This document shows positions 1 through 64,000 of a DNA stretch of 64,000 bases, one piece after another. The notes below the pieces were generated by a model. It was not told the origin of the DNA, did no database searches, and saw only the letters and a list, made by a program, of their open reading frames with translations. A program made the position numbers and the translations under genes. The stretch spans positions 124,001 to 188,000 of the forward strand of contig NZ_JAFMPR010000005.1 in NCBI RefSeq assembly GCF_020667835.1, in the 5' to 3' direction. Position 1 is the stretch's first letter, and every line of letters begins with the position of its first letter. Source of the DNA: Roseibaca sp. Y0-43 (GTDB lineage: Bacteria > Pseudomonadota > Alphaproteobacteria > Rhodobacterales > Rhodobacteraceae).

Positions 1-660
1 ACATCCGACCAACCCGCGCTGACCCGCAAACGCTGCGCCGAAGCAGCGATGGCCGTGGCAGAGCATTTCCGCGATCAGGGCAAACATGTGCTTTTGCTGG
101 CCGATAGCGTGACCCGCATGGCCGAAGCGCATCGCGAGGTGGCGCTGGCCAGCGGCGAAAGCGCGTCTTTGCGCGGCTTTCCCCCGTCGCTGTCGCACCG
201 GATCATGGCATTGGCCGAACGCGCCGGGCCGGGAGAGGACGGTCTGGGCGCGATCACGGCGGTATTCACCGTGCTGGTCGCGGGGTCGGACATGGACGAA
301 CCCGTGGCCGATATTCTGCGCGGGGTGCTGGACGGGCATGTGGTCATGGACCGCGCCATTGCCGAACGGGGCCGCTTTCCGGCGGTGGATGTACTGCGCT
401 CGGTCAGCCGGTCGCTGCCGCGCGCGGCCAGCCCAGAGGAGAACGCCCGCCTGTCGGAAGCGCGCCGCCTGCTGGGCGCTTATGACAGGTCCGAGGTAAT
501 GATCCAGGCGGGGCTATACGAGAAGGGCACCGACCCGCTTCTGGACCGCGCCGTGGCGGTCTGGCCCGCGCTTGATGCCTTCATGGGCGAAATGGCCCCG
601 CACGGGGTGCGCGGGGCTTTCGCGCGGCTTGCGCACTGCCTGGAGCCGCCAAAGCCCTAG
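1..660 (+). CDS. fliI: Flagellum-specific ATP synthase FliI, C-terminal part (5' truncated by window edge)
   Basis: The reading frame is open from base 1, so this is the last 219 residues of a longer protein. It contains a Walker B-like stretch LLLADSVTRMAEAHRE, followed by GFPPSLSHR, GAITAVFTVLVAGSD, EPVADILRGVLDGHVV and AERGRFPAVDVLRSVSR. This block order is typical of the FliI/type III secretion ATPase family, related to F1-beta. The family powers export of flagellar subunits through the basal body. The P-loop would lie upstream of the window. The C-terminal helical region is present and the frame ends cleanly at a TAG. An injectisome ATPase is possible but less likely without secretion genes in view; the downstream neighbour metG is unrelated. 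Confidence 0.88.
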   Translation, partial: TSDQPALTRKRCAEAAMAVAEHFRDQGKHVLLLADSVTRMAEAHREVALASGESASLRGFPPSLSHRIMALAERAGPGEDGLGAITAVFTVLVAGSDMDEPVADILRGVLDGHVVMDRAIAERGRFPAVDVLRSVSRSLPRAASPEENARLSEARRLLGAYDRSEVMIQAGLYEKGTDPLLDRAVAVWPALDAFMGEMAPHGVRGAFARLAHCLEPPKP

Positions 661-727
661 ATCAGGGGTTTTCCCGGTGCCGCGTTAGGTCTAAACCCAT
701 GCGCAAACCTGCATCACAGAGGGCGAC

Positions 728-2443
728 ATGGCGCGTATCCTGATTACCTCGGCCTTGCCGTATATCAATGGCATCAAGCATCTGGGCAACCTTGTGGGCA
801 GCCAATTGCCCGCCGATCTTTACGCCCGCTACATGCGCGGGCGCGGGCATGAGGTGATGTTCATCTGCGCGACCGACGAACACGGCACGCCCGCCGAACT
901 GGCCGCCGCCAAGGCGGGCAAGCCTGTGGCGGATTACTGCGCCGAGATGCACGACACGCAAGGCGAACTTGCGCGCGGGTTCCGGCTGTCATTTGACCAT
1001 TACGGCCGCTCGTCCAGCCCGCAGAACCACGCGCTGACGCAGCATCTGGCGGCGCGTTTGGGCCAGGCCGGGCTGATCGAGGAAGTGACGGAAAAGCAGG
1101 TCTATTCCATCACCGACGCGCGCTTCCTGCCCGACCGCTACATCGAGGGCACCTGCCCCAATTGCGGCTATGACCGCGCGCGCGGCGACCAGTGCGAAAA
1201 CTGCACCAAGCAGCTGGACCCGACCGACCTTGTAAACCCGCGCTCTGCCATTTCCGGCGCGACCGATCTGGAGGTGCGCGAAACCAAGCACCTGTTCCTG
1301 CGCCAATCCGCGCTGCGCGACCGTCTGGACCAGTGGATCGACAGCCAGCAGGGCTGGCCAGTGCTGACCACGTCGATCGCCAAGAAATGGCTGCATGACG
1401 GCAATGGCTTGCAAGACCGGGGCATCACCCGCGATCTGGATTGGGGCGTGCCCGCGCAATTCGACGGCGCGCCATGGCAGGGCATGGACGGCAAGGTGTT
1501 CTACGTCTGGTTCGACGCACCCATCGAATATATCGCCGCGACCGCCGAATGGGCCGAAGCGCAGGGCTTGGATGAAGCCGCGTGGCGGCGCTGGTGGCGC
1601 GAGGATGAAGGCGCGGATGATGTCCGCTATGTGCAGTTCATGGGCAAGGATAACGTGCCCTTCCACACGCTCAGCTTCCCGGCTACGCTGATGGGGTCGG
1701 GCGAGCCTTGGAAGATGGTCGATTACATCAAGTCCTTCAACTACCTGAACTATGATGGCGGGCAGTTCTCAACGTCACTGGGGCGCGGCGTATTCATGGA
1801 TCAGGCGCTCTCGATCCTGCCCGCCGATTATTGGCGCTGGTGGCTGTTGTCCCATGCGCCCGAAAGCTCGGATGCGGAGTTCACTTGGGAAAACTTCCAA
1901 GCCTCGGTCAACAAGGATCTGGCCGATGTGTTGGGCAACCTCGCCAGCCGCGTGACCAAATTCTGCCGCTCGAAATTCGGCGAGGTGGTGCCGGAGGGCG
2001 GCGCATATGGCCCGCGCGAGGACCAGTTGATCGCCGACCTGACCACCCGCCTGCGCGCTTATGAAGCCCATATGGAGGCGATGGAGATCCGCAAATCTGC
2101 CTCCGAGTTGCGCGCGCTCTGGGTCTTGGGCAACGAATACCTGCAAGACGCAGCGCCCTGGTCCACCTTCAAGACCGACCCAGAGGCAGCAGCGGCGCAA
2201 ATCCGTTTGGCGCTGAACCTGATCCGGGTTTACGCCATCGTCTCGCGCCCGTTCATCCCCGATGCCGCCGCCAGCCTGATGCAGGCCATGGGCAGCGACG
2301 ACTGGTCCTGGCCCGAGGATCTGGGCGCGGCCCTTGCCACCCTGCCCGCAGGGCACGCATTTACCGTGCCCGACGTGCTGTTTGCCAAAATCACCGACGA
2401 GCAGCGCGCGGATTGGGAAACCCGCTTCGCTGGCACTCGCTGA
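728..2443 (+). CDS. metG: Methionine--tRNA ligase
   Basis: A 571-residue class I aminoacyl-tRNA synthetase that charges tRNA-Met in the cytoplasm. The HIGH-type motif is HLGN at residues 18-21 inside [19 protein letters not shown]...CENC zinc-knuckle pair follows in the connective peptide at about residues 140-160. The second catalytic loop reads [11 protein letters not shown] near residue 346, where the family KMSKS/KFSTS consensus normally begins with Lys. The C-terminal anticodon-binding helical domain is complete. The length fits the form without the extra C-terminal dimerisation domain. The start is preceded by AGAGGGCGAC, a usable ribosome-binding site. Confidence 0.96.
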
Positions 2444-2477
2444 CGCAAGGAATCGCGCAAATCCGCGCGGAATCCGG

Positions 2478-2505
2478 TTGACACGCGCGGGCGGGTCAGT
2501 AGAAG
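2478..2505 (+). promoter_or_regulatory. Predicted sigma-70-type promoter of rpmG
   Basis: TTGACA (2478-2483), a 16-bp spacer and TAGAAG (2500-2505) lie about 65 bp before rpmG. The -35 box is a perfect consensus. This is inferred from sequence only. Confidence 0.5.
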
Positions 2506-2568
2506 GCAGGTTCAAGAATTTGCGGGCAAGGCGCGTGGCGTCCTTCGTCCGGTGCAGGAGAGAATGAC

Positions 2569-2736
2569 ATGGCGAAGCCAACCACCATCAAGATCCGTCT
2601 GAACTCGACCGCGGGGACCGGGCATTTCTACGTGACCAAGAAAAACGCCCGCACCATGACCGAGAAGATGACCGTGCGCAAATACGACCCCGTTCTGCGC
2701 AAGCATGTCGAATACAAGGAAGGCAAGATCAAGTAA
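2569..2736 (+). CDS. rpmG: 50S ribosomal protein L33
   Basis: A 55-residue basic protein beginning [11 protein letters not shown], with [13 protein letters not shown] and [18 protein letters not shown]. This matches bacterial L33 in length and sequence across its whole span. The zinc-binding Cys residues of some L33 forms are absent, so it is the Cys-minus type common in proteobacteria. The ATG at 2569 is chosen because the L33 N-terminus starts there; GGTGCAGGAGAG lies just upstream. The gene has its own promoter and a strong terminator, so it is probably monocistronic. Confidence 0.96.
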
Positions 2737-2764
2737 TCTTGCTGGCCCTTGGTCGGATGTTGGA

Positions 2765-2790
2765 AACCGCGCTTTTGGGCGCGGTTTTTT
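2765..2790 (+). terminator. Rho-independent terminator of rpmG
   Basis: AACCGCGC (2765-2772), a 6-base loop and GCGCGGTT (2779-2786) run into six T residues. It sits 28 bp after the rpmG stop and just before the convergent membrane-protein gene ends. Confidence 0.85.
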
Positions 2791-2798
2791 CATGGCCC

Positions 2799-3476
2799 TC
2801 AGCCCAGTTTGGGCCGCGCCATCAGCGTCAGCACGGTCCCGATCAGGGCGAAACTGACCGCGCTGTCCAGAAGGAACGCCGCGCCGGAATGAAGCGGGGT
2901 CAAGGCGGCAACAAGCGCGCCTTGGGCGTGCAAGGCCAATGCCAGCAGCAGCGCGAGGAAGGCAAGGCTCGCGCGCGGGGCGCTGGCCCATGCAGCGCGC
3001 CAGCCGAAGGTTTCGCCCCCCGCGCGGCGGGCGCAGACCACGCCAAACACCAGCACCAGCCACAAGGACAGCGCGTCGGCGACGAAAACCGACAGATAAA
3101 TCGCGGCGGCGGGGGCGGTGCCCCCCTCGAACCCAAGCACGAGCGGGACGAAGGGCAGCGCCGCCACCACGCTCAGGATGGCCCCCTGCCCCCAATAGCC
3201 CAGCGCCAGAAGCACAGTCAGCGGCGCGCGCGGCCCGAAATAGATCGCGCGGTGCCAAAGCAAGGCCATGACGGCCAAAGCCAGACCCAGCGTGCCGCGC
3301 AACACCAGATCATAGCCCGGCAACTCGGGCCAGACATGGCCCGTCACCTGCACGCCCAGCCACGCCTTGAACGCCATTGCCAGCAGGAAGGGCGGCAGAA
3401 CCAGCCGCCAGATCTGGCGCGGTTTGGCTTTGACAATGCGCCATGTAGCGTAAAGGGCGGCAAGGCTGTCAGGCAT
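2799..3476 (-). CDS. Uncharacterised multi-pass membrane protein
   Basis: About 225 residues from the start MPDSLAALYATWR. Several hydrophobic segments (for example LVLPPFLLAMAF, LVLRGTLGLALAVMALLW, AAAIYLSVFVADALSLWLVLVFGVV, SLAFLALLLALAL) indicate roughly six membrane spans. I do not recognise a family with certainty. A start further upstream at 3521 would put the N-terminus inside the terminator of the gene behind it, so 3476 is preferred, with GGGAAAACCTT before it. It follows the Bax-inhibitor-like gene on the same strand but is separated by a terminator. Function unknown. Confidence 0.65.
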   Translation of the reverse strand: MPDSLAALYATWRIVKAKPRQIWRLVLPPFLLAMAFKAWLGVQVTGHVWPELPGYDLVLRGTLGLALAVMALLWHRAIYFGPRAPLTVLLALGYWGQGAILSVVAALPFVPLVLGFEGGTAPAAAIYLSVFVADALSLWLVLVFGVVCARRAGGETFGWRAAWASAPRASLAFLALLLALALHAQGALVAALTPLHSGAAFLLDSAVSFALIGTVLTLMARPKLG

Positions 3477-3490
3477 AAGGTTTTCCCATG

Positions 3491-3517
3491 AAAAAGGGCC
3501 GGTCAGACGACCGGCCC
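3491..3517 (-). terminator. Rho-independent terminator after the Bax inhibitor-1 gene
   Basis: On the minus strand GGGCCGGTC, a 4-base loop and GACCGGCCC form a perfect 9-bp stem followed by TTTTT. It lies 20 bp past the stop of the gene at 3537-4319. Confidence 0.88.
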
Positions 3518-3536
3518 CCAAACCCTTTCGGGTCGA

Positions 3537-4319
3537 TTACTCTTGCTGGCCCATGAACATCAGCAGGAACTGGAACATGTTCAAGAAGCTGATGTAAAGC
3601 GACAGCGCGCCGTCAATCGCAGCCTTGTCCAGCCACTCTTGATCGCCTGCCATGGCGTGGGCGACATATTCGCTCTTGATGGCTTGCGTGTAGAAAGCCG
3701 TCAGACCTGCGAAGATCAACACACCGATGGCCGAGATCGCGAACATCATCGCGGGGCTTTGCAGGAAGATGTTGATGATCATCGCCACGATCAGGCCGAT
3801 CACACCCATCATCAGGAAGGTGCCCATGCCCGACAAGTCTTTCTTGGTGGTGTAGCCATACAGGCTAAGACCGCCAAAGGCGATTGCCGTGACAAGGAAG
3901 GTCTGCGCGATCGAGAAGCTGGTGAACACCAAGAAGATCGAGCTGAGCGACAGGCCGATTGCCGTTGCAAAGGCAAAGAAGCCCAGCTGCACGCCAGCCG
4001 CCGACGCACGACGCATCAGCGCGCCCCAGCCGAACAGGATGAAGGCCAACGGGGCAAACATGATGACCCAGCGCAGCGGAGACATGTAGATCGCGCCACC
4101 GATGCTGTTCAGGTAGGTGCCGTTCGGCAATTGAGCCACCGCCGCCGACGGGTCGGTCGTCGTGGCAAGCCCGGCAATCGCCCAGGCCGCCGCGCCGGTG
4201 ATGAGCATCCCCACCGACATGGTGCCGTAGACCTTGTTCATATGGGCGCGCAGCCCGGTATCAATCTGTTCAGCGCGAGCGCCGCTGACTTGCGCGCGCA
4301 TCGTGTTGAAATCTGCCAT
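3537..4319 (-). CDS. Bax inhibitor-1/YccA family integral membrane protein
   Basis: 260 residues from MADFNTMRAQVSGARAEQ, with seven hydrophobic segments. The LRWVIMFAPLAFILFGWG and TTKKDLSGMGTFLMMGVIGLIVAMIIN stretches and the C-terminal AIDGALSLYISFLNMFQFLL are characteristic of the BI-1/YbhL/YccA group. Bacterial members are proposed ion or proton leak channels or FtsH-interacting proteins; the role here is inferred only from family. The start at 4319 is supported by CGGAGGA five bases upstream, whereas the longer frame from 4400 has no ribosome-binding site. It is followed by a strong terminator. Confidence 0.9.
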   Translation of the reverse strand: MADFNTMRAQVSGARAEQIDTGLRAHMNKVYGTMSVGMLITGAAAWAIAGLATTTDPSAAVAQLPNGTYLNSIGGAIYMSPLRWVIMFAPLAFILFGWGALMRRASAAGVQLGFFAFATAIGLSLSSIFLVFTSFSIAQTFLVTAIAFGGLSLYGYTTKKDLSGMGTFLMMGVIGLIVAMIINIFLQSPAMMFAISAIGVLIFAGLTAFYTQAIKSEYVAHAMAGDQEWLDKAAIDGALSLYISFLNMFQFLLMFMGQQE

Positions 4320-4451
4320 TGAATCCTCCGTTGGCGAAAACTTGGTGGCGGGTTGGACCGCCTCGTAGGTGAATATTTGCATCCGGGGCGTGGTTTTCAA
4401 GCAAAACCGGAGTCGGATACACAGGATTTCGGGAAAATCGGTAAGCGCTGA

Positions 4452-5417
4452 TTAAATCGTGATGACGATCTTCCCGGTCGATTTGCGTGCGCGTAGCAGT
4501 TCCAGCCCCTCCAGCGCCTGCTCCAGCGGCAAAAGATGGCTGATATGCGGGCGCAGGCTGCCCGTCGCATACCAGTCGAACAGCGTCTGGATCGACCCCG
4601 CCATGACCTTTGGCGCGAATTTCATGTAAGCCCCCCAATACAGGCCAATCACGCTCAGATTCTTGACCAGCAGGATATTGGCGGGAAAGGCGGGCGGGGT
4701 GCCGCCGGCAAAACCGATGGCCAGAAAGCGGCCCTCGGGGTGCAGCGCGCGCATGGCGGGGGTCGCCAAGGGCTCGCCAATCGCGTCATAGATGACATGC
4801 GCGCCGCCCAACGCTTTCAACTCTGCCCGCAGGTCGAACCCTTCGGCCCCGCTGTCGAAACAGATCTCGGCCCCCGCGTTGCGCGCGACCTCCAGCTTGT
4901 CGGCCCCGCGTGCGACAGCGACGACACGCGCGCCCATCCGCGCGCCGATTTCCACGGCGGTCAGCCCCACACCGCCCGCCGCGCCCAGCACCACAAGCGT
5001 TTCGCCCGGTTGCAGATTGGCGCGATGCGCCAGCGCCAGATGCGAGGTGCCATAGGCCACAAGGAAGGCCGCTGCATCGGCGAAGGGCATGTCGGCAGGC
5101 ATATGCGCGCATAGATCGGCATTGCACACTGCATAGTCTGCCAAGCCGCCCCGGCCCGCGAACACCGCCACCCGGTCGCCCAGGCTGACATGCGTGACGC
5201 CTGCGCCCAAGGCTTCGACCGTGCCCGCATATTCCATGCCCAGCGTGTAGGGCGGTGCGACTTTTTCCTGGTATTTGCCCTGCATCATCAGCAGGTCGGC
5301 AAAATTCAGACCACAGGCCGCGACCCGGACAAGCACCTCTCCCGGCCCCGGTTCGGGCCGGTCGATCTGGCCCAGAACAGGGGTCGAATCATAGTCGTGA
5401 AGCTGGATCGCGCGCAT
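4452..5417 (-). CDS. NADPH:quinone oxidoreductase / zinc-type alcohol dehydrogenase family protein
   Basis: A 321-residue medium-chain dehydrogenase/reductase. The N-terminal GroES-like domain has EVLVRVAACGLNFADLL. The nucleotide-binding motif is VVLGAAGGVGLTAVEIGARMGARVVAVA around residues 140-170. The substrate-side end is SHLLPLEQALEGLELLRARKSTGKIVI. The catalytic-zinc Cys/His ligands of true alcohol dehydrogenases are missing, which places it in the QOR branch. It is transcribed divergently from the XRE regulator at 5706, with TTTTGCA repeats between them. Substrate unknown; a second QOR paralogue lies at 27015. Confidence 0.88.
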   Translation of the reverse strand: MRAIQLHDYDSTPVLGQIDRPEPGPGEVLVRVAACGLNFADLLMMQGKYQEKVAPPYTLGMEYAGTVEALGAGVTHVSLGDRVAVFAGRGGLADYAVCNADLCAHMPADMPFADAAAFLVAYGTSHLALAHRANLQPGETLVVLGAAGGVGLTAVEIGARMGARVVAVARGADKLEVARNAGAEICFDSGAEGFDLRAELKALGGAHVIYDAIGEPLATPAMRALHPEGRFLAIGFAGGTPPAFPANILLVKNLSVIGLYWGAYMKFAPKVMAGSIQTLFDWYATGSLRPHISHLLPLEQALEGLELLRARKSTGKIVITI

Positions 5418-5705
5418 CTGTCACCTCTTTACCTGCAAAACAGCCTGCCGCGCGCGCCGCACGGGCGCAAGCGGCAAGACGCCGCGCGGGAAAATGTGCA
5501 AATCGCAATTCACCCATAGGTTGTTTTGCATTTTGCATTGCATTTTGCAAAAAACCTACGCCGCTGACAAGATTTACAACTTTTGCCCCCGGATACCCGA
5601 AAAAACCGGCAATGGTGCAACTGCGAGTGGTGCAAGCCCGCCGAAACACCCGATGTCTGGCGCGAAATGCACCCATTCCCTGATTGTAACGAGAGAGTTT
5701 TGTCC
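5418..5705. promoter_or_regulatory. Divergent intergenic region with clustered TTTTGCA motifs
   Basis: This 288-bp gap separates the divergent quinone oxidoreductase and XRE-regulator genes. It carries an AT-rich cluster at 5524-5552: TTTTGCA at 5524-5530, 5531-5537 and 5543-5549, a TTGCA at 5538-5542, and the palindrome TTTTGCAAAA at 5543-5552. No gene is visible in it. It likely contains both promoters, and the cluster looks like an operator. Confidence 0.5.
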
Positions 5706-6068
5706 ATGACCCATCCCGTAGATCGCCATGTCGGTCAGCAAATGCGCCACCGTCGTTGGATGATCGGCATGACCCAACAGCAGCTGGCCGATGCCGTGGG
5801 CATCCGGTTTCAGCAAATCCAGAAGTATGAAACCGGCGCGAACCGGGTCTCTGCGTCACGGTTGTGGGATATTGCAAAGGCCATGGACGTGCCTGTCAGC
5901 TTTTTCTTTGAAGGGCTGGAAGAAGGCGAGGACAGCGCGGAACTGCACAGCCCCGACATGATGGGCAGCAAGGAAACGCTGGACCTGTTGCGCACCTATT
6001 ACGCGATTCCCGAAGCGCAGCGCCGCCGCCTGTTCGATCTTGCACGCGCGCTGGGCGACGCGGCCTGA
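5706..6068 (+). CDS. XRE/Cro-type helix-turn-helix transcriptional regulator
   Basis: 120 residues. The N-terminal HTH domain reads HVGQQMRHRRWMIGMTQQQL, then ADAVGIRFQQIQKYETGANRVSASRL at about residues 20-65. A short acidic linker and a C-terminal LRTYYAIPEAQRRRLFDLARAL helix follow. This layout is common in small alphaproteobacterial XRE regulators of the cell-cycle/stationary-phase type; the exact target is unknown. The start at 5706 is chosen because GAGAGAG precedes it and the HTH family begins there; the frame is open back to 5583. It is divergent from the quinone oxidoreductase, which may be a target. Confidence 0.88.
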   Translation: MTHPVDRHVGQQMRHRRWMIGMTQQQLADAVGIRFQQIQKYETGANRVSASRLWDIAKAMDVPVSFFFEGLEEGEDSAELHSPDMMGSKETLDLLRTYYAIPEAQRRRLFDLARALGDAA

Positions 6069-6132
6069 CGGCTTTGCATTCGCCAGCCGCGCGGCTAGAC
6101 AGGGCGGAAAGACCTGTCACGGGATTTTCGCC

Positions 6133-6945
6133 ATGCGCCGCACCGATCTGTCCACCGCAGAGCTGACCCAGCTTCTGGCCCTGACCGACCGGCTGGCCGA
6201 CGCCGCGCGCGTCCAGACCTTGCAACATTTCCGCCAGACCGGGCTGACGGCGGATAACAAGCTGGCCGAGGGGTTTGATCCGGTCACGGTGGCAGACCGC
6301 GCCGCCGAAGCCGCGATCCGCGACATACTGGCGCTTGAGCGCCCCGATGACGCGATCCTGGGCGAAGAACATGGCACCCGCCCCGGCACCAGCGGGTTGC
6401 AATGGATCATAGACCCGATCGACGGCACCCGCGCCTATATCAGCGGCACAACCACATGGGGTGTGTTGATCGCACTGGCCGATGCCGATGGCCCCTTTCT
6501 GGGCGTGATTGACCAACCCTATACGCAGGAGCGCTTCATCGGCGCGCCGGGATTTGCCGAATTGCGCGGGCCACGCGGGACCGTGCCCCTGCAAACGCGC
6601 GCCACGCCCGCCTTGGGGCAGGCGATCCTGTTCTCGACCTTTCCCGAGATCGGGACAGAGGCCGAGCGCGCGGCGTTCACCCGCGTCTCTCAAGCCTGCA
6701 AGCTGACGCGTTACGGTATGGATTGCTATGCCTATGCGCTTCTGGCGGCGGGCCATATCGACCTTGTAATCGAAGCCGGGCTGAATGCCTATGACATCGC
6801 CGCGCCGCTTGCCGTCATTCAGGCCGCGGGCGGCATCGTGACCGACTGGCAGGGCCGCCCGGCCCATGCCGGCGGGCAGGTCGTGGCGGCGGCGAATGCG
6901 GCGCTGCACGCGCAGGCCTTGGAAAGATTGCAAGCCGGGTCTTGA
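6133..6945 (+). CDS. hisN: Inositol-monophosphatase-fold histidinol-phosphatase
   Basis: A 270-residue Mg-dependent phosphatase of the IMPase/FBPase superfamily. Metal and catalytic motifs are visible in order: DPVTVADRAAE, GEEHG (about residues 76-80), WIIDPIDGTRAYISG (about 91-105) and NAYDIAAPLAVIQAAGG (about 220-236). The DPIDGTRAYISG variant and the GMDCYAYALLAAG segment resemble HisN, which dephosphorylates L-histidinol phosphate in histidine synthesis. A generic inositol-monophosphatase activity cannot be excluded. The ATG at 6133 is preferred over the open frame from 6040. Its stop codon overlaps the -35 box of the copA promoter. Confidence 0.85.
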   Translation: MRRTDLSTAELTQLLALTDRLADAARVQTLQHFRQTGLTADNKLAEGFDPVTVADRAAEAAIRDILALERPDDAILGEEHGTRPGTSGLQWIIDPIDGTRAYISGTTTWGVLIALADADGPFLGVIDQPYTQERFIGAPGFAELRGPRGTVPLQTRATPALGQAILFSTFPEIGTEAERAAFTRVSQACKLTRYGMDCYAYALLAAGHIDLVIEAGLNAYDIAAPLAVIQAAGGIVTDWQGRPAHAGGQVVAAANAALHAQALERLQAGS

Positions 6946-6972
6946 CCTTCCATCTTCTGGAAGGGCCATATG
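6942..6972 (+). promoter_or_regulatory. CueR-type operator and 19-bp-spacer promoter of copA-cueR
   Basis: TTGACC (-35, 6942-6947), a 19-bp spacer and CATATG (-10, 6967-6972). The spacer carries the dyad CCTTCC (6946-6951) and GGAAGG (6959-6964). An over-long 19-bp spacer with a centred dyad is the hallmark of promoters activated by MerR-family proteins, and the dyad closely resembles the known E. coli copA operator. Confidence 0.88.
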
Positions 6973-7000
6973 CAAGGGCATCGACGAGAAAAGGTGCCGC

Positions 7001-9472
7001 ATGAATGTCCAATCCTCCCAGATGACCCCCGCCACCGAAATCGGGTTCGGCGTTGAGAAGCTCAGCTGTGCGGGCTGCGTGGGCCGGGCAGAGCGCGCCT
7101 TGGCAGAGGTGCCGGGCGTGCAGAGCGCGCGGGTCAATCTTGCGACCCACCGCGCAGAGGTGGCACTGGCCCCTGACGCCCACGTTTCGGACTTGCAAAC
7201 CGCGCTGCGCCGCGCGGGCTATCCGATGCGGGTGGAAACCGTCGAATTCGACGTGGACAACATGACCTGCGGATCGTGCATTGCGCGGGTGGAACAGGCG
7301 CTTGCGGCGCAACCCGGCGTCTTGCGCGCCAGCGCGAACCTGACCACAGGCCGCGCCGAAGCCGACCTGCTGGACGCAAGCGCGGCCCCTGCCCTTGCCC
7401 GCGCGCTGAACGCCGCAGGCTACCCCGCGCGCGCCGTGACCCATGCCGACCCAGCCGACCCCGGCGCCCGCCAGGCGCAAGAGGCGCGTGCCCTCTCGCG
7501 CCGCTTTCTGCTGGCGCTGGTTCTGACCTTGCCGGTTTTCATCGTGGAAATGGGCGGGCATCTGGTGCCGCCGTTTCATCACTGGCTGGTGAACAGCTTT
7601 GGCCAGACGCCGCTTTGGCTGGGGCAATTCCTGCTGACGAGCCTTGTGCTGATCGGTCCCGGTCGCGGTTTCTACACCAGCGGCCTGCCCGCGCTGGCGC
7701 GCGGCGCGCCCGATATGAACAGCCTTGTCGCCATCGGCACGCTGGCCGCGTGGGGCTATTCAACCGTTGCGCTCTTCGCGCCTTCGGTCCTGCCGGACCG
7801 CGCGCAGGCGGTGTATTTCGAAGCGGCGGCGGTGATCGTCACCCTGATCCTGCTGGGCCGCTGGCTGGAAGCGCGCGCGCGCGGGCGCACCGGCGCGGCG
7901 ATTGCGCGGCTGGTGGGCTTGCAGCCGCGCCACGCCCGCAAACTGGTGGACGGGGCCGAGGTCGAGGTGCCGCTGGACGAGGTATCGGATGGCGACATTC
8001 TGCGCTTGCGTCCGGGCGAACGTCTGGCCGCCGACGGCGTCCTGACAAGCCCCGCCGCGCTGATCGATGAAAGCATGATAACCGGAGAGCCCTTGCCCGC
8101 CGAGAAAACCACCGGGGCGAAGCTCGTGGGCGGCACGCTCAACGCGGGCGATGCGTTCGACATGCGTGTAACCGCAACCGGCGCTCAGACCGTGCTGTCG
8201 CAGATCATCCGCATGGTCGAACGCGCGCAGGGTGCGAAACTGCCGGTGCAGGCGCTGGTCGACAAGGTGACGATGTATTTCGTGCCCGTGGTCATGGGCA
8301 TCGCGGCGCTGACCGTGGCGCTGTGGCTGGCCTTTGGCGCGGGGCTGAACCTTGCGCTGGTGGCGGGCGTGTCGGTGCTGATTATCGCCTGCCCCTGTGC
8401 CATGGGGCTTGCGACACCCACATCCGTCATGGTGGGCACGGGCCGCGCGGCGGAACTGGGCGTGCTGTTTCGCAAGGGCACAGCGCTGCAACTGCTCGAG
8501 CGGGTGCGCGTCGTGGCCTTCGACAAGACCGGCACGCTGACCGAAGGGCGGCCCAGCCTGTCGCGCATCGTGATCACGGGCGCGCTGAACGAGGATGCAG
8601 CCCTTGGCCATGCCGCTGCGCTGGAACGCGATTCGGACCACCCCATCGCGCGCGCCCTGCGCGATGCAGCAGCCGCGCGCGGCATCGCTGTGCCAGATGC
8701 GCGGGGGGTGAAATCGCTGACGGGGCTTGGCCTGCGCGGCCAGATCGACGGGGCCGCCGTGCATCTGGGCGCGGCACGGCTGCTGACGCAGGAAGGAATT
8801 GACATCTCCGCCTTGGCCAGCGCCGCCGAAGCGGCCGCGCGAAAGGGCGAAACCCCGTTCTACCTCGCCATCGACGGCCAGCTTGCCGCACTTATCTGCG
8901 TGGCTGACCGCCCGCGCGACGGGGCCGCGCAGATGATCGCAGAGCTGCACAAGCGCGGGCTGCAAGTGGCCATGATAACGGGCGACGCGCAGGCAACCGC
9001 CACGGCCATCGCGCGCGATCTGGGGATTGACCATTTCGTGGCAGAGGTGATGCCCAAATCCAAGCTGTCGGCCGTGCAAGACTTGCGCGCGGCGCATGGC
9101 CCGGTAGCCTTCGTGGGCGACGGGATCAACGATGCACCCGCGCTGGCAGAGGCGGATGTGGGCCTTGCCATCGGCAGCGGCACCGATGTCGCGGTAGAGG
9201 CGGCGGATATCGTCCTCGCCTCCAGCCGCCCGCAAGCGGTGCTGGCGGCGCTGGACCTGTCGCAGCAAACGATGCGGAACATTCGCCAGAACCTGTTCTG
9301 GGCCTTTGCCTATAACACCGCGCTGGTGCCCGTGGCGGCGGGGCTTCTGTATCCGACCTTCGGGATCATGCTCTCGCCCATGTTGGCGGCGGGGGCAATG
9401 GCGCTCAGTTCCGTTTTCGTATTGTCCAACGCGCTGCGGCTGCGCTTCGCAGGATCGAGAGGTATCGCATGA
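7001..9472 (+). CDS. copA: Copper-exporting P1B-type ATPase
   Basis: 823 residues. Two heavy-metal-associated domains carry CAGC (Cys23/Cys26) and CGSC (Cys90/Cys93). Membrane segments, an actuator loop with MITGEPLPAEK, the intramembrane copper site CPC at residues 464-466 (IIACPCAMGLATP), the phosphorylation site DKTGTLTEG (Asp508), the HP motif DSDHPIARAL and the hinge GDGINDAPALAEADVGLAIG follow in the expected order. It pumps Cu(I) from the cytoplasm to the periplasm at the cost of ATP. The ATG at 7001 starts 28 bp past the CueR-controlled -10 box; the frame is open further upstream but would include the promoter. Its stop overlaps the cueR start (ATGA). Confidence 0.96.
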   Translation: MNVQSSQMTPATEIGFGVEKLSCAGCVGRAERALAEVPGVQSARVNLATHRAEVALAPDAHVSDLQTALRRAGYPMRVETVEFDVDNMTCGSCIARVEQALAAQPGVLRASANLTTGRAEADLLDASAAPALARALNAAGYPARAVTHADPADPGARQAQEARALSRRFLLALVLTLPVFIVEMGGHLVPPFHHWLVNSFGQTPLWLGQFLLTSLVLIGPGRGFYTSGLPALARGAPDMNSLVAIGTLAAWGYSTVALFAPSVLPDRAQAVYFEAAAVIVTLILLGRWLEARARGRTGAAIARLVGLQPRHARKLVDGAEVEVPLDEVSDGDILRLRPGERLAADGVLTSPAALIDESMITGEPLPAEKTTGAKLVGGTLNAGDAFDMRVTATGAQTVLSQIIRMVERAQGAKLPVQALVDKVTMYFVPVVMGIAALTVALWLAFGAGLNLALVAGVSVLIIACPCAMGLATPTSVMVGTGRAAELGVLFRKGTALQLLERVRVVAFDKTGTLTEGRPSLSRIVITGALNEDAALGHAAALERDSDHPIARALRDAAAARGIAVPDARGVKSLTGLGLRGQIDGAAVHLGAARLLTQEGIDISALASAAEAAARKGETPFYLAIDGQLAALICVADRPRDGAAQMIAELHKRGLQVAMITGDAQATATAIARDLGIDHFVAEVMPKSKLSAVQDLRAAHGPVAFVGDGINDAPALAEADVGLAIGSGTDVAVEAADIVLASSRPQAVLAALDLSQQTMRNIRQNLFWAFAYNTALVPVAAGLLYPTFGIMLSPMLAAGAMALSSVFVLSNALRLRFAGSRGIA

Positions 9473-9858
9473 ACATATCCGACGCGGGCGCACGCTCTGG
9501 CCTGCCGCCCAAGACCATCCGCTTTTACGAAGAGATCGGGCTGATTACGCCCGCGCGCCTGCCCAATGGGTATCGCGATTTTTCCGACGAAGACCTGCAC
9601 AAGCTGGCCTTCCTGCGCCGCGCCCGTGCGCTGGGATTTTCGGTTCAGGAATGCCGCCAGTTGCTGGGCCTGTATACGGATCAAAGCCGCGCAAGCGCGG
9701 ATGTGAAGGCCTTGGCCAGCGCGCAATTGGAACGGATCGACCAGCAACTGGCCGAATTGCAGGAAATGCGCCGCACGCTGGCACAGCTGATTTCCGCCTG
9801 CGCGGGCGATGCGCGGCCCGATTGCCCGATCCTGTCGGACCTCGCACAAGAAGAGTAG
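9469..9858 (+). CDS. cueR: Cu(I)-responsive MerR-family regulator CueR
   Basis: 129 residues. A winged-helix N-terminus (ISDAGARSGLPPKTIRFYEE, GLITPARLPNGYRDF) is followed by a dimerisation helix. The C-terminal metal loop is CAGDARPDC, that is Cys111-X7-Cys119. A C-X7-C spacing in this loop is the Cu(I)/Ag(I) signature of CueR. The protein activates the 19-bp-spacer promoter seen before copA. It overlaps copA by 4 bp (ATGA), so sensor and pump are translationally coupled and the regulator is made from the promoter it controls. In E. coli cueR is instead a separate, distant gene. Confidence 0.95.
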   Translation: MNISDAGARSGLPPKTIRFYEEIGLITPARLPNGYRDFSDEDLHKLAFLRRARALGFSVQECRQLLGLYTDQSRASADVKALASAQLERIDQQLAELQEMRRTLAQLISACAGDARPDCPILSDLAQEE

Positions 9859-9862
9859 CCCG

Positions 9863-10120
9863 TCAGGCGGTCGCTTTCTGCGCCTTGACCACGGGTTTGG
9901 GCGCGGGCTTGCTGGCGCGCGGGCGACGGTGCAGCGGCGTGGGCTTGGGGGCCGCGCGCCGCAGGCTTTCGGCTTCCGCCGCGACCTCTGCCGCGCTTTC
10001 ATGCGGCATCGCACTTGCCATGTTGCACAGCATCTTCAGATAGGCTTGTTGCTGTTGGCGCATCAGGTTTGCCCAGACCATCGAGCTTTTCAGCCAGAAT
10101 GTCAGCGGATCGAATGCCAT
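9863..10120 (-). CDS. Small uncharacterised protein, possibly phasin-like
   Basis: 85 residues from MAFDPLTFWLKSSMVWANLM. The N-terminal half is an amphipathic helix with a QQQQAY run. The C-terminal half is a Pro/Ala/Lys/Arg-rich tail (APKPTPLHRRPRASKPAPKP). The N-terminus vaguely recalls polyhydroxyalkanoate granule phasin-type proteins, but this is a weak resemblance. GGAGGG lies six bases before the ATG at 10120, which decides the start. It ends five bases from the cueR stop, convergently. Function not assigned. Confidence 0.6.
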   Translation of the reverse strand: MAFDPLTFWLKSSMVWANLMRQQQQAYLKMLCNMASAMPHESAAEVAAEAESLRRAAPKPTPLHRRPRASKPAPKPVVKAQKATA

Positions 10121-10427
10121 GTTTCCCTCCAAACTGCCGCTTGTCCCTTGCAAGCCGGCTTTCCCTAGATGCAGCCTTAGCCGATTTCCTGTGACACTGC
10201 CTTGACGTAGCGCATGAAACCGACGCGATGTCGCGAGTGTTGCGCAAGGCACTTCGTTTCAGCTACCGAAGGCCCGCGCCCGCTGTCAAAGCCAAGCGCG
10301 GTCACAGCCGATAACAAACGCGCAACTGCGCAAGCATTCAGCACATGCCGCCCCTTTTGCCCGCGCGGCGCTTGCGCAACAGGCAGGCTTGCGGCATTCA
10401 ACCTGAAGGCAAACCAAGGGGCGGGCC
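10121..10427. other. Intergenic region without recognised gene
   Basis: These 307 bp lie between the divergent starts of the small protein at 10120 and the DUF1499 gene at 10428. The stretch must carry both promoters, but I see no convincing -35/-10 pair, RNA gene or repeat. Open frames here have no ribosome-binding site or recognisable product. Confidence 0.5.
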
Positions 10428-10877
10428 ATGCTGAAAATGATCTTTGTGGTGCTTTTGGTGCTTGGCGCGGCGGGCATGGCCTATGTGCGCCTTGCCCCGC
10501 ATGACCTGGCACGCTGGCATCTGGACCCGCGCCGCGTGGCACGGCCCGAGACACCCAATTTTCACCTTTTGCGCATGGGCGACGGCGATGCGCCCGCGCC
10601 CTTGTTCGAGATGTCCCCCGCTGACCTGGCAGAGCGGCTTTACGCGGTCGCCACGGCGGATGGCACGACGCTTCTGGCCGGAAGCGTGGCCGAGGGGCAT
10701 ATGACATTTCTGTCACGCTCGCGGCTGATGGGCTTTCCCGATTACACCACCGTGCTGATCGAACCCGCGGGCGATGGCGCCATGCTGACCGCATTCGCCC
10801 GCGCCCGCTTTGGCTATTCCGACATGGGCGTGAACCGCGCGCGGCTGGATGGCTGGATCGCAGAGCTTAGCGGCTAA
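10428..10877 (+). CDS. DUF1499 domain-containing protein
   Basis: 149 residues with one N-terminal membrane anchor (MLKMIFVVLLVLGAAGMAYV). The C-terminal block HMTFLSRSRLMGFPDYTTV and FARARFGYSDMGVNRARLDGWI is characteristic of DUF1499. The family has no established biochemical role that I can name. The protein is probably membrane-anchored with its domain in the periplasm. Its last 11 bases overlap the 3' end of the convergent SH3 protein gene. Confidence 0.82.
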   Translation: MLKMIFVVLLVLGAAGMAYVRLAPHDLARWHLDPRRVARPETPNFHLLRMGDGDAPAPLFEMSPADLAERLYAVATADGTTLLAGSVAEGHMTFLSRSRLMGFPDYTTVLIEPAGDGAMLTAFARARFGYSDMGVNRARLDGWIAELSG

Positions 10878-11478
10878 GGCTGCAACAGCCCGTCAGAAGC
10901 GGGCCATCCAGCCCCAGCATGAGCGCCACGCGCAGCCCATAGGCGCGGTCGCTCATCCCGTCATTGCAAGCGGCGGGGTAGATATGGGCCACCCCCGGCC
11001 CAGACGGCGCGGCAAAACGCAGCATCCGTGTCAGATCGCCCGGCAGGCCGGTGTCCTGGGCCAGCCACAAGGGCAGGTCTTGCGGGTCCGTGTCGGGGCT
11101 GGAATAGGTCAGCGCGCCGCCTTCGGCATCCAGCGACCAGAAGGGTTCGGTGCCGAAACAGCCCAAGCCCACGGGCAGGTTGTAATTGTCGATCGCCACG
11201 CCCTGCGCGGACATGTAGCGAAGTGCGACCCAGCCCGACCCCTCGCCCGTGTTCACCTGTCCCCATGTGCCCGCCTCATTGGTGGCGACCACCTCTATCC
11301 CGCGCGCATCGGGGGGCAAGCTGCCTAGGATGGGCGCATCGGCGGAAGGTTCGGCGCGAATGTTCAGCACGTCATCCATCGCCACGTCCCGCACGTCGTA
11401 AAGCTGCGGCAGGCTTTGCGCGGCGGCCCCGCTCAGCCCAAGCCACACCGCAAGTGCTGCCACTCCAAAAGCACGCAT
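10867..11478 (-). CDS. Secreted SH3-domain protein
   Basis: 203 residues with a cleavable signal peptide (MRAFGVAALAVWLGLSGAAAQ). A bacterial SH3-like domain follows (DDVLNIRAEPSADAPILGSL, WGQVNTGEGSGWVALRYM), then a Cys-containing C-terminal domain with GLGCFGTEPFWSL and a terminal CC pair. The GCFGTEPFW motif occurs in conserved alphaproteobacterial periplasmic proteins whose function is unknown. The start at 11478 is preceded by GGAGGGG and begins the signal peptide. It is convergent with and overlaps the DUF1499 gene. Confidence 0.72.
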   Translation of the reverse strand: MRAFGVAALAVWLGLSGAAAQSLPQLYDVRDVAMDDVLNIRAEPSADAPILGSLPPDARGIEVVATNEAGTWGQVNTGEGSGWVALRYMSAQGVAIDNYNLPVGLGCFGTEPFWSLDAEGGALTYSSPDTDPQDLPLWLAQDTGLPGDLTRMLRFAAPSGPGVAHIYPAACNDGMSDRAYGLRVALMLGLDGPLLTGCCSLSR

Positions 11479-11532
11479 CTTCCCCTCCGTGTTCATGCCA
11501 GGCGGGAAAAGCATAGCACAGATCCGCGCGGG

Positions 11533-12009
11533 TCAGCCTTTCATCTGTTCCAGCGGGATCTCGGTCGTGAACTTGATCTCTTCCATCGACAACAGCGCCG
11601 TGACGTTGAAGATGCTGACATCCGCGATCAGGGATTGGTAGAAACGGTCATAAGCGCGGGCATTGGCCACGCGCACTTTCAGGATATAGTCGATGTCGCC
11701 CGCCAGCCGGTGCGCTTCCATCACCTCTGGCCGCGCGCGCACGGCGCGCAGAAAAGCCGCTTGCCATTCAGCCTCGTGCGAGGAGGTGCGCACCAGCACG
11801 AAGAAACACGCTTCCAGCCCCAGTTCGTATTCATCCAGAAGCACGGTGTAATTGCGGATCACGCCCGCTGCGCGCAGTTTACGGATGCGGTTCCAGACGG
11901 GCGTTTTGCTGGACCCGGTCTTGCGCGCGATCTCGTCAAGCGACTGGCTGGCATCGCGCTGCAATTCCGCCAATATCCGCTTGTCCAGATCATCCAGCTC
12001 TGCTGACAT
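11533..12009 (-). CDS. Lrp/AsnC-family transcriptional regulator
   Basis: 158 residues. The N-terminal HTH reads LDDLDKRILAELQRDASQSL, ARKTGSSKTPVWNRIRKL. The C-terminal RAM ligand-binding domain includes GDIDYILKVRVANARAYDRF. This is the usual domain order and length of Lrp/AsnC regulators, which sense amino acids as octamers. The ligand cannot be read from sequence. It is divergent from ferredoxin-NADP reductase. A 10-bp inverted repeat (AAAATATTCC/GGAATATTTT) just upstream is a likely autoregulatory site. The start at 12009 begins the family's N-terminus; the frame is open to 12099. Confidence 0.9.
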   Translation of the reverse strand: MSAELDDLDKRILAELQRDASQSLDEIARKTGSSKTPVWNRIRKLRAAGVIRNYTVLLDEYELGLEACFFVLVRTSSHEAEWQAAFLRAVRARPEVMEAHRLAGDIDYILKVRVANARAYDRFYQSLIADVSIFNVTALLSMEEIKFTTEIPLEQMKG

Positions 12010-12038
12010 AATTCGCGCCCCCTTGGTGATTTCGGGGT

Positions 12039-12086
12039 AAAATATTCCAAAAATGCGCAATCCGAAAGCCCGATGCGGAATATTTT
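12039..12086. promoter_or_regulatory. Inverted repeat upstream of the Lrp-type gene
   Basis: AAAATATTCC at 12039-12048 and GGAATATTTT at 12077-12086 form a perfect 10-bp inverted repeat with a 28-bp spacer, giving a 38-bp centre-to-centre distance. It sits 30-77 bp before the regulator's start, a typical place for Lrp autoregulation. Confidence 0.5.
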
Positions 12087-12135
12087 TCCACTTATGCACA
12101 ACGCCTTCTCAGAATCGCGCAAGCCCGTCTTGATC

Positions 12136-12149
12136 TTGACCTGCATCAA
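12136..12149. promoter_or_regulatory. FNR/FnrL-type box before ferredoxin-NADP reductase
   Basis: TTGAC-CTGC-ATCAA matches the FNR-family consensus TTGAT-N4-ATCAA with a single mismatch. It lies 76 bp upstream of the reductase ATG, within range to act on its promoter. In Rhodobacter relatives this box is bound by FnrL or its homologues under low oxygen. Confidence 0.55.
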
Positions 12150-12224
12150 GGCTTAGTGACCGGGCAAAGCCGTATCACGGCCAACAGTTTGACGCCCCGC
12201 CGTCCCAGCTTGAAAGTTGCAGCC

Positions 12225-13031
12225 ATGACCGACCAGACAGCCCCCGCAAAGGCGACGCCCACCTTGCCAGACGCGCAAACCGTCACCTCGGTCACGCATT
12301 ACACCGACCGGCTGTTCGCGTTCCGCTGCACGCGCCCGCAATCGCTGCGGTTCCGCTCGGGCGAATTTGTGATGATCGGGCTGATGGGCGACAATGGCAA
12401 ACCGCTGTTGCGCGCCTATTCCATCGCTTCGCCCTCTTGGGACGAAGAGTTGGAATTCTATTCGATCAAGGTGCCCGATGGCCCGCTGACCTCGCGCCTG
12501 CAACATATCCAGCCGGGCGAGCAGATCATCCTGCGCCCCAAACCCGTGGGCACGCTGGTGCTGGACGCGCTGTTGCCCGGCAAGCGGTTGTGGATGCTGG
12601 CCACCGGCACCGGCATCGCGCCCTTCGCCTCGCTGTTGCGCGACCCCGAGACATGGGAGAAATACGAGCAGGTCATCGTCATGCACACCTGCCGCGAGGC
12701 GGCGGAACTGACCTATGGCCGCAACCTTGTCGAAGCACTGCCCGAAGACCCGCTGATCGGCGAATTGGTGGCGGGCAAGCTGCTGTATTACCCCTGCACC
12801 ACCCGCGAAGAAACCGCGCATATGGGCCGGATTACAGACAACATGACCTCTGGCAAGGTCTTTGCCAATCTGGGCATCCCGCCGCTGGACCCGGCAATCG
12901 ACCGCGCGATGGTCTGCGGCTCGCTGGCCTTCAACCTCGACATCAAGAAGGTGCTGGAAGAGGCGGGCCTGACCGAGGGCGCGAACAGCGCGCCTGCCGA
13001 ATACGTGGTCGAGAAAGCCTTCGTGGACTAA
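12225..13031 (+). CDS. fpr: Ferredoxin--NADP+ reductase
   Basis: 268 residues. An FAD-binding barrel with LLRAYSIASPSWDEELEFYS (RxYS motif) is followed by the NADP-binding half with MLATGTGIAPFASLLRDPETW and MVCGSLAFNLDIKKVL. The C-terminal AEYVVEKAFVD is typical of the bacterial short FPR class. It shuttles electrons between NADP(H) and ferredoxin or flavodoxin in the cytoplasm. The start at 12225 begins the conserved N-terminus. Divergent from the Lrp-type gene; the FNR-type box 76 bp upstream suggests oxygen-dependent expression. Confidence 0.93.
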   Translation: MTDQTAPAKATPTLPDAQTVTSVTHYTDRLFAFRCTRPQSLRFRSGEFVMIGLMGDNGKPLLRAYSIASPSWDEELEFYSIKVPDGPLTSRLQHIQPGEQIILRPKPVGTLVLDALLPGKRLWMLATGTGIAPFASLLRDPETWEKYEQVIVMHTCREAAELTYGRNLVEALPEDPLIGELVAGKLLYYPCTTREETAHMGRITDNMTSGKVFANLGIPPLDPAIDRAMVCGSLAFNLDIKKVLEEAGLTEGANSAPAEYVVEKAFVD

Positions 13032-13044
13032 ACCCCAAGCCGCG

Positions 13045-13251
13045 TCACTTGTAGACCGCGCGTCGGTCGGCGAGTGCGCGCACGCGCTTGCGCCAAGCGC
13101 GGTAGCTGCCCGGTTTCAACGCGCGCCGCATCAAGGCCTGCACCTCGTCGGCGCGCAGGCCGTATTGCGCGCGGATCTCGGCAAAGCTGACATGATCGCT
13201 TAGCGCCATCTCGATCACCTCGCTGATCGCGGCGTCATCCAGTTGCGGCAT
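13045..13251 (-). CDS. TIGR03643/DUF2805-like small protein
   Basis: 68 residues: MPQLDDAAISEVIEMALSDH, then VSFAEIRAQYGLRADEVQALMRRAL and YRAWRKRV. The pattern (an acidic helix, then AQYGL..DEVQ.LMRR.LKP.S...WRKRV) matches a small conserved family known as TIGR03643/DUF2805, which looks like a DNA-binding helix-turn-helix fold. Function unknown. CAGGAACAG precedes the ATG at 13251; a slightly longer start at 13284 is possible. It is divergent from the renalase-like oxidoreductase, with about 67 bp between the starts. Confidence 0.72.
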   Translation of the reverse strand: MPQLDDAAISEVIEMALSDHVSFAEIRAQYGLRADEVQALMRRALKPGSYRAWRKRVRALADRRAVYK

Positions 13252-13318
13252 CTGTTCCTGTCCGTTGACGATGGCCCGTGCCGCCATAGCTAGACCCGCG
13301 ACGGCGAAGGGCAAAGGC

Positions 13319-14260
13319 ATGGCAGGGGCAACGGGTACCATCATCATCGGCGCGGGCATCACCGGCATCACCTGCGCGCGCGCCTTGGCGCAGGCGGGAA
13401 CGCCCGTTCGCCTGCTGGACAAGGGACGCGGCATTGGCGGGCGGATGGCCACGAAGCGCGTGCAGGCGGCGGGCCTGTCGCTGCATTACGATCACGGCGC
13501 GCAATATATCCGCCCGCGCGACCCGGCCTTTGCGGCAGAGCTTTTGGCGGCAGGCGCAAGCGTCTGGGGCGAAAGCGACAGGCTGGTCGGCCAGCCCGGC
13601 ATGTCGTCCCTGCCCCGCGCGATGGCCGATGGGCTGGACGTGGCGCAAGGGGTCGAGGTGACGGGCCTGCACCACGCGGGCGGGCTGTGGCATCTGGAAA
13701 CAAGCGCAGGCGACCACATGGCCCGGCGCGTGGTCCTGACCATTCCCGCGCCGCAAGCCTTGGCGCTTCTGGGCCGCGATCACCCGCTTGCCCCGGAGTT
13801 GTCGGCTGTGCAGATGGCCCCCTGCCTGACCCTGATGGCCAGCTTTCCGGCGGACAGCCCCGCACCTTTCGCCGCGCGTCTGGACCCGGATCACCCGCTG
13901 GCATGGGTCGCGCAGGACACCACCAAGCCCGACCGGCCCAAGGGCGTGGTCACATGGGTTGCCCAAGCCAGCGCCGCCTTTTCGGCACAGCATCTGGACC
14001 AATCGCCGGATGGTATTCTCGCCGACATGCTGCCCCACCTTTGTGCGCTGTTGGGCACCGCACCGAACCAATCCCTCCACGCGCAAGTTCATCGCTGGCG
14101 CTACGCGCAAGCCACGCAGCCCTTGGGCCGCGCGTTCCTGCGCGCGGCGCATGGGCTGTATGTCGGCGGTGACTGGTGCCTTGGCCCGCGCGCCGAAGAC
14201 GGCTGGGCCAGCGGGCGCGCGATGGCTAAAGCTATCCTGACGGGGGCCGATGCTGACTGA
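13319..14260 (+). CDS. FAD-dependent amine oxidase / renalase-like oxidoreductase
   Basis: 313 residues. The N-terminus is a Rossmann FAD motif, TIIIGAGITGITCARALAQAG, with LLDKGRGIGGRMATKR completing the dinucleotide site. HYDHGAQYIRPRD follows. The C-terminal LYVGGDWCLGPRAEDGWASG is the second FAD-contacting block. This is the layout of bacterial renalase-like oxidoreductases (COG3380). The substrate is unknown; family members oxidise isomeric dihydro-nicotinamides. The start at 13319 has AAGGGCAAAGG before it; alternatives at 13271 or TTG 13265 exist. It overlaps the next gene by 11 bp. Confidence 0.82.
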   Translation: MAGATGTIIIGAGITGITCARALAQAGTPVRLLDKGRGIGGRMATKRVQAAGLSLHYDHGAQYIRPRDPAFAAELLAAGASVWGESDRLVGQPGMSSLPRAMADGLDVAQGVEVTGLHHAGGLWHLETSAGDHMARRVVLTIPAPQALALLGRDHPLAPELSAVQMAPCLTLMASFPADSPAPFAARLDPDHPLAWVAQDTTKPDRPKGVVTWVAQASAAFSAQHLDQSPDGILADMLPHLCALLGTAPNQSLHAQVHRWRYAQATQPLGRAFLRAAHGLYVGGDWCLGPRAEDGWASGRAMAKAILTGADAD

Positions 14261-15065
14261 CCCGCGCATCCAAGGTTTGCTGCGGCTGATCCTCGCCGCG
14301 CTCCGCCCGCCCCCCGGTGCGGGCCGGATCGCGCTGGCGCTGGCGATGGGCGCGCTGACGCATCTGGCCTTTGCCGCGGGCGTTCTGGCGATGATAACCG
14401 CCATGTTCTTCGGCATGAGCGAAAGCTGGGGACGGGTGCCGCAGCCTTGGGCCTGGGGCGTGAATGCGCTTCTCATCGTGCAATTCCCGCTGGCGCATTC
14501 GCTGTTTCTGACCAGACCCGGCGGGCGGCTTCTGGCCCGGCTTGTCCCCGGCCCGCATGGCGCGACGCTGGCCACCACCACCTACGCGCTGATCGCGTCG
14601 CTGCAATTGCTGGCGCTGTTCGCGCTCTGGACCCCTTCGGGCATTATCTGGTGGCGGGCCGAGGGCCTTGCGTTCTGGGGCATCTGTGCGGCCTATGCGG
14701 CTGCATGGCTTCTGCTGCTGAAAGCCAGCTTCGACGCGGGCGCCGAGGTGCAATCGGGCGCGCTAGGGTGGATGTCGCTCATGGCGCGCAAGGCCCCGCG
14801 CTTTCCCGACATGCCCACGCTGGGCCTGTTTCGCGTTATCCGACAGCCGATCTACGTGGCCTTCGCCCTCACGCTCTGGGCGGTTCCGGTGTGGACACCC
14901 GACCAGTTGCTTCTGGCCACCAGCTACACCGCCTATTGCCTGCTCGCGCCCCGCCTGAAAGAGCGCCGCTTCGCCGCCCGCTACGGCCCTCGTTTCGCGC
15001 GCTACCGGGCACAGGTGCCCTATGCCTTTCCCGCCTTCAAACGAAAGCAAGACGATGCGCAATGA
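14250..15065 (+). CDS. Membrane methyltransferase of the NnrU/isoprenylcysteine-MT/MddA type
   Basis: 271 residues with six or so hydrophobic segments (LAFAAGVLAMITAMFFGM, ALIASLQLLALFALW, FWGICAAYAAAWLLLL). A cytosolic end has LGLFRVIRQPIYVAFALTLW and ERRFAARYGPRFARYRAQVP, where R-x-P-Y and the E-R/R-Y-G motif bind S-adenosylmethionine in this superfamily. MddA (methanethiol S-methyltransferase) and NnrU belong here; I cannot decide between them. It overlaps both neighbours by exactly 11 bp, implying translational coupling. Confidence 0.72.
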   Translation: MLTDPRIQGLLRLILAALRPPPGAGRIALALAMGALTHLAFAAGVLAMITAMFFGMSESWGRVPQPWAWGVNALLIVQFPLAHSLFLTRPGGRLLARLVPGPHGATLATTTYALIASLQLLALFALWTPSGIIWWRAEGLAFWGICAAYAAAWLLLLKASFDAGAEVQSGALGWMSLMARKAPRFPDMPTLGLFRVIRQPIYVAFALTLWAVPVWTPDQLLLATSYTAYCLLAPRLKERRFAARYGPRFARYRAQVPYAFPAFKRKQDDAQ

Positions 15066-15750
15066 TCTGACGATTTACGACAAGGTCGCCGCCAACTGGT
15101 GGTCCGACGACATCCGCTGGGTGCGCACCTTGAAAAACCTTGTCCCCGGCCGGCTGAAATGGATGGACCGCCAAATCGAATGGGCAGGCAAGGATGTGCT
15201 GGATCTGGGCTGCGCCGGGGGATTCATGGCCGAAGCGCTTGATGATCGCGGCGCGCGCGTGACGGGCATTGACCCCGCAGCAGAGGCCATTGCCGCCGCC
15301 CGTGCCCATGCCGAGCAGACGGGTCGCAAGATCAGCTACGATGTCGGCGTAGGCGAAGCGCTGCCCTACACTGACGCCAGCTTCGACGTCGTGGTCTGCG
15401 TCGATGTGCTGGAACATGTGCAGGATTTGGGCCAGGTGCTGGGAGAAGTCGCCGGCGTGCTGCGCCCCGGCGGGCTGTTCCTGTTCGACACGATCAACCG
15501 CAACCCGCTGGCGCGGCTGGCCACCATCACCGTGGCCGAGGATATCCTGCGCCTGCTGCCGCGCGGCACGCATGACCCCGACATGTTCATCAAACCCGCA
15601 GAGCTGCGCGCGGCGATGCAATCGGCGGGTCTGGAACCGGGGCGCTTTACCGGGCTTGGCCCGCGCGGGATCAATCCGCGGCTGGACCTGACCTTCGGCC
15701 CGCTTCCACTGACCGCGATCCTTTACATGGGATCGGCCCGCAAGCCCTAA
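15055..15750 (+). CDS. UbiG-like class I methyltransferase
   Basis: 231 residues. The N-terminus YDKVAANWWSDDIRWVRTLKNL recalls the UbiG signature. Motif I is VLDLGCAGGFMAEALDDRGARVTGID, the post-I acidic residue is in GIDPAAEAI, and motif II VVCVDVLEHVQDL is followed by LRPGGLFLFDTINRNPLARL, a UbiG-like stretch. UbiG performs both O-methylations of ubiquinone biosynthesis. The protein is somewhat short, and the neighbours are not ubi genes, so a related O-methyltransferase is possible. The ATG at 15055 lies inside the end of the preceding gene. Confidence 0.75.
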   Translation: MRNDLTIYDKVAANWWSDDIRWVRTLKNLVPGRLKWMDRQIEWAGKDVLDLGCAGGFMAEALDDRGARVTGIDPAAEAIAAARAHAEQTGRKISYDVGVGEALPYTDASFDVVVCVDVLEHVQDLGQVLGEVAGVLRPGGLFLFDTINRNPLARLATITVAEDILRLLPRGTHDPDMFIKPAELRAAMQSAGLEPGRFTGLGPRGINPRLDLTFGPLPLTAILYMGSARKP

Positions 15751-15791
15751 CGTCACAGCGCCGGGACAGGGGACACTCATGTCGTGAAAAA

Positions 15792-15868
15792 TGGTCGGAG
15801 TGAGAGGATTCGAACCTCCGGCCCCTGCCTCCCGAAGACAGTGCTCTACCAGGCTGAGCTACACTCCG
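15792..15868 (-). tRNA. tRNA-Pro (anticodon CGG)
   Basis: The minus strand gives a complete 77-nt cloverleaf. The acceptor arms CGGAGTG/CACTCCG pair perfectly, the D-loop has AGCCTGGTAG, the anticodon loop TTCGGGA shows CGG at positions 34-36, the T-arm is GGTTCGAATCC, and the CCA end is encoded. It decodes CCG, a frequent proline codon in this GC-rich genome. It stands alone between ubiG-like and rnd. No integrase or attachment repeat is beside it. Confidence 0.96.
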
Positions 15869-15968
15869 ACCGTGTCGCGGCGTATACGACCGCGCGCGGG
15901 GCTTGGCAAGGGGGCTTTGCCCAAGAAACGCTTTCCAAGCCCATGGAATTTGCCTATGGCTCTGCCTC

Positions 15969-17153
15969 ATGAGCAAAGACAGTTCCATCCCGCTGATCAC
16001 CACGACAGACGCGCTTGCGGCCTTTTGCGCGCAGGCGGCTGCCAGCCCCTATGTCACCATCGACACCGAATTTCTGCGCGAGCGGACCTATTACGCGAAG
16101 CTTTGCCTGTTGCAGATGGCGCTACCGGGCGCGGATGGGCCGACAAGCGGGCCCGCGGTGCTGGTGGACCCGCTGGCAGAGGGTTTGGACCTTGCGCCCT
16201 TCTACGCGCTGATGCGCGACGAGCGCGTGGTCAAGGTGCTGCACGCGGCCCGGCAGGATCTGGAGATCTTCTGCATCGAAGGCGGCACCCTGCCCCGCCC
16301 CCTGTTTGACACGCAGGTCGCGGCCATGGTTTGCGGCTTTGGCGATCAGGTGGGCTATGAAACGCTTGCGCGCAAGCTGGCAAAGGCGAATATCGACAAA
16401 TCCTCGCGCTTCACCGATTGGTCGCGCCGCCCGCTGTCGGACGCGCAGGCGAAATACGCGCTGGCGGATGTGACGCATCTGCGCGTGATCTATGAAAAGC
16501 TGAAGGCGACGCTGGACAAATCCGGCCGCGCGCCGTGGCTGGACGAGGAACTGGCGATCCTGCTGGACCCGGAAACCTATATCATCCGCCCCGAAGATGC
16601 GTGGAAACGCGTCAAGACGCGCAACGATTCCGGCAAATTCCTGGCCGTGCTGCGCGAATTGGCCAGCTTCCGCGAGGCCTATGCGCAAGAGCGCAACATC
16701 CCGCGCGGACGCGTCTTCAAGGATGACGCCTTGCTAGAGCTATGCGCGGCCAAACCGCGTAGCTTGGACGATCTGGGCCGCACCCGCCTGCTGTTGCGAG
16801 AGGCACGGCGCGGCGAGATTGCCGAGGGGATTCTGGCCGCCGTGGCGCGCGGGCTGGACTGCCCGGCAGACCAGCAGCCCCGCCAAAGCGCCGGGCGCGA
16901 TAACCTTCAGGTCAACCCGGCGCTGGCCGATCTGCTGCGCGTTCTGCTGAAAGCGAAATCCGACAACGAAGGCGTGGCCGCGAAGCTCATCGCGTCGAGC
17001 GCCGATCTGGACGGGTTGGCGGCGGGCCTGCGAGAGGCACCCGCGCTGAAAGGCTGGCGCGCAGAGGTCTTTGGCCGCGACGCGCTGCGCCTGTGCAACG
17101 GCGAACTGGCGCTTGCCGTCAAGGGCGAACGGGTCGAGGTGATCGCGCTTTAG
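15969..17153 (+). CDS. rnd: Ribonuclease D
   Basis: 394 residues. The DEDD exonuclease domain starts with VTIDTEFLRERTYY (Asp32, Glu34). VLHAARQDLEIF and FDTQVAAMVCGFGDQVGYETLA follow, then the third acidic motif in YALADVTHLRVIYEKL. The C-terminal half holds an HRDC-like helical domain (PEDAWKRVKTR, FREAYAQERNIPRGRVFKDDALLEL). It trims tRNA 3' ends in the cytoplasm. The start at 15969 gives the normal N-terminus; the frame runs upstream into the tRNA region. Its TAG stop overlaps the stop of the convergent lipoprotein gene by 4 bp. Confidence 0.95.
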   Translation: MSKDSSIPLITTTDALAAFCAQAAASPYVTIDTEFLRERTYYAKLCLLQMALPGADGPTSGPAVLVDPLAEGLDLAPFYALMRDERVVKVLHAARQDLEIFCIEGGTLPRPLFDTQVAAMVCGFGDQVGYETLARKLAKANIDKSSRFTDWSRRPLSDAQAKYALADVTHLRVIYEKLKATLDKSGRAPWLDEELAILLDPETYIIRPEDAWKRVKTRNDSGKFLAVLRELASFREAYAQERNIPRGRVFKDDALLELCAAKPRSLDDLGRTRLLLREARRGEIAEGILAAVARGLDCPADQQPRQSAGRDNLQVNPALADLLRVLLKAKSDNEGVAAKLIASSADLDGLAAGLREAPALKGWRAEVFGRDALRLCNGELALAVKGERVEVIAL

Positions 17154-17617
17154 CGGCGCACGCTCTGGGCGTTCTGCGCACCGCGCACCACGATGCGGCG
17201 CACACCGGCAAGATCGTAATTCGTCAGCTTCACCGCGGCCGAGACCGTGCGCGACTGTTCCGTCCCGGTTCCGGTTGCGCCGCGCGGGGCGGCCAGCACG
17301 AATTCGTAGATCAGCGCGCCATCGACCGGGTCGCCGTCATTGATCGGGCGCAGTTCGACATCCCACCAGCCTTGGGTCGCGGTCACGCCGGTCGCGCGCA
17401 GGATCGCGCCCTCGGGCACGCGCAGCACTTCCATGTCCCGCACCACCGGCACCAGCGCGCGGCGGTCGATGCTGGTGTCCCAGCCATTGGCCGGGGCCAA
17501 GGTTTCGACCGTGTCGTTGCTGAACCAGTTCATCGGGTTCAGCCGGGACCATCCGCTTCCACCACAGGCACCAAGGACAAGCACCATCGCAAGGGCGGCA
17601 AGGGCAGGCTTTTGCAT
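17150..17617 (-). CDS. Uncharacterised lipoprotein
   Basis: 155 residues with a lipoprotein signal peptide MQKPALAALAMVLVLGACGG; the lipobox LGAC puts the acylated Cys at residue 18. The mature part has SRLNPMNWFS and a compact C-terminal domain (WWDVELRPINDGDPVDGALI, RTVSAAVKLTNYDLAGVRRI). No named family recognised. No strong retention signal follows the Cys, so outer-membrane sorting is likely. It overlaps the rnd stop by 4 bp (TTAG), tail to tail. Confidence 0.72.
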   Translation of the reverse strand: MQKPALAALAMVLVLGACGGSGWSRLNPMNWFSNDTVETLAPANGWDTSIDRRALVPVVRDMEVLRVPEGAILRATGVTATQGWWDVELRPINDGDPVDGALIYEFVLAAPRGATGTGTEQSRTVSAAVKLTNYDLAGVRRIVVRGAQNAQSVRR

Positions 17618-17750
17618 GGGATCGGTCCTTATCTGTCGCAGCTGGGTTTCGGGTTAGCGCAAATATGCCGCGTTGAAAAGTGCTCTCACGGGCTGGACCT
17701 TGCACAAGGGGCGCTTTACCTCTGTGCGCGAAACCAGATGGGGGACGACC

Positions 17751-18176
17751 ATGGCCAGCCCGGCATTCGAAGACATCGTCGAAACATTCGAGTTTCTAGA
17801 CGCATGGGAAGACCGCTACCGCCATGTGATCGAAATGGGGCGCGCCCTGCCCGCCATGGATGACGCGCTAAAAACCCCCGCCACCAAGGTCGAGGGTTGC
17901 GCCAGCCAGGTCTGGATCCAACCCATGATCGACGGCAGCGGGCCATCGGCGAAGTTCGATTTCGTGGGCGCAAGCGATGCGATGATCGTGCAAGGGCTGA
18001 TCGCGGTGCTGCACGCGCTTTATGCAGGCCAAAGCGTGGCCGAGGTGGGCCGCATCGACGCGCCTGCCGAATTGGCGCGCCTCGGGCTGGATCAACATCT
18101 GTCGTCGCAGCGTTCGAACGGGTTGCGCGCCATGGTCACACGCATCCGCGCCACCGCCGCAGAGGCCGCCGCGTGA
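17751..18176 (+). CDS. sufE: Cysteine desulfuration protein SufE
   Basis: 141 residues. The active-site region is TKVEGCASQVWIQPMIDG with Cys50, which accepts sulfur from the SufS cysteine desulfurase during Fe-S cluster assembly. FEFLDAWEDRYRHVIEMGRALP at the N-terminus and the SSQRSNGLRAMVTRIR tail are typical of SufE. The start at 17751 follows GGGGGACGACC. It is coupled to the downstream TSUP permease through a GTGA overlap. The other suf genes are not in this window. Confidence 0.93.
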   Translation: MASPAFEDIVETFEFLDAWEDRYRHVIEMGRALPAMDDALKTPATKVEGCASQVWIQPMIDGSGPSAKFDFVGASDAMIVQGLIAVLHALYAGQSVAEVGRIDAPAELARLGLDQHLSSQRSNGLRAMVTRIRATAAEAAA

Positions 18177-18994
18177 GCACCGACCCCGTGCTCTTGGCCG
18201 AGATGGCCGGGCTGCTCCTGGTCATCGGCGCCTTTGCGGGGCTGGTGGCCGGGCTGTTGGGTGTGGGCGGCGGGATCGTGCTGGTGCCCGCGTTCTTCTA
18301 CGCCTTCACCGCGCTCGGATATGGCAGCGAGCAGTTGATGCAGGTCTGCCTTGCCACGTCGCTGGCCACGATCATCACCACCTCGATCCGGTCAATGCAA
18401 AGCCACCACGCCAAGGGCGCGGTCGATTGGTCCATCCTGCGCGGCTGGGCGCTGTTCATCGGTGGCGGCGCGGTGCTGGGCGTTCTGGTGGCCGCATCCC
18501 TGCGCTCTGTGGTGTTGCAGGGCATCTTCGGTGTGGTGGGGGTGTTCATCGGCCTCTATTTCGGCTTTGGCCGCAAAGACTGGCAGTTGGGCAGCGCCAT
18601 GCCCAAGGGCATCAAGAAACTTGTCATCGGTCCCATGATCGGGCTTTTGTCGGTGCTGATGGGCATTGGCGGCGGGTCATTCGGCGTGCCGCTGATGACA
18701 TTGCACGGCGTGGCCATTCACCGCGCGGTGGGCACGGCCTCGGGCTTTGGGCTGATTATCGCGCTGCCGTCGGTGCTGGCTTTCATGCTGGTCCCGGTCG
18801 AGAGCGCGCCGCCCTACAGCATTGGCGCGGTCAACCTGCCCGCCTTTGCGCTTGCGGTCGCCATGCCGTTTCTGACAGCCCCGCTGGGCGCACGCATGGC
18901 CCATGCAATGGACCCCAAACTGCTGCGCCGTATTTTCGCGGTGTTCATCATGGTCATGGCGCTGAACATGCTGCGCAAGGCGTTGGGGTTCTAG
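18173..18994 (+). CDS. TSUP/TauE-SafE family permease
   Basis: 273 residues with about eight membrane segments. The repeated family signatures GLVAGLLGVGGGIVLVPAFF (residues 20-40) and IGLLSVLMGIGGGSFGVPLM (about 160-180) mark the two half-repeats. The group exports or imports sulfite, sulfoacetate and related anions; the substrate here is not determinable. I choose the GTG at 18173 because it overlaps the sufE stop as GTGA and gives a complete N-terminus. Coupling to sufE suggests, weakly, a sulfur link. Confidence 0.86.
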   Translation: MSTDPVLLAEMAGLLLVIGAFAGLVAGLLGVGGGIVLVPAFFYAFTALGYGSEQLMQVCLATSLATIITTSIRSMQSHHAKGAVDWSILRGWALFIGGGAVLGVLVAASLRSVVLQGIFGVVGVFIGLYFGFGRKDWQLGSAMPKGIKKLVIGPMIGLLSVLMGIGGGSFGVPLMTLHGVAIHRAVGTASGFGLIIALPSVLAFMLVPVESAPPYSIGAVNLPAFALAVAMPFLTAPLGARMAHAMDPKLLRRIFAVFIMVMALNMLRKALGF

Positions 18995-19174
18995 GAACCT
19001 CTGGTGCGGAACAAGGGCGAAGCCCGCCGCGCCATCGGCGGGCCGTCCCGCGGCCTGCCGATTGGCTTAGGCGAGCGCGTCGATCTGATGTCTTTCGGAT
19101 TTGGCTGCTATAAAGCGCCGTAGATCATACGTTGGTTCGGCAGTCCCCGGCCCGCCGATGGCGCTGTGCCAGCC
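18995..19174. repeat. Convergent intergenic region with a 17-bp perfect inverted repeat
   Basis: GCGCCATCGGCGGGCCG at 19029-19045 and its exact reverse complement at 19148-19164 bound a 136-bp segment between the convergent TSUP and PIN-domain genes. Similarity continues imperfectly inwards (CTGCCGATTGG against a complement of GGTTCGGCAG). No target-site duplication or ORF is evident. Confidence 0.7.
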
Positions 19175-19711
19175 TTACCCGTCCAGCGCCTTGCCCAGGC
19201 GCGGCAGTTTCGCCCGTTTCAACAGCGGGCGCAGCGGTTGGTCACGGCCCGAAATGCGCTCGGTGCGGGCCTGCACTTTTGCGACCACGGCTTCGACCCG
19301 CGCGCCGTCCGCCAGCCACAGATCCATCAGCAGATCGTCGGGCGACAGCGCGCGCAACCCTTCCAGACGATTGCGGGGAAAATCGCGCAGGTTGAGCGTG
19401 ACGACCCCATCCGCCCCGCCGGTGATCGCGGCGGCCAGGACATGCGCATCCGCCGGGTCCGGCAGCGACAGGCGCGCCTCAAGGTCCGGGTCGGCGGGCA
19501 CCTCGGCCTCGGGCCAATCCGCGCGCAAGCCCGCGATCTCGCCCGAGGCGATGGCCGCCCCTTCCGCCCCCAGCCGCGTGGCCGCGATCTGCCATTCCGC
19601 CAGAATGCGCGCCGACCACAGGGGCACATAGCCCCCCGCCTGCGCCACCCCGATCAGGATTTCACGCAAGACGGTGGGGTAAAGCACGCAGGCATCCAGA
19701 ACCAGCCGCAT
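19175..19711 (-). CDS. PIN-domain protein (RSP_2648-like)
   Basis: 178 residues. The N-terminus MRLVLDACVLYPTVLREIL has the first PIN aspartate (Asp6). The later acidic positions fall in DPADAHVLAAAITGGADGVVTLNLRDF, giving the metal-binding set expected of a PIN-type ribonuclease. No antitoxin-like small gene sits beside it. Instead it starts on the last base of the preceding RlmI-like methyltransferase stop (TGATG), so the two are co-translated. The family name is from memory; RNA target unknown. Confidence 0.78.
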   Translation of the reverse strand: MRLVLDACVLYPTVLREILIGVAQAGGYVPLWSARILAEWQIAATRLGAEGAAIASGEIAGLRADWPEAEVPADPDLEARLSLPDPADAHVLAAAITGGADGVVTLNLRDFPRNRLEGLRALSPDDLLMDLWLADGARVEAVVAKVQARTERISGRDQPLRPLLKRAKLPRLGKALDG

Positions 19712-20892
19712 CAATCCAGCCGGAAGAAGACGGCTTTCAGATAGCCCGATTCGGCCAGTTGCGGCAGTTGCGGATGGTCCGGCCCCGCATAGCCCGTGTG
19801 CAAGATCGCCCCGCGCCGCCCTGCACGGCCAATGCCGCGCGCACTGGCGTTGCGAAAGCTGGTCAGGTCTGCCGCGTGTGAACAGGAACACAGGCCCAGA
19901 TAGCCGCCCGGTGCCACCAAGGGCGCAGCGGCCCGCGCGAGTTTTTCATAGGCGCGCAGCCCCGCTTCCAGCGCGGGCTTGTTCGGCGCGAAGGCGGGCG
20001 GGTCACAGATGACCGTGTCAAAGCGGCGTCCCTCATCGGCCAGCTTTTGCAGCATGTCGAAGGCATCGCCCTGCAACGTCTCGAACCGCTCCGCCACGCC
20101 GCTGGCCTTGGCCCCGGCCTGCGCCAATTCCAGCGCGGGGGCGGAACTGTCCACCGCCAGCGCTTGCGTGGCCCCGCCCGCCAGCGCGGCCAAGGCGAAC
20201 CCGCCGACATGGGTGAACACGTCCAGCACCGTTCCGCCCTTGGCAAGCTTTGCCGCGAACGCATGGTTCGGGCGCTGGTCAAAGAACAGCCCGGTCTTTT
20301 GCCCGCCCAACACATCGGCCATGTAGGTCGCGCCATTCATCGGCACGGGCACCGGGCCATCCACCACGCCGCGTGCCAGTTCCGTCACCTCTGGCAGCCC
20401 TTCCAGACTGCGCGCGCGCCCCGATCCGTTACGGATGATGGTGGCCACCCCCGTCACCTCTGCCAGCGCATCGGCGAGCAGGTCGAAATTCCCCTCTGCC
20501 CATGCGGCATTAGGCTGGATCACGGCCACATCGCCAAAACGGTCGATGACGACACCGGGAAGGCCGTCGGCCTCGGCATGGATCAGGCGGTAATAGGGGG
20601 CGTCGTAAAGCTGCGCGCGCAGCGCCAGGGCATGAGCGATCTTCGCGGCGATCCAAGACTGGTCGATCTGCGCATCCGGATTGCGGTCCATCATCCGCCC
20701 GATGATCTTGGACGCGGGGTTGACCGTGACCAGCCCCAGCGCGCGGCCCGCGTTGTCCTCCAGCCGGGCGAAAGTTCCCGGCGCAATCGCGCGGGTGCGG
20801 CGGTCCAGAACCACCTCATTAGCGAAAACCCAAGGGAACCCATGACGAATGGCGCGGGCTTCGGCCTTGGGCAACAGGCGGATGGTGGGCAT
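19711..20892 (-). CDS. Class I SAM-dependent rRNA methyltransferase, RlmI-like
   Basis: 393 residues. An N-terminal PUA-type RNA-binding domain (RLLPKAEARAIRHGFPWVFA) is followed by a central LIHAEADGLPGVVIDRFGDV block. The C-terminal methyltransferase has VLDVFTHVGGFALAALAGGA as SAM-binding motif I, and CDPPAFAPNKP as motif IV. PUA plus this Rossmann fold is the RlmI/RlmK-L C5-cytosine methyltransferase group acting on 23S rRNA. LCSCSH carries the conserved catalytic Cys region. The start at 20892 is preferred over 20946 because the PUA domain begins there. Coupled to the PIN gene. Confidence 0.88.
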   Translation of the reverse strand: MPTIRLLPKAEARAIRHGFPWVFANEVVLDRRTRAIAPGTFARLEDNAGRALGLVTVNPASKIIGRMMDRNPDAQIDQSWIAAKIAHALALRAQLYDAPYYRLIHAEADGLPGVVIDRFGDVAVIQPNAAWAEGNFDLLADALAEVTGVATIIRNGSGRARSLEGLPEVTELARGVVDGPVPVPMNGATYMADVLGGQKTGLFFDQRPNHAFAAKLAKGGTVLDVFTHVGGFALAALAGGATQALAVDSSAPALELAQAGAKASGVAERFETLQGDAFDMLQKLADEGRRFDTVICDPPAFAPNKPALEAGLRAYEKLARAAAPLVAPGGYLGLCSCSHAADLTSFRNASARGIGRAGRRGAILHTGYAGPDHPQLPQLAESGYLKAVFFRLD

Positions 20893-21019
20893 GGGATGGC
20901 CTTCTTTTTGGGCGGGGTCGGTGCACATGGCTCTGTCGCAGCCCATAGCGGCTTTATCGCTCCGGGGAAAGGGCCGCGCCCCCCTTTCAATACCGCCGGC
21001 ACTCGGCTACGCTTTGCCC

Positions 21020-21256
21020 ATGTTTACCATCGAGCATGATTTCGACGCAACCGTCATCACCCTTGTCGACGAGGGGAAGCCCGACCTGCGCGAGGATATC
21101 ATCATCCGCGCGACCGAGGACCGGGTGAGCGTTGTGCAATTCGACCCGCAGACAGAGACCGAACAGGTCGTCATGCTGTCGCTGTCGCAATTGCGCGATC
21201 TGGCCGCCGCTTTGAACCTGCCCGAAGGAAGCTACCGGCTGGCGCGCAAGGATTAA
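21020..21256 (+). CDS. Small uncharacterised protein
   Basis: 78 residues: MFTIEHDFDATVITLVDEGK, then DIIIRATEDRVSVVQFDPQTE and a leucine-rich C-terminal helix (LSLSQLRDLAAALNLPEGSY). It has no membrane segment and is acidic, with a beta-strand-rich predicted N-terminus. No family recognised. The start at 21020 is the first ATG that gives a compact domain; upstream sequence belongs to the intergenic space before the divergent RlmI-like gene. Codon use is like that of its neighbours, which supports a real gene. Confidence 0.62.
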   Translation: MFTIEHDFDATVITLVDEGKPDLREDIIIRATEDRVSVVQFDPQTETEQVVMLSLSQLRDLAAALNLPEGSYRLARKD

Positions 21257-21323
21257 GCCCTCTGCGCCATCGCCGCCTTTTCAGACCAGACCTGCCCGCA
21301 ACACGGGCAAGAAAGGAAAGCAG

Positions 21324-22700
21324 ATGCTGACCAATGACCAGCTTGACCAATGGGACCGCGCGCATTTCCTGCACGCCTCGACCCATTTCGCGCAGCACGC
21401 GCGCGGGGAAAGCCCCACCCGGATCGTGACGGGTGGCGAGGGCGTGCATATCACCGACCGTGACGGCAACCGGATGCTGGACGCCTTCGCGGGGCTGTAT
21501 TGCGTGAATGTGGGTTACGGCCGCACCGAGATCGCCGAAGCCATCGCGAAACAGGCGCATGAGCTGGCCTATTACCATTCCTATGTCGGGCATGGCACCG
21601 AAGCCTCGATCCGGCTCGCGCATATGGTGGCCGAACGCGCGCCTGCGCACATGAACCGCGTCTATTTCGGCCTGTCGGGGTCGGATGCGAATGAGACCAA
21701 CGTCAAACTGGTCTGGTATTACTGGAACGTCAAAGGCCGCCCGGAAAAGCGTAAGATCATCTCGCGCTGGCGCGGCTATCACGGGTCGGGGCTGATTACC
21801 GGCTCGCTGACAGGGCTGACGCCGTTTCATGCGAAATTCGGCCTGCCGATGGCCGAAGTTGTCCATACCGAAGCGCCCTATTACTTCCGCCGCCCGCGCC
21901 GCGACATGTCGGAAGCTGAATTTGTCGCCCATTGCGCGGCAGAGCTGGAAGCGCTGATCGACCGCGAAGGCGCGGACAGCATCGGTGCCTTTATCGGCGA
22001 GCCGATCCTCGGCACCGGCGGAATCGTCCCCCCGCCCGCCGGCTATTGGGAGGCGATCCAGCCGATCCTGAAAAAGCACGACATCCTGCTGATAACGGAT
22101 GAGGTCGTCACGGGCTTTGGCCGCTTGGGCACGATGATGGGGTCCACCCATTACGGGATCACGCCCGACATCATCACCATCGCCAAGGGTCTGACCTCTG
22201 CCTATGCGCCGCTCTCGGGCAGCATTGTCAGCGATGGCGTCTTTGCCGTGCTGGAGGAAGGCACCGACAAGTTCGGCCCCTTCGGCCATGGCTGGACCTA
22301 TTCGGCCCACCCCATTGGTGCCGCCGCCGGGGTCGCCAACCTGAAACTGGTGGACGAGCTGGGGCTGGTGCAAAACGCGCGCGAGACAGGGGCGTATTTC
22401 CAGAACGCGCTGCGTGAGCGCTTGGGCAGCCACCGTTTCGTGGGCGATGTGCGCGGCGAAGGTCTGATGGCGGCTGTTGAATTGCAGCGCGACCCGGATG
22501 CGGGCACCGATTTCGATGCTGCTGACAAGATCACGGCCCAGGTCGTTGGCGCGATGGCCAAGCGCGGTGTTATCGCCCGCGCCATGCCGCAGGGCGAGAT
22601 CATCGGCTTCGCGCCGCCCCTGTGCATCACCCCCGCCGAGGTGGACGTGATCGCCGATGCAACCGCGCAGGCGCTCGAAGACGTCACCGGCCAGCTTTGA
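21324..22700 (+). CDS. Class III PLP-dependent aminotransferase
   Basis: 458 residues of the omega-aminotransferase type. Blocks in order: GNRMLDAFAGLYCVNVGYGR, VYFGLSGSDANETNVKLVWYY, ISRWRGYHGSGLITGSLTG, ITDEVVTGFGRLG (PLP-stacking Asp), then TIAKGLTSAYAPLSG, whose Lys forms the Schiff base. It transfers an amino group from an omega-amino compound or diamine to pyruvate or 2-oxoglutarate. The following gene is ectoine-hydrolase-like; in ectoine users an aminotransferase (DoeD/Atf) acts on diaminobutyrate, so that substrate is plausible but inferred. GAAAGGAAAGCAG precedes the ATG. Confidence 0.87.
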   Translation: MLTNDQLDQWDRAHFLHASTHFAQHARGESPTRIVTGGEGVHITDRDGNRMLDAFAGLYCVNVGYGRTEIAEAIAKQAHELAYYHSYVGHGTEASIRLAHMVAERAPAHMNRVYFGLSGSDANETNVKLVWYYWNVKGRPEKRKIISRWRGYHGSGLITGSLTGLTPFHAKFGLPMAEVVHTEAPYYFRRPRRDMSEAEFVAHCAAELEALIDREGADSIGAFIGEPILGTGGIVPPPAGYWEAIQPILKKHDILLITDEVVTGFGRLGTMMGSTHYGITPDIITIAKGLTSAYAPLSGSIVSDGVFAVLEEGTDKFGPFGHGWTYSAHPIGAAAGVANLKLVDELGLVQNARETGAYFQNALRERLGSHRFVGDVRGEGLMAAVELQRDPDAGTDFDAADKITAQVVGAMAKRGVIARAMPQGEIIGFAPPLCITPAEVDVIADATAQALEDVTGQL

Positions 22701-22710
22701 CACCACCCTG

Positions 22711-22739
22711 CCCCGGCGCCCACCCGCGCCGGGGTTTTT
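22711..22739 (+). terminator. Rho-independent terminator after the aminotransferase
   Basis: CCCCGGCGC (22711-22719), a CCACCC loop and GCGCCGGGG (22726-22734) are followed by five T. It lies 10 bp past the stop and ends 19 bp before the start of the next gene, so most transcripts should stop between the two. Confidence 0.85.
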
Positions 22740-22758
22740 CTTGTCCCGGACAGGCAGC

Positions 22759-23940
22759 ATGACCACAACGAACCCGAATTTCACCGATGCCGAGTATGAA
22801 GCCCGGATCGCCCGCACCCGCGCCGAGATGGAGAAACGCGGGCTGGACTTGATGATTATCTCGGACCCGTCGAACATGAACTGGATCTCTGGCTATGACG
22901 GCTGGTCCTTTTATGTGCACCAAGCCGTGCTCTTGCCGATGGAGGGCGAACCGGTTTGGTGGGGTCGCGGCATTGACGGGCCGGGGGCCGCGCGCACGGT
23001 GTTCATGCGCAGCCCCGACAGCGTGGTGCCCTATGACGACACCTATGTTCAAAACCCCCAGAAACACACGATGGAGGCGCTGGCGGCGCTGATCGTGGAT
23101 CGCGGCTGGAATACCGGCTGGATCGGGGTCGAGATGGACAACTACTACTATTCCGCCGCCGCGCATCAGACGCTGGTGAACCATCTGCACGAGGCACGAT
23201 TCGAGGACGCAACGGGCCTTGTAAACTGGCAGCGGCTGGTGAAATCGGAATCCGAACTTCTGTATATCCGGCGCGCGGCACGGATCGTGGAGCGGATGCA
23301 CAAGGTCATCCTGGACGTGGCCGAACCCGGAATGCCCAAGAACATGCTGGTGGCCGAAATCACCCGCGCAGGCATCGAAGGGGCGGATGGGCAATGGGGC
23401 GATTACCCGGCCATCGTGCCCATGGCCCCCTCGGGCCTCGATGCGACGGCCGCCCATTTGACATGGGACGACCGCCCCATGCGCGCGGGCGAATCGACCT
23501 TTTTCGAGATCGCGGGCGTCCATCGCCGCTACCATTGCCCGCAATCGCGCACGCTGTTTTTCGGGGCGGTGCCAGATCTGTATCGCCATGCCGAGGAAGC
23601 CGTGCTGGAAGCGACCGAAGCGGGGCTTGCGCAATGCTACCCCGGCGCGCGCGCCGAGGATGTGGCGAACGCCTTCAACGCGGCTCTGAACAAGCGCGGC
23701 TTCGAGAAGGATAATCGCTGTGGCTATTCCATCGGCCTGAGCTACCCGCCCGACTGGGGCGAGCGCACCCTGTCGCTGCGCCGGGGCGACATGACAGAGC
23801 TGAAACCAGGGATGGTGATGCATTTCATGCCCGCGCTTTGGCTGGAGGACGGCGGCTTGGAGATTACCGAGCCGGTTCTGATTACCGAACACGGGCCGGA
23901 ATTGCTGTGCACCACCCCGCGCGAGATCTTCGTGAAATAA
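22759..23940 (+). CDS. doeA: M24-family hydrolase, ectoine hydrolase-like (DoeA/EutD)
   Basis: 393 residues with the creatinase/prolidase two-domain fold. The N-terminal domain has ISDPSNMNWISGYDGWSFYV and PVWWGRGIDGPGA. The catalytic domain has FFEIAGVHRRYHCPQSRT and GYSIGLSYPPDWGERTLSL, ending MVMHFMPALWLEDGGLEITE. These stretches agree closely with what I remember of DoeA, which hydrolyses ectoine to N-acetyl-diaminobutyrate. Metal residues typical of aminopeptidase-type M24 enzymes are partly replaced, as in DoeA. The start at 22759 follows GGACAGGCAGC. The partner deacetylase DoeB and an ectoine transporter are not adjacent. Confidence 0.78.
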   Translation: MTTTNPNFTDAEYEARIARTRAEMEKRGLDLMIISDPSNMNWISGYDGWSFYVHQAVLLPMEGEPVWWGRGIDGPGAARTVFMRSPDSVVPYDDTYVQNPQKHTMEALAALIVDRGWNTGWIGVEMDNYYYSAAAHQTLVNHLHEARFEDATGLVNWQRLVKSESELLYIRRAARIVERMHKVILDVAEPGMPKNMLVAEITRAGIEGADGQWGDYPAIVPMAPSGLDATAAHLTWDDRPMRAGESTFFEIAGVHRRYHCPQSRTLFFGAVPDLYRHAEEAVLEATEAGLAQCYPGARAEDVANAFNAALNKRGFEKDNRCGYSIGLSYPPDWGERTLSLRRGDMTELKPGMVMHFMPALWLEDGGLEITEPVLITEHGPELLCTTPREIFVK

Positions 23941-24108
23941 GGGATGCGCCCTTTGGGGCCGGGACGGGCTACGCCCGCCCCCGCCCCACAGGCCACGATT
24001 TGGCCCTGCTGGCGCAGGGCCGGACATCTGGCTATGCCCCTGCCTTTGGCGTGCGGGGTGCCTGTGGCGCGCGTTGCAACCAGCGTATTTGCGGAAAGAT
24101 GGACCGGC
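23941..24108. other. Convergent intergenic spacer
   Basis: 168 bp lie between the ends of the DoeA-like and iron permease genes. A small hairpin, GGCCCTG (24002-24008) and CAGGGCC (24015-24021), could end transcription from both sides, but no T tract follows. No gene is evident. Confidence 0.4.
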
Positions 24109-25776
24109 CTAGCGGTTCATCGCCCGGCTGAGGATGATGACCGGCAAAATGCCAACGGCAACGATCATCAGGGCCGAGGTCGATGCCTCTTCCAGCCGCC
24201 CGTCGCTGGCCAGCCGGTAGACACGGATCGCGAGCGTATCGAAATTGAAGGGCCGCACGATCAGCGTGGCGGGGAGTTCCTTCATAACATCGGCAAAGAC
24301 GAAGATCGCCGCCGTCAGCATCCCCCGGCGCAACAGCGGGATATGCACCCGCGCCAGCAATCCGGCGGTGCCCACTCCCAGATTGCGCGCGGCGTCATCC
24401 ATGCTGCGGGGAATGCGGGTAAAGGCCGCTTCGGTGGTTTTCAGCGCCACGGCAAGGTAGCGCACCACATAGGCAAACATCAGCGCCGCAATCGTGCCCG
24501 TCAGCAACAGCCCGGTCGAGATGCCGAATGTCGCGCGCATCGCCGCGTCGAGCGTGTTGTCGAACGCGGCCATCGGGATCAGGATACCCACGGCGATGAC
24601 CGCGCCGGGAATGGCATAGCCAAGGCTTGCTGCCTGAATGGCCAGATTGACCACCGGCCCGCCATGCAACCGGCGCGCATAGGCCAAGAACAGCGAAATG
24701 CCAACCAGCAGCACCGCGGCACCCCCCGCCATGGTCAGACTGTTGCGCACGAAGGCATAGAAGCGCGGCCCCCACATCGGGTCGCCCGCGATGATCGCAA
24801 GCCGCAGAAGTTCCGAGGCCGGAAACAGGAAGCCCAGAAGCACCGGCAGGCCGCAGGCAAGTGCGGCCAAGCTCGCCGCCCCGCCCCGCAAGGGAACGCG
24901 CTTCAGGCTGGATGCCCGCCCGCCGCTATCGCCCGCGAAGCGTCTGCGCCCACGGATCAAATGCTCGACATAAAATAGCGCCGCCACAAGGCAGAGCAGC
25001 ACCGCCGAAAGCTGCGCCGCAGCAACCGGCGCGCCACGCGCAAACCATGTGCGGAAAATGCCCGTGGTCAGGGTTTGCACACCCAGATGCACCACGGCGC
25101 CATATTCGGCCAATGTCTCCATGGCGACAAAGGCCGCGCCAGCCGCGACAGCGGGCCACGCCATCGGCAGCGCCACGCGAATAAAGGCCTGCATCCGCGT
25201 ATGGCCCAGCGCGCGCGCGGTATCCATCAGGTGTTGCGATTGGCCCATGAAGGCCGCGCGCGACAACAGGTAGACGTATGGGTATAGCACCAACGACAAC
25301 AGCACGATCGCGCCGGGAACAGAGGCGACTTGCGGGAACCAGTAATCGCCCACCTGCCAGCCGAACCAGTCGCGCAAGCTGCTCTGGATCGGGCCCCATG
25401 AACTGAGCCGGTCGTAATAGACATAGGCGATCACGTAGCTGGGCATGGCCAAGGGCAGCATCAGCCCCCATTCGAACACACGCCGCCCCGGAAATTCGAA
25501 CGCGGCGACCAGCCACCCCGTGACCACACCGATCATGATCGCAAGACTGGGCACGCCGACCAACAGCAGAAGCGAGTTGCGGATATAGCCGGGCAGCACC
25601 GTGTCCATCAGGTGCGGCCACACCCCGTCAGAGGGCAGGAACACCCGCGTCAGCACCGTGGCAATGGGCAGGAACACGATGGCCGCCACAATCACCGCCA
25701 GCACGGTCCAGACCGTCAGGCGGGGGCGGCGTTTGCCGAAAGCGCGGGGAATATCAAGCTCTGCCATGGCCCGCAT
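24109..25776 (-). CDS. Ferric-iron ABC transporter permease (FbpB/FutB type)
   Basis: 555 residues, a fused double-length permease with about twelve membrane segments. Each half carries an EAA-type loop: one near LMDTARALGHTRMQAFIRVALP (residues ~185-206), another near RIPRSMDDAARNLGVGTAGLLARVHIPLL (~465-493). This duplicated layout is typical of Fe(III) importers of the Fbp/Fut/Sfu class. It is divergent from a matching ferric-binding protein gene, with about 185 bp between the coding starts. The ATP-binding subunit is not in the window. A start at 25767 (MAELDIPRAFG) is equally possible. Confidence 0.9.
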   Translation of the reverse strand: MRAMAELDIPRAFGKRRPRLTVWTVLAVIVAAIVFLPIATVLTRVFLPSDGVWPHLMDTVLPGYIRNSLLLLVGVPSLAIMIGVVTGWLVAAFEFPGRRVFEWGLMLPLAMPSYVIAYVYYDRLSSWGPIQSSLRDWFGWQVGDYWFPQVASVPGAIVLLSLVLYPYVYLLSRAAFMGQSQHLMDTARALGHTRMQAFIRVALPMAWPAVAAGAAFVAMETLAEYGAVVHLGVQTLTTGIFRTWFARGAPVAAAQLSAVLLCLVAALFYVEHLIRGRRRFAGDSGGRASSLKRVPLRGGAASLAALACGLPVLLGFLFPASELLRLAIIAGDPMWGPRFYAFVRNSLTMAGGAAVLLVGISLFLAYARRLHGGPVVNLAIQAASLGYAIPGAVIAVGILIPMAAFDNTLDAAMRATFGISTGLLLTGTIAALMFAYVVRYLAVALKTTEAAFTRIPRSMDDAARNLGVGTAGLLARVHIPLLRRGMLTAAIFVFADVMKELPATLIVRPFNFDTLAIRVYRLASDGRLEEASTSALMIVAVGILPVIILSRAMNR

Positions 25777-25819
25777 GTAGCGCGTTTTCGGGCAATCCGA
25801 AATACCAAATAAAAAACTT

Positions 25820-25832
25820 GGGAATATTTCCG
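25820..25832. promoter_or_regulatory. GGGAATATTTCCG palindrome between the divergent iron-transport genes
   Basis: GGAATATTTCC is an odd-centred 11-bp palindrome in the AT-rich divergent promoter region. It resembles the GGAATATTTTTCC sequence at 12077-12089 upstream of the Lrp-type gene. It could be an operator for iron or amino-acid control; no classical Fur or iron-rhodo box was identified with confidence. Confidence 0.35.
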
Positions 25833-25839
25833 ATTATTC

Positions 25840-25868
25840 TTGTCATGTATCTGACTTGGGTCTAGGTT
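25840..25868 (+). promoter_or_regulatory. Predicted promoter of the ferric-binding protein gene
   Basis: TTGTCA (25840-25845), a 17-bp spacer and TAGGTT (25863-25868). It lies about 95 bp before the start and directly beside the GGAATATTTCC palindrome. Confidence 0.45.
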
Positions 25869-25961
25869 GCGCCCAGTCGGCAAATTCCGACAAAAACAGT
25901 CAACCGAATGGGCGCGGGGACCAGCGCCCTAGGCGAGGACCATATGAAAAGGAGACATCCC

Positions 25962-26972
25962 ATGGTGCGTCTTGCAACCGTTTCAGTTGCCGCGCTCGCC
26001 GTTGCCATGCCGGTCATGGCAAACGAAGTGAATATCTACTCTGCCCGCCACTACGATACCGACCTGCAACTGTTCGACACGTTCACCGAACAGACCGGCA
26101 TTCAGGTCAATATCATCGAAGGTTCGGAAGACGAGCTTCTGGCACGCCTGCAAGCCGAAGGGGCCAACAGCCCCGCCGATGTGTTCATCACGGTCGATGG
26201 CGGCCGCCTGCACCGCGCGGTCGAAGCGGGCCTGTTCCAGCCTGTCGACAGCGAGATCCTTGAAACCCGCGTCCCCGAGAAAAGCCAGCACCCCGACAAT
26301 CTGTGGTTTGGCCTGACCAGCCGCGCGCGGGTCATCTTCTACAATATCGACGCGGGCCTGCCCGACGGCGTGGCCGATTACGAAGACCTCGCCAATCCCG
26401 AGCTGGACAACTCGATCTGCATCCGCACCTCGTCGAATATCTACAACGTGTCGCTGATGGCCGAATTGATCGACGCGCTCGGCGAAGAGGCCGCAGAGGC
26501 TTGGGCCGCAGGCGTGACCGAGAACCTCGCCCGCGATCCGCAAGGCGGCGACACCGACCAGTTGCGTGCGCTGGCGGCTGGCGAATGCCAGCTCGCCGTG
26601 TCGAACACCTATTACTGGGGGCGGCTGAAATCCTCGTCCAACCCGGAAGATGTGGCCGTGGCCGACAAGCTGGCCTTCATCTACCCCAACCAGGACAATC
26701 GCGGCACGCATGTGAACATCTCGGGCGCGGGCGTTCTGGTGAATGCGCCGAACCCGGAAAACGGCGTCGCCTTCCTTGAATACCTCGTATCCGACGAGGC
26801 GCAGAAAACGCTGGCCGACGGGAATAACGAATTCCCGATCGTCGAGGGCGTGACCATCGACGGCCCCATCGGCGCTTTCACCGATTTCAAGATCAGCGAT
26901 GTGAATGTCTCGGTCTACGGCACCAATGCTGCGGCTGCCACGGCAGTCTACGACCGCGCCGGTATGCCATAA
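25962..26972 (+). CDS. Periplasmic ferric-iron-binding protein (FbpA/FutA type)
   Basis: 336 residues with a signal peptide (MVRLATVSVAALAVAMPVMA) and a mature start NEVNIYSARHYDTDLQLFDT. The solute-binding fold ends with SNTYYWGRLKSSSNPED, where the adjacent Tyr pair is the iron-coordinating signature of FutA/FbpA proteins. SARHYDTD supplies another ligand Tyr. It captures Fe(III) in the periplasm for the divergent permease. AAAAGGAG eight bases before 25962 decides the start; 25944 is an alternative. A good terminator follows. Confidence 0.93.
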   Translation: MVRLATVSVAALAVAMPVMANEVNIYSARHYDTDLQLFDTFTEQTGIQVNIIEGSEDELLARLQAEGANSPADVFITVDGGRLHRAVEAGLFQPVDSEILETRVPEKSQHPDNLWFGLTSRARVIFYNIDAGLPDGVADYEDLANPELDNSICIRTSSNIYNVSLMAELIDALGEEAAEAWAAGVTENLARDPQGGDTDQLRALAAGECQLAVSNTYYWGRLKSSSNPEDVAVADKLAFIYPNQDNRGTHVNISGAGVLVNAPNPENGVAFLEYLVSDEAQKTLADGNNEFPIVEGVTIDGPIGAFTDFKISDVNVSVYGTNAAAATAVYDRAGMP

Positions 26973-26984
26973 GCCAGACACGCG

Positions 26985-27012
26985 AAGGGCCGGTCGTGGG
27001 ACCGGCCCTTTT
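26985..27012 (+). terminator. Terminator after the ferric-binding protein gene
   Basis: AAGGGCCGGTC (26985-26995), a 4-base loop and GACCGGCCCTT (27000-27010) form a perfect 11-bp stem ending in TTTT. The sequence is nearly symmetrical, so it may also serve the convergent oxidoreductase gene ending at 27015. Confidence 0.85.
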
Positions 27013-27014
27013 CC

Positions 27015-28010
27015 TTACTCCGGCTCGATCGCTAGAACGATCTTGCCGATATGCTCCGAGCTTTCCATCCGCGCATGGGCGCCAGCCGCATCGGCCAAGG
27101 GAAACTCGCTGTCCATGACCGGGGCCAAACGCCCGGCGGCGATCATGGGCCAGACCTTTTCTTCCAGCTCTGCCGCGATCGCGGCTTTCGCAGCATCGGA
27201 TTGGGGCCGCAAGGTGGACCCGGTGATGGTCAGACGCCGCACCATCAGCGGCGCGAAATTCACCGCCACTTTCGGGCCTTGCAAGAACGCGATCTGCACC
27301 AGCCGCCCATCTTCGGCCAAGGCTTTCAGGTTGCGCGGCAGGTAATCGCCGCCCACCATGTCCAGAATCAGGTTCGCGCCGCCCAGATCGCGCAGGACCG
27401 ACACGAAATCCTCGTCCCGGTAATTGATCGCGCGCTCGGCCCCCAGATCGGTGCAGGCCTTGCACTTCTCGGCAGAGCCCGCGGTCGCAAAGACCCGCGC
27501 GCCAAAGGCATTGGCCAGTTGAATGGCGGTCGTCCCGATCCCGGATGACCCGCCATGTACCAGGAACCGCTCGCCCGCCTGCAAACCGCCGCGCATGAAC
27601 ACGTTCGACCAGACGGTGAAAAACGTCTCGGGCAGGCACGCGGCCTCGCGCAGGCTCATGCCCTTGGGCACCGGCAGCACCTGCCCGGCATCGGTCGCGG
27701 CATGGCCTGCGTAAGAGCCGCCGGGAAACAGCGCACAGACCCGGTCGCCCACTTTCCAGCGCGCCACCCCCGCGCCCACGGCGGCAATCGTGCCCGCGCC
27801 CTCCAGCCCCGGCAGATCGCTTGCGCCCGGCGGCGGATCATAGGCGCCCGCGCGCTGCAACGCATCGGGGCGGTTCACGCCCGCATAGGCCATGCGCACC
27901 ACCACTTGGCCCGCACCGGGCACAGGCACGGGGCGCTCCACCTCGCGCAACACCTCTGGCCCGCCGGGCTTGGCTATTTCAATCGCGCGCATCGTATGTG
28001 GCAGATCCAT
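27015..28010 (-). CDS. NAD(P)H quinone oxidoreductase, PIG3 family
   Basis: 331 residues of the medium-chain reductase fold. Blocks: VVVRMAYAGVNRPDALQRAG, YDPPPGASDLPGLEGAGTI, LVHGGSSGIGTTAIQLANAFGARVFATAGS (NADPH site at about residues 145-175) and the end EFPLADAAGAHARMESSEHIGKIVL. The GASDLPGLEGAG and PETFFTVWSNVF stretches are those of the PIG3/QOR group reducing quinones by single electrons. No zinc ligands. The start at 28010 is chosen for GGGAGGGAGC upstream. It follows ilvE-like on the same strand after a dispersed repeat element. Confidence 0.9.
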   Translation of the reverse strand: MDLPHTMRAIEIAKPGGPEVLREVERPVPVPGAGQVVVRMAYAGVNRPDALQRAGAYDPPPGASDLPGLEGAGTIAAVGAGVARWKVGDRVCALFPGGSYAGHAATDAGQVLPVPKGMSLREAACLPETFFTVWSNVFMRGGLQAGERFLVHGGSSGIGTTAIQLANAFGARVFATAGSAEKCKACTDLGAERAINYRDEDFVSVLRDLGGANLILDMVGGDYLPRNLKALAEDGRLVQIAFLQGPKVAVNFAPLMVRRLTITGSTLRPQSDAAKAAIAAELEEKVWPMIAAGRLAPVMDSEFPLADAAGAHARMESSEHIGKIVLAIEPE

Positions 28011-28029
28011 CCCTGCTCCCTCCCGTTCA

Positions 28030-28091
28030 TTCATCCTTGCCCAAATATCCTGGGGTGAATGGTCCCGCAGGGACCAGAGGGGCAAAGCCCC
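28030..28091 (-). repeat. Dispersed extragenic element, copy A
   Basis: Read on the minus strand: hairpin GGGGC-TTT-GCCCC directly after the branched-chain aminotransferase stop, then hairpin GGTCCC-TGC-GGGACC, then the tail CCAGGATATTTGGGCAAGG followed by ATGAA. Tail and hairpin recur at 34987, 45782 and 53716. Confidence 0.7.
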
Positions 28092-28991
28092 TTAAAGCGC
28101 CCCGGCGCTCTTGCGAACCGCTTCCACCGTCTCGCCCCCCGACAGCGCATAATCCCAATACAGATCGCGCGCGCGCTGCCCCATGCGCGGCGCGCCCATG
28201 TCGCGGTCCTTGTAGCGGGCGACGGGCATGACCTTGGCGATATTGCCCGTCACGAAAATCTCTTCGGCGCTCTCGAAATCCTCCAGCGTCAGGCTGGCCT
28301 CGATCACCTCGACCCCATCGGCGCGCAACAGCCCGATGATCCGCTGGCGCGTGATCCCATTCAGGAACATGCCATTTGGCACCGGCGTGAACACGACCCC
28401 GTCGCGCACCATGAACACGTTGGTCGAGGCGGTCTCGGCCACGAATCCCTCCACATCCAGCGACAGCGCGTTGGAAAAGCCGCGCTTGCGGGCATCGGCC
28501 ATGATGCGGGCATTGTTGGCGTAAAGCGCGCCGGCCTTGGCCTCTGTCACCGCCATGTCGGGGCGCGGGCGGCAGAAGGGCGAAACCGTCAGCGAAAAGC
28601 CCCCCGGCGCGGGCATGTCGAGCGCTTCGATACAGATGGAAAACCCGGTATTTTCCGGCACCACGTCAATGATTCCGGGGGCAGAATCGCGCGACCACAT
28701 CATCGGGCGCAGATACAAAACGCGGTCCACTCCGAAACGCGCGCAGCCCTCTTCCATCAGGCCTTGCACCGTCGCGGCATCGACGGGCGGGATCATCCCC
28801 ATTGCTTCGGCAGAGCGAATGATGCGGGCCGAATGCAGGTCCAGATCGGGGCGCACGCCCTCGAACTGGCGGGCACCGTCGAAAACCGTGCTGCCCAGCC
28901 ACGCCGCGTGGTCCGACGCCGTGATGATGGGCGCGCTCCCCTCGTGCCACGCGCCTTCATACCAGGTGAGGATTTCCTTGCCGACCGCCAT
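28092..28991 (-). CDS. ilvE: Branched-chain amino-acid aminotransferase-like protein
   Basis: 299 residues of PLP fold type IV. GSTVFDGARQFEGVRPDLDLH, then LYLRPMMWSRDSAPGI, then EAKAGALYANNARIMADARKRGF (the Lys of this block is the expected Schiff-base residue), GFVAETASTNVFMV and TPVPNGMFLNGITRQRII. These match IlvE-type enzymes, which interconvert Leu, Ile, Val and their keto acids. D-amino-acid transaminase is a related alternative. It ends 82 bp before the quinone oxidoreductase start, with the dispersed element in between. Confidence 0.85.
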   Translation of the reverse strand: MAVGKEILTWYEGAWHEGSAPIITASDHAAWLGSTVFDGARQFEGVRPDLDLHSARIIRSAEAMGMIPPVDAATVQGLMEEGCARFGVDRVLYLRPMMWSRDSAPGIIDVVPENTGFSICIEALDMPAPGGFSLTVSPFCRPRPDMAVTEAKAGALYANNARIMADARKRGFSNALSLDVEGFVAETASTNVFMVRDGVVFTPVPNGMFLNGITRQRIIGLLRADGVEVIEASLTLEDFESAEEIFVTGNIAKVMPVARYKDRDMGAPRMGQRARDLYWDYALSGGETVEAVRKSAGAL

Positions 28992-29050
28992 TGCGCCTGT
29001 CCCGTCTTGTTTTTCAGGTCAGCGCAACCTGCGGCGCAAATGGTCTTGCG

Positions 29051-29740
29051 TCAACCCTCGGCTTTGCGGGGCATGTAGCCCGGCAGGTCGCTGCGCGCGC
29101 GGCCCGTGGGCGCCTTGATGCAGGACAAAAGCGCGCTCGGCCCTGCAAAGACCGTTTTCAGAACCGGGTTCTTGCGCATCGCACCTTTCACCCGTTCGAT
29201 CTGCATCACACCGTCGATGCGGCGGTCAAGAAAGGCCCATGTCGCCGCCGCGCCTTCGCTCTCATCGCCCAACCAGAACAGGACCGTGGCCGAATAGACC
29301 CCCGCCAGCGTGGCGCGCTTGGTATACCAGTTATAGTCGGTGGCCGTGTCGCCCAGCGCGGTCCAGATCGCATCGGCGGTGCCCCAGATCGCGCGCGCGC
29401 CGTCAGCGGCGTATAGCGGCAGCGCGAAAAGCGTCGTGCCCCGGCGCACCAGCTCACGATCCTCTGCGGCTTCAAGCCGCAGGCGCACGGCCAGCGCGAT
29501 GCGGTCGCGAATACGCAGTTGCGACAGGTCGTGATCGGCCAGCGCACGCAGCATGGCCGCATCGCCCCGCGCGTGATAGGCCAGCGCCATATCTACGCCC
29601 CCGCGCGGAAAGACCGCGCGCGCGGCGGCCATATCTACCCCGCAATCGGCGGCGGCGGCGCGCAAGGCGGCATCGCCCCAGCCGTCAAAGGGCACATGGA
29701 TCAGCGCGGCATCCAGAAGTTTGTCGGTCAGATCGCTCAT
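29051..29740 (-). CDS. COQ9 family protein
   Basis: 229 residues. It begins LTDKLLDAALIHVPFDGWGD with a TetR-like N-terminal helical region. The lipid-binding COQ9 core is DYNWYTKRATLAGVYSATVLFWL and WAFLDRRIDGVMQIERVKGAM. COQ9 binds isoprenoid lipids and supports ubiquinone synthesis, usually by presenting intermediates to the COQ7 hydroxylase. Alphaproteobacteria are the bacteria that carry it, in line with the origin of mitochondria. GGAGG precedes the start. It is head-to-head with rpsU, 109 bp apart. Confidence 0.92.
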   Translation of the reverse strand: MSDLTDKLLDAALIHVPFDGWGDAALRAAAADCGVDMAAARAVFPRGGVDMALAYHARGDAAMLRALADHDLSQLRIRDRIALAVRLRLEAAEDRELVRRGTTLFALPLYAADGARAIWGTADAIWTALGDTATDYNWYTKRATLAGVYSATVLFWLGDESEGAAATWAFLDRRIDGVMQIERVKGAMRKNPVLKTVFAGPSALLSCIKAPTGRARSDLPGYMPRKAEG

Positions 29741-29768
29741 GGAACATCCTCCAATCTGGTCATACGGC

Positions 29769-29797
29769 TGGACATAGCGCCATGTGTCTGCTATGCG
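29769..29797 (+). promoter_or_regulatory. Possible promoter of rpsU
   Basis: TGGACA (29769-29774), a 17-bp spacer and TATGCG (29792-29797) lie 53 bp before rpsU. Box match is moderate. Confidence 0.35.
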
Positions 29798-29849
29798 ACC
29801 GCTTCCTGCAATTTATGCAACTCTAACTTGGAAAGGTGGTGAAAACCAC

Positions 29850-30056
29850 ATGCAGGTATCGGTTCGTGACAACAATGTCGATCAGGCTCTTCGTGCGCTG
29901 AAGAAGAAACTCCAGCGTGAAGGTGTGTTTCGCGAAATGAAGCTCAAGCAGCATTTCGAGAAGCCGTCCGAGAAGAAAGCCCGTGAAAAGGCTGAAGCGA
30001 TCCGCCGTGCGCGCAAACTGGCGCGCAAGAAGGCGCAGCGCGAGAACGGGCTCTGA
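29850..30056 (+). CDS. rpsU: 30S ribosomal protein S21
   Basis: 68 residues, strongly basic: [60 protein letters not shown]. This is full-length S21, which helps mRNA and 16S rRNA base-pair during initiation. The ATG at 29850 gives the family N-terminus; GGAAAGGTGG lies upstream. It stands alone with its own terminator. Confidence 0.97.
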
Positions 30057-30103
30057 GGTTCGACAGAACCGAGGCGGGGCTTCTGCCCTGCCACGAGTGA
30101 CGA

Positions 30104-30136
30104 AACCCCCGAAGGCTTGGCCTGCGGGGGTTTTTT
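30104..30136 (+). terminator. Terminator of rpsU
   Basis: CCCCCGAAGG and CCTGCGGGGG form a stem with one mismatch around a 5-base loop, then six T. The T run touches the stop codon of the convergent acetyltransferase gene. Confidence 0.85.
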
Positions 30137-30771
30137 CACGGGCTGCGCGTGTCATCCTTGTGCAGCGCGCGCAAAGCGTCCGGCGTGGGGGCACCCGACA
30201 AGACGGGCACGGCGGCGCGGATACGGTCCAGGTCCCAGTCCCACCAGCGCAAGTCCAGCAGCGCCGCGATGGTCTGGTCATCAAAGCGGCGGCGGATCAG
30301 CCGGGCCGGGTTGCCGCCCCATATCTCGTAGGGGCCAATATCCTTGGCCACGGTCGAATTGGCCGCGATCACGGCCCCATCGCCCACCGTCACGCCCGAC
30401 AGGATGGTCGTGTTGCGCCCGATCCAGACATCGTTGCCGATGACCACGTCGCCCTTCGTGGCGGGATGCCCCTTTGGGCGGTCGGGGCCAAGCGCCTCTT
30501 CGAACACATGGCCGAACGGAAAGGTCGTAATCCAGTCGGTGCGGTGATTGCCGCCCAGCATGATGACGATATTGTCGGAAATCGAGCAGAACGCCCCCAC
30601 CCGCAACGCGGCCCCCTCGCCCCATTGCTTGACGGTGATATACTCGTGCCCATAGGTGAACCGCCCGATGCTGACGGGCGAGCGGCCGACTTGGTAGGTC
30701 AGCACGCGCGACGGGTCGCCACGTTTCAGTGCCTTTCGGCGCAGCCGGATTTTCTTGCCAAACAATCGCAT
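30136..30771 (-). CDS. CatB-like hexapeptide-repeat O-acetyltransferase
   Basis: 211 residues. Left-handed beta-helix hexapeptide repeats run through VGAFCSISDNIVIMLGGNHR, GDVVIGNDVWIGRNTTILSG and VTVGDGAVIAANSTVAKDIG, ending with YEIWGGNPARLIRRRF. NHRTDW carries the catalytic His typical of xenobiotic acetyltransferases. Relatives acetylate chloramphenicol-like compounds, streptogramins or sugars. The natural acceptor cannot be named, and no resistance role is claimed. The start at 30771 avoids reading into the terminator of rpsI; 30807 is the longer alternative. Confidence 0.85.
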   Translation of the reverse strand: MRLFGKKIRLRRKALKRGDPSRVLTYQVGRSPVSIGRFTYGHEYITVKQWGEGAALRVGAFCSISDNIVIMLGGNHRTDWITTFPFGHVFEEALGPDRPKGHPATKGDVVIGNDVWIGRNTTILSGVTVGDGAVIAANSTVAKDIGPYEIWGGNPARLIRRRFDDQTIAALLDLRWWDWDLDRIRAAVPVLSGAPTPDALRALHKDDTRSP

Positions 30772-30791
30772 CGCAGCAAGCCCTTGATCGC

Positions 30792-30822
30792 AAAACGCCC
30801 GGACCAAGCGGGCCGGGCGTTT
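30792..30822 (-). terminator. Terminator of the rplM-rpsI operon
   Basis: On the minus strand AAACGCCCGG and CCGGGCGTTT form a perfect 10-bp stem with a TTTT end. It lies 25 bp past the rpsI stop. Confidence 0.87.
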
Positions 30823-30846
30823 CGTAGTCTGATCTTGTCGAAACGA

Positions 30847-31347
30847 TTAACGCTTCGAGAACTGGAAGCTGCGGCGGGCTTTCGCGCGGCCGAACTTCTT
30901 GCGTTCCACGACGCGGCTGTCGCGGGTCAGGAAACCTGCCGCTTTCAGCGCCGGGCGCAGCGCCGGATCGTAAAGCTGCAACGCTTTCGAGATGCCGTGC
31001 TTCACGGCGCCAGCCTGACCGGACAGACCACCGCCGGCAACCGTTGCCATCACGTCGAACTGGTCGACAACACCGGCAACCTGGAAGGGCTGGCGCAGGA
31101 TCATCTGCAGCACGGGGCGTGCGAAATACTTGGTGTAGTCGATATACTGACCCTTGGCATCGCGCACCAGGATCTTGCCGGAACCCGGCTTGATCCAGAC
31201 GCGGGCGACCGCGTCCTTGCGCTTGCCGGTTGCGTAGGAACGGCCCAGCTCGTCACGAACGGGTTCGCGGGCGGGCGCGGCCTCTGCGGCGGGGGTGACG
31301 ACCGATTTCAGATCGTCCAGTGTCTTGAGATCGTCGCTCATGGTCAT
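30847..31347 (-). CDS. rpsI: 30S ribosomal protein S9
   Basis: 166 residues. The conserved domain begins [21 protein letters not shown] and ends in the invariant RRSFQFSKR, whose C-terminal Arg contacts the P-site t[24 protein letters not shown] is another fixed block. The first about 35 residues are an alphaproteobacterial extension rich in Ala and Glu. It overlaps rplM by ATGA, so the two are translationally coupled as in most bacteria; M3 at 31341 could also serve. Confidence 0.97.
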
Positions 31348-31805
31348 GCGCTCCGCGTGTTCTTGGTGTTCATGGATTTGACATCCAGAACTTCGGGTTG
31401 CTGGGCTTCATGCGGATGCTCGGTGCCGGCATAGACGCGCAGATGGGTCATCTGCTGGCGCGACAGCGGGCCGCCGGGCAGCATACGCTTGACGGCCTGC
31501 ATCAGCACGCGCTCGGGGAAGCGACCTTCGAGGATCTGGCCCGTGGTGCGCGACTTGATCCCGCCCGGATGGCCAGTGTGCCAGTAGTTCGGCTTGGCGC
31601 GCTTGTTGCCCGTCAGCTGCACCTTGTCGGCGTTGATGACGATGACATTGTCGCCCATGTCCATATGGGGGGTGAAAGACGGCTTGTGCTTGCCGCGCAG
31701 ACGCATGGCGATGATCGAGGCAAGACGGCCCAGAACGACGCCCTCGGCGTCGATCAGGATCCATTTCTTCTCGATATCCGCCGGAGTGGCAGAGAAGGTT
31801 TTCAT
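31344..31805 (-). CDS. rplM: 50S ribosomal protein L13
   Basis: 153 residues: [20 protein letters not shown], then [42 protein letters not shown] and [21 protein letters not shown]. This is a full-length L13, an early-assembly 23S rRNA binder. The start at 31805 follows AAGGGTCACACC and matches the family; the open frame to 31868 is spurious. First gene of the rplM-rpsI operon. Confidence 0.97.
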
Positions 31806-31903
31806 GGTGTGACCCTTGAGAGAGAACAATTCAGACCCCTTTCGGGGCGCTGGATGTCTTCTACGCATATTCGCGGAACCGTCAAGGGGTGTGTATTCCG
31901 ATT

Positions 31904-31966
31904 TTTGTATACAAATCAGTTGGTTAAAAATTAGGTATTATAGTACCCCACGTTTTTCCGCCTCAA
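31904..31966 (-). promoter_or_regulatory. rplM-rpsI promoter region with a TTTGTATACAAA palindrome
   Basis: On the minus strand TTGAGG (31966-31961), an 18-bp spacer and TATAAT (31942-31937) make a good promoter whose -35 overlaps the end of the SseB gene. The perfect 12-bp palindrome TTTGTATACAAA (31904-31915) lies in the predicted 5' leader, about 20 nt past the expected start of transcription. Confidence 0.5.
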
Positions 31967-32745
31967 CGCAGCTTGGGCGGCGCGTCCGGGTCCAGCCCCG
32001 GTGCTTTCACCTCGACAGGTTTCGCGGGTTGCGGCAGGTCAAAGCGCAGGCCCAGGCGCGCAAGCTCTGCCGCGCGGGTGTCATTTGCCGCCAAGAAGGT
32101 CACATCCAGCTGCCCCGCCTCGATGCCCGAAAAACCCAGCGCGCCCTGCACCGCACGGGCCAAGGCGCTTTCCGCACCCGGCGCGGCATCGACAAAGGCC
32201 AGCATATGCCCGCGCTGCCCGCCCTCGTATTCGGTGCCGACCAGATAGGCGAGCGCGGCCAACCCCTCCATCCGGGCCAGCCGCGCATCGAGCGCGGTTA
32301 ACACGGCTTCGGGCAGGCCGCGCGGAGCATGAAACGCCGCGACACGGTTTTCCAGCTCTTCGGGCCGCTCGGACAGGGTTTCGGCCAGCCATGCCAGTAT
32401 TTCGGGCGGGAACACCCGGGCCGAGGGCGCGACCCCAAGGTTCAGCCCCAGCCCCATATCGCTGCCCGCCAGCATCTCGACCACCACGCGGCCCGGAAGG
32501 GCGGCATAGGGCGCGGGCATCCCTGTGAACTCTGTCAGCCGGTCCTCGCGGTCGAAGGCCAGCACGATCGGGCCGTCTTCCAGATCAAACACCTTGGGGT
32601 CCAGCGTGTCACCCTTGCCCTCTCGCTCCAGCAGAAGAAACAACTCGCCCTCTGTCAGCCGCGCGTAATAGCGCAGGCGCGTGGGAATGTCGTCGGGCGC
32701 GGCCTCTGTCGCGGCAAAGGCCAGATCAAGCGGTGTTTCGGTCAT
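31963..32745 (-). CDS. SseB-family protein
   Basis: 260 residues, soluble and acidic. N-terminal SseB domain: TRLRYYARLTEGELFLLLER, VFDLEDGPIVLAFDREDRLTEF, and MPAPYAALPGRVVVEMLAGSD with LGLNLGVAPSARVFPPEILAWL, features of the SseB/YbaJ-like family. The C-terminal half is a second domain with GLAALAYLVGTEYEGGQRGHML. SseB in enterics affects serine metabolism or secretion, but homologues like this one are not characterised. Its last bases carry the -35 box of rplM. Confidence 0.78.
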   Translation of the reverse strand: MTETPLDLAFAATEAAPDDIPTRLRYYARLTEGELFLLLEREGKGDTLDPKVFDLEDGPIVLAFDREDRLTEFTGMPAPYAALPGRVVVEMLAGSDMGLGLNLGVAPSARVFPPEILAWLAETLSERPEELENRVAAFHAPRGLPEAVLTALDARLARMEGLAALAYLVGTEYEGGQRGHMLAFVDAAPGAESALARAVQGALGFSGIEAGQLDVTFLAANDTRAAELARLGLRFDLPQPAKPVEVKAPGLDPDAPPKLR

Positions 32746-32868
32746 GGCGACCCCCTGTCAATGCGTGAGCCCATGGCTAGAAGCCACCGGCCCGAATGGC
32801 AAGGTGGCACGATTGCATTCAGCGCCGCACCGCCCTATTGCACATGTGAAGCAACACAGGCACAGCCC

Positions 32869-33786
32869 ATGCTGACCCGCGGCCGAACCGCCAAGCCCCT
32901 GACCGGCATCGCGCTGAATATCAGCGCGCTCTTCGTGTTGGTCTGCATGGCGGCCTGCGTCAAGGCCGCGACCGCGACGGTGCCCACGGGCCAAGCGGTT
33001 TTTGCGCGCGCGGCGTTTTCGCTTCCGTTGATCCTGGGCTGGATCGCGGCACAAGGGCCGCTATCGGACGGGCTGCGCATGGCGCGCCCAAAGCTGCACC
33101 TGCTGCGCGACGCGCTTGGCACGGTGGCGCTGTCGCTGAACTTCCTCGCGCTGTCGCTGCTGCCCTTGCCAGAGGTGACGACCATCGGCTTTTCCGCCCC
33201 CGTCGTCACGCTGGTCTTTGCCGTCATCATCCTCGGCGAACGTGTCCGGCTTGTGCGCTGGGGCGCGGTCGCTTTGGGGCTGGCGGGCGTTCTGATCGTG
33301 GTCTGGCCCCGTCTGACCTTGCAGGGCGACCCAGAGGGCTTGGCCCGGATCGGCGCATTGGCGGCACTTGGGTCGGCCACGGCGGCGGCCTTGGTCAAGA
33401 TCCTGCTGCGCCGGATGGTGCAATATGAAAGCACACCCGCCATCGTCTTCTATTTCGCGCTGACCGCCAGCTTCATGGGCCTGCTGACCGCCCCTTTCGG
33501 CTGGGTCTGGCCCGATCGTGACACGGCCCTTCTGCTCGTGGCCTCGGGGCTGTTGGGGGGCGTCGGGCAGTTGATGATGACCGCCAGCTACCGCTATGCC
33601 GATGCCTCTGCGCTGGCGCCCTTCTGGTATGCGCAGCTTCTCTTTGCCACCGCGCTTGGTTTTTTCCTGTTCGACGAAGTGCCAAGCCCCCAGGTGCTGA
33701 CAGGGGCGGGGCTGGTCATCGGGGCGGGGCTGCTGATCGCGTGGCGCGAATCGCGACTGGCCAAATCCGGACAAGCGGGCCGGTAA
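32869..33786 (+). CDS. DMT-superfamily (EamA) permease
   Basis: 305 residues with ten hydrophobic segments in two EamA repeats (ISALFVLVCMAACVKA... and AALGSATAAALVKILLRRM...). FLALSLLPLPEVTTIGFSAPVV and YRYADASALAPFWYAQLLFA are matching half-repeat signatures. Members export or import metabolites; the substrate is unknown. The ATG at 32869 starts the first transmembrane helix after a short basic tail (LTRGRTAKPL). The frame is open further upstream but overlaps the SseB gene on the other strand. Confidence 0.85.
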   Translation: MLTRGRTAKPLTGIALNISALFVLVCMAACVKAATATVPTGQAVFARAAFSLPLILGWIAAQGPLSDGLRMARPKLHLLRDALGTVALSLNFLALSLLPLPEVTTIGFSAPVVTLVFAVIILGERVRLVRWGAVALGLAGVLIVVWPRLTLQGDPEGLARIGALAALGSATAAALVKILLRRMVQYESTPAIVFYFALTASFMGLLTAPFGWVWPDRDTALLLVASGLLGGVGQLMMTASYRYADASALAPFWYAQLLFATALGFFLFDEVPSPQVLTGAGLVIGAGLLIAWRESRLAKSGQAGR

Positions 33787-34047
33787 GGGGCAAAGCCCGA
33801 CACGCCTGCGAATAAGGTCAGGATTGCCGCGCAGACGCAGGCATCACGACAGCGTCCTACGCCCACCGCCCCACCCGAAACGGGCGTTTCGCGCCCTTGG
33901 GTTCGTGGGAAATATCCGCCGCGCGCGTAACCCGGTCCGCGCCGGCCGATCCCTTGCAGGCTTGGAAAACCGGGGCTAGCTGCCTGTCCAGACACACGAC
34001 ACTTTCCCCGGTGGCACGCGCCACCCCACCCTGACGGAGGCCGCATC
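33787..34047. other. Intergenic spacer before the sulfur operon
   Basis: These 261 bp lie between the DMT permease and the rhodanese. Some G+C-rich short repeats (GAAACGGGCGTTTCGCGCCC) are present, but no gene, clear terminator or confident promoter is visible. Confidence 0.4.
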
Positions 34048-34980
34048 ATGCTGCGCAAAACCGCCCTGACCCTGACACTCGCCGCCCTGCCCACGCTGGC
34101 CCTTGCCGCGCCGGATGGGTGGAAACCGCTTCTCTCCCCCGCCGAGCTGTCGGCGCTGATCGAGCGCGGCGACGACATCCACATCATCCGCGTGACCGGC
34201 GATTTCGCGGCGGGCCATATTCCGGGTGCCGTCTTCTCGCCCTACGAGAGTTGGCGCGCGGGCCCGACCAATCCCGGCGCGGTGCTGCCCGAACTGGAAT
34301 ACGAATCCGAAGCCGTGCGCGTAGGCGTGACCGCAGAGCGCCCGACCGTCATTGTCCATGACGGCGCAAGCCCGACCGACATGGGGGCCGCCGCGCGTGT
34401 ATACTGGACGTTGAAATCCTTGGGCGTCGAAGATCTGGCGCTTCTGAACGGCGGCTATCAGGCTTGGGCCAAGGCAGGCTTGCCGACCGCCACGGGAGAG
34501 GTCACACCGACCGAATCCGATTTCTACGCCGAATGGCGCGACGACTGGTATATCCCGACCAGCGAAGTCACCGCCTTGGTCGAGAGCGGCGAGGCGAAGC
34601 TGCTCGACAGCCGCCCGGAAGGGTTCTTCCAGGGCATCGCCTGGTCCATCGCCCGCCCCGGCACCATTCGCGGGGCGGAAAACCTGCAATTCTCGGCGTT
34701 TTTCGAGGATGGGCTGATGGTCAGCCCCGAGCGCGCCCGCGAGATCGCTCAGGCGCAGGGTCTGCAAGACGCGCCCATCACCGTGTCCTTCTGCAATACC
34801 GGGCATTGGGCCGCGCTGAACTGGTTCGCGCTCAGCGAATTGGCTGAAATCCCGAATACCCGGCTCTATGCTGAAAGCATGGCCGAATACACCATCCACG
34901 GCCACCCGCTGGATAACGAGCCGGGCCGCGCGGAATACATGTGGCTTGCGACGAAGAAATGGGTCGCAGAGATTTTCTAA
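34048..34980 (+). CDS. Periplasmic two-domain sulfurtransferase (rhodanese)
   Basis: 310 residues with a signal peptide (MLRKTALTLTLAALPTLALA). Two rhodanese domains follow: the first (DIHIIRVTGDFAAGHIPGAV) has VIVHDGASPTDMG where the catalytic Cys would be, so it is inactive. The second carries VSFCNTGHWAALNWF with Cys249 as the likely persulfide-forming residue. This layout is that of thiosulfate/3-mercaptopyruvate sulfurtransferases. It is followed by a YeeE-type transporter, suggesting handling of thiosulfate-like sulfur outside the cytoplasm. Confidence 0.9.
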   Translation: MLRKTALTLTLAALPTLALAAPDGWKPLLSPAELSALIERGDDIHIIRVTGDFAAGHIPGAVFSPYESWRAGPTNPGAVLPELEYESEAVRVGVTAERPTVIVHDGASPTDMGAAARVYWTLKSLGVEDLALLNGGYQAWAKAGLPTATGEVTPTESDFYAEWRDDWYIPTSEVTALVESGEAKLLDSRPEGFFQGIAWSIARPGTIRGAENLQFSAFFEDGLMVSPERAREIAQAQGLQDAPITVSFCNTGHWAALNWFALSELAEIPNTRLYAESMAEYTIHGHPLDNEPGRAEYMWLATKKWVAEIF

Positions 34981-34986
34981 TCCCTG

Positions 34987-35040
34987 TCACCTTGCCCCAA
35001 ATACTCGAAATCCCCGGCCTGCCCCCGATGGCAGCGCCGG
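34987..35040 (-). repeat. Dispersed extragenic element, copy B
   Basis: On the minus strand an outer CCCGGC/GCCGGG pair is followed by the tail CGAGTATTTGGGGCAAGG and TGA. It lies between the rhodanese and YeeE genes, antisense to their transcript. Confidence 0.6.
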
Positions 35041-35062
35041 GTCATCCTTGGAAAGGCCCGCC

Positions 35063-36181
35063 ATGCTGTCGCGTCGTGCATTCGTCACCTTCCTGATCCT
35101 GTCAGCCCTTGTTTTCGCGCTGGCCATGGCCGGCCCGCGCGCGGGGCTTCTGATGGCCATCGGCATCGGCTTCGGGCTAGTGCTGGAGGGGCTGCGCTTC
35201 GGCTTTGCCGGGCCGTGGCGGCTGATCGTGGTCGAGCGCGACGGGCGCGGGCTGCTGGCACAGCTTCTGGCCATCGGGCTGGTCGCCAGCATAGCCTTCC
35301 CGCTCTTGGCCGCCAATGGAGGCGAGCTGTCACCGGCCCATGCCCCCGTCGGCCTTGGCATGATCTTGGGCGCCTTTGTCTTTGGCGCGGCGATGCAGCT
35401 TGTCATGGGTTGCGGGTCGGGCACGCTGGTCAATGCAGGCTCTGGCAATCTTGTCGGGCTGATCGCGCTTGCGGGCTTCATCGGCGGCAGCTTTCTGGGC
35501 AGCCTGCACCTTGGCTGGTGGACGGGGCTGGCCAGCCTGCCGGTCCTGTCGCTGCAAGGGCTGTTCGGGGCGAATGGCGGCTTGATCGTCACGCTGGCGG
35601 GTCTGGCCGCGCTGGCCGCTTTGGTCATCTGGCGCGCAAGCCCCGGCAAGCGCCTGCCACCCGCGCGGCTGTGGTGGGCGGCGGCGCTGATCGCGGCACT
35701 GGCGCTGGCCAATCTTGTGGTGGCGGGCCAGCCTTGGGGCATCGTCTACGGGTTGGGCCTGTGGGGCGCGAAACTGGCGCAAGCGGGCGGGGTGGATGTG
35801 GCCGCCAGCGCGTTTTGGGCCAATCCGGGCAATGCCGAGCGGCTGGGCGCGTCCATCCTGACCGATGTCACGTCGCTGACCAATATCGGGCTGTTGATCG
35901 GCGCTTTCGCAGTCATGCGCTGGCGGGCTGACCCCGGTGCACCCGCAACGCCGCTGACAGCCCGCAGCTACGCGCTGGTGCTTCTGGCGGGGCTGGTGCT
36001 GGGCTATTCGGCACGCATGGCGTTCGGGTGCAACGTGGGTGCCTTCTTCAGCGGCATATCGACCGGATCGCTGCATGGCTGGGTGTGGCTGGCCGCGGCC
36101 TTTGCCGGGTCCACGCTCGGGCTGAAGCTGCGCCCCCATGTTTTGCGCGCGGCACCTCAACCGAAAGGAGCTTTCGCATGA
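35063..36181 (+). CDS. YeeE/YedE (TsuA-type) membrane transporter
   Basis: 372 residues with about ten membrane spans. The two pseudo-symmetric pore motifs are AMQLVMGCGSGTLVNAGSG (Cys117) and ARMAFGCNVGAFFSG (Cys323). Conserved Cys residues in these loops relay thiosulfate in the structurally known TsuA/YeeE. It probably moves thiosulfate or another S-S compound across the inner membrane. AAAGGCCCGCC precedes the ATG. Its stop overlaps the start of a 58-residue gene by ATGA, and the rhodanese lies upstream in the same operon. Confidence 0.88.
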   Translation: MLSRRAFVTFLILSALVFALAMAGPRAGLLMAIGIGFGLVLEGLRFGFAGPWRLIVVERDGRGLLAQLLAIGLVASIAFPLLAANGGELSPAHAPVGLGMILGAFVFGAAMQLVMGCGSGTLVNAGSGNLVGLIALAGFIGGSFLGSLHLGWWTGLASLPVLSLQGLFGANGGLIVTLAGLAALAALVIWRASPGKRLPPARLWWAAALIAALALANLVVAGQPWGIVYGLGLWGAKLAQAGGVDVAASAFWANPGNAERLGASILTDVTSLTNIGLLIGAFAVMRWRADPGAPATPLTARSYALVLLAGLVLGYSARMAFGCNVGAFFSGISTGSLHGWVWLAAAFAGSTLGLKLRPHVLRAAPQPKGAFA

Positions 36182-36354
36182 CCCTGCCTGCCCTGCCCCG
36201 CCCCGTGGTCGGCCTGCTGGCGCTCGCGGCTCTTGGCCTGATCTTGGCGGTCGATCTGGCCCAAAGCGGCGCGCCTGACCTGTTCACAGCGCCCCCGGCG
36301 CTGGCGCTTGGGTCCGGTCAGGCACCAAGCGGCGCACATTGCACCGCGCAATAG
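36178..36354 (+). CDS. 58-residue membrane peptide coupled to the YeeE gene
   Basis: MTLPALPRPVVGLLALAALG begins a 58-residue product with one hydrophobic helix (VVGLLALAALGLILAVDLA) and a short hydrophilic end containing one Cys (APSGAHCTAQ). The ATGA overlap with the transporter and AAAGGAG six bases upstream strongly support translation. No family recognised. It may be a small partner of the transporter; the lone Cys near the C-terminus would fit a sulfur-handling role but that is inference. Confidence 0.62.
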   Translation: MTLPALPRPVVGLLALAALGLILAVDLAQSGAPDLFTAPPALALGSGQAPSGAHCTAQ

Positions 36355-36433
36355 CGACTGGCGTGAAACCATCGCGGCGGGCTGGTCGGGCACATGGCCT
36401 GACCAGTCTGAGTGCTACCGCCAAGCGCAAGCG

Positions 36434-36937
36434 TCAGTCGATCACCTCGTCCGGGGCGACGCCCCAAAGCGCGGATTTCGGCACCCAGCCACTCAGGTCG
36501 TCGAAGCTGATCTCGCACCAATCCGGGTCGCAATGGCGCAAGGTGCCGATGACCCCGCGCTCCAGCAGGGCCAATTCGCGCGCCTCTGCCGAAGGGCGCG
36601 CGCGCAACTGCGTCATGTCTTGAGACACAAGCGCGGTGCGAACGCCCGACAAAAGCGCGTAATGCATCCAGCCGCCCTGCCCGTCCATATCCTCGACCCG
36701 GCGCCAATGCTCGAACTCTGCGGTCACACGCAGCGGCAGGTCGCGGCGCTGATAAACCCAGTCTATCCGGTGCGAGGTGTCCGGCCCGCGCCGGGCATTC
36801 GCTTCGTTCGCCTTCAACGAGACATAGCGCGGCAGGGGCAAATTCGTGACCGGCCCCCGCTCTTGCGCATGGGCGGCCAGCACGCTTGCAAAAAGTGCTG
36901 CGGCGGCCACCATGGCGCGACAAATAGAGGTGTTCAT
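36434..36937 (-). CDS. Secreted SH3-domain protein (COG3807-like)
   Basis: 167 residues with a signal peptide (MNTSICRAMVAAAALFASVL, AHAQ). Two bacterial SH3 repeats follow: PRYVSLKANEANARRGPDTSHR and MTQLRARPSAEARELALLERG, with WCEISFDDLSGWVPKSALWG. The GPDTSHRIDWVYQRRDLPL block is conserved in alphaproteobacterial SH3 proteins of unknown role, likely involved in cell-wall contact. GAGGAG lies ahead of the ATG at 36937. It is divergent from the hydroxyacid dehydrogenase gene. Confidence 0.85.
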   Translation of the reverse strand: MNTSICRAMVAAAALFASVLAAHAQERGPVTNLPLPRYVSLKANEANARRGPDTSHRIDWVYQRRDLPLRVTAEFEHWRRVEDMDGQGGWMHYALLSGVRTALVSQDMTQLRARPSAEARELALLERGVIGTLRHCDPDWCEISFDDLSGWVPKSALWGVAPDEVID

Positions 36938-37094
36938 GTGCCTGCTCCTCGTCGTTCGATCGACGAGCCTTGTTGAAAAACTGCTGCCTGCTCGGCCGCG
37001 CCGGTGCCGGAATATGAAACCCGGTCTTGTCGTGCGGCACGATCACGGGCAGTTTGGCACAAGAATGCGCACAGACAAGAGACGAGCCAGCATC

Positions 37095-38081
37095 ATGCCA
37101 AAATCCCGCCTGAGTGTTGTCGTTACGCGACGCTTGCCCAATGCGGTGGAAACCCGCTTGTCGGAACTGTTCGACCTGCGGCTGAACGAGACCGATACGC
37201 CCATGGACCGCGCGGCGCTGGTGGCGGCGGTGCAGGATTGCGACGTGCTGGTGCCTACGCTGACCGACGAGATCGACGCCACACTGCTGGGTCAGGCGGG
37301 CGAGCGGCTGAAGCTGATCGCCAATTACGGCGCGGGCGTCGATCATATCGACGTGGCCACGGCCCGGCAGCGCGGCATCCTCGTGTCGAACACGCCCGGC
37401 GTCGTGACCGAGGACACCGCCGACATGACCATGGCGCTGATGCTGGCCGTGACCCGCCAGATCCCGGCGGGGCTGGCGCAGATGCAAGCGGGCGACTGGA
37501 CGGGCTGGTCGCCCATGGCCAATCTGGGCACGCGCATTGGCGGCAAACGGCTGGGCATTCTGGGGATGGGTCGGATCGGCCAGGCGGTCGCGCGGCGCGC
37601 GCGGGCCTTCGGGATGCAGATCCATTACCACAACCGCCGCCGCCTGCGCCCCGATGTGGAACAGGCGCTGGAGGCCACCTATTGGGAAAGCCTTGACCAA
37701 ATGGTCGCGCGGATGGACGTGATTTCGGTCAACTGCCCGCACACGCCGGCGACCTTCCACCTGCTGAACGCGCGGCGGCTGAAACTGTTGAAGCCCAGCG
37801 CCATTGTCATCAACACCTCTCGGGGCGAGGTGGTGGACGAAAACGCCCTGACGCGCGGCCTGCGCGCGGGCGAGATTGCGGGCGCGGGGCTGGACGTGTT
37901 CGAACGCGGCCGGCAGGTGAACCCGCGCCTGCGCGAATTGCCCAATGTGGTGCTGCTGCCGCATATGGGGTCCGCGACCCGCGAGGGGCGGATAGAGATG
38001 GGCGAAAAGGTCATCATCAACATCAAGACCTTCGCCGACGGCCACCGCCCGCCCGATCTGGTTCTGCCATCCATGCTTTAG
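37095..38081 (+). CDS. D-2-hydroxyacid dehydrogenase (glyoxylate reductase type)
   Basis: 328 residues. The NAD-binding motif is GKRLGILGMGRIGQAVARRARAFG at about residues 148-171. ANYGAGVDHIDV lies before it. The catalytic Arg is in INTSRGEVVDENAL, the Glu in AGAGLDVFERG, and the His in VLLPHMGSATREGR. These identify a D-isomer-specific 2-hydroxyacid dehydrogenase; the sequence resembles GyaR-type glyoxylate/hydroxypyruvate reductases. Substrate is a guess from family. The start at 37095 is the first ATG matching the family N-terminus. Confidence 0.9.
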   Translation: MPKSRLSVVVTRRLPNAVETRLSELFDLRLNETDTPMDRAALVAAVQDCDVLVPTLTDEIDATLLGQAGERLKLIANYGAGVDHIDVATARQRGILVSNTPGVVTEDTADMTMALMLAVTRQIPAGLAQMQAGDWTGWSPMANLGTRIGGKRLGILGMGRIGQAVARRARAFGMQIHYHNRRRLRPDVEQALEATYWESLDQMVARMDVISVNCPHTPATFHLLNARRLKLLKPSAIVINTSRGEVVDENALTRGLRAGEIAGAGLDVFERGRQVNPRLRELPNVVLLPHMGSATREGRIEMGEKVIINIKTFADGHRPPDLVLPSML

Positions 38082-38119
38082 GGCACACAGCCACGCACAG
38101 AGGGCCAGCCACAAGCCCG

Positions 38120-38470
38120 TCATATCAGCGACAGCCGTTCCACCGGCACCGGGTCGGGATAGGGCCGGTATAGTCCCGCTTCGGCCCGGTCGATCATGCC
38201 ATGCATCAGCGCATAGGCCTGTGCCGCGTCATGGTCGCCCCCGGACAGATGGGCAAAGGCGCGGTCCATCTGCGCCATGTCGTCGAATTCCACCACCAGC
38301 AGGAAATCGCCGAACCCCGCGCCCGCAAGCCGCAATTTGCGGCGCGACAGGTGCCAGCGCGCCACCTTGCCCGCTGCCTGCAACATCCCGAACCAGACCG
38401 CCACCGCCCGCGCGAAGGCCAGTTCATTCGCGTTCGGTTTCAGGTCGATCATGCAATGATAACTGGTCAT
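38120..38470 (-). CDS. Small conserved protein, DUF6614-like
   Basis: 116 residues. MTSYHCMIDLKPNANELAFA, VWFGMLQAAGKVARWHLSRR, then a ferredoxin-like-fold-looking segment GDFLLVVEFDDMAQMDRAFAHLS. No membrane segment or catalytic motif. I believe this corresponds to the family called DUF6614, but this is recall. The start at 38470 has GGCAGGGC before it. Function unknown; it is convergent with the hydroxyacid dehydrogenase. Confidence 0.65.
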   Translation of the reverse strand: MTSYHCMIDLKPNANELAFARAVAVWFGMLQAAGKVARWHLSRRKLRLAGAGFGDFLLVVEFDDMAQMDRAFAHLSGGDHDAAQAYALMHGMIDRAEAGLYRPYPDPVPVERLSLI

Positions 38471-38528
38471 CTTGCCCTGCCGTTCCGGTGCCACACCCGC
38501 ACCTTACGCCAGAGCGATGAAGAAACGC

Positions 38529-38990
38529 TTAACCGCGCAGCCGCGTGCTGAGCACCCAAAGGGCGGCCAGCCCGAAGGACAGGATCGCGTTCCAGCTGGC
38601 CATCGACAGGCCCAACAGCTCCCACGCGATATCGTCGCAGCGCACGACCGGCGCGGCCATGATCTGGTCCAGCAGCTCTTGCGCGCTCAGCCCCGACAGA
38701 TCGCCGCCAGAAGTGCAGCTTGCAGGCCCCTGCCACCAGTCGCGTTCGACCCCGGTATGGTAAACGCCAATCGCGCCCGATGCCCCGGCCCCCAGCGCCC
38801 CAAGCCACGCCCATGGCCCCGGCACCACCAGCCCCAACCCCGCGACCAGCGCCACGACATGCGGCCAGCGCTGCCAGATGCACAGCGCGCATGGCGAAAG
38901 CCCCCCGATATACTGGAACGCCAGCGCCCCCAACAGCAACCCCGCCGAGCCCCCAAGGGCAAGAATCTGGATCTGTTTCGCTCTGCTCAC
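38529..38990 (-). CDS. dsbB: Disulfide bond formation protein B
   Basis: 153 residues with four membrane helices. The first periplasmic loop holds CALC (Cys34/Cys37) and is followed by the family block IWQRWPH. The second loop has Cys92 (GPASCTSGG) and Cys118 (VVRCDDIAW). This is the full set for reoxidising DsbA and passing electrons to ubiquinone. The start is GTG at 38990, overlapping the stop of the upstream DedA-like gene as GTGA. No DsbA is in the window. Confidence 0.9.
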   Translation of the reverse strand: MSRAKQIQILALGGSAGLLLGALAFQYIGGLSPCALCIWQRWPHVVALVAGLGLVVPGPWAWLGALGAGASGAIGVYHTGVERDWWQGPASCTSGGDLSGLSAQELLDQIMAAPVVRCDDIAWELLGLSMASWNAILSFGLAALWVLSTRLRG

Positions 38991-39565
38991 AGGAACCTCA
39001 CTGCGTAGAACCCGCCCACCAGCAACACCACGAAAACGACGAAGACAAGGCCCAGACGCCGCTCGATGAAATCACGAATGGGTGCGCCGAATTTCCACAA
39101 GAGTGCCGCCACGATGAAAAACCGCAGCGCCCGCGCCACGACAGAGGCCAGGATGAACACCGGCAGCGACAGTGCCGTCGCCCCCGACAAGATGGTGATG
39201 ACCTTGTAAGGAAAGGGCGTGACCCCCGCGATCAGCACGGCCCATGCGCCCCATTCGGCGTAGCGGGCGGCAAATTCGGCGAAATAGGCGTCCTTGCCGT
39301 AAAACTCCAGCACCGGGCGGCCCACCAGTTCGAACGCGCCATAGCCAATGGCATAGCCTGCCAGACCGCCCAGCACAGAGGCCGCGGTTGCCACCGCCGC
39401 GATCAGGAAGGCGCGCGAGGGGCGCGCGATGATCATCGGGATCATCAGCGCGTCGGGCGGAATGGGAAAGACCGAGGATTCGATGAAAGCCACGAAGGCC
39501 AAGACCCAGAGCGCGCGCGGATGACTGGCCATCGACAAGGTCCAGTCATATAATTTTTTCAGCAC
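38987..39565 (-). CDS. YqaA/DedA-like membrane protein
   Basis: 192 residues with four to five membrane segments. FIESSVFPIPPDALMIPMII and GGLAGYAIGYGAFELVG are followed by GVTPFPYKVITILSGATALSL and VARALRFFIVAALLW. These are signature stretches of the YqaA branch of the DedA/SNARE-associated superfamily. DedA proteins act as undecaprenyl-phosphate or lipid scramblase-like transporters; the role of YqaA is open. The start is a GTG at 39565. Translationally coupled to dsbB. Confidence 0.88.
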   Translation of the reverse strand: MLKKLYDWTLSMASHPRALWVLAFVAFIESSVFPIPPDALMIPMIIARPSRAFLIAAVATAASVLGGLAGYAIGYGAFELVGRPVLEFYGKDAYFAEFAARYAEWGAWAVLIAGVTPFPYKVITILSGATALSLPVFILASVVARALRFFIVAALLWKFGAPIRDFIERRLGLVFVVFVVLLVGGFYAVRFL

Positions 39566-39614
39566 GTTACGTGACCTTTTTCATGTAGTCGGACAACCGC
39601 GGTCAATGCCTTGT

Positions 39615-40247
39615 TCACGACGCGGGCAGTTGTAGGCCCATCACGCCCAAACCCCAGCGGACCATCTCTGCCAAGACCTGGTCGGACGCGGTGTTGAAGC
39701 CGTTCACAAGGGCAAGGGTCTCGGTGCTCTCGACCGGAACGCTGGCGCTGAACACCCGCCGTGCCATGACCCGCGCATCGCTTTCGCGCACCATGCGGGC
39801 GGTCATGCGCAGGCGCACGCTGGCGCTGTCCTCGCCCGCAAGTTCGGCCTGAAAATCCGTGATTTCGCTGATTAAGGCGAAATCGCCCACGGCGCCCAGC
39901 GGACGGCGACCGACATAAGACAGCGCGCCCGTATCCTCGAAGGCGCGCAGCACCAGCGTTTGCCACATCTCGGGCAGTTCCGACGCCCAGCGCCCATCGG
40001 GCAGGTAAAGCGATTGCACCGCGTTGGGCTTGACCAGAATTCGGTCGGTTTCCAAGGCGCCAGAGGTGGTCGGTGGCTCTACGCTCAGCGCGCGCGACAG
40101 GGTTCGCGTGGCTTGCGGCAGGCTGGTCGGCGCGCGCAGTTCATAGGCGTCAAGGGGCGTCGCGGCCTTGTTCAAGGCCGAGACCGCACCACAACCCGAA
40201 AGCGCAAGAAGCCCTGCGAAAACAATGCCTAGGCGCAGCTTCTTCAT
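39615..40247 (-). CDS. ABC-type transport auxiliary lipoprotein (PqiC-like)
   Basis: 210 residues with a lipoprotein signal MKKLRLGIVFAGLLALSGCG (lipobox LSGC, acylated Cys19). The mature part has YELRAPTSLPQATRTLSRAL, LVKPNAVQSLYLPDGRWASE and LISEITDFQAELAGEDSASV, the pattern of the DUF330/PqiC auxiliary lipoproteins. Such proteins couple MCE-type lipid transport to the outer membrane. It is the last gene of the four-gene Mla-like operon and overlaps the MlaD-type gene by 4 bp. Confidence 0.85.
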   Translation of the reverse strand: MKKLRLGIVFAGLLALSGCGAVSALNKAATPLDAYELRAPTSLPQATRTLSRALSVEPPTTSGALETDRILVKPNAVQSLYLPDGRWASELPEMWQTLVLRAFEDTGALSYVGRRPLGAVGDFALISEITDFQAELAGEDSASVRLRMTARMVRESDARVMARRVFSASVPVESTETLALVNGFNTASDQVLAEMVRWGLGVMGLQLPAS

Positions 40248-41956
40248 CTTCTGAACTCCGGTGTTTGGCTGTTGAGCAGCAGGCGCGCCGGATCGCTTTC
40301 CAGCTTGCGCGCCAGCCCGTCCAGATTGGCAATCAACCCGCGCGCCTCACGCGCCAGTTGGGTGATGTTGGGCAGGCCCGCAGAGGTGAAATCACGCACC
40401 GGCCCCGCGCTTTCGCGCACGATCGCGCCCAGATCGTCAAAGGTGCGCGCGGCACTGGCGGCGGTTTCCCGCAGATCGGCGGTCACGGCGGGAATATCGG
40501 CCGACACGGCATCGACCGCCGTGCCCAGACGGTCCAGCACATCGCGCAGATCGGCGGTGATGGTGGCGACATCTTCGTTAATGACCCGGTCCGCACCGAT
40601 AAAGGCACGCTCTGCCGCTTCCAGCGCGCCTTCGCCGGTGTCGAGCGCGCGGTTGATGGCGTCGAGCGTGACATTGGCGTTGCTGAAGGTTTCGGTCACT
40701 TGGGTCAGGGTCTCGACACCAGAGGTGGTCAGGGCGTTCACCTGCCCCGACACGCTGCTGAGATCGGTGCCCACGGTTTCGACAACCTGACGCACTTCGG
40801 CGGTGGCGGCGCGAATATCGGCCATGATGAGCGGCAGATCGGTTTCGGCGGCAATCGCCACGCTATCGGCGGCGGCGGTGGCGCGGGCTACCATCTCGCG
40901 CGCCTCGGACACCAGAGCCGTGCCCTCGCCGCTGACAAGCGTGTCGACGCTGGCGGACATGCTTTCGACGGCCTGCAAGGTGGTTTCGGCGCGCACCAAA
41001 AGCGGCTCTATCAGGGCCAGTGCGGGGTCGAGCGCCTCCATCCGCTCAGTGGCGGCCTGACCGGTGCGCGACAGCTCGCCGAACATGGTCGTCGCCTCGC
41101 GGCTGGCGGTTTCCAGCTCGGTGCGCAGGGCGGTCGCGTCATTGCGCAGTTGCGTGACCATCTCTGTCAGGTCTTGGGCGACGAATGTATCGACCGTTTC
41201 CAGCGTTTGGGTGCCCGTCTCGAACGCGACGCGGGCATTGGTGGCCACGAGCGCGCCCTCGTCGACCGCGAATTGCAGGCTTTCCAGCGCTTTCTCGGCT
41301 TGCAGCAGGATCGGTTCAAGGTTGTTGGCGAATTCCGCGAAGGTTTCGGTCGCGGCCTCGATCGTGTCGGTAAAGCCTGCGAAACTGTCCAGCGCGCGCG
41401 AAATCTCGCCCGAAGATGTTTCGAGGTTTATCAAGATATTCTCGACCCTTGTGCGGTTTTCTTCACCCAGAAGCTGGTTGACTTGTTCGACCACCTGCAA
41501 GGCTTCGTCCAAGATACGCGGCGCGCCTTCGGTCAGGGTCTGGATGGTCGAACGCCCGGCTTCGAGCACGGGCACATCGGTGCGGTCATTTATCAGCGGC
41601 GCGGTGACGCTACCCGCTGAAAGCGCAATGAACGCCACCCCGGTGATGCCGGAACTGTCCACCGTCGCGATGGTGTCCGCGCGCACGGGTGTTTCGCGCT
41701 CTACTTCCAGCGAGACAAGGACGGTTCCGTCCTGGTTGGGCGACAGGCGAATGTCGATCACCCGGCCCACGGGCAGGCCCGCGAAGCGCACATCGGCCGA
41801 AGGAGACAGGCCGGAAACGCTGTCGAATCGCACATCGTAATAGGCATATTGCTGGTCGAACTGCACCTTGCCGAAGGCCAGGAAAAAGCCCATCACGCCC
41901 AGGAACCCAAGCAGCGCAAACACGCCAATCAGCACATAATTTGCTTTGGTTTCCAT
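40244..41956 (-). CDS. MlaD/MCE-domain protein with a long helical C-terminus
   Basis: 570 residues. One N-terminal membrane helix (YVLIGVFALLGFLGVMGFFL) is followed by the MCE domain (YAYYDVRFDSVSGLSPSADV, RFAGLPVGRVIDIRL, VDSSGITGVAFIAL) up to about residue 120. The remaining about 430 residues form coiled-coil-like heptads with many Thr, Ala, Glu and Val. MCE proteins form hexameric rings carrying lipids between membranes; a long helical tail would build a periplasm-spanning needle like PqiB or LetB. Coupled to its neighbours in the Mla-like operon. Confidence 0.9.
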   Translation of the reverse strand: METKANYVLIGVFALLGFLGVMGFFLAFGKVQFDQQYAYYDVRFDSVSGLSPSADVRFAGLPVGRVIDIRLSPNQDGTVLVSLEVERETPVRADTIATVDSSGITGVAFIALSAGSVTAPLINDRTDVPVLEAGRSTIQTLTEGAPRILDEALQVVEQVNQLLGEENRTRVENILINLETSSGEISRALDSFAGFTDTIEAATETFAEFANNLEPILLQAEKALESLQFAVDEGALVATNARVAFETGTQTLETVDTFVAQDLTEMVTQLRNDATALRTELETASREATTMFGELSRTGQAATERMEALDPALALIEPLLVRAETTLQAVESMSASVDTLVSGEGTALVSEAREMVARATAAADSVAIAAETDLPLIMADIRAATAEVRQVVETVGTDLSSVSGQVNALTTSGVETLTQVTETFSNANVTLDAINRALDTGEGALEAAERAFIGADRVINEDVATITADLRDVLDRLGTAVDAVSADIPAVTADLRETAASAARTFDDLGAIVRESAGPVRDFTSAGLPNITQLAREARGLIANLDGLARKLESDPARLLLNSQTPEFRR

Positions 41957-41959
41957 GGG

Positions 41960-42742
41960 TTACAGTGCCTTTTCCTTGGTGGCAATCGCGGCGCGCGCGC
42001 GTGGCCCGTGGAAGTATTCATGCACCCATGGGTGGTCGATCTTCAGCATCTCTTCCATGGTTCCGGTATACTTCACCCGCTTGTCGGCCAAAACCGCTAT
42101 TCGGTCGCAACAGGCGTGCAGGCTGTCCAGATCATGCGTGACCATGAACACCGTCAGCCCCATCGCCTGACTTAGGCCACGGATCAATTCGTCAAAGGCC
42201 GAGGCACCGATCGGGTCCAGCCCCGCCGTGGGCTCGTCCAGAAAGACGATTTCGGGGTCGAGCGCCAGCGCGCGCGCCAGCCCCGCGCGTTTGCGCATGC
42301 CCCCCGACAATTCCGACGGGTAATTGTCGCCCGCCTTGTAGGGCAGGCCCGACATGGCAATCTTCAGATCGGCCAATTCGCGGCGCAACGCAGGTGTCAG
42401 CCCGTCGATGGTGCGCAGGGGCACTTCGACATTCTCGCGCACGGTCAGGCTGGAAAACAGCGCGCCATCCTGAAACATCACGCCCATGCGCTGGTCGATC
42501 TCGCGGCGCTCGGCCTCGGAGCAGTTCAGCGCGTCCTGGCCGAATATCTCTATGCTGCCGGCCTGCGGCGGGCGCAGCCCCGCGATGCAGCGCAGCAGCA
42601 CCGATTTACCGGTGCCAGAGCCGCCGACCACGCCCAGCACCTCGCCGCGATAGACGTCCAGATCAAGGTTTTCATGCACCGCATGGGTGCCGAAGACATT
42701 GCTGATCCCGCGCAGCTTTATGACCACCTCGCGCGCCATCAT
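41960..42742 (-). CDS. MlaF-type ABC transporter ATP-binding protein
   Basis: 260 residues. Walker A is GVVGGSGTGKSVLLRCIAGL. The Q-loop is MGVMFQDGALFSSLTVRENV, the signature LSGGMRKRAGLARAL, and Walker B LALDPEIVFLDEPTAGLDP with the His switch in VTHDLDSLHACCDR. The GALFSSLTVRENV sequence and a positively charged tail are typical of MlaF/Ttg2A. The start at 42742 overlaps the permease stop (ATGA); the much longer open frame to 43894 is a GC artefact. Confidence 0.93.
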   Translation of the reverse strand: MMAREVVIKLRGISNVFGTHAVHENLDLDVYRGEVLGVVGGSGTGKSVLLRCIAGLRPPQAGSIEIFGQDALNCSEAERREIDQRMGVMFQDGALFSSLTVRENVEVPLRTIDGLTPALRRELADLKIAMSGLPYKAGDNYPSELSGGMRKRAGLARALALDPEIVFLDEPTAGLDPIGASAFDELIRGLSQAMGLTVFMVTHDLDSLHACCDRIAVLADKRVKYTGTMEEMLKIDHPWVHEYFHGPRARAAIATKEKAL

Positions 42743-43851
42743 ATGTCCATCATCGCGAAGAAGATCGAGAACAGCGCATCTGCCACGATGACCGCGAAGA
42801 TCGCGCGCACCACGGCGCTGGAGGTTTGCGCGCCAAGGCTTTCGGCATTGCCGCCTACCTGCATCCCGGCATGGCAGCCGATCACGCCGATGATAATGGC
42901 GAAAACAGGCGCTTTGACGAAACCCACCATGACATGATCCGTCCCGGTTTCCGCAATCAGCCGCGACAGGAAGACGGGCGGCGAGATGCCCAGCTCTATC
43001 CATGACATCAGCGCGCCGCCGAACAGGCCCATGAAATTCGCCACAGCCCCAAGGATGGGCAGCGTGATGAGAAGCGCCAATATGCGCGGCACGAACAGCA
43101 CCAGCGCGGGGTCGATCGCCAGCGTGCGCATGGCGTCGATTTCCTCGCGCATCTTCATGGACCCGATGGCGGCGGTGAAGCTGGACGCGGTGCGGCCCGC
43201 GACGATGATCGCCGTCAGAAGAATGCCCAACTCGCGCAGGATGGAAATGGCGATCAGGTCGACCACGAAAATCTCGGCCCCGAACTGGCGCAACTGCACA
43301 GCCCCCTGAAAGGCCAGCACAACGCCGATCAGGAAGGACATGAGCGAGACGATGGGAATGGCGCGCCAGCCCACTTGGTCGGCATGATGCACAAGTGCTG
43401 TCATGGGCAGTTTGCCGGGATGGCGGGCAATCTGGCCAAGCCGTTCGAAAAACACCCCCAGCATGGCGGTGATCTCGACCAGGAAGCGGCCTGCGCCCGC
43501 GACCATGCGGCCTGTGCGGTCGAGGATCTGCACGAAGCTGAAGGGCGTTTGGCTCGCCTCTGGCGGCTGCGGCATGGAGGATGCGACCCGCTCCAGCAGT
43601 GCTGCATGATCGGCTTGCGCACCATGCAGCCGCAAGCTGGCCGCGTGGCGCTGCAACAGGTAGGCGCCCGCCGTATCCAGCCGGGTCAGGCCCGACAGGT
43701 CCAGCTCGCCCTGCGCGTTCTCCAGCGCCTCTGCCACGGCGGAGACGCTGCGCACCGTCAGCGCGCCCGACAGCCGCCACGCGCCGCCCCCGCCCTCTAG
43801 ATGGGCGTGCTCTGGCGCTGGCAGCGCGCTGGGGTCGGCGGTCATGCTCAA
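42739..43851 (-). CDS. MlaE-type lipid permease with N-terminal STAS domain
   Basis: 370 residues. The first about 100 form an STAS-like domain (LTVRSVSAVAEALENAQGEL, LSGLTRLDTAGAYLL). The MlaE permease follows with VGWRAIPIVSLMSFLIGVVL, QLRQFGAEIFVVDLIAISIL, RELGILLTAIIVAGRTASSF and MKMREEIDAMRTLAIDPALV. The family moves phospholipids at the inner membrane with MlaF. In E. coli the STAS protein MlaB is separate; here it is fused to the permease, as in many alphaproteobacteria. First gene of the operon. Confidence 0.92.
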   Translation of the reverse strand: MSMTADPSALPAPEHAHLEGGGGAWRLSGALTVRSVSAVAEALENAQGELDLSGLTRLDTAGAYLLQRHAASLRLHGAQADHAALLERVASSMPQPPEASQTPFSFVQILDRTGRMVAGAGRFLVEITAMLGVFFERLGQIARHPGKLPMTALVHHADQVGWRAIPIVSLMSFLIGVVLAFQGAVQLRQFGAEIFVVDLIAISILRELGILLTAIIVAGRTASSFTAAIGSMKMREEIDAMRTLAIDPALVLFVPRILALLITLPILGAVANFMGLFGGALMSWIELGISPPVFLSRLIAETGTDHVMVGFVKAPVFAIIIGVIGCHAGMQVGGNAESLGAQTSSAVVRAIFAVIVADALFSIFFAMMDI

Positions 43852-44019
43852 GGCGCATCCTTCGTGCGAGAAATCCGGGCCGTTCCTTGCACAAGCCTGC
43901 GCAAGTTTCGAGTCACGACCTTACTGCCATCGCCCTGCAGAGTCATGGCATGTCCCGAAGGCAGGCACGGGAACGTGACACAGCGGGCACGGCATGGGCA
44001 AATGCGCGCCATTTTGGGG

Positions 44020-44048
44020 TTTCCAAGGTGCACCCGCGCGCCTATAGT
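44020..44048 (+). promoter_or_regulatory. Predicted promoter of the leucine leader and leuA
   Basis: TTTCCA (44020-44025), a 17-bp spacer and TATAGT (44043-44048). Transcription would begin near 44055, essentially at the ATG of the leader ORF, and no Shine-Dalgarno sequence precedes that ATG. Confidence 0.5.
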
Positions 44049-44055
44049 CCCGCGC

Positions 44056-44127
44056 ATGAACACACGCTGCTTCATTCGCGCGACCGCGCCCATGGCTGCA
44101 ACCCTGCTTCTGCTTAGGGGCCTCTGA
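44056..44127 (+). CDS. Leucine leader peptide (LeuL-like)
   Basis: A 23-codon ORF, MNTRCFIRATAPMAATLLLL then RGL and TGA. It contains four consecutive Leu codons (CTG CTT CTG CTT, 44104-44115) and a fifth Leu at the end. It lies 77 bp before leuA. Clustered regulatory codons, small size, overlap of the stop codon with the first arm of a hairpin and the leuA location identify a classic attenuation leader. The ATG appears to sit at the transcript start (leaderless). Not related to its neighbours by sequence. Confidence 0.85.
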   Translation: MNTRCFIRATAPMAATLLLLRGL

Positions 44128-44173
44128 GCGTGCCGGTCGGGCGCGCCGCTCAGAGGTGAGACGCGCCCGGACC
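44121..44173 (+). promoter_or_regulatory. leuA attenuator: mutually exclusive hairpins
   Basis: Hairpin 1: CCTCTGAGCG (44121-44130) with CGCTCAGAGG (44147-44156), perfect 10 bp. Hairpin 2: GGTCGGGCGCG (44135-44145) with CGCGCCCGGACC (44162-44173), one bulge. The arms interleave, so only one can form. A ribosome at the leader stop would block hairpin 1; one stalled on the Leu run would leave it free. No T tract follows hairpin 2, so the final step (termination or RBS masking) is unclear. Confidence 0.7.
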
Positions 44174-44204
44174 TGAACCGCAGCAGACCCCAAGGATGAT
44201 CCCC

Positions 44205-45767
44205 ATGACCGATACCGCAAAACAGGACCGCGTCCTGATTTTCGACACCACCTTGCGCGATGGCGAACAAAGCCCCGGCGCGACCATGTCCCATACCGAG
44301 AAGCTGGAAATCGCGGGCCTTCTGGACGAGATGGGCGTCGACATCATCGAGGCGGGCTTTCCCATCGCCAGCGAGGGCGATTTTCTGGCCGTGTCCGAGA
44401 TTGCCAAGAATGCCAAGAACGCGGTCATCTGCGGGCTGGCGCGCGCCAATTTCGGCGATATTGACCGCGCGTGGGAGGCCGTTCAACACGCGCCGCGCGG
44501 GCGCATTCATACCTTCATCGGCACCTCGCCCTTGCACCGCGACATCACGGCGCTGGACATGGACGGCATGGTCGCGCGCATCCATGATACGGTCAGCCAT
44601 GCCCGCAACCTGTGCGAGGATGTGCAATGGTCGCCCATGGACGCCACCCGCACCGAGCATGATTTCCTATGCCGCGTGGTCGAAACCGCGATCAAGGCAG
44701 GCGCCACCACGATCAATATTCCCGACACGGTGGGCTATACCTACCCGCGCGAAAGTGCCGACCTGATCCGTATGCTCTTGGAGCGCGTGCCCGGCGCCGA
44801 CACGATCACCTTCGCCACCCATTGCCATAACGACCTTGGCATGGCGACCGCCAATGCCTTGGCCGCCGTGGAAGCCGGCGCGCGGCAGGTGGAATGCACG
44901 ATCAACGGCCTGGGCGAGCGCGCGGGCAACACCGCACTGGAAGAGGTCGTGATGGCGCTGCGCGTGCGCGGCGACATCCTGCCTTACCGCACGGAAATCG
45001 ACACCACCAAGATCATGGGCCTGTCGCGCATGGTCGCCGCTGTGTCGGGCTTTCCGGTGCAATACAACAAGGCCGTGGTCGGCAAGAACGCGTTTGCGCA
45101 TGAATCCGGCATCCATCAGGACGGGATGCTGAAGAATAAAGAAACCTTCGAGATCATGCGCCCCGAGGATATTGGCCTTGCCGCCACCAACCTTGTCATG
45201 GGCAAGCATTCGGGCCGCGCGGCGCTGCGCGCGAAGCTTTCGGAACTGGGGTATGAGCTGGGCGACAACCAGTTGAAGGATGTCTTCGTGCGGTTCAAGG
45301 CCTTGGCCGACCGCAAGAAGGAAGTCTATGACGACGACCTGATCGCGCTGATGGCCGAGGCCAGCCTTGCCGATGACGACGCCTATCTGCAAGTGAAGCG
45401 CCTGCGCGTGATCTGCGGTACCGAGGGGCCGCAGGAAGCGGAACTGACCATGTCGGTCGGCGGCGAAGAGAAATTCGTCGATGCCACCGGCGACGGCCCG
45501 GTCGATGCCACCTTCAACGCGGTCAAGATGCTGTTCCCGCATGACGCGCGGCTGGAACTGTATCAGGTCCATGCCGTGACCGAAGGCACCGACGCGCAAG
45601 CCACCGTCAGCGTGCGTTTGGCGCTGGACGGCGTGGTCTATTCCGGCCAGTCATCCGACACCGATACGGTCGTGGCCAGCGCGAAAGCCTATGTCAACGC
45701 GCTGAACCGTCTGGTCCTGCACCGCCATCGGGGCAACCTGTCGGCGCTGATGAAAAGCGCTGGCTGA
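44205..45767 (+). CDS. leuA: 2-isopropylmalate synthase
   Basis: 520 residues. The DRE-TIM metallolyase signature is FDTTLRDGEQSPGATMS at residues 15-31. GLARANFGDIDRAW, then FATHCHNDLGMATANALAAV (metal His), NGLGERAGNTALEEVVMAL, and the HESGIHQDGMLKN loop define LeuA. The C-terminal allosteric leucine-binding domain is complete (LTMSVGGEEKFVDATGDGPV onward). It condenses acetyl-CoA with 2-oxoisovalerate, the committed step of leucine synthesis. The start at 44205 is preferred for AAGGATG eight bases upstream; 44196 is the alternative. Controlled by the attenuator in front. Confidence 0.97.
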   Translation: MTDTAKQDRVLIFDTTLRDGEQSPGATMSHTEKLEIAGLLDEMGVDIIEAGFPIASEGDFLAVSEIAKNAKNAVICGLARANFGDIDRAWEAVQHAPRGRIHTFIGTSPLHRDITALDMDGMVARIHDTVSHARNLCEDVQWSPMDATRTEHDFLCRVVETAIKAGATTINIPDTVGYTYPRESADLIRMLLERVPGADTITFATHCHNDLGMATANALAAVEAGARQVECTINGLGERAGNTALEEVVMALRVRGDILPYRTEIDTTKIMGLSRMVAAVSGFPVQYNKAVVGKNAFAHESGIHQDGMLKNKETFEIMRPEDIGLAATNLVMGKHSGRAALRAKLSELGYELGDNQLKDVFVRFKALADRKKEVYDDDLIALMAEASLADDDAYLQVKRLRVICGTEGPQEAELTMSVGGEEKFVDATGDGPVDATFNAVKMLFPHDARLELYQVHAVTEGTDAQATVSVRLALDGVVYSGQSSDTDTVVASAKAYVNALNRLVLHRHRGNLSALMKSAG

Positions 45768-45781
45768 ATTTGGCCAAAGCT

Positions 45782-45834
45782 GGGGGGCATTCTGCCCCCC
45801 AAACCCCCCTGAGAGTATTTTTGGCAAGATGAAG
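45782..45834 (+). repeat. Dispersed extragenic element, copy C
   Basis: Hairpin GGGGGGCA-TTC-TGCCCCCC (45782-45800) then tail CCCCTGAGAGTATTTTTGG, CAAGATGAAG. It follows the leuA stop by 14 bp, and the hairpin could act as a terminator although no T tract follows directly. Same architecture as copies A, B and D. Confidence 0.7.
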
Positions 45835-45877
45835 CCAGTCGCTTGACCATTGCCCCCGCCTAGGGCAAGGCAGCGCC

Positions 45878-47719
45878 ATGTTGCGCATCGACTCCATCAG
45901 CTTCGCCATGCAGGGCAACCCTTTGTTCGAAGGGGCGTCCGCGACCATTCCCACCGGCCACAAGGTGGGGATCGTGGGGCGCAACGGGGCGGGGAAAACG
46001 ACGCTCTTTCGCATTTTGCGCGGCGAATTGCCCTTGGAAAGCGGCAAGATAGAGCTGCCCGCCCGCGCCAAGATCGGCGGCGTGGCGCAAGAAGTGCCGT
46101 CATCCGCGACCTCGCTTCTGGACACGGTGCTGCAAGCCGATACCGAGCGCGCGGCGCTGATGGCCGAAGCCGAAACCGCCACCGACCCCGAACGCATTGC
46201 TGCCGTGCAAACCCGGCTGGCCGATATCGACGCATGGTCCGCCGAAGGACGCGCAAGCGCGATCCTGAAAGGCTTGGGCTTTGACGCAGAGGCGCAACAA
46301 CGTCCCTGTTCCGATTTCTCGGGCGGGTGGCGGATGCGCGTGGCGCTGGCGGGCGTCTTGTTCGCCCAGCCTGACCTTTTGCTGCTGGACGAGCCGACCA
46401 ACTATCTGGACCTTGAAGGCGCCTTGTGGCTGGAGGGCTACCTGACTCGCTACCCGCATACGGTGCTGATTATCAGCCATGACCGCGGGCTTTTGAATCG
46501 CGCGGTCGGCCATATCCTGCACTTGGAGGACCGCAAGCTTACGCTTTACACCGGCGGCTATGACAGTTTCGCCAAGCTGCGGGCCGAGCGGCGCGCGTCC
46601 TTGGCGGCAGAGGCCGAAAAGGTCGCCGCCAAGCGCGCCCACATGCAGAAATTCGTCGACCGCTTCCGCGCGCAGGCGACCAAGGCAAAGCAAGCGCAAT
46701 CGCGGCTGAAGATGCTGGAGAAACTCTCGCCCATCACGCCGCCCGCCGAGGCCGCGCGCCATGTGTTCAGCTTTCCTGAACCCGAGGAACTCTCGCCCCC
46801 CATCCTGCGGCTAGAGGGCGCGAGCGTGGGCTATGACGGCCCGCCGGTGCTGCGGGGCTTGGACCTGCGCATTGACCAAGATGACCGCATCGCGCTTCTG
46901 GGGCGCAATGGCGAAGGCAAATCGACGCTCTCGAAACTGCTGGCGGGCAAACTTGCGGGCCAAGGCACTCTGACGCGCGCGGCCAAGCTGCGGGTGGGGT
47001 ATTTCGCGCAGCATCAGGTTGACGAGTTGGAACTGGACGAGACCCCCTTGCAGCATTTGCAGCGCGAGCGCCCACACGAGGCTCCGCCGAAACTGCGCGC
47101 GCGGCTGGCAGGTTTCGGGCTGATGGCCGAGCAGGCGGAAACCGTGGTGCGCAAGCTGTCGGGCGGGCAGAAAGCGCGGCTGTCGCTGCTGCTGGCCACG
47201 CTCGACGCGCCGCATATGCTGATCCTGGACGAGCCGACGAACCACCTGGACATCGAATCTCGCGAGGCGCTGGTCGAGGCGCTGACGGCCTACACGGGCG
47301 CGGTCATTCTTGTCAGCCACGACATGCACCTGTTGTCGCTGGTCGCGGACCGGCTGTGGCTGGTCAAGGACGGCCATGTCCGCCCCTACGAGGGCGATCT
47401 GGACAGCTATCGCGCCATGCTGCTGGCAGGCGACGAGAAACCCGCCGCCGCGCCGAAACCCAAGCCCAAACGCCCCAGCCGCGACGAGATCACCGCGCTA
47501 CGCCAAGAAGTCAGCCGCGCCGAAGCGCGCATCGCCAAGCTGGAAGAGATGCGCGACAAGCTCGCGGCAAAGCTGGCCGACCCGGCCATCTACGAAGATG
47601 ACCGCGCGGGTGATCTGCGCGTGTGGCAGGCGAAATACGCCGAGGTGATGGAAGCGATGGACCGCGCCGAAGCGCTGTGGATGGCCGCGCAGGACAGCTA
47701 CGACAAGGCGACGGCCTAA
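45878..47719 (+). CDS. ABC-F family ATPase (YheS/Uup type)
   Basis: 613 residues with two ATP-binding cassettes. Cassette 1: Walker A GIVGRNGAGKTTLF, signature DFSGGWRMRVALAGVLF, Walker B LLLLDEPTNYLDLE. A linker rich in Arg/Lys/Ala (KRAHMQKFVDRFRAQATKAK) is the P-site tRNA interaction motif of the family. Cassette 2: ALLGRNGEGKSTLSKL, KLSGGQKARLSLLLA, LILDEPTNHLDIE. A C-terminal coiled coil (EITALRQEVSRAEARIAKLE) completes it. No membrane domain; ABC-F proteins act on the ribosome. The stop overlaps the convergent DUF6456 gene by 4 bp. Confidence 0.93.
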   Translation: MLRIDSISFAMQGNPLFEGASATIPTGHKVGIVGRNGAGKTTLFRILRGELPLESGKIELPARAKIGGVAQEVPSSATSLLDTVLQADTERAALMAEAETATDPERIAAVQTRLADIDAWSAEGRASAILKGLGFDAEAQQRPCSDFSGGWRMRVALAGVLFAQPDLLLLDEPTNYLDLEGALWLEGYLTRYPHTVLIISHDRGLLNRAVGHILHLEDRKLTLYTGGYDSFAKLRAERRASLAAEAEKVAAKRAHMQKFVDRFRAQATKAKQAQSRLKMLEKLSPITPPAEAARHVFSFPEPEELSPPILRLEGASVGYDGPPVLRGLDLRIDQDDRIALLGRNGEGKSTLSKLLAGKLAGQGTLTRAAKLRVGYFAQHQVDELELDETPLQHLQRERPHEAPPKLRARLAGFGLMAEQAETVVRKLSGGQKARLSLLLATLDAPHMLILDEPTNHLDIESREALVEALTAYTGAVILVSHDMHLLSLVADRLWLVKDGHVRPYEGDLDSYRAMLLAGDEKPAAAPKPKPKRPSRDEITALRQEVSRAEARIAKLEEMRDKLAAKLADPAIYEDDRAGDLRVWQAKYAEVMEAMDRAEALWMAAQDSYDKATA

Positions 47720-48771
47720 CCGATCAGCATCTCGTCTGCGCCCAGCCGGTCGTAATGCAGCTTCAGCCGTTGCAGCCCAATGCGCAGCACGATCTTGCCA
47801 GAGCGCGCGCTCCAGCCCATCGCCTGCTCGGCGCTTTCCACGCCTTCAAGGTGGCAGCAGACGCGCAGCACCATGTCCGACAGGCCCGGCCCAAGGTCTT
47901 GCAGCGCGCCCAGCACGCGGCGGCGCGCGGCGCGGGTTCCGGGCGGCGCGATATTCGGGCCCGGCAGGTTGCGCTCGGTCATCGCGCGCACAAGGCGGTC
48001 GGCGGGCATCGGGTCCAGCGCGTCCAGTTGTGCCATGACGAAATCCTCGCGCAGGCGGTCGGCCGATTGCACCAGTTCGGGCACGAGGAAAGGCTGACCC
48101 GATTTGTCGCGCCGCCGCGCCAGAACCGCGACCGGGGTTTCCACCGTGCCATAGCGCGCCCGGCGCGCGCCGGGCTGTTTGTCGTCATTATAGTCGCGCA
48201 GCGCGGCCTGACCTTCGGGGCTGAGGATATAGCTTAGCACCCGCCCCTCGCGGCGGCAGATGATCCAGTCCTTCAGCGCCAGCATTTCGGCCATCGCGCG
48301 GTCGAACACCGCCAGCCGTTCCGCCCGCCCGTCCGGCCCGTCCCGCATGATAACGGCCTTGGGCATCTCTGGGGCGACGATCAGCTGGCTTCCGGGTCGT
48401 TCCAGATTGGCCAGCAGGTGCAACAGGTCATCAGTGGTGCAGACGGGGGCCGCGGTTTCAAAGCTGCTTGGGGCGGGCTTTGCCATATCGGCATTCTCCA
48501 TGATTGATGTCTTGGGCGCGGATTGACGCATCACCCGGTCCAGCCGGGTCAGCGCGTCATCCACCAATGGGTCATCGCGCCTGTTCTCGAAGCGGCGCAC
48601 CTGGCGCAGCACGGTCGAAGCGTGACAGCCCGCATTGCGCGCAAGCGTGCGCAACGACAATCCATTCGCGGTGTGGGACAGGTAGAGCCGTGCACCCGTG
48701 GGCACCCATTCGGGGAAAGTTGCGCTGTTGATCGCCGCGCAACCGGACTCCACGCGGTTTTGTACAGACAT
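47716..48771 (-). CDS. DUF6456-like protein with a helix-turn-helix N-terminus
   Basis: 351 residues. The N-terminal HTH reads LSLRTLARNAGCHASTVLRQ and VRRFENRRDDPLVDDALTRL. A second winged-helix-like part (MLALKDWIICRREGRVLSYILSPEG) is followed by the DUF6456 C-terminal domain (FLVPELVQSADRLREDFVMA, RRRVLGALQDLGPGLSDMVL, SARSGKIVLRIGLQRL). It is probably a transcription factor; no partner or signal is known to me. Divergent from the DUF6477-like gene, 194 bp apart, a pairing often seen in this order of bacteria as far as I recall. Confidence 0.78.
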   Translation of the reverse strand: MSVQNRVESGCAAINSATFPEWVPTGARLYLSHTANGLSLRTLARNAGCHASTVLRQVRRFENRRDDPLVDDALTRLDRVMRQSAPKTSIMENADMAKPAPSSFETAAPVCTTDDLLHLLANLERPGSQLIVAPEMPKAVIMRDGPDGRAERLAVFDRAMAEMLALKDWIICRREGRVLSYILSPEGQAALRDYNDDKQPGARRARYGTVETPVAVLARRRDKSGQPFLVPELVQSADRLREDFVMAQLDALDPMPADRLVRAMTERNLPGPNIAPPGTRAARRRVLGALQDLGPGLSDMVLRVCCHLEGVESAEQAMGWSARSGKIVLRIGLQRLKLHYDRLGADEMLIG

Positions 48772-48965
48772 GCCGCGCCGTGCTCCTTCTCGATTTTCAC
48801 CCTATAGTTGCATTTCTTACCAGACCGTTAATCGCGACCGGTTCCCACAAAGATGTAACCAAATCCCTAAATGCGCTTGAAGGCAGCGCGCGCTCTTCGC
48901 GCCCGCAACGCAACAGCCTGAAACTTGTGCCATTATCCAAGGCCGCATCACGAAGAGGGGATCAG

Positions 48966-49274
48966 ATGGATCATTCGACACAAGGCTTGCAGACCACCAT
49001 TCGCCCTCGCCTTTTGGTTGTGGCGGCGCGGCATGGGCTGGCCCAATACGACCGGGCGCGGTCGCTGGCGCGGATTCTGGGTTTGCCCATGGGCCACCCC
49101 CTGCCCGCCCCCGGCGCAGCGCAGCAAGCGCTGGTGCAGCGCGAGGCAGAGCTGGACCATGCCCGCCGCCATCACGACGCAAGCTGGCACCCGGCGGATC
49201 ATGTCATGGTGATGACGGCGCTTCTGCACGAAGCGCGCACCAATTGCACCGCCCGCGCGGTGCCCTTGGGTTAG
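48966..49274 (+). CDS. DUF6477-like small protein
   Basis: 102 residues: LQTTIRPRLLVVAARHGLAQ, YDRARSLARILGLPM, then ALVQREAELDHARRHHDASW and HPADHVMVMTALLHEAR. The R-P-R-L-L-V-A-A-R-H-G-L start and the H-V-x-V-M-x-A-L-L-x-E-A-R end agree with my recollection of DUF6477, a Rhodobacterales-specific family. It is soluble and helical. Head-to-head with the DUF6456-like gene, so the two may share regulation. The stop overlaps the convergent GntR regulator by 4 bp. Start at 48966 follows GAAGAGGGGATCAG. Confidence 0.72.
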   Translation: MDHSTQGLQTTIRPRLLVVAARHGLAQYDRARSLARILGLPMGHPLPAPGAAQQALVQREAELDHARRHHDASWHPADHVMVMTALLHEARTNCTARAVPLG

Positions 49275-49924
49275 AGCGAGAAGCGTTCGGCGGCGGTGGA
49301 ATCCTGCCGCAGCCGGGTTTCAAACGCGCGCGAGATATGGTCCTTGAGCGCCTTGTAAGCCGCGTCGCCATCGCCCGCGGCAATCGCCTCGACGATGGTG
49401 CTGTGCTCTTCCAGCGTCCGCTCGCCGCGGCCGGGCACCGAGATAGAGGTGCTGGCCAGAAGCGCCATCGAGCGATGCACAAGGTCCAGTTGCTGCACAA
49501 GGTATCGGTTATGCGATGCCAGATGGATCTGCTTGTGGAAGCGGCGGTTCGCGCGGCTCATGGCTTGCGGGTCGGCGATCAGCGCCGCGTCTTCCTCGAC
49601 CATGGCGCGTAGCAGGCGCACTTCTTCGTCGGTCGCGTGGCGTGCCGCCAGCCGCGCCGCCAGCCCTTCGAGTTCCGAGCGCACGACGTAAAGCTCTGCC
49701 AATTGGTTATGGTCCAGCGAAGCCACGATCAGCGACCGCCCGTCGCGGGTCAGAAGCGACTGCGTTTCCAGCCGTTGCAGCGCTTCGCGGATGGGGGTGC
49801 GCGAGACCCCGAACCGATCCGCCAGTTCCGATTCCACCAAGCGGTCGCCGGGCTTGTAGACGCCTACGTCAATCGCCTCGAGGATCATGGTATAGGCGTC
49901 TTTTACGGGTTTGGTTTCGGTCAT
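49271..49924 (-). CDS. GntR-family regulator, FCD subfamily
   Basis: 217 residues. Winged HTH: PGDRLVESELADRFGVSRTP, IREALQRLETQSLLTRDGRS. The C-terminal all-helical FCD domain has ELYVVRSELEGLAARLAARH, ANRRFHKQIHLASHNRYL (metal-ligand His) and EEHSTIVEAIAAGDGDAAYK. FCD regulators sense organic acids such as lactate, pyruvate or gluconate. The ligand is unknown. The start at 49924 gives the conserved N-terminus; a longer frame to 49987 is unlikely. Divergent from the HAD hydrolase at 50026. Confidence 0.9.
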   Translation of the reverse strand: MTETKPVKDAYTMILEAIDVGVYKPGDRLVESELADRFGVSRTPIREALQRLETQSLLTRDGRSLIVASLDHNQLAELYVVRSELEGLAARLAARHATDEEVRLLRAMVEEDAALIADPQAMSRANRRFHKQIHLASHNRYLVQQLDLVHRSMALLASTSISVPGRGERTLEEHSTIVEAIAAGDGDAAYKALKDHISRAFETRLRQDSTAAERFSL

Positions 49925-50025
49925 TCTGCGGGCCTTTGCATTCGAGCCGAAAGAAAACAGTGCTTTCGCGCGAAAGACAAGCCGCAATCCTTGCCAGCGG
50001 CCCGCGAGCGGCTATTGTCCCGGCC

Positions 50026-50673
50026 ATGCCTGCCGCGTTTTTCAGCCATGTCCAAACCTGGGTGTTCGATTTGGACAACACCCTCTACCCGCCGCATATG
50101 GGCCTGTTCGACCAGATCGACAAGCGAATGACGGCCTATATCATGGATGCGCTTGGGCTGGAGCGCGCCGAGGCCGACCGGCTGCGCCATGACTACTGGA
50201 AGCGCTATGGCACCACGCTTGCCGGGCTGATGCGCGAGCATGACATGGACCCCGAACCCTATATGATCGCGGTGCATGACATCGACTTCTCGGTGTTGTC
50301 GCCCGACCCGGAGCTGCGCGCGCGCATCGCGGCGCTGCCGGGGCGCAAGATCGTCTACACCAACGGATCGGCCCCCTATGCCGAGCGGGTGCTGGACGCG
50401 CGCGGGCTGAGCGGGCTGTTTGCCGCGCTTTACGGCGTGGAACATGCCGACTACCGCCCCAAGCCCGAACAACAGGCCTTTGCCACCGTCTTTGCCCGCG
50501 ACGGGCTGGACCCGAAAGCGGCCGCGATGTTCGAGGATGACACCCGCAACCTGGCCGCGCCGCACGCGATGGGGCTGCGCACCGTCCATGTCGCACCAGA
50601 GCCGGAAGACGCCCCGCATATTCACCACCATACTGCTGATTTGGCTGGGTTTTTAGCGCAGCTGTCACGCTAG
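50026..50673 (+). CDS. HAD-superfamily pyrimidine 5'-nucleotidase
   Basis: 215 residues. The nucleophile motif is WVFDLDNTLYPPHMGLFDQI (Asp15, Asp17). KIVYTNGSAPYAERVL is motif II with its Thr/Ser, and KPEQQAFATVFARDGLDPKA plus MFEDDTRNLAAPHAMGLRTV are motifs III and IV. The DNTLYP sequence and cap are those of the SDT1-like pyrimidine 5'-nucleotidase subgroup (HAD-IA, TIGR01993 type), which dephosphorylates UMP/CMP. The start at 50026 is the first ATG before the catalytic motif. Confidence 0.87.
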   Translation: MPAAFFSHVQTWVFDLDNTLYPPHMGLFDQIDKRMTAYIMDALGLERAEADRLRHDYWKRYGTTLAGLMREHDMDPEPYMIAVHDIDFSVLSPDPELRARIAALPGRKIVYTNGSAPYAERVLDARGLSGLFAALYGVEHADYRPKPEQQAFATVFARDGLDPKAAAMFEDDTRNLAAPHAMGLRTVHVAPEPEDAPHIHHHTADLAGFLAQLSR

Positions 50674-50775
50674 CAGCCGCAGGGTGCGCGCTTCTGCCGC
50701 GCGACAATCTGCCATGCTGTGCGGTTTTGCGGAAAAACATATTTCTGGGTCAAATAATTCAGGAGGAATGCACCA

Positions 50776-50985
50776 ATGACCATGACGCTGGACGCCGGCA
50801 AGACCCATGCCACCCCGAAGGACAAAAACGGCACCGCAATGATCTGGGCCGCGATCGCGGTGTTCCTGACCATCCTTGGCACCTCTGCCGCCGTGTTCGG
50901 TCTGGCTGGTCTGGTCGCCGTCATGGTGCCCGCTGCCCTTGGCATGGTCGTGGTTTTGGTGCGGATCGTCACCGAAGGCATGTAA
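50776..50985 (+). CDS. 69-residue membrane protein
   Basis: MTMTLDAGKTHATPKDKNGT, then two hydrophobic helices (AMIWAAIAVFLTILGTSAAV, LAGLVAVMVPAALGMVVVLV). A perfect AGGAGG ten bases before the ATG supports translation. Similar small proteins with a hydrophilic N-terminus and two helices occur widely in Rhodobacterales, but I do not recognise a named family. It may be of a stress-induced small membrane type; function unknown. It stands alone between the HAD gene and ubiH-like gene. Confidence 0.62.
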   Translation: MTMTLDAGKTHATPKDKNGTAMIWAAIAVFLTILGTSAAVFGLAGLVAVMVPAALGMVVVLVRIVTEGM

Positions 50986-51056
50986 TCCGGGCAAGCTGCC
51001 GCATTGCCCTTTCGCGCTCTCGCAGTATGTTCAGACCCAACCATGGGGGAACATGA

Positions 51057-52247
51057 ATGCGAGAGCGTTTTGATATCGTCGTCTCTGGTGGCGGAATCGC
51101 TGGGCTGAGTGCTGCCGCCGCCTTCGGCTCGCAGGGCTACAGCGTTTTGTGCGTGGACCCGGCCCCACCCGTGATGGCAGAGGCCGATCCGGCCTCTGAC
51201 CTGCGCACAACCGCCTTCCTGCAACCCTCTGTTGACGTTCTGACGCTTGCAGGCCTGTGGGAACGGTTCGAAGCCCATGCGACGCCCTTGCAGGTCATGC
51301 GCATTGTCGATGCGGGGGGCGAACAGCCAGAGCCGCGCGTCAGCCATGATTTCGACGCTTCCGACATTTCCGACCAGCCCTTTGGCTGGAACCTGCCCAA
51401 CTGGCTGTTGCGCCGTGAATGCGTGGCGCGGCTGGAGGAATTGGCGAATGTCACCTTCCGCCCCGGCATCGGCACGCGCCGCCTGACCACCCGCGAAAGC
51501 GCCGCCATCGTGGGGCTGAGCGACGGCACGTCGATTGAGGCGCGGCTGCTGGTCGCGGCGGACGGGCGCAATTCGCCCATGCGTCAGGCCTTGGGGATCG
51601 GCGTGCGGACCACGCGCTTCGGGCAAAAGGCGCTGGCCTTCGCGGTCACGCACCCGGTGCCGCATGGCAATGTCTCGACCGAGATCCACCGCTCTGGCGG
51701 GCCGTTCACCTTCGTGCCGCTGCCCGACCGCGACGGAAAACCCTGTTCGGCGATTGTCTGGATGGAAACCGGGCCAGAAGCCGCGCGACTGGCCGCCCTG
51801 CCCGAAGCCGCGTTCGAGCGAGAGATGAACCGCCGCTCTTGCGGGATGTTCGGGCAGTTGAAGCTTGCCTCGCGCCGGACAATCTGGCCGATCATCAGCC
51901 AGATCGCGGACCGCTTTCACGGCCAGCGCACGGCGCTGATGGCCGAAGCCGCGCATGTCGTGCCGCCCATCGGGGCACAGGGGTTGAACATGTCGCTGGC
52001 AGACCTGACCGCGCTGACGCGGCTGATGACCCCGGATAACCTGGGAGAGGCCGCACCCCTTGCCGCCTATACCCGCCAGCGCTACCCCGATGTCGCGCTA
52101 CGCGTGGCCGGTGTGGGGATGCTGAACCGCGCCTCGATGATCGCGGCGCAGCCCTTGCGCGATGCGCGGGCGGCGGCGCTGAACGCGATGTATTCGGCAG
52201 CGCCCGTGCGCCGAACGCTGATGCAGCTAGGAATCGGTGTGCGCTGA
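51057..52247 (+). CDS. UbiH/UbiF/VisC-family FAD-dependent hydroxylase
   Basis: 396 residues. Rossmann FAD motif FDIVVSGGGIAGLSAAAAFGSQG at residues 5-27, the UbiH-type ARLLVAADGRNSPMRQALG (DG motif, about 160-178), and ALMAEAAHVVPPIGAQGLNMSLADL (GD-like motif around 300-325). These define the aromatic-ring flavin monooxygenases that hydroxylate ubiquinone precursors. In alphaproteobacteria a UbiL/UbiH-type enzyme does one or more of these steps; the position modified here cannot be told. The C-terminal part is intact. Confidence 0.88.
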   Translation: MRERFDIVVSGGGIAGLSAAAAFGSQGYSVLCVDPAPPVMAEADPASDLRTTAFLQPSVDVLTLAGLWERFEAHATPLQVMRIVDAGGEQPEPRVSHDFDASDISDQPFGWNLPNWLLRRECVARLEELANVTFRPGIGTRRLTTRESAAIVGLSDGTSIEARLLVAADGRNSPMRQALGIGVRTTRFGQKALAFAVTHPVPHGNVSTEIHRSGGPFTFVPLPDRDGKPCSAIVWMETGPEAARLAALPEAAFEREMNRRSCGMFGQLKLASRRTIWPIISQIADRFHGQRTALMAEAAHVVPPIGAQGLNMSLADLTALTRLMTPDNLGEAAPLAAYTRQRYPDVALRVAGVGMLNRASMIAAQPLRDARAAALNAMYSAAPVRRTLMQLGIGVR

Positions 52248-52259
52248 ACGCCGGTTTCG

Positions 52260-52288
52260 GTAGGGTGCGTGCTGAGCACGCACCCTAC
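52260..52288. terminator. Perfect 29-bp palindrome between convergent genes
   Basis: GTAGGGTGCGTGCT (52260-52273), a central G and AGCACGCACCCTAC (52275-52288) form a perfect 14-bp inverted repeat. It lies 12 bp past the ubiH-like stop and 12 bp from the lpd stop, a natural bidirectional terminator position, though there is no T tract. Confidence 0.6.
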
Positions 52289-52300
52289 GGGGTCCGATTA

Positions 52301-53686
52301 TTACGCGTGGATCGCGCCGTCGCCACAAGCGAGTGCGGCCTCGCGCACCGCTTCGGAATAGGTCGGGTGCGCATGGCAGGTGCGCGCCAGATCCTCGGCG
52401 GCGGCGCCGAATTCCATGGCGACGCAAATCTCGTGGATCAGGTCGCCCGCATATGGCCCGATGATATGCGCGCCCAAGATGCGGTCGGTTTCTTTATCAG
52501 CGAGGATTTTGACGAAACCGTCGGCTGCGAAATTCGCCTTCGCGCGGCCATTGCCCATGAAGCTGAACTTTCCGACCTTGTAAGCGCGGCCCTCTTCCTT
52601 GAGCGATTCCTCAGTCGCGCCCACGGATGCCACTTCGGGCCAGGTGTAGATCACGCCGGGGATGACGCCGTAATTGACATGCCCCGCCTGCCCCGCCAGC
52701 ACTTCGGCCACGGCCATGCCTTCATCCTCGGCCTTGTGCGCCAGCATCGGACCCTCGATGGCGTCGCCGATGGCATAAATGCCGTCGACGCTGGTCTTGT
52801 AATGGCTGTCGGTTGCGATCTGGCCGCGCTTGGTCATCTCGACCCCCAAGCCTTCCAGCCCCAGCCCGTCGGTATAGGGGCGGCGGCCGGTGGCCAGCAG
52901 AACCGCGTCGGCCTCTAGCACATGTTCGCTGTCATCCTTGCGCAGTTTGTAGGTGACGGTTGCCTTGGTCTTGGTGGCAGTGGCGGATTGCACGGCGGCG
53001 CCAAGGATGAATTTCATCCCTTGCTTGCCCAGCATCCGTTGGAAGGTCTTGGCCACTTCGCCATCATTGCCGGGGATGATGCGGTCAAGATATTCGACCA
53101 CCGTCACCTCTGCCCCAAGGCGGGCATAGACCGACCCCATTTCCAGCCCGATCACGCCCGCGCCAATGACGACCAGTTTCTTCGGGATCTTGCCCAGTTC
53201 CAGCGCACCGGTCGAGGTGACGATGATTTTCTCATCCACTTCTACCCCCGGCAGCGGGCTGCTTTCCGACCCCGACGCGATGACGATCTTTTTCGTCTCG
53301 TGCACCGTGTCGCCGACCTGAACCTTGCCCGGCGCAGGGATGCTGGCCCAGCCCTTGATCCAGTCGACCTTGTTCTTCTTGAACAGGAATTCGATGCCCT
53401 TGGTGTTTTGCGCGATCACGTCGGATTTGTAGTTTTGCATCTTCTTCCAATCGACCTTGGGCTTCGCACCCGACAGGCCCATCGCGTCGAAATTATGCTC
53501 GGCCTCATGCAGCTGATGCGTGGCGTGCAACAGCGCCTTGGACGGGATGCAGCCCACGTTCAGGCAGGTGCCGCCCAAGGTCTCGCGCCCCTCGACACAA
53601 GCCACTTTCAGGCCCAGTTGCGCGGCTCGGATGGCGCAGACATAGCCGCCGGGGCCGGAACCGATGACGATCAGATCATAGGACAT
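52301..53686 (-). CDS. lpdA: Dihydrolipoyl dehydrogenase (E3)
   Basis: 461 residues. FAD motif [22 protein letters not shown], redox-active disulfide [13 protein letters not shown] (Cys41/Cys46), NAD motif [22 protein letters not shown], second FAD block [22 protein letters not shown], and the C-terminal [15 protein letters not shown] with the catalytic His-Glu pair. It reoxidises dihydrolipoyl groups for the 2-oxoglutarate dehydrogenase whose E1 and E2 genes lie upstream in the same direction. Last gene of the TCA block; dispersed repeat copy D is just before its start. Confidence 0.97.
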
Positions 53687-53715
53687 GGGTCGTTTCCTTT
53701 CTTTTGGCGGGGCAA

Positions 53716-53782
53716 GGGGGCGCTTCGCCCCCCTCGGGCCTGACGGCCCTCACCCCCCGAGGATATTTGAGCAAGGATGAAA
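53716..53782 (+). repeat. Dispersed extragenic element, copy D
   Basis: Hairpin GGGGGCG-CTT-CGCCCCC (53716-53732), then a short spacer, and the tail CCCCCCGAGGATATTTGAGC, AAGGATGAA. It is antisense to the lpd and MAPEG transcripts and runs up to the MAPEG stop codon. Same architecture as copies A-C. Confidence 0.7.
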
Positions 53783-53784
53783 CA

Positions 53785-54183
53785 TCAGAAGAGTGCAAGG
53801 AGGAGGATCAGGATAGAGCAAAGATATCCGATTCCGAAAAAGACCGAACGCCATGGGGTCCAGCCCAGCGCATAGGCGGGCACGAAGAGGATGCGCGCGC
53901 CGAGATAGGTGAAGGCGAGGATGGCGCTGGCCGTGCTTTCCTTGCCCGCGAGCGTGATGGCGGTGATCGCGACCGCGAAGAGAAGAAGTGCTTCGTGGTG
54001 GTTTTCATAGGCGCGTTTCAGGCGCAGAGTGCCTTGCGACAGGTCGCGCGGCGGGGCGGTATCGCGCGGGGACAGGAAATAGCGGCTGCCGATTTCCAGA
54101 TTGGCGCGCACCGCCATATGCGCAAGCTGCCCCGCCCAGAGAAGGGCTGCGAGGATGAGGGCGATCAGGTCGGGGGTCAACAT
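53785..54183 (-). CDS. MAPEG-family membrane protein
   Basis: 132 residues with four hydrophobic segments (LIALILAALLWAGQLAHM, ALLLFAVAITAIT, ASAILAFTYLGARILFVPAYAL, RSVFFGIGYLCSILILLLAL). GTLRLKRAYENHHEALLLFA is the MAPEG signature, with the Arg-x-x-Asn-x-x-Glu/His helix. Members conjugate glutathione or lipids, or act as peroxidases. Its place between sucB and lpd is unexplained by any TCA role. It ends exactly at dispersed element D. Confidence 0.87.
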   Translation of the reverse strand: MLTPDLIALILAALLWAGQLAHMAVRANLEIGSRYFLSPRDTAPPRDLSQGTLRLKRAYENHHEALLLFAVAITAITLAGKESTASAILAFTYLGARILFVPAYALGWTPWRSVFFGIGYLCSILILLLALF

Positions 54184-54216
54184 CGGGTTGCTCCGGTCAT
54201 GTCGTGCCGGATGTGT

Positions 54217-54244
54217 CGGGGCGCGAGGTTGGTCTCGCGCCCCG
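54217..54244 (-). terminator. Strong intercistronic hairpin between sucB and the MAPEG gene
   Basis: CGGGGCGCGAG (54217-54227) and CTCGCGCCCCG (54234-54244) form a perfect 11-bp stem with a 6-base loop, nine bases past the sucB stop. No T run follows on the minus strand, so it may instead protect the sucAB mRNA 3' end or dampen read-through. Confidence 0.6.
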
Positions 54245-54252
54245 GCATGTCC

Positions 54253-55746
54253 TTAGAGATCCATCAACAGGCGGCGCGGGTCTTCGAGCGCTTCCTTCAC
54301 CCGCACCAGGAAGGTCACGGCACCCTTGCCATCGACAATCCGGTGATCGTAGCTGAGCGCGAGATACATCATCGGGCGCGCCACGATCTGGCCTTTCACG
54401 ACCATCGGGCGTTCCTGGATCTTGTGCATCCCCAGAATGCCCGATTGCGGCGGGTTCAGGATGGGCGAGGACATGAGCGAGCCATAGACACCGCCATTCG
54501 AGATGGTGAAGCTGCCGCCCTGCATATCGGCCATCGACAGTTTCCCGTCGCGGGCGCGGCGGCCCATCTCGGCGATGGTTTTCTCGATCTCGGCGAAGCT
54601 CATCTTGTGGGCGTCGCGCAGCACCGGCACCACAAGCCCCGTGGGCGTGCCCACGGCCACGCCCATATGGACGTAGTTCTTGTACACGATGTCGGTGCCG
54701 TCGATCTCGGCATTCACCTCGGGCACTTCGAACAGCGCATGGCAGCAGGCTTTCACGAAGAAGGACATGAAGCCCATCTTCACGCCGTGCTTCTTCTCGA
54801 ACATGTCCTTGTATTCGTTGCGCAGCTCCATGATGCCGCCCATATCCGCCTCGTTATAGGTGGTCAGCATGGCGGCGGTGTTCTGCGCTTCCTTCAGGCG
54901 GCGCGCGATGGTCTGGCGCAGCTTCGTCATGCGCACGCGTTCTTCGCGCGCGGCGTCATCGGCGGGCACGGGCGCCCTTTGGGCAGGTTGGGTGGGCGCG
55001 GTCGGCGCGGGTGCCGCCTGCGGCGCCGGGGCCGCCCCTGCCCGCTGCACGTCTTCCTTCATGATGCGCCCGTCGCGGCCAGAGCCTGCGACCTGATCGC
55101 GCGACAGGCCCTTTTCGGCCATCAGCTTCTTGGCAGAGGGCGCGTCTTCCACATCGCGGCCCGTGCCGCCCGTGCCGCCCATGGCCGGGGCCGCGTCGGG
55201 CACAACGGGTGCACCCGCCTCGCCCGAGATGACCGCCAGCTTGCCGCCTGCCTGCACTGTGGCCCCTTCGGCGGCGAGGATTTCGCCCAAGACACCCGCG
55301 GCCGGGCTGGGCACTTCGACCGACACTTTGTCGGTTTCCAGCTCGCACAGCATTTCATCGACCGCGACCATGTCGCCCGGCTTCTTGAACCAGCTTGCGA
55401 CGGTCGCTTCCGACACGCTCTCACCTAGGGCCGGGACCATCACGTCGACAGCTTCGGCTTTAGGAGCATCTGCCTTCGCCTCTGCCTTGGGGGCCGGGGC
55501 TTCGCCCTTGCCCTCGCCGATCATGGCCAAGAGCGCATCGACGCCCACTGTCTCGCCTTCCTTGGCGACAATCTCGCCCATCACGCCCGCGACCGGGCTG
55601 GGCACTTCGACCGTGACCTTGTCGGTTTCCAGCTCGCACAGCATTTCATCGGCCGCGACCGCGTCGCCGGGTTTCTTGAACCAAGTGGCGACGGTCGCCT
55701 CGGTCACGCTTTCGCCCAAAGTGGGCACTCGAACTTCGGTAGGCAT
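54253..55746 (-). CDS. sucB: 2-oxoglutarate dehydrogenase E2 (dihydrolipoyl succinyltransferase) with two lipoyl domains
   Basis: 497 residues. Two tandem lipoyl domains carry lipoyl-lysines at Lys43 and Lys140, each in an LETDKV motif. A peripheral-subunit-binding domain ([20 protein letters not shown]) at about 205-240 and the catalytic domain follow, the latter with [20 protein letters not shown] (catalytic His near the C-terminus). Pro/Ala-rich linkers separate them. It forms the core that transfers succinyl groups from E1 to CoA. E. coli SucB has one lipoyl domain. Encoded directly after sucA (6 bp gap). Confidence 0.96.
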
Positions 55747-55752
55747 GGGCTC

Positions 55753-58710
55753 TTATCCCTCGATTGTCAGCGCTTCGTTCACGAGCGCCTGCTGTTGTGC
55801 TTTGTGCTGGCTGGCCAGACCCGTCGCCGGAGAGGCCGAAGCCGCGCGCCCGGCATAATGCGGGCGTTTCGTCTTGCCGTTCAGGCGGCCCAGAACCCAT
55901 TCGATATTGGGTTCGATGAAGGACCAGGCGCCTTGGTTCTTGGGTTCTTCCTGACACCAGACCACATCGGCATTCGGGAAGCGTTCCAGCTCTTTCAGCA
56001 GCGACATGGCCGGGAACGGGTAGAATTGTTCCACGCGCAGCAGGTAGATGTCATCGGCCCCGCGCGCATCGCGTTCTTCCAGCAGGTCGAAATAGACCTT
56101 GCCCGACGACAGCACCACCCGGCGGATCTTGTCATCCGCTTTCAGCGTCAGGTCGCTGTTGCCCTTTTCCGCGTCATCCCACAGCACCCGGTGGAAGCTG
56201 GAGCCTTCGGTGAAATCCGCCGCTTCCGAGATGCACAGCTTGTGGCGCAGCAGCGATTTCGGCGTCATCAGCACCAGCGGTTTGCGGTAGCTGCGATGCA
56301 ACTGGCGGCGCAGGATGTGGAAATAATTGGCCGGGGTCGTGCAATTGGCGACGATCCAGTTATCCTGTGCGCACATCTGCAAGAAGCGTTCCAGACGCGC
56401 AGAGGAATGTTCCGGTCCCTGCCCTTCGAACCCGTGCGGCAGCAGCATGACAAGGCCCGACATGCGCAGCCATTTGCTTTCGCCCGAGGAAATGAACTGG
56501 TCGAACATGATCTGCGCGCCATTGGCGAAATCGCCGAACTGCGCTTCCCACAGCACAAGTGCATTCGGTTCGGCCAGCGAGTAGCCGTATTCGAACCCCA
56601 GCACCGCGTATTCCGACAGCATCGAGTCGATGACCTCATACCGCGCCTGCCCCTCCTTGATGTGGTTCAGGGGGTAGTAGCGATCCTCGGTTTCTTGGTC
56701 GATAAAGGCGGAATGGCGCTGGCTGAAGGTACCGCGCGTGCTGTCCTGGCCGGCCAGACGCACCGGGTAGCCCTCTGTCACCAAGCTGCCGAACGCGAGC
56801 GCCTCGGCGGTGGCCCAGTCGAACCCTTTGCCAGAGGAGAACATCTCTTTCTTCGCGTCCAACTGGCGCGCGACGGTTTTGTGAATGTTGAACCCGTCCG
56901 GCACCGTTGTCAGCGCTTGCCCGATCTCGGCCATGGTGTCGGGCGAGATGGCGGTCTGGCCGCGTTGGTATTCCTCGCCCTTGCGGTTCATGTGTGACCA
57001 GCGCCCATCCAGCCAGTCGGCCTTGTTGGGCTTGAAGGTCTTTCCGGCCTCGAACTCGTCATTCAAAAAGGCTTGGAAGGCGGCCTTCATATCCTCGATT
57101 TCGCCTTCGGGGATAAGCCCGTCCTGCACCAGCCGTTCGGTATATAGCTGAAGCGTCGATTTGTGCTTCTTGATGCTGTTATACATCGCCGGGTTGGTGA
57201 ACATCGGCTCGTCACCCTCGTTATGGCCGAAGCGGCGATAACAGATGATATCGATGACCACGTCCTTCAGGAATTTCTGACGGTATTCGGTGGCGACCTT
57301 GGCGGCATGGACCACGGCTTCGGGGTCGTCGCCGTTCACATGGAAAATGGGCGCTTCCACCATCAGCGCGATATCGGTCGGATAGGGCGACGAGCGGCTG
57401 AAGCTGGGCGCGGTCGTGAACCCGATCTGGTTATTGACCACGATATGGATGGTGCCGCCCGTGCGATGGCCGCGAATGCCCGAAAGCTGGAAGCCCTCGG
57501 CCACCACGCCTTGGCCCGCGAAGGCCGCGTCACCATGCAAGAGCACGCCCAGAACCGAGCGGCGCTCGCTGTCATTGGCCTGGTCCTGCTTGGCGCGGAC
57601 TTTGCCAAGGACGACCGGGTTCACCGCCTCTAGGTGCGAAGGGTTCGCCGTCAGCGACAGGTGCACGCGGTTGCCGTCAAATTCACGGTCGGAAGACGCA
57701 CCAAGGTGGTATTTCACATCGCCCGAGCCGTCGACATCTTCTGGCTTGAAGCTGCCGCCCTGGAATTCGTTGAAAATGGCGCGGTAGGGCTTGCCCATCA
57801 CGTTGGCCAGAATGTTCAACCGGCCCCGATGTGGCATCCCGATGGCGATTTCCTTCACACCGAGCGCCCCGCCGCGCTTGATGATCTGCTCCATCGCCGG
57901 GATGGTCGCCTCGCCCCCGTCCAGACCGAAACGCTTGGTGCCCATGTATTTGACATGCAGGAACTTCTCGAAGCCCTCGGCCTCGACCAGCTTGTTCAGG
58001 ATGGCGCGGCGGCCCTGCTTGGTGAACTGGATCTCCTTGCCCAGACCCTCGATCCGCTCTTTCAGCCAACCGACCTGTTCGGGGTCGGAAATATGCATGA
58101 ATTGCAGCGCGAAAGTGCCGCAATAGGTGCGCTTCAGAATGTCGAGGATCTGGCGCAGGTTCGCCACTTCCATGCCAAGCACGTTGTCAAGGAAGATCGG
58201 GCGATCCATGTCCGCCTCGGTGAAGCCATAGGAGCGCGGGTCAAGCTCTGGATGCGGTTCATCCTTGCGCAGGCCCAGCGGGTCCAGGTCGGCGACCAGA
58301 TGGCCCCGGATGCGGTAGGCACGGATAATCATCAGCGCGCGCACCGAATCCAGCACCGCCGCGCGCACCTGCGCGTCCGACAGGCTGATGCCCTTCTCGG
58401 CGGCCTTCTCGACGATCTTCTTGCCGGTGTCCTTCTTCTCGGGCGCGGCGGGCCATTCGCCGGTCAAGGCCGAGGTCAGTTCATCCGCAGGCATGGGCGG
58501 CCAGTCGCCGCGCGCCCAGCTTGGGCCATGGGCGGCTGCCTGCGCGTCTTGCGCGGCCTCGTTCAAGGACTGGAAATAAGCCTGCCACACGTCATCGACC
58601 GACGAGGGGTCGGCGGCATGGCGGGCCTGCAAAGCTTCGACATAATCGGCATTGTGACCGGCCAGAAAGCTTTCGCTGGTCATGCCGTTATTCGGGCTGT
58701 GATCGTTCAT
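55753..58710 (-). CDS. sucA: 2-oxoglutarate dehydrogenase E1
   Basis: 985 residues. N-terminal E2-binding segment SESFLAGHNADYVEALQARH. The thiamine-diphosphate region includes GMPHRGRLNILANVMGKPYR, HLSLTANPSHLEAVNPVVLG, GDAAFAGQGVVAEGFQLSGI and IDIICYRRFGHNEGDEPMFT. The transketolase-like C-terminal part has STRGTFSQRHSAFIDQETED and LPHGFEGQGPEHSSARLERF. This is full-length SucA, decarboxylating 2-oxoglutarate. The start at 58710 is preceded by AGGTGATGAC and begins the family N-terminus; the open frame extends to 58809 inside the DUF805 gene's end. Confidence 0.97.
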   Translation of the reverse strand: MNDHSPNNGMTSESFLAGHNADYVEALQARHAADPSSVDDVWQAYFQSLNEAAQDAQAAAHGPSWARGDWPPMPADELTSALTGEWPAAPEKKDTGKKIVEKAAEKGISLSDAQVRAAVLDSVRALMIIRAYRIRGHLVADLDPLGLRKDEPHPELDPRSYGFTEADMDRPIFLDNVLGMEVANLRQILDILKRTYCGTFALQFMHISDPEQVGWLKERIEGLGKEIQFTKQGRRAILNKLVEAEGFEKFLHVKYMGTKRFGLDGGEATIPAMEQIIKRGGALGVKEIAIGMPHRGRLNILANVMGKPYRAIFNEFQGGSFKPEDVDGSGDVKYHLGASSDREFDGNRVHLSLTANPSHLEAVNPVVLGKVRAKQDQANDSERRSVLGVLLHGDAAFAGQGVVAEGFQLSGIRGHRTGGTIHIVVNNQIGFTTAPSFSRSSPYPTDIALMVEAPIFHVNGDDPEAVVHAAKVATEYRQKFLKDVVIDIICYRRFGHNEGDEPMFTNPAMYNSIKKHKSTLQLYTERLVQDGLIPEGEIEDMKAAFQAFLNDEFEAGKTFKPNKADWLDGRWSHMNRKGEEYQRGQTAISPDTMAEIGQALTTVPDGFNIHKTVARQLDAKKEMFSSGKGFDWATAEALAFGSLVTEGYPVRLAGQDSTRGTFSQRHSAFIDQETEDRYYPLNHIKEGQARYEVIDSMLSEYAVLGFEYGYSLAEPNALVLWEAQFGDFANGAQIMFDQFISSGESKWLRMSGLVMLLPHGFEGQGPEHSSARLERFLQMCAQDNWIVANCTTPANYFHILRRQLHRSYRKPLVLMTPKSLLRHKLCISEAADFTEGSSFHRVLWDDAEKGNSDLTLKADDKIRRVVLSSGKVYFDLLEERDARGADDIYLLRVEQFYPFPAMSLLKELERFPNADVVWCQEEPKNQGAWSFIEPNIEWVLGRLNGKTKRPHYAGRAASASPATGLASQHKAQQQALVNEALTIEG

Positions 58711-58745
58711 GTCATCACCTGTAAGGTCGAAAAATTGCGAGCGCG

Positions 58746-59252
58746 TTAGCGGACGCGCGGTTCGGGGCCGTAAGCATTGGGGCCGCGCTGGCTGGGCCGG
58801 GTCATCCACCAGATGATGACCAGACCGGCCAGCATTTGCGCGACCCCGGCGAGGATCACGATACTGGCAGACAGACCGTCGCCCATCATGCCCCCCATGC
58901 CCGCCGGGCCACCGTCATCGACGAAGCGCTGCATCATCGAGCGTGTCAGACTGCCGCTAACAACCGTGCTGATGACCACGATGGCGACGGGCACCAGCAG
59001 GAACCAGCCGGGGCGGCCAGTATCTTGCAGGCGCCGCCAACCGACCGCGAGGAAGGGCAGGAAGATCGCCAACTGGAACGCCGCGACCATGATCGTGCTG
59101 CCCGGCCCAAGAAGCGCCATTTCCAGCAGGCCCACAAGGAACGCGCCCGCGAAGACGAAAAGGAAGAACCACCAGTATTCCGGCCTGCGGGCGCGGCCCC
59201 GATAGGTGAAAGCGCCGCGAAACCCGCTGATGATGGCTTTGCCGAAAGTCAT
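58746..59252 (-). CDS. DUF805 membrane protein
   Basis: 168 residues. FRGAFTYRGRARRPEYWWFF is the DUF805 entry motif (F-x-G-R-x-R-x-x-Y-W). FLPFLAVGWRRLQDTGRPGWFLLVP is the second motif, and three to four membrane segments follow. A Gly/Met-rich loop (GGPAGMGGMMGDG) lies before the last helix. Function unknown in general. It sits between sucD and sucA on the same strand with short gaps, so it is almost certainly co-transcribed with TCA enzymes. Confidence 0.88.
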   Translation of the reverse strand: MTFGKAIISGFRGAFTYRGRARRPEYWWFFLFVFAGAFLVGLLEMALLGPGSTIMVAAFQLAIFLPFLAVGWRRLQDTGRPGWFLLVPVAIVVISTVVSGSLTRSMMQRFVDDGGPAGMGGMMGDGLSASIVILAGVAQMLAGLVIIWWMTRPSQRGPNAYGPEPRVR

Positions 59253-59279
59253 TCCCGTTCTCCCGTCTGGAAGCGCCGC

Positions 59280-60164
59280 CTATTTGCCGATGGCTGCCAG
59301 AACGGCCTCGCCCAATCCGGCGGGGCTTTCGGCCACCACGATGCCAGCGCTCTTCATGGCTTCGATCTTATCCTCTGCGCCACCTTTGCCGCCAGCAACG
59401 ATTGCGCCAGCATGGCCCATACGACGGCCCGGAGGGGCGGTGCGCCCGGCAATGAAGCCCGCGACCGGCTTTTTGCGCCCGCGCTTGGCTTCATCCTTCA
59501 GGAATTGCGCGGCCTCTTCCTCGGCGCTGCCGCCGATTTCGCCGATCATGATGATCGACTCGGTCTCGTCATCGGCCAGGAACCATTCCAGCACGTCGAT
59601 ATGCTCGGTGCCCTTGATCGGGTCGCCGCCGATGCCCACGCAGGTCGACTGGCCAAGGCCCACATCGGTGGTTTGCTTCACCGCCTCGTAGGTCAGCGTG
59701 CCGGAGCGCGACACCACGCCCACGGACCCGCGGCGGTGGATATGGCCGGGCATGATGCCGATCTTGCAGGCATCGGGGGTGATGACACCGGGGCAGTTCG
59801 GGCCGATCAGCACGGATTTGCTGTTCACCAGCGCGCGCTTGACTTTCATCATGTCCAGCACCGGAATGCCTTCGGTGATGCAGACGATCAGCTCCATCTC
59901 TGCGTCGATCGCTTCCAGGATCGAGTCCGCGGCGAAGGGCGGCGGCACATAGATGACCGAGGCATTGGCTTCGGTCTTGGCCTTTGCTTCATGCACGCTG
60001 TCGAACACGGGCAGGTCCAGATGCATCTGGCCACCCTTGCCGGGCGTCACGCCACCGACCATCTGCGTGCCGTAAGCGATGGCCTGTTCGGAATGAAAGG
60101 TGCCCTGAGAGCCGGTGAAGCCCTGGCAGATGACCTTGGTGTTTTTATCTACGAGAACTGCCAT
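59280..60164 (-). CDS. sucD: Succinyl-CoA synthetase alpha subunit
   Basis: 294 residues. The N-terminal CoA-binding Rossmann domain starts with [40 protein letters not shown] and [20 protein letters not shown] follow, the latter with the phosphorylated His of the active site. [20 protein letters not shown] is the power-helix region. It makes succinate and ATP/GTP from succinyl-CoA. It starts five bases after the sucC stop (GAAAGGGTAAG ahead), so it is coupled to sucC. Confidence 0.97.
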
Positions 60165-60169
60165 CGGTC

Positions 60170-61363
<1,194 letters not shown>

Positions 61364-61548
61364 GACACTGTCCCATTTCGGCTTTCAGTTGCGCCGTGCA
61401 TGGCAGAATCATGACAAAAAACAATGGCAAACTGCGTCGAATTCACGCAACCGGGCCGAAATCGGAAGTTTGTGATCACAGTTTTGAAACTAGTGATCAC
61501 AAATTTCGGGCGGTAACGCTATCAAACGAAAATTGTCATGCTTGCAGC
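61364..61548 (-). promoter_or_regulatory. sucC promoter region with paired GTGATCAC palindromes
   Basis: The palindrome GTGATCAC occurs at 61472-61479 and again at 61493-61500. Together they form an 11-bp perfect inverted repeat (TTTGTGATCAC/GTGATCACAAA, 61469-61503). The two centres are 21 bp apart, two DNA turns. A LacI-like half-matched sequence, TGATAGCGTTACC (minus strand, 61524-61512), lies 9-21 bp beyond. This should be the operator for the sucCD operon. Confidence 0.65.
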
Positions 61549-61578
61549 AAAAAGGGCCACGACTCGGCGTGGCCCTTT
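61549..61578 (-). terminator. Terminator of mdh
   Basis: On the minus strand AAAGGGCCACG, a 6-base loop and CGTGGCCCTT form a near-perfect stem ending in TTTTT. It lies 23 bp past the mdh stop and separates mdh from sucC. Confidence 0.87.
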
Positions 61579-61600
61579 GCATTGGGTGATGTGGCGTGGG

Positions 61601-63291
<1,691 letters not shown>

Positions 63292-63364
63292 GCTGACCGC
63301 CCCTGCCCTAGCCAAATGACGTGGTCACTAAACACCGCTTAGGCTGTCTGTGCAATGTGGGGCG

Positions 63365-63440
63365 TGGTGCCGGCAGAGGGACTTGAACCCCCGACCTTCG
63401 GTTTACAAAACCGCTGCTCTACCAACTGAGCTATGCCGGC
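63365..63440 (-). tRNA. tRNA-Thr (anticodon TGT)
   Basis: Minus strand, 76 nt with encoded CCA. The acceptor GCCGGCA/TGCCGGC pairs perfectly, the D-arm is AGCTCAGTTGGTAGAGCA, the anticodon loop TTTGTAA shows TGT, and the T-arm is GGTTCAAGTCC. It decodes ACA (and via wobble other Thr codons). No integration signature is nearby. Confidence 0.95.
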
Positions 63441-63501
63441 ATGGCGCGCGGTTTAGCCCAAGTGCCGGGCCTGCGCAATCGGGGATCGCGGCTTTCAGGG
63501 A

Positions 63502-64000
63502 TCAATCGCGCGCGAAATGGCGCACGAAATTCGCCAGCACCCGGCCAGAGGCCTCTGTCGCCACGCCCGCGCAGCGCGCGGTCAGATCGGCGGCGGCTTC
63601 GGGCGGGAAATAGCCCTTGTCCTTGTAGACCTGAATGCGCAGCGCGAAATTCGTGCCGTCCGCTTCGGGATGGAATTGCGTGGCATAGATACGGTCGCCA
63701 TGGCGCAGCATCTGGATGGGGCAAGCATCGCCCTCCAGCAGATGCACGGCACCATCGGGCAGCGCATCGAGCGCTTCCTTATGGCCGACAAGGGCTGTGA
63801 ACGTATCGGGCAACCCGTCCAGCAACGGGTCATCCCTGCCCTCGGCGCGGCGGCGGCAAGTAATGGGGCCGACATCTTCGCCGTGATGGTCCTGCGAGAC
63901 GGGCGCACCAAGGAATTTTCCAAGGATGCCGATGCCATAGCAACAGCCCAGAAATGGCGTGCGCGTCTCGGCAATGCGCGGCATCAGGCCAAGGATCTGC
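63502..64000 (-). CDS. Class I glutamine amidotransferase (truncated by window edge)
   Basis: The frame is open to the end of the window on the minus strand, so this is the C-terminal about 165 residues. QILGLMPRIAETRTPFLGCCYGIGILGKFL holds the nucleophile Cys of the GATase triad (within GCCYG), and IYATQFHPEADGTNFALRIQ holds the catalytic His-x-Glu. These are the class I glutaminase motifs. It resembles stand-alone GuaA-type amidotransferases; the substrate is unclear. The N-terminus and the start lie beyond base 64000. Confidence 0.85.
   Translation of the reverse strand, partial: QILGLMPRIAETRTPFLGCCYGIGILGKFLGAPVSQDHHGEDVGPITCRRRAEGRDDPLLDGLPDTFTALVGHKEALDALPDGAVHLLEGDACPIQMLRHGDRIYATQFHPEADGTNFALRIQVYKDKGYFPPEAAADLTARCAGVATEASGRVLANFVRHFARD

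Follow-up and report, generated by a model that had tools for sequence, protein, structure and literature searches.

A dispersed extragenic element of Rhodobacteraceae: a conserved bipartite tag with lineage dialects and exchangeable hairpins

The DNA uptake sequences of Neisseriaceae and Pasteurellaceae are short asymmetric motifs that occur genome-wide, on both strands and in species dialects. REPs are small extragenic palindromic repeats found near 3′ ends, between convergent or co-directional genes (PMC3733652). The element described here recalls both, reaches about 290 copies per genome, and has no name, function or description that we could find in open-access papers; the REP surveys consulted do not name Rhodobacterales. 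Its carriers, the Rhodobacteraceae, rank with the most abundant bacteria of the sea and count laboratory models (Cereibacter, Paracoccus) among their members. A preliminary description of the window, that is, the whole stretch of 64,000 nt analysed, had proposed a dispersed extragenic element with similar strings in other Rhodobacterales, and copies found across the family support this. New beyond that description are the division of the tags into classes, their dialects in each lineage, the constancy of their orthologous positions and the independence of hairpin and tag.

Build of the tag and its hairpins

All four copies placed earlier at 28030-28091 (−), 34987-35040 (−), 45782-45834 (+) and 53716-53782 (+) are present, and we add a decayed fifth (Table 1). 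Each of the four was said to couple one or two GC hairpins, differing from copy to copy, with a similar tail, and this is what we see: copies A and B have a single hairpin each, and those at 28030 and 53716 have two. The proposed freedom of orientation also holds, as copy A and the copy 3′ of the class-IV aminotransferase gene (ilvE) lie sense to the upstream gene, those at 34986 and 53716 antisense to both flanking genes. With 3 mismatches allowed, the chance expectation for the class-1 pattern in the window was 0 in 100 shuffles.

Table 1. Components of the tagged units in the window
Feature	Coordinates	Strand	Comparison
GC hairpin of copy A (TGGGGGGCATTCTGCCCCCCA)	45781..45801	+	
Second C-run of copy A, length 6, equal to the hairpin G-run	45804..45809	+	run-length matching over 136 copies
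Class-1 tag GAGTATTT-TT-GGCAAGATGAA of copy A, 3′ of leuA, before ABC-F gene	45813..45833	+	orthologues in G254 and G258
Hairpin 1 of copy between MAPEG gene and lpd	53716..53732	+	
Hairpin 2 of the same copy (GGGCCTGACGGCCC)	53736..53749	+	
Class-2 tag GGATATTT-GA-GCAAGGATGAA of the same copy, antisense to both neighbours, 3 bp from MAPEG stop codon	53761..53781	+	orthologous copies in about 12 relatives
Hairpin 1 of ilvE-site copy (GGGGCTTTGCCCC), flush with aminotransferase stop codon	28079..28091	−	
Hairpin 2 of ilvE-site copy (TGGTCCCTGCGGGACCA)	28060..28076	−	
Class-2 tag GGATATTT-GG-GCAAGGATGAA of ilvE-site copy, about 20 bp before next gene's start	28030..28050	−	site in 24 relatives
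Hairpin of copy B (CCCGGCGCTGCCATCGGGGGCAGGCCGGG; CCCGGC..GCCGGG)	35013..35041	−	kept in G254 and G258
Class-1 tag GAGTATTT-GG-GGCAAGGTGAC of copy B, one mismatch, antisense between rhodanese and sulphur-transport genes	34986..35006	−	
Decayed fifth tag GCGTATTTGCGGAAAGATGGA, between convergent genes	24083..24103	+	orthologue in G254 intact

The conserved tail, hereafter the tag, is bipartite, consisting of box 1 (GAGTATTT or GGATATTT), 2-3 free bases and box 2. Its conservation stands as first described, but the single core then proposed does not: there are two linked classes, in the host GAGTATTT-N2-GGCAAGATGAA (class 1) and GGATATTT-N2-GCAAGGATGAA (class 2). Fewer than ten copies genome-wide had been named as the finding that would speak against the element; the host genome (G000; 3.03 Mb searched, 54 contigs) holds about 66 tails, with 21 matches to form 1 (10 exact) and 45 to form 2 (40 exact), and 0 and 0 for the reversed-pattern control. 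The other five class-2 matches have one mismatch and none has 2-3. Taken over the whole host genome, tail density is about 22 per Mb. Exact matches in Roseinatronobacter sp. S2 (G260), a member of the host's genus, divide into 32 of the form ATATTT..CCAGAATGAA and 58 in which GTATTT goes with GCAAGATGAA or a box nearly identical to it, and no boxes are exchanged between classes; the classes do not mix in G373 either, and the host genome has one class hybrid (L418). Tags also exist without any hairpin, among them many of class 1, which are preceded by T (81% T at −1). By inspection, pairing of the two free bases with the upstream C-run followed no consistent relation.

The GC hairpin module is optional and always lies directly 5′ of box 1. 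Its single form comprises G-run, loop, C-run and second C-run; its double form has, between the first hairpin and the second C-run, a further hairpin whose sequence is free. The G-run and the first and second C-runs are equal in length (5/5/5, 4/4/4 or 6/6/6) in 94 of 136 copies, the G-run and second C-run lengths showing a rank correlation of 0.89 in the host genome and a weaker one in other genomes. Base pairing of the hairpins is kept, their sequence is not, and hairpins are interchangeable: 64 copies of the second hairpin have 27 different 5′ arms, with a mean stem of 5.9 as against 2.8 ± 0.14 when halves are swapped, and in G373 an identical module precedes tags of either class. Many units of the latter genome (290 copies; L385-L414) have an extra upstream hairpin (CGGATCGC..GCGATCCG, of which compensated variants exist), which means that growth at the 5′ side of the module is possible. 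Of 37 occurrences of the commonest hairpin word, GGGGCKYTGCCCC, in the host genome, 35 have a same-strand tag just downstream and two are inside genes; since outside genes it occurs only before tags, we rejected the notion of hairpins as independent mobile elements. A hairpin with the loop GGGGGCTGTCTGCCCCC, a conserved loop within an otherwise free hairpin, recurs in Cereibacter, Paracoccus, Leisingera, Ruegeria, Thioclava and the host genus (L431-L436, L250, L253, L259); one search for it used a composite query containing the loop.

Lineage dialects at fixed orthologous sites

Among 120 genera of Rhodobacteraceae, drawn automatically and including fragmented MAG assemblies, genomes contain from 0 to 290 copies, many of them 20-290, and controls gave almost always 0-2, a few genomes being noisy. 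Most of the 25 genomes of the host genus hold 10-50 copies; in 240 genomes sampled across the class Alphaproteobacteria the class-1 form was at chance level outside the host. Class 1 (GAGTATTT..GCAAGATGAAG) recurs across genera of the family. Class-2 box 2 keeps one spelling throughout a genome, and the spelling changes between congeneric species: it reads GCAAGGATGAA for the host and for G258, CCAGAATGAA for G257 and G260, CAAAGATGAA for G240 and G241, and ACCAGAAAGAAGC for G373; single copies with lineage-specific box 2 were seen in Cereibacter (GCAGAGTGAAAG), Paracoccus (GCAAGAAAGAAT) and Leisingera (GCCAGATGAAG). The spelling differs between species at shared sites too, among them one orthologous site compared in five genomes (L041/L280/L319/L268/L354).

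Loci of G000, G258, G240, G257 and G260 were paired by both flanks (blastn), and the resulting orthologous sites are not independent across species. Nearly all of the retrieved G258 copies occupy the gene boundary of their host counterparts and share their orientation. In 33 such pairs of sites, shared between the host and a sister species, box 1 is identical throughout (264/264) and box 2 almost so (359/363), while the two free bases are 70% and the flanks 58% and 66% identical; identity breaks off at the tag edge, where the final base of the tag agrees in 33/33 pairs and the base after it in 18/33. The tail is thus conserved in sister species, a point on which the preliminary description had been ready to be refuted. 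As to the hairpins, 18 of the 33 in the host are nearer to a host paralogue than to their orthologue, some with a full change of type. The ilvE site was followed in 24 relatives; most have the tag there, whether or not a hairpin accompanies it, and G246 and G263 lack it. Tag and hairpin therefore have separate histories, given the fixed tags as against hairpin turnover, the variable hairpin at the ilvE site and the G373 module found before either class. The tag loci are old, their position and orientation are kept between species, and within a species the tags are almost invariant. At window positions 39533-39614 the host has a shorter spacer and a TTTTTCAT remnant, whereas the orthologous spacer of G254, a close relative, contains a class-1-like tag (AGAGTATTTGAGCAAAATGAAG), possibly a recent loss or gain of a tag.

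That spelling changes in concert within each lineage, over dozens of fixed orthologous sites, suggests that some cell factor reads the tags; such lineage-wide spelling of an otherwise near-invariant sequence is hard to explain without a trans-acting reader. Alternatively, the tags might be left over from an ancient repeat family, functionless now and held similar by gene conversion, as the hairpin modules that are closer within the genome than to their orthologues and the occasional loss of a site, such as ilvE in G246 and G263, would allow. We consider this highly improbable, since at diverged orthologous sites the tags are conserved far above their flanks while the two inter-box bases change; conversion tracts would carry these bases along, which disfavours gene conversion as the keeper of the tags. 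The avoidance of divergent regions also speaks against relics.

Gene context and possible roles

For 163 copies both neighbouring genes were called, with a home-made codon-usage caller: 62 are tandem sense, 45 tandem antisense, 54 convergent and 2 divergent. The window baseline (gaps of at least 40 bases) comprises 28 tandem, 6 convergent and 10 divergent gaps, so that the convergent share is 54/163 among copies and 6/44 among window gaps; divergent copies are significantly rare. In a second, independent set, 94 exact class-1 tags of other genera, 41 are sense, 26 antisense, 25 convergent and 2 divergent. Often the unit takes up all of the intergenic space: the hairpin abuts one stop codon, and the tag is either 0-10 bases away from the following stop codon or 9-19 bases ahead of the following start. 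A promoter was considered and rejected: besides the near absence from divergent regions, inspection found no −35 at the right distance, and no sigma-70 site was called at the copies.

Such a context would suit an element working at transcript 3′ ends, its hairpin a bidirectional terminator or 3′ stabiliser and its AU-rich tag a site for RNase E or a termination factor. This RNA-level role is the main rival to the reading we favour below. Hairpins flush with stop codons, convergent enrichment and rarity between divergent genes all speak for it, and box 1 is AU-rich, matching the preference of R. sphaeroides RNase E for AU-rich sites (PMC6238624). A few tags directly follow separate canonical hairpin-plus-T-run terminators (L085, L093, L128), and tandem pairs show a small sense bias (62:45, p = 0.12; 41:26, p = 0.09; 103:71 when pooled over sites that are not independent). 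However, with about 41% of tandem copies antisense, orientation does not match the upstream gene; in the window, none of the four was called as a terminator of the intrinsic type, in which a T-rich run begins within 0-2 bases of a GC stem, and the hairpin stands 8-20 bases from TATTT; hairpin-less tags are conserved; and a general RNase or RNA polymerase would not account for the lineage dialects of box 2. Weakened by the antisense copies and the non-canonical terminator form, a transcript-end role seems to us rather unlikely. A search with Rfam 15 covariance models found only tRNAs at gathering score, plus one sub-threshold chance match, and none for the element. The window also has a canonical terminator (9-bp GC stem, then TTTTT; 22711-22734) without a tag, so ordinary intrinsic terminators coexist with tagged units; a strong tag-less 11-bp GC stem (CGGGGCGCGAGGTTGGTCTCGCGCCCCG; 54217-54244) lies between the MAPEG gene and the next gene.

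The tag could instead be a chromosome-level site read as DNA, either as an uptake sequence that serves natural transformation or transfer by gene transfer agents, or as a site for a nucleoid protein, and its dialects would parallel those of Neisseria. Strand symmetry, dialects and exclusion from promoters are in line with this idea, and in G260 the tags are enriched on the chromosome (91 on 3.48 Mb, as against 5 on a 613-kb and 1 on a 167-kb replicon). Uptake sequences, though, are far denser than the 20-76 sites per Mb found here, and are marked by many near-misses and intragenic copies; our tags lie nearly always outside genes, and the 40 exact to 5 one-mismatch copies of class 2 are unlike a balance of mutation and uptake. 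On these grounds we regard a chromosome-level site as improbable. A KOPS-type strand-polar replication motif was rejected as well, G260 tags being 49 forward and 48 reverse as counted by strand of the record. So was phage origin: nine viral contigs match the class-1 pattern, 2/9 with a GC hairpin, and two matches to phage records are weak. Two contigs of the viral collection (L425 and L427) have a full hairpin with a class-1 tag and are possibly prophage or host DNA.

Favoured reading and comparison with known systems

The reading we favour, tentatively and with a little less than even confidence, is that of a REP-like extragenic family of unusual build, whose tag is read by a putative trans-acting factor, whose hairpins are replaceable and whose role is that of a strand-neutral boundary. 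Compared with the classical REP the build is reversed, with the bipartite tag constant and the GC-hairpin module optional and variable. The tag would be a recognition sequence, probably as DNA, for a factor whose specificity may drift by lineage; this factor, or tag-guided recombination, might copy hairpin modules from tag to tag, and the hairpin may act on either strand as an RNA 3′-end barrier or intercistronic boundary. Such a strand-neutral role could explain why the hairpin is tolerated beside stop codons and not in divergent promoter regions. That Rhodobacteraceae possess a whole recognition system, reading a bipartite gene-boundary tag with lineage-shifting specificity, 50-300 sites following in concert and replaceable hairpins installed, is possible but somewhat doubtful. 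Against the favoured reading, no transposase was linked to the element, and its strong positional conservation is not what one sees in active mobile elements. Template-switch repair at palindromes could also account for the perfect stems and the equality of run lengths, ordinary gene conversion for hairpin turnover, and whole-element replacement, not co-evolution, for part of the lineage-wide dialects.

That a RAYT (an IS200/IS605-like Y1 transposase) mobilises the element as a classical REP or REPIN is barely credible. The placement is indeed that of REPs as surveyed (PMC3733652), extragenic and beside 3′ ends, in convergent or unidirectional gene pairs and not in divergent ones. Yet two defining features of REPs are lacking: PF01797, the domain of such transposases, had no match in the host genome and exceeded the cut-off in 1 of 25 genomes of the genus, and we found no fixed palindrome with a GTAG or CGTC (TGTC/CCTC) tag, the 27 stems sharing no tetranucleotide 5′ of the hairpin and the conserved part being the 3′ tail. 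Regular inverted dimers (BIME/REPIN) were not seen either, nearly all copies being single apart from rare close pairs such as C22:245285(+)/245435(−), with similarly spaced pairs in other genomes. As a REP-like family that lacks a RAYT, the element gives a fresh occasion to ask how repeats of this kind are held similar.

Overall, the element resembles intrinsic terminators in its GC-rich hairpin close to a stop codon and departs from them in that most copies lack a U-run directly after the stem, antisense copies are common and conserved sequence lies 3′ of any release point. With DNA uptake sequences it shares a short asymmetric motif spread genome-wide, species dialects, occurrence on both strands and richness on the chromosome, but the tags are much rarer, longer, bipartite, outside genes and almost free of near-miss copies. 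Like the REPs of E. coli, Pseudomonas and alphaproteobacteria, the units are short, dispersed, extragenic and hairpin-forming, lie near 3′ ends, show strand symmetry, are rare between divergent genes and have copies exchanged within the genome. Unlike REPs, they lack GTAG/CGTC, a RAYT and BIME dimers, and they combine a hairpin of free sequence with a conserved 20-base bipartite tail on its 3′ side, at positions shared between species.
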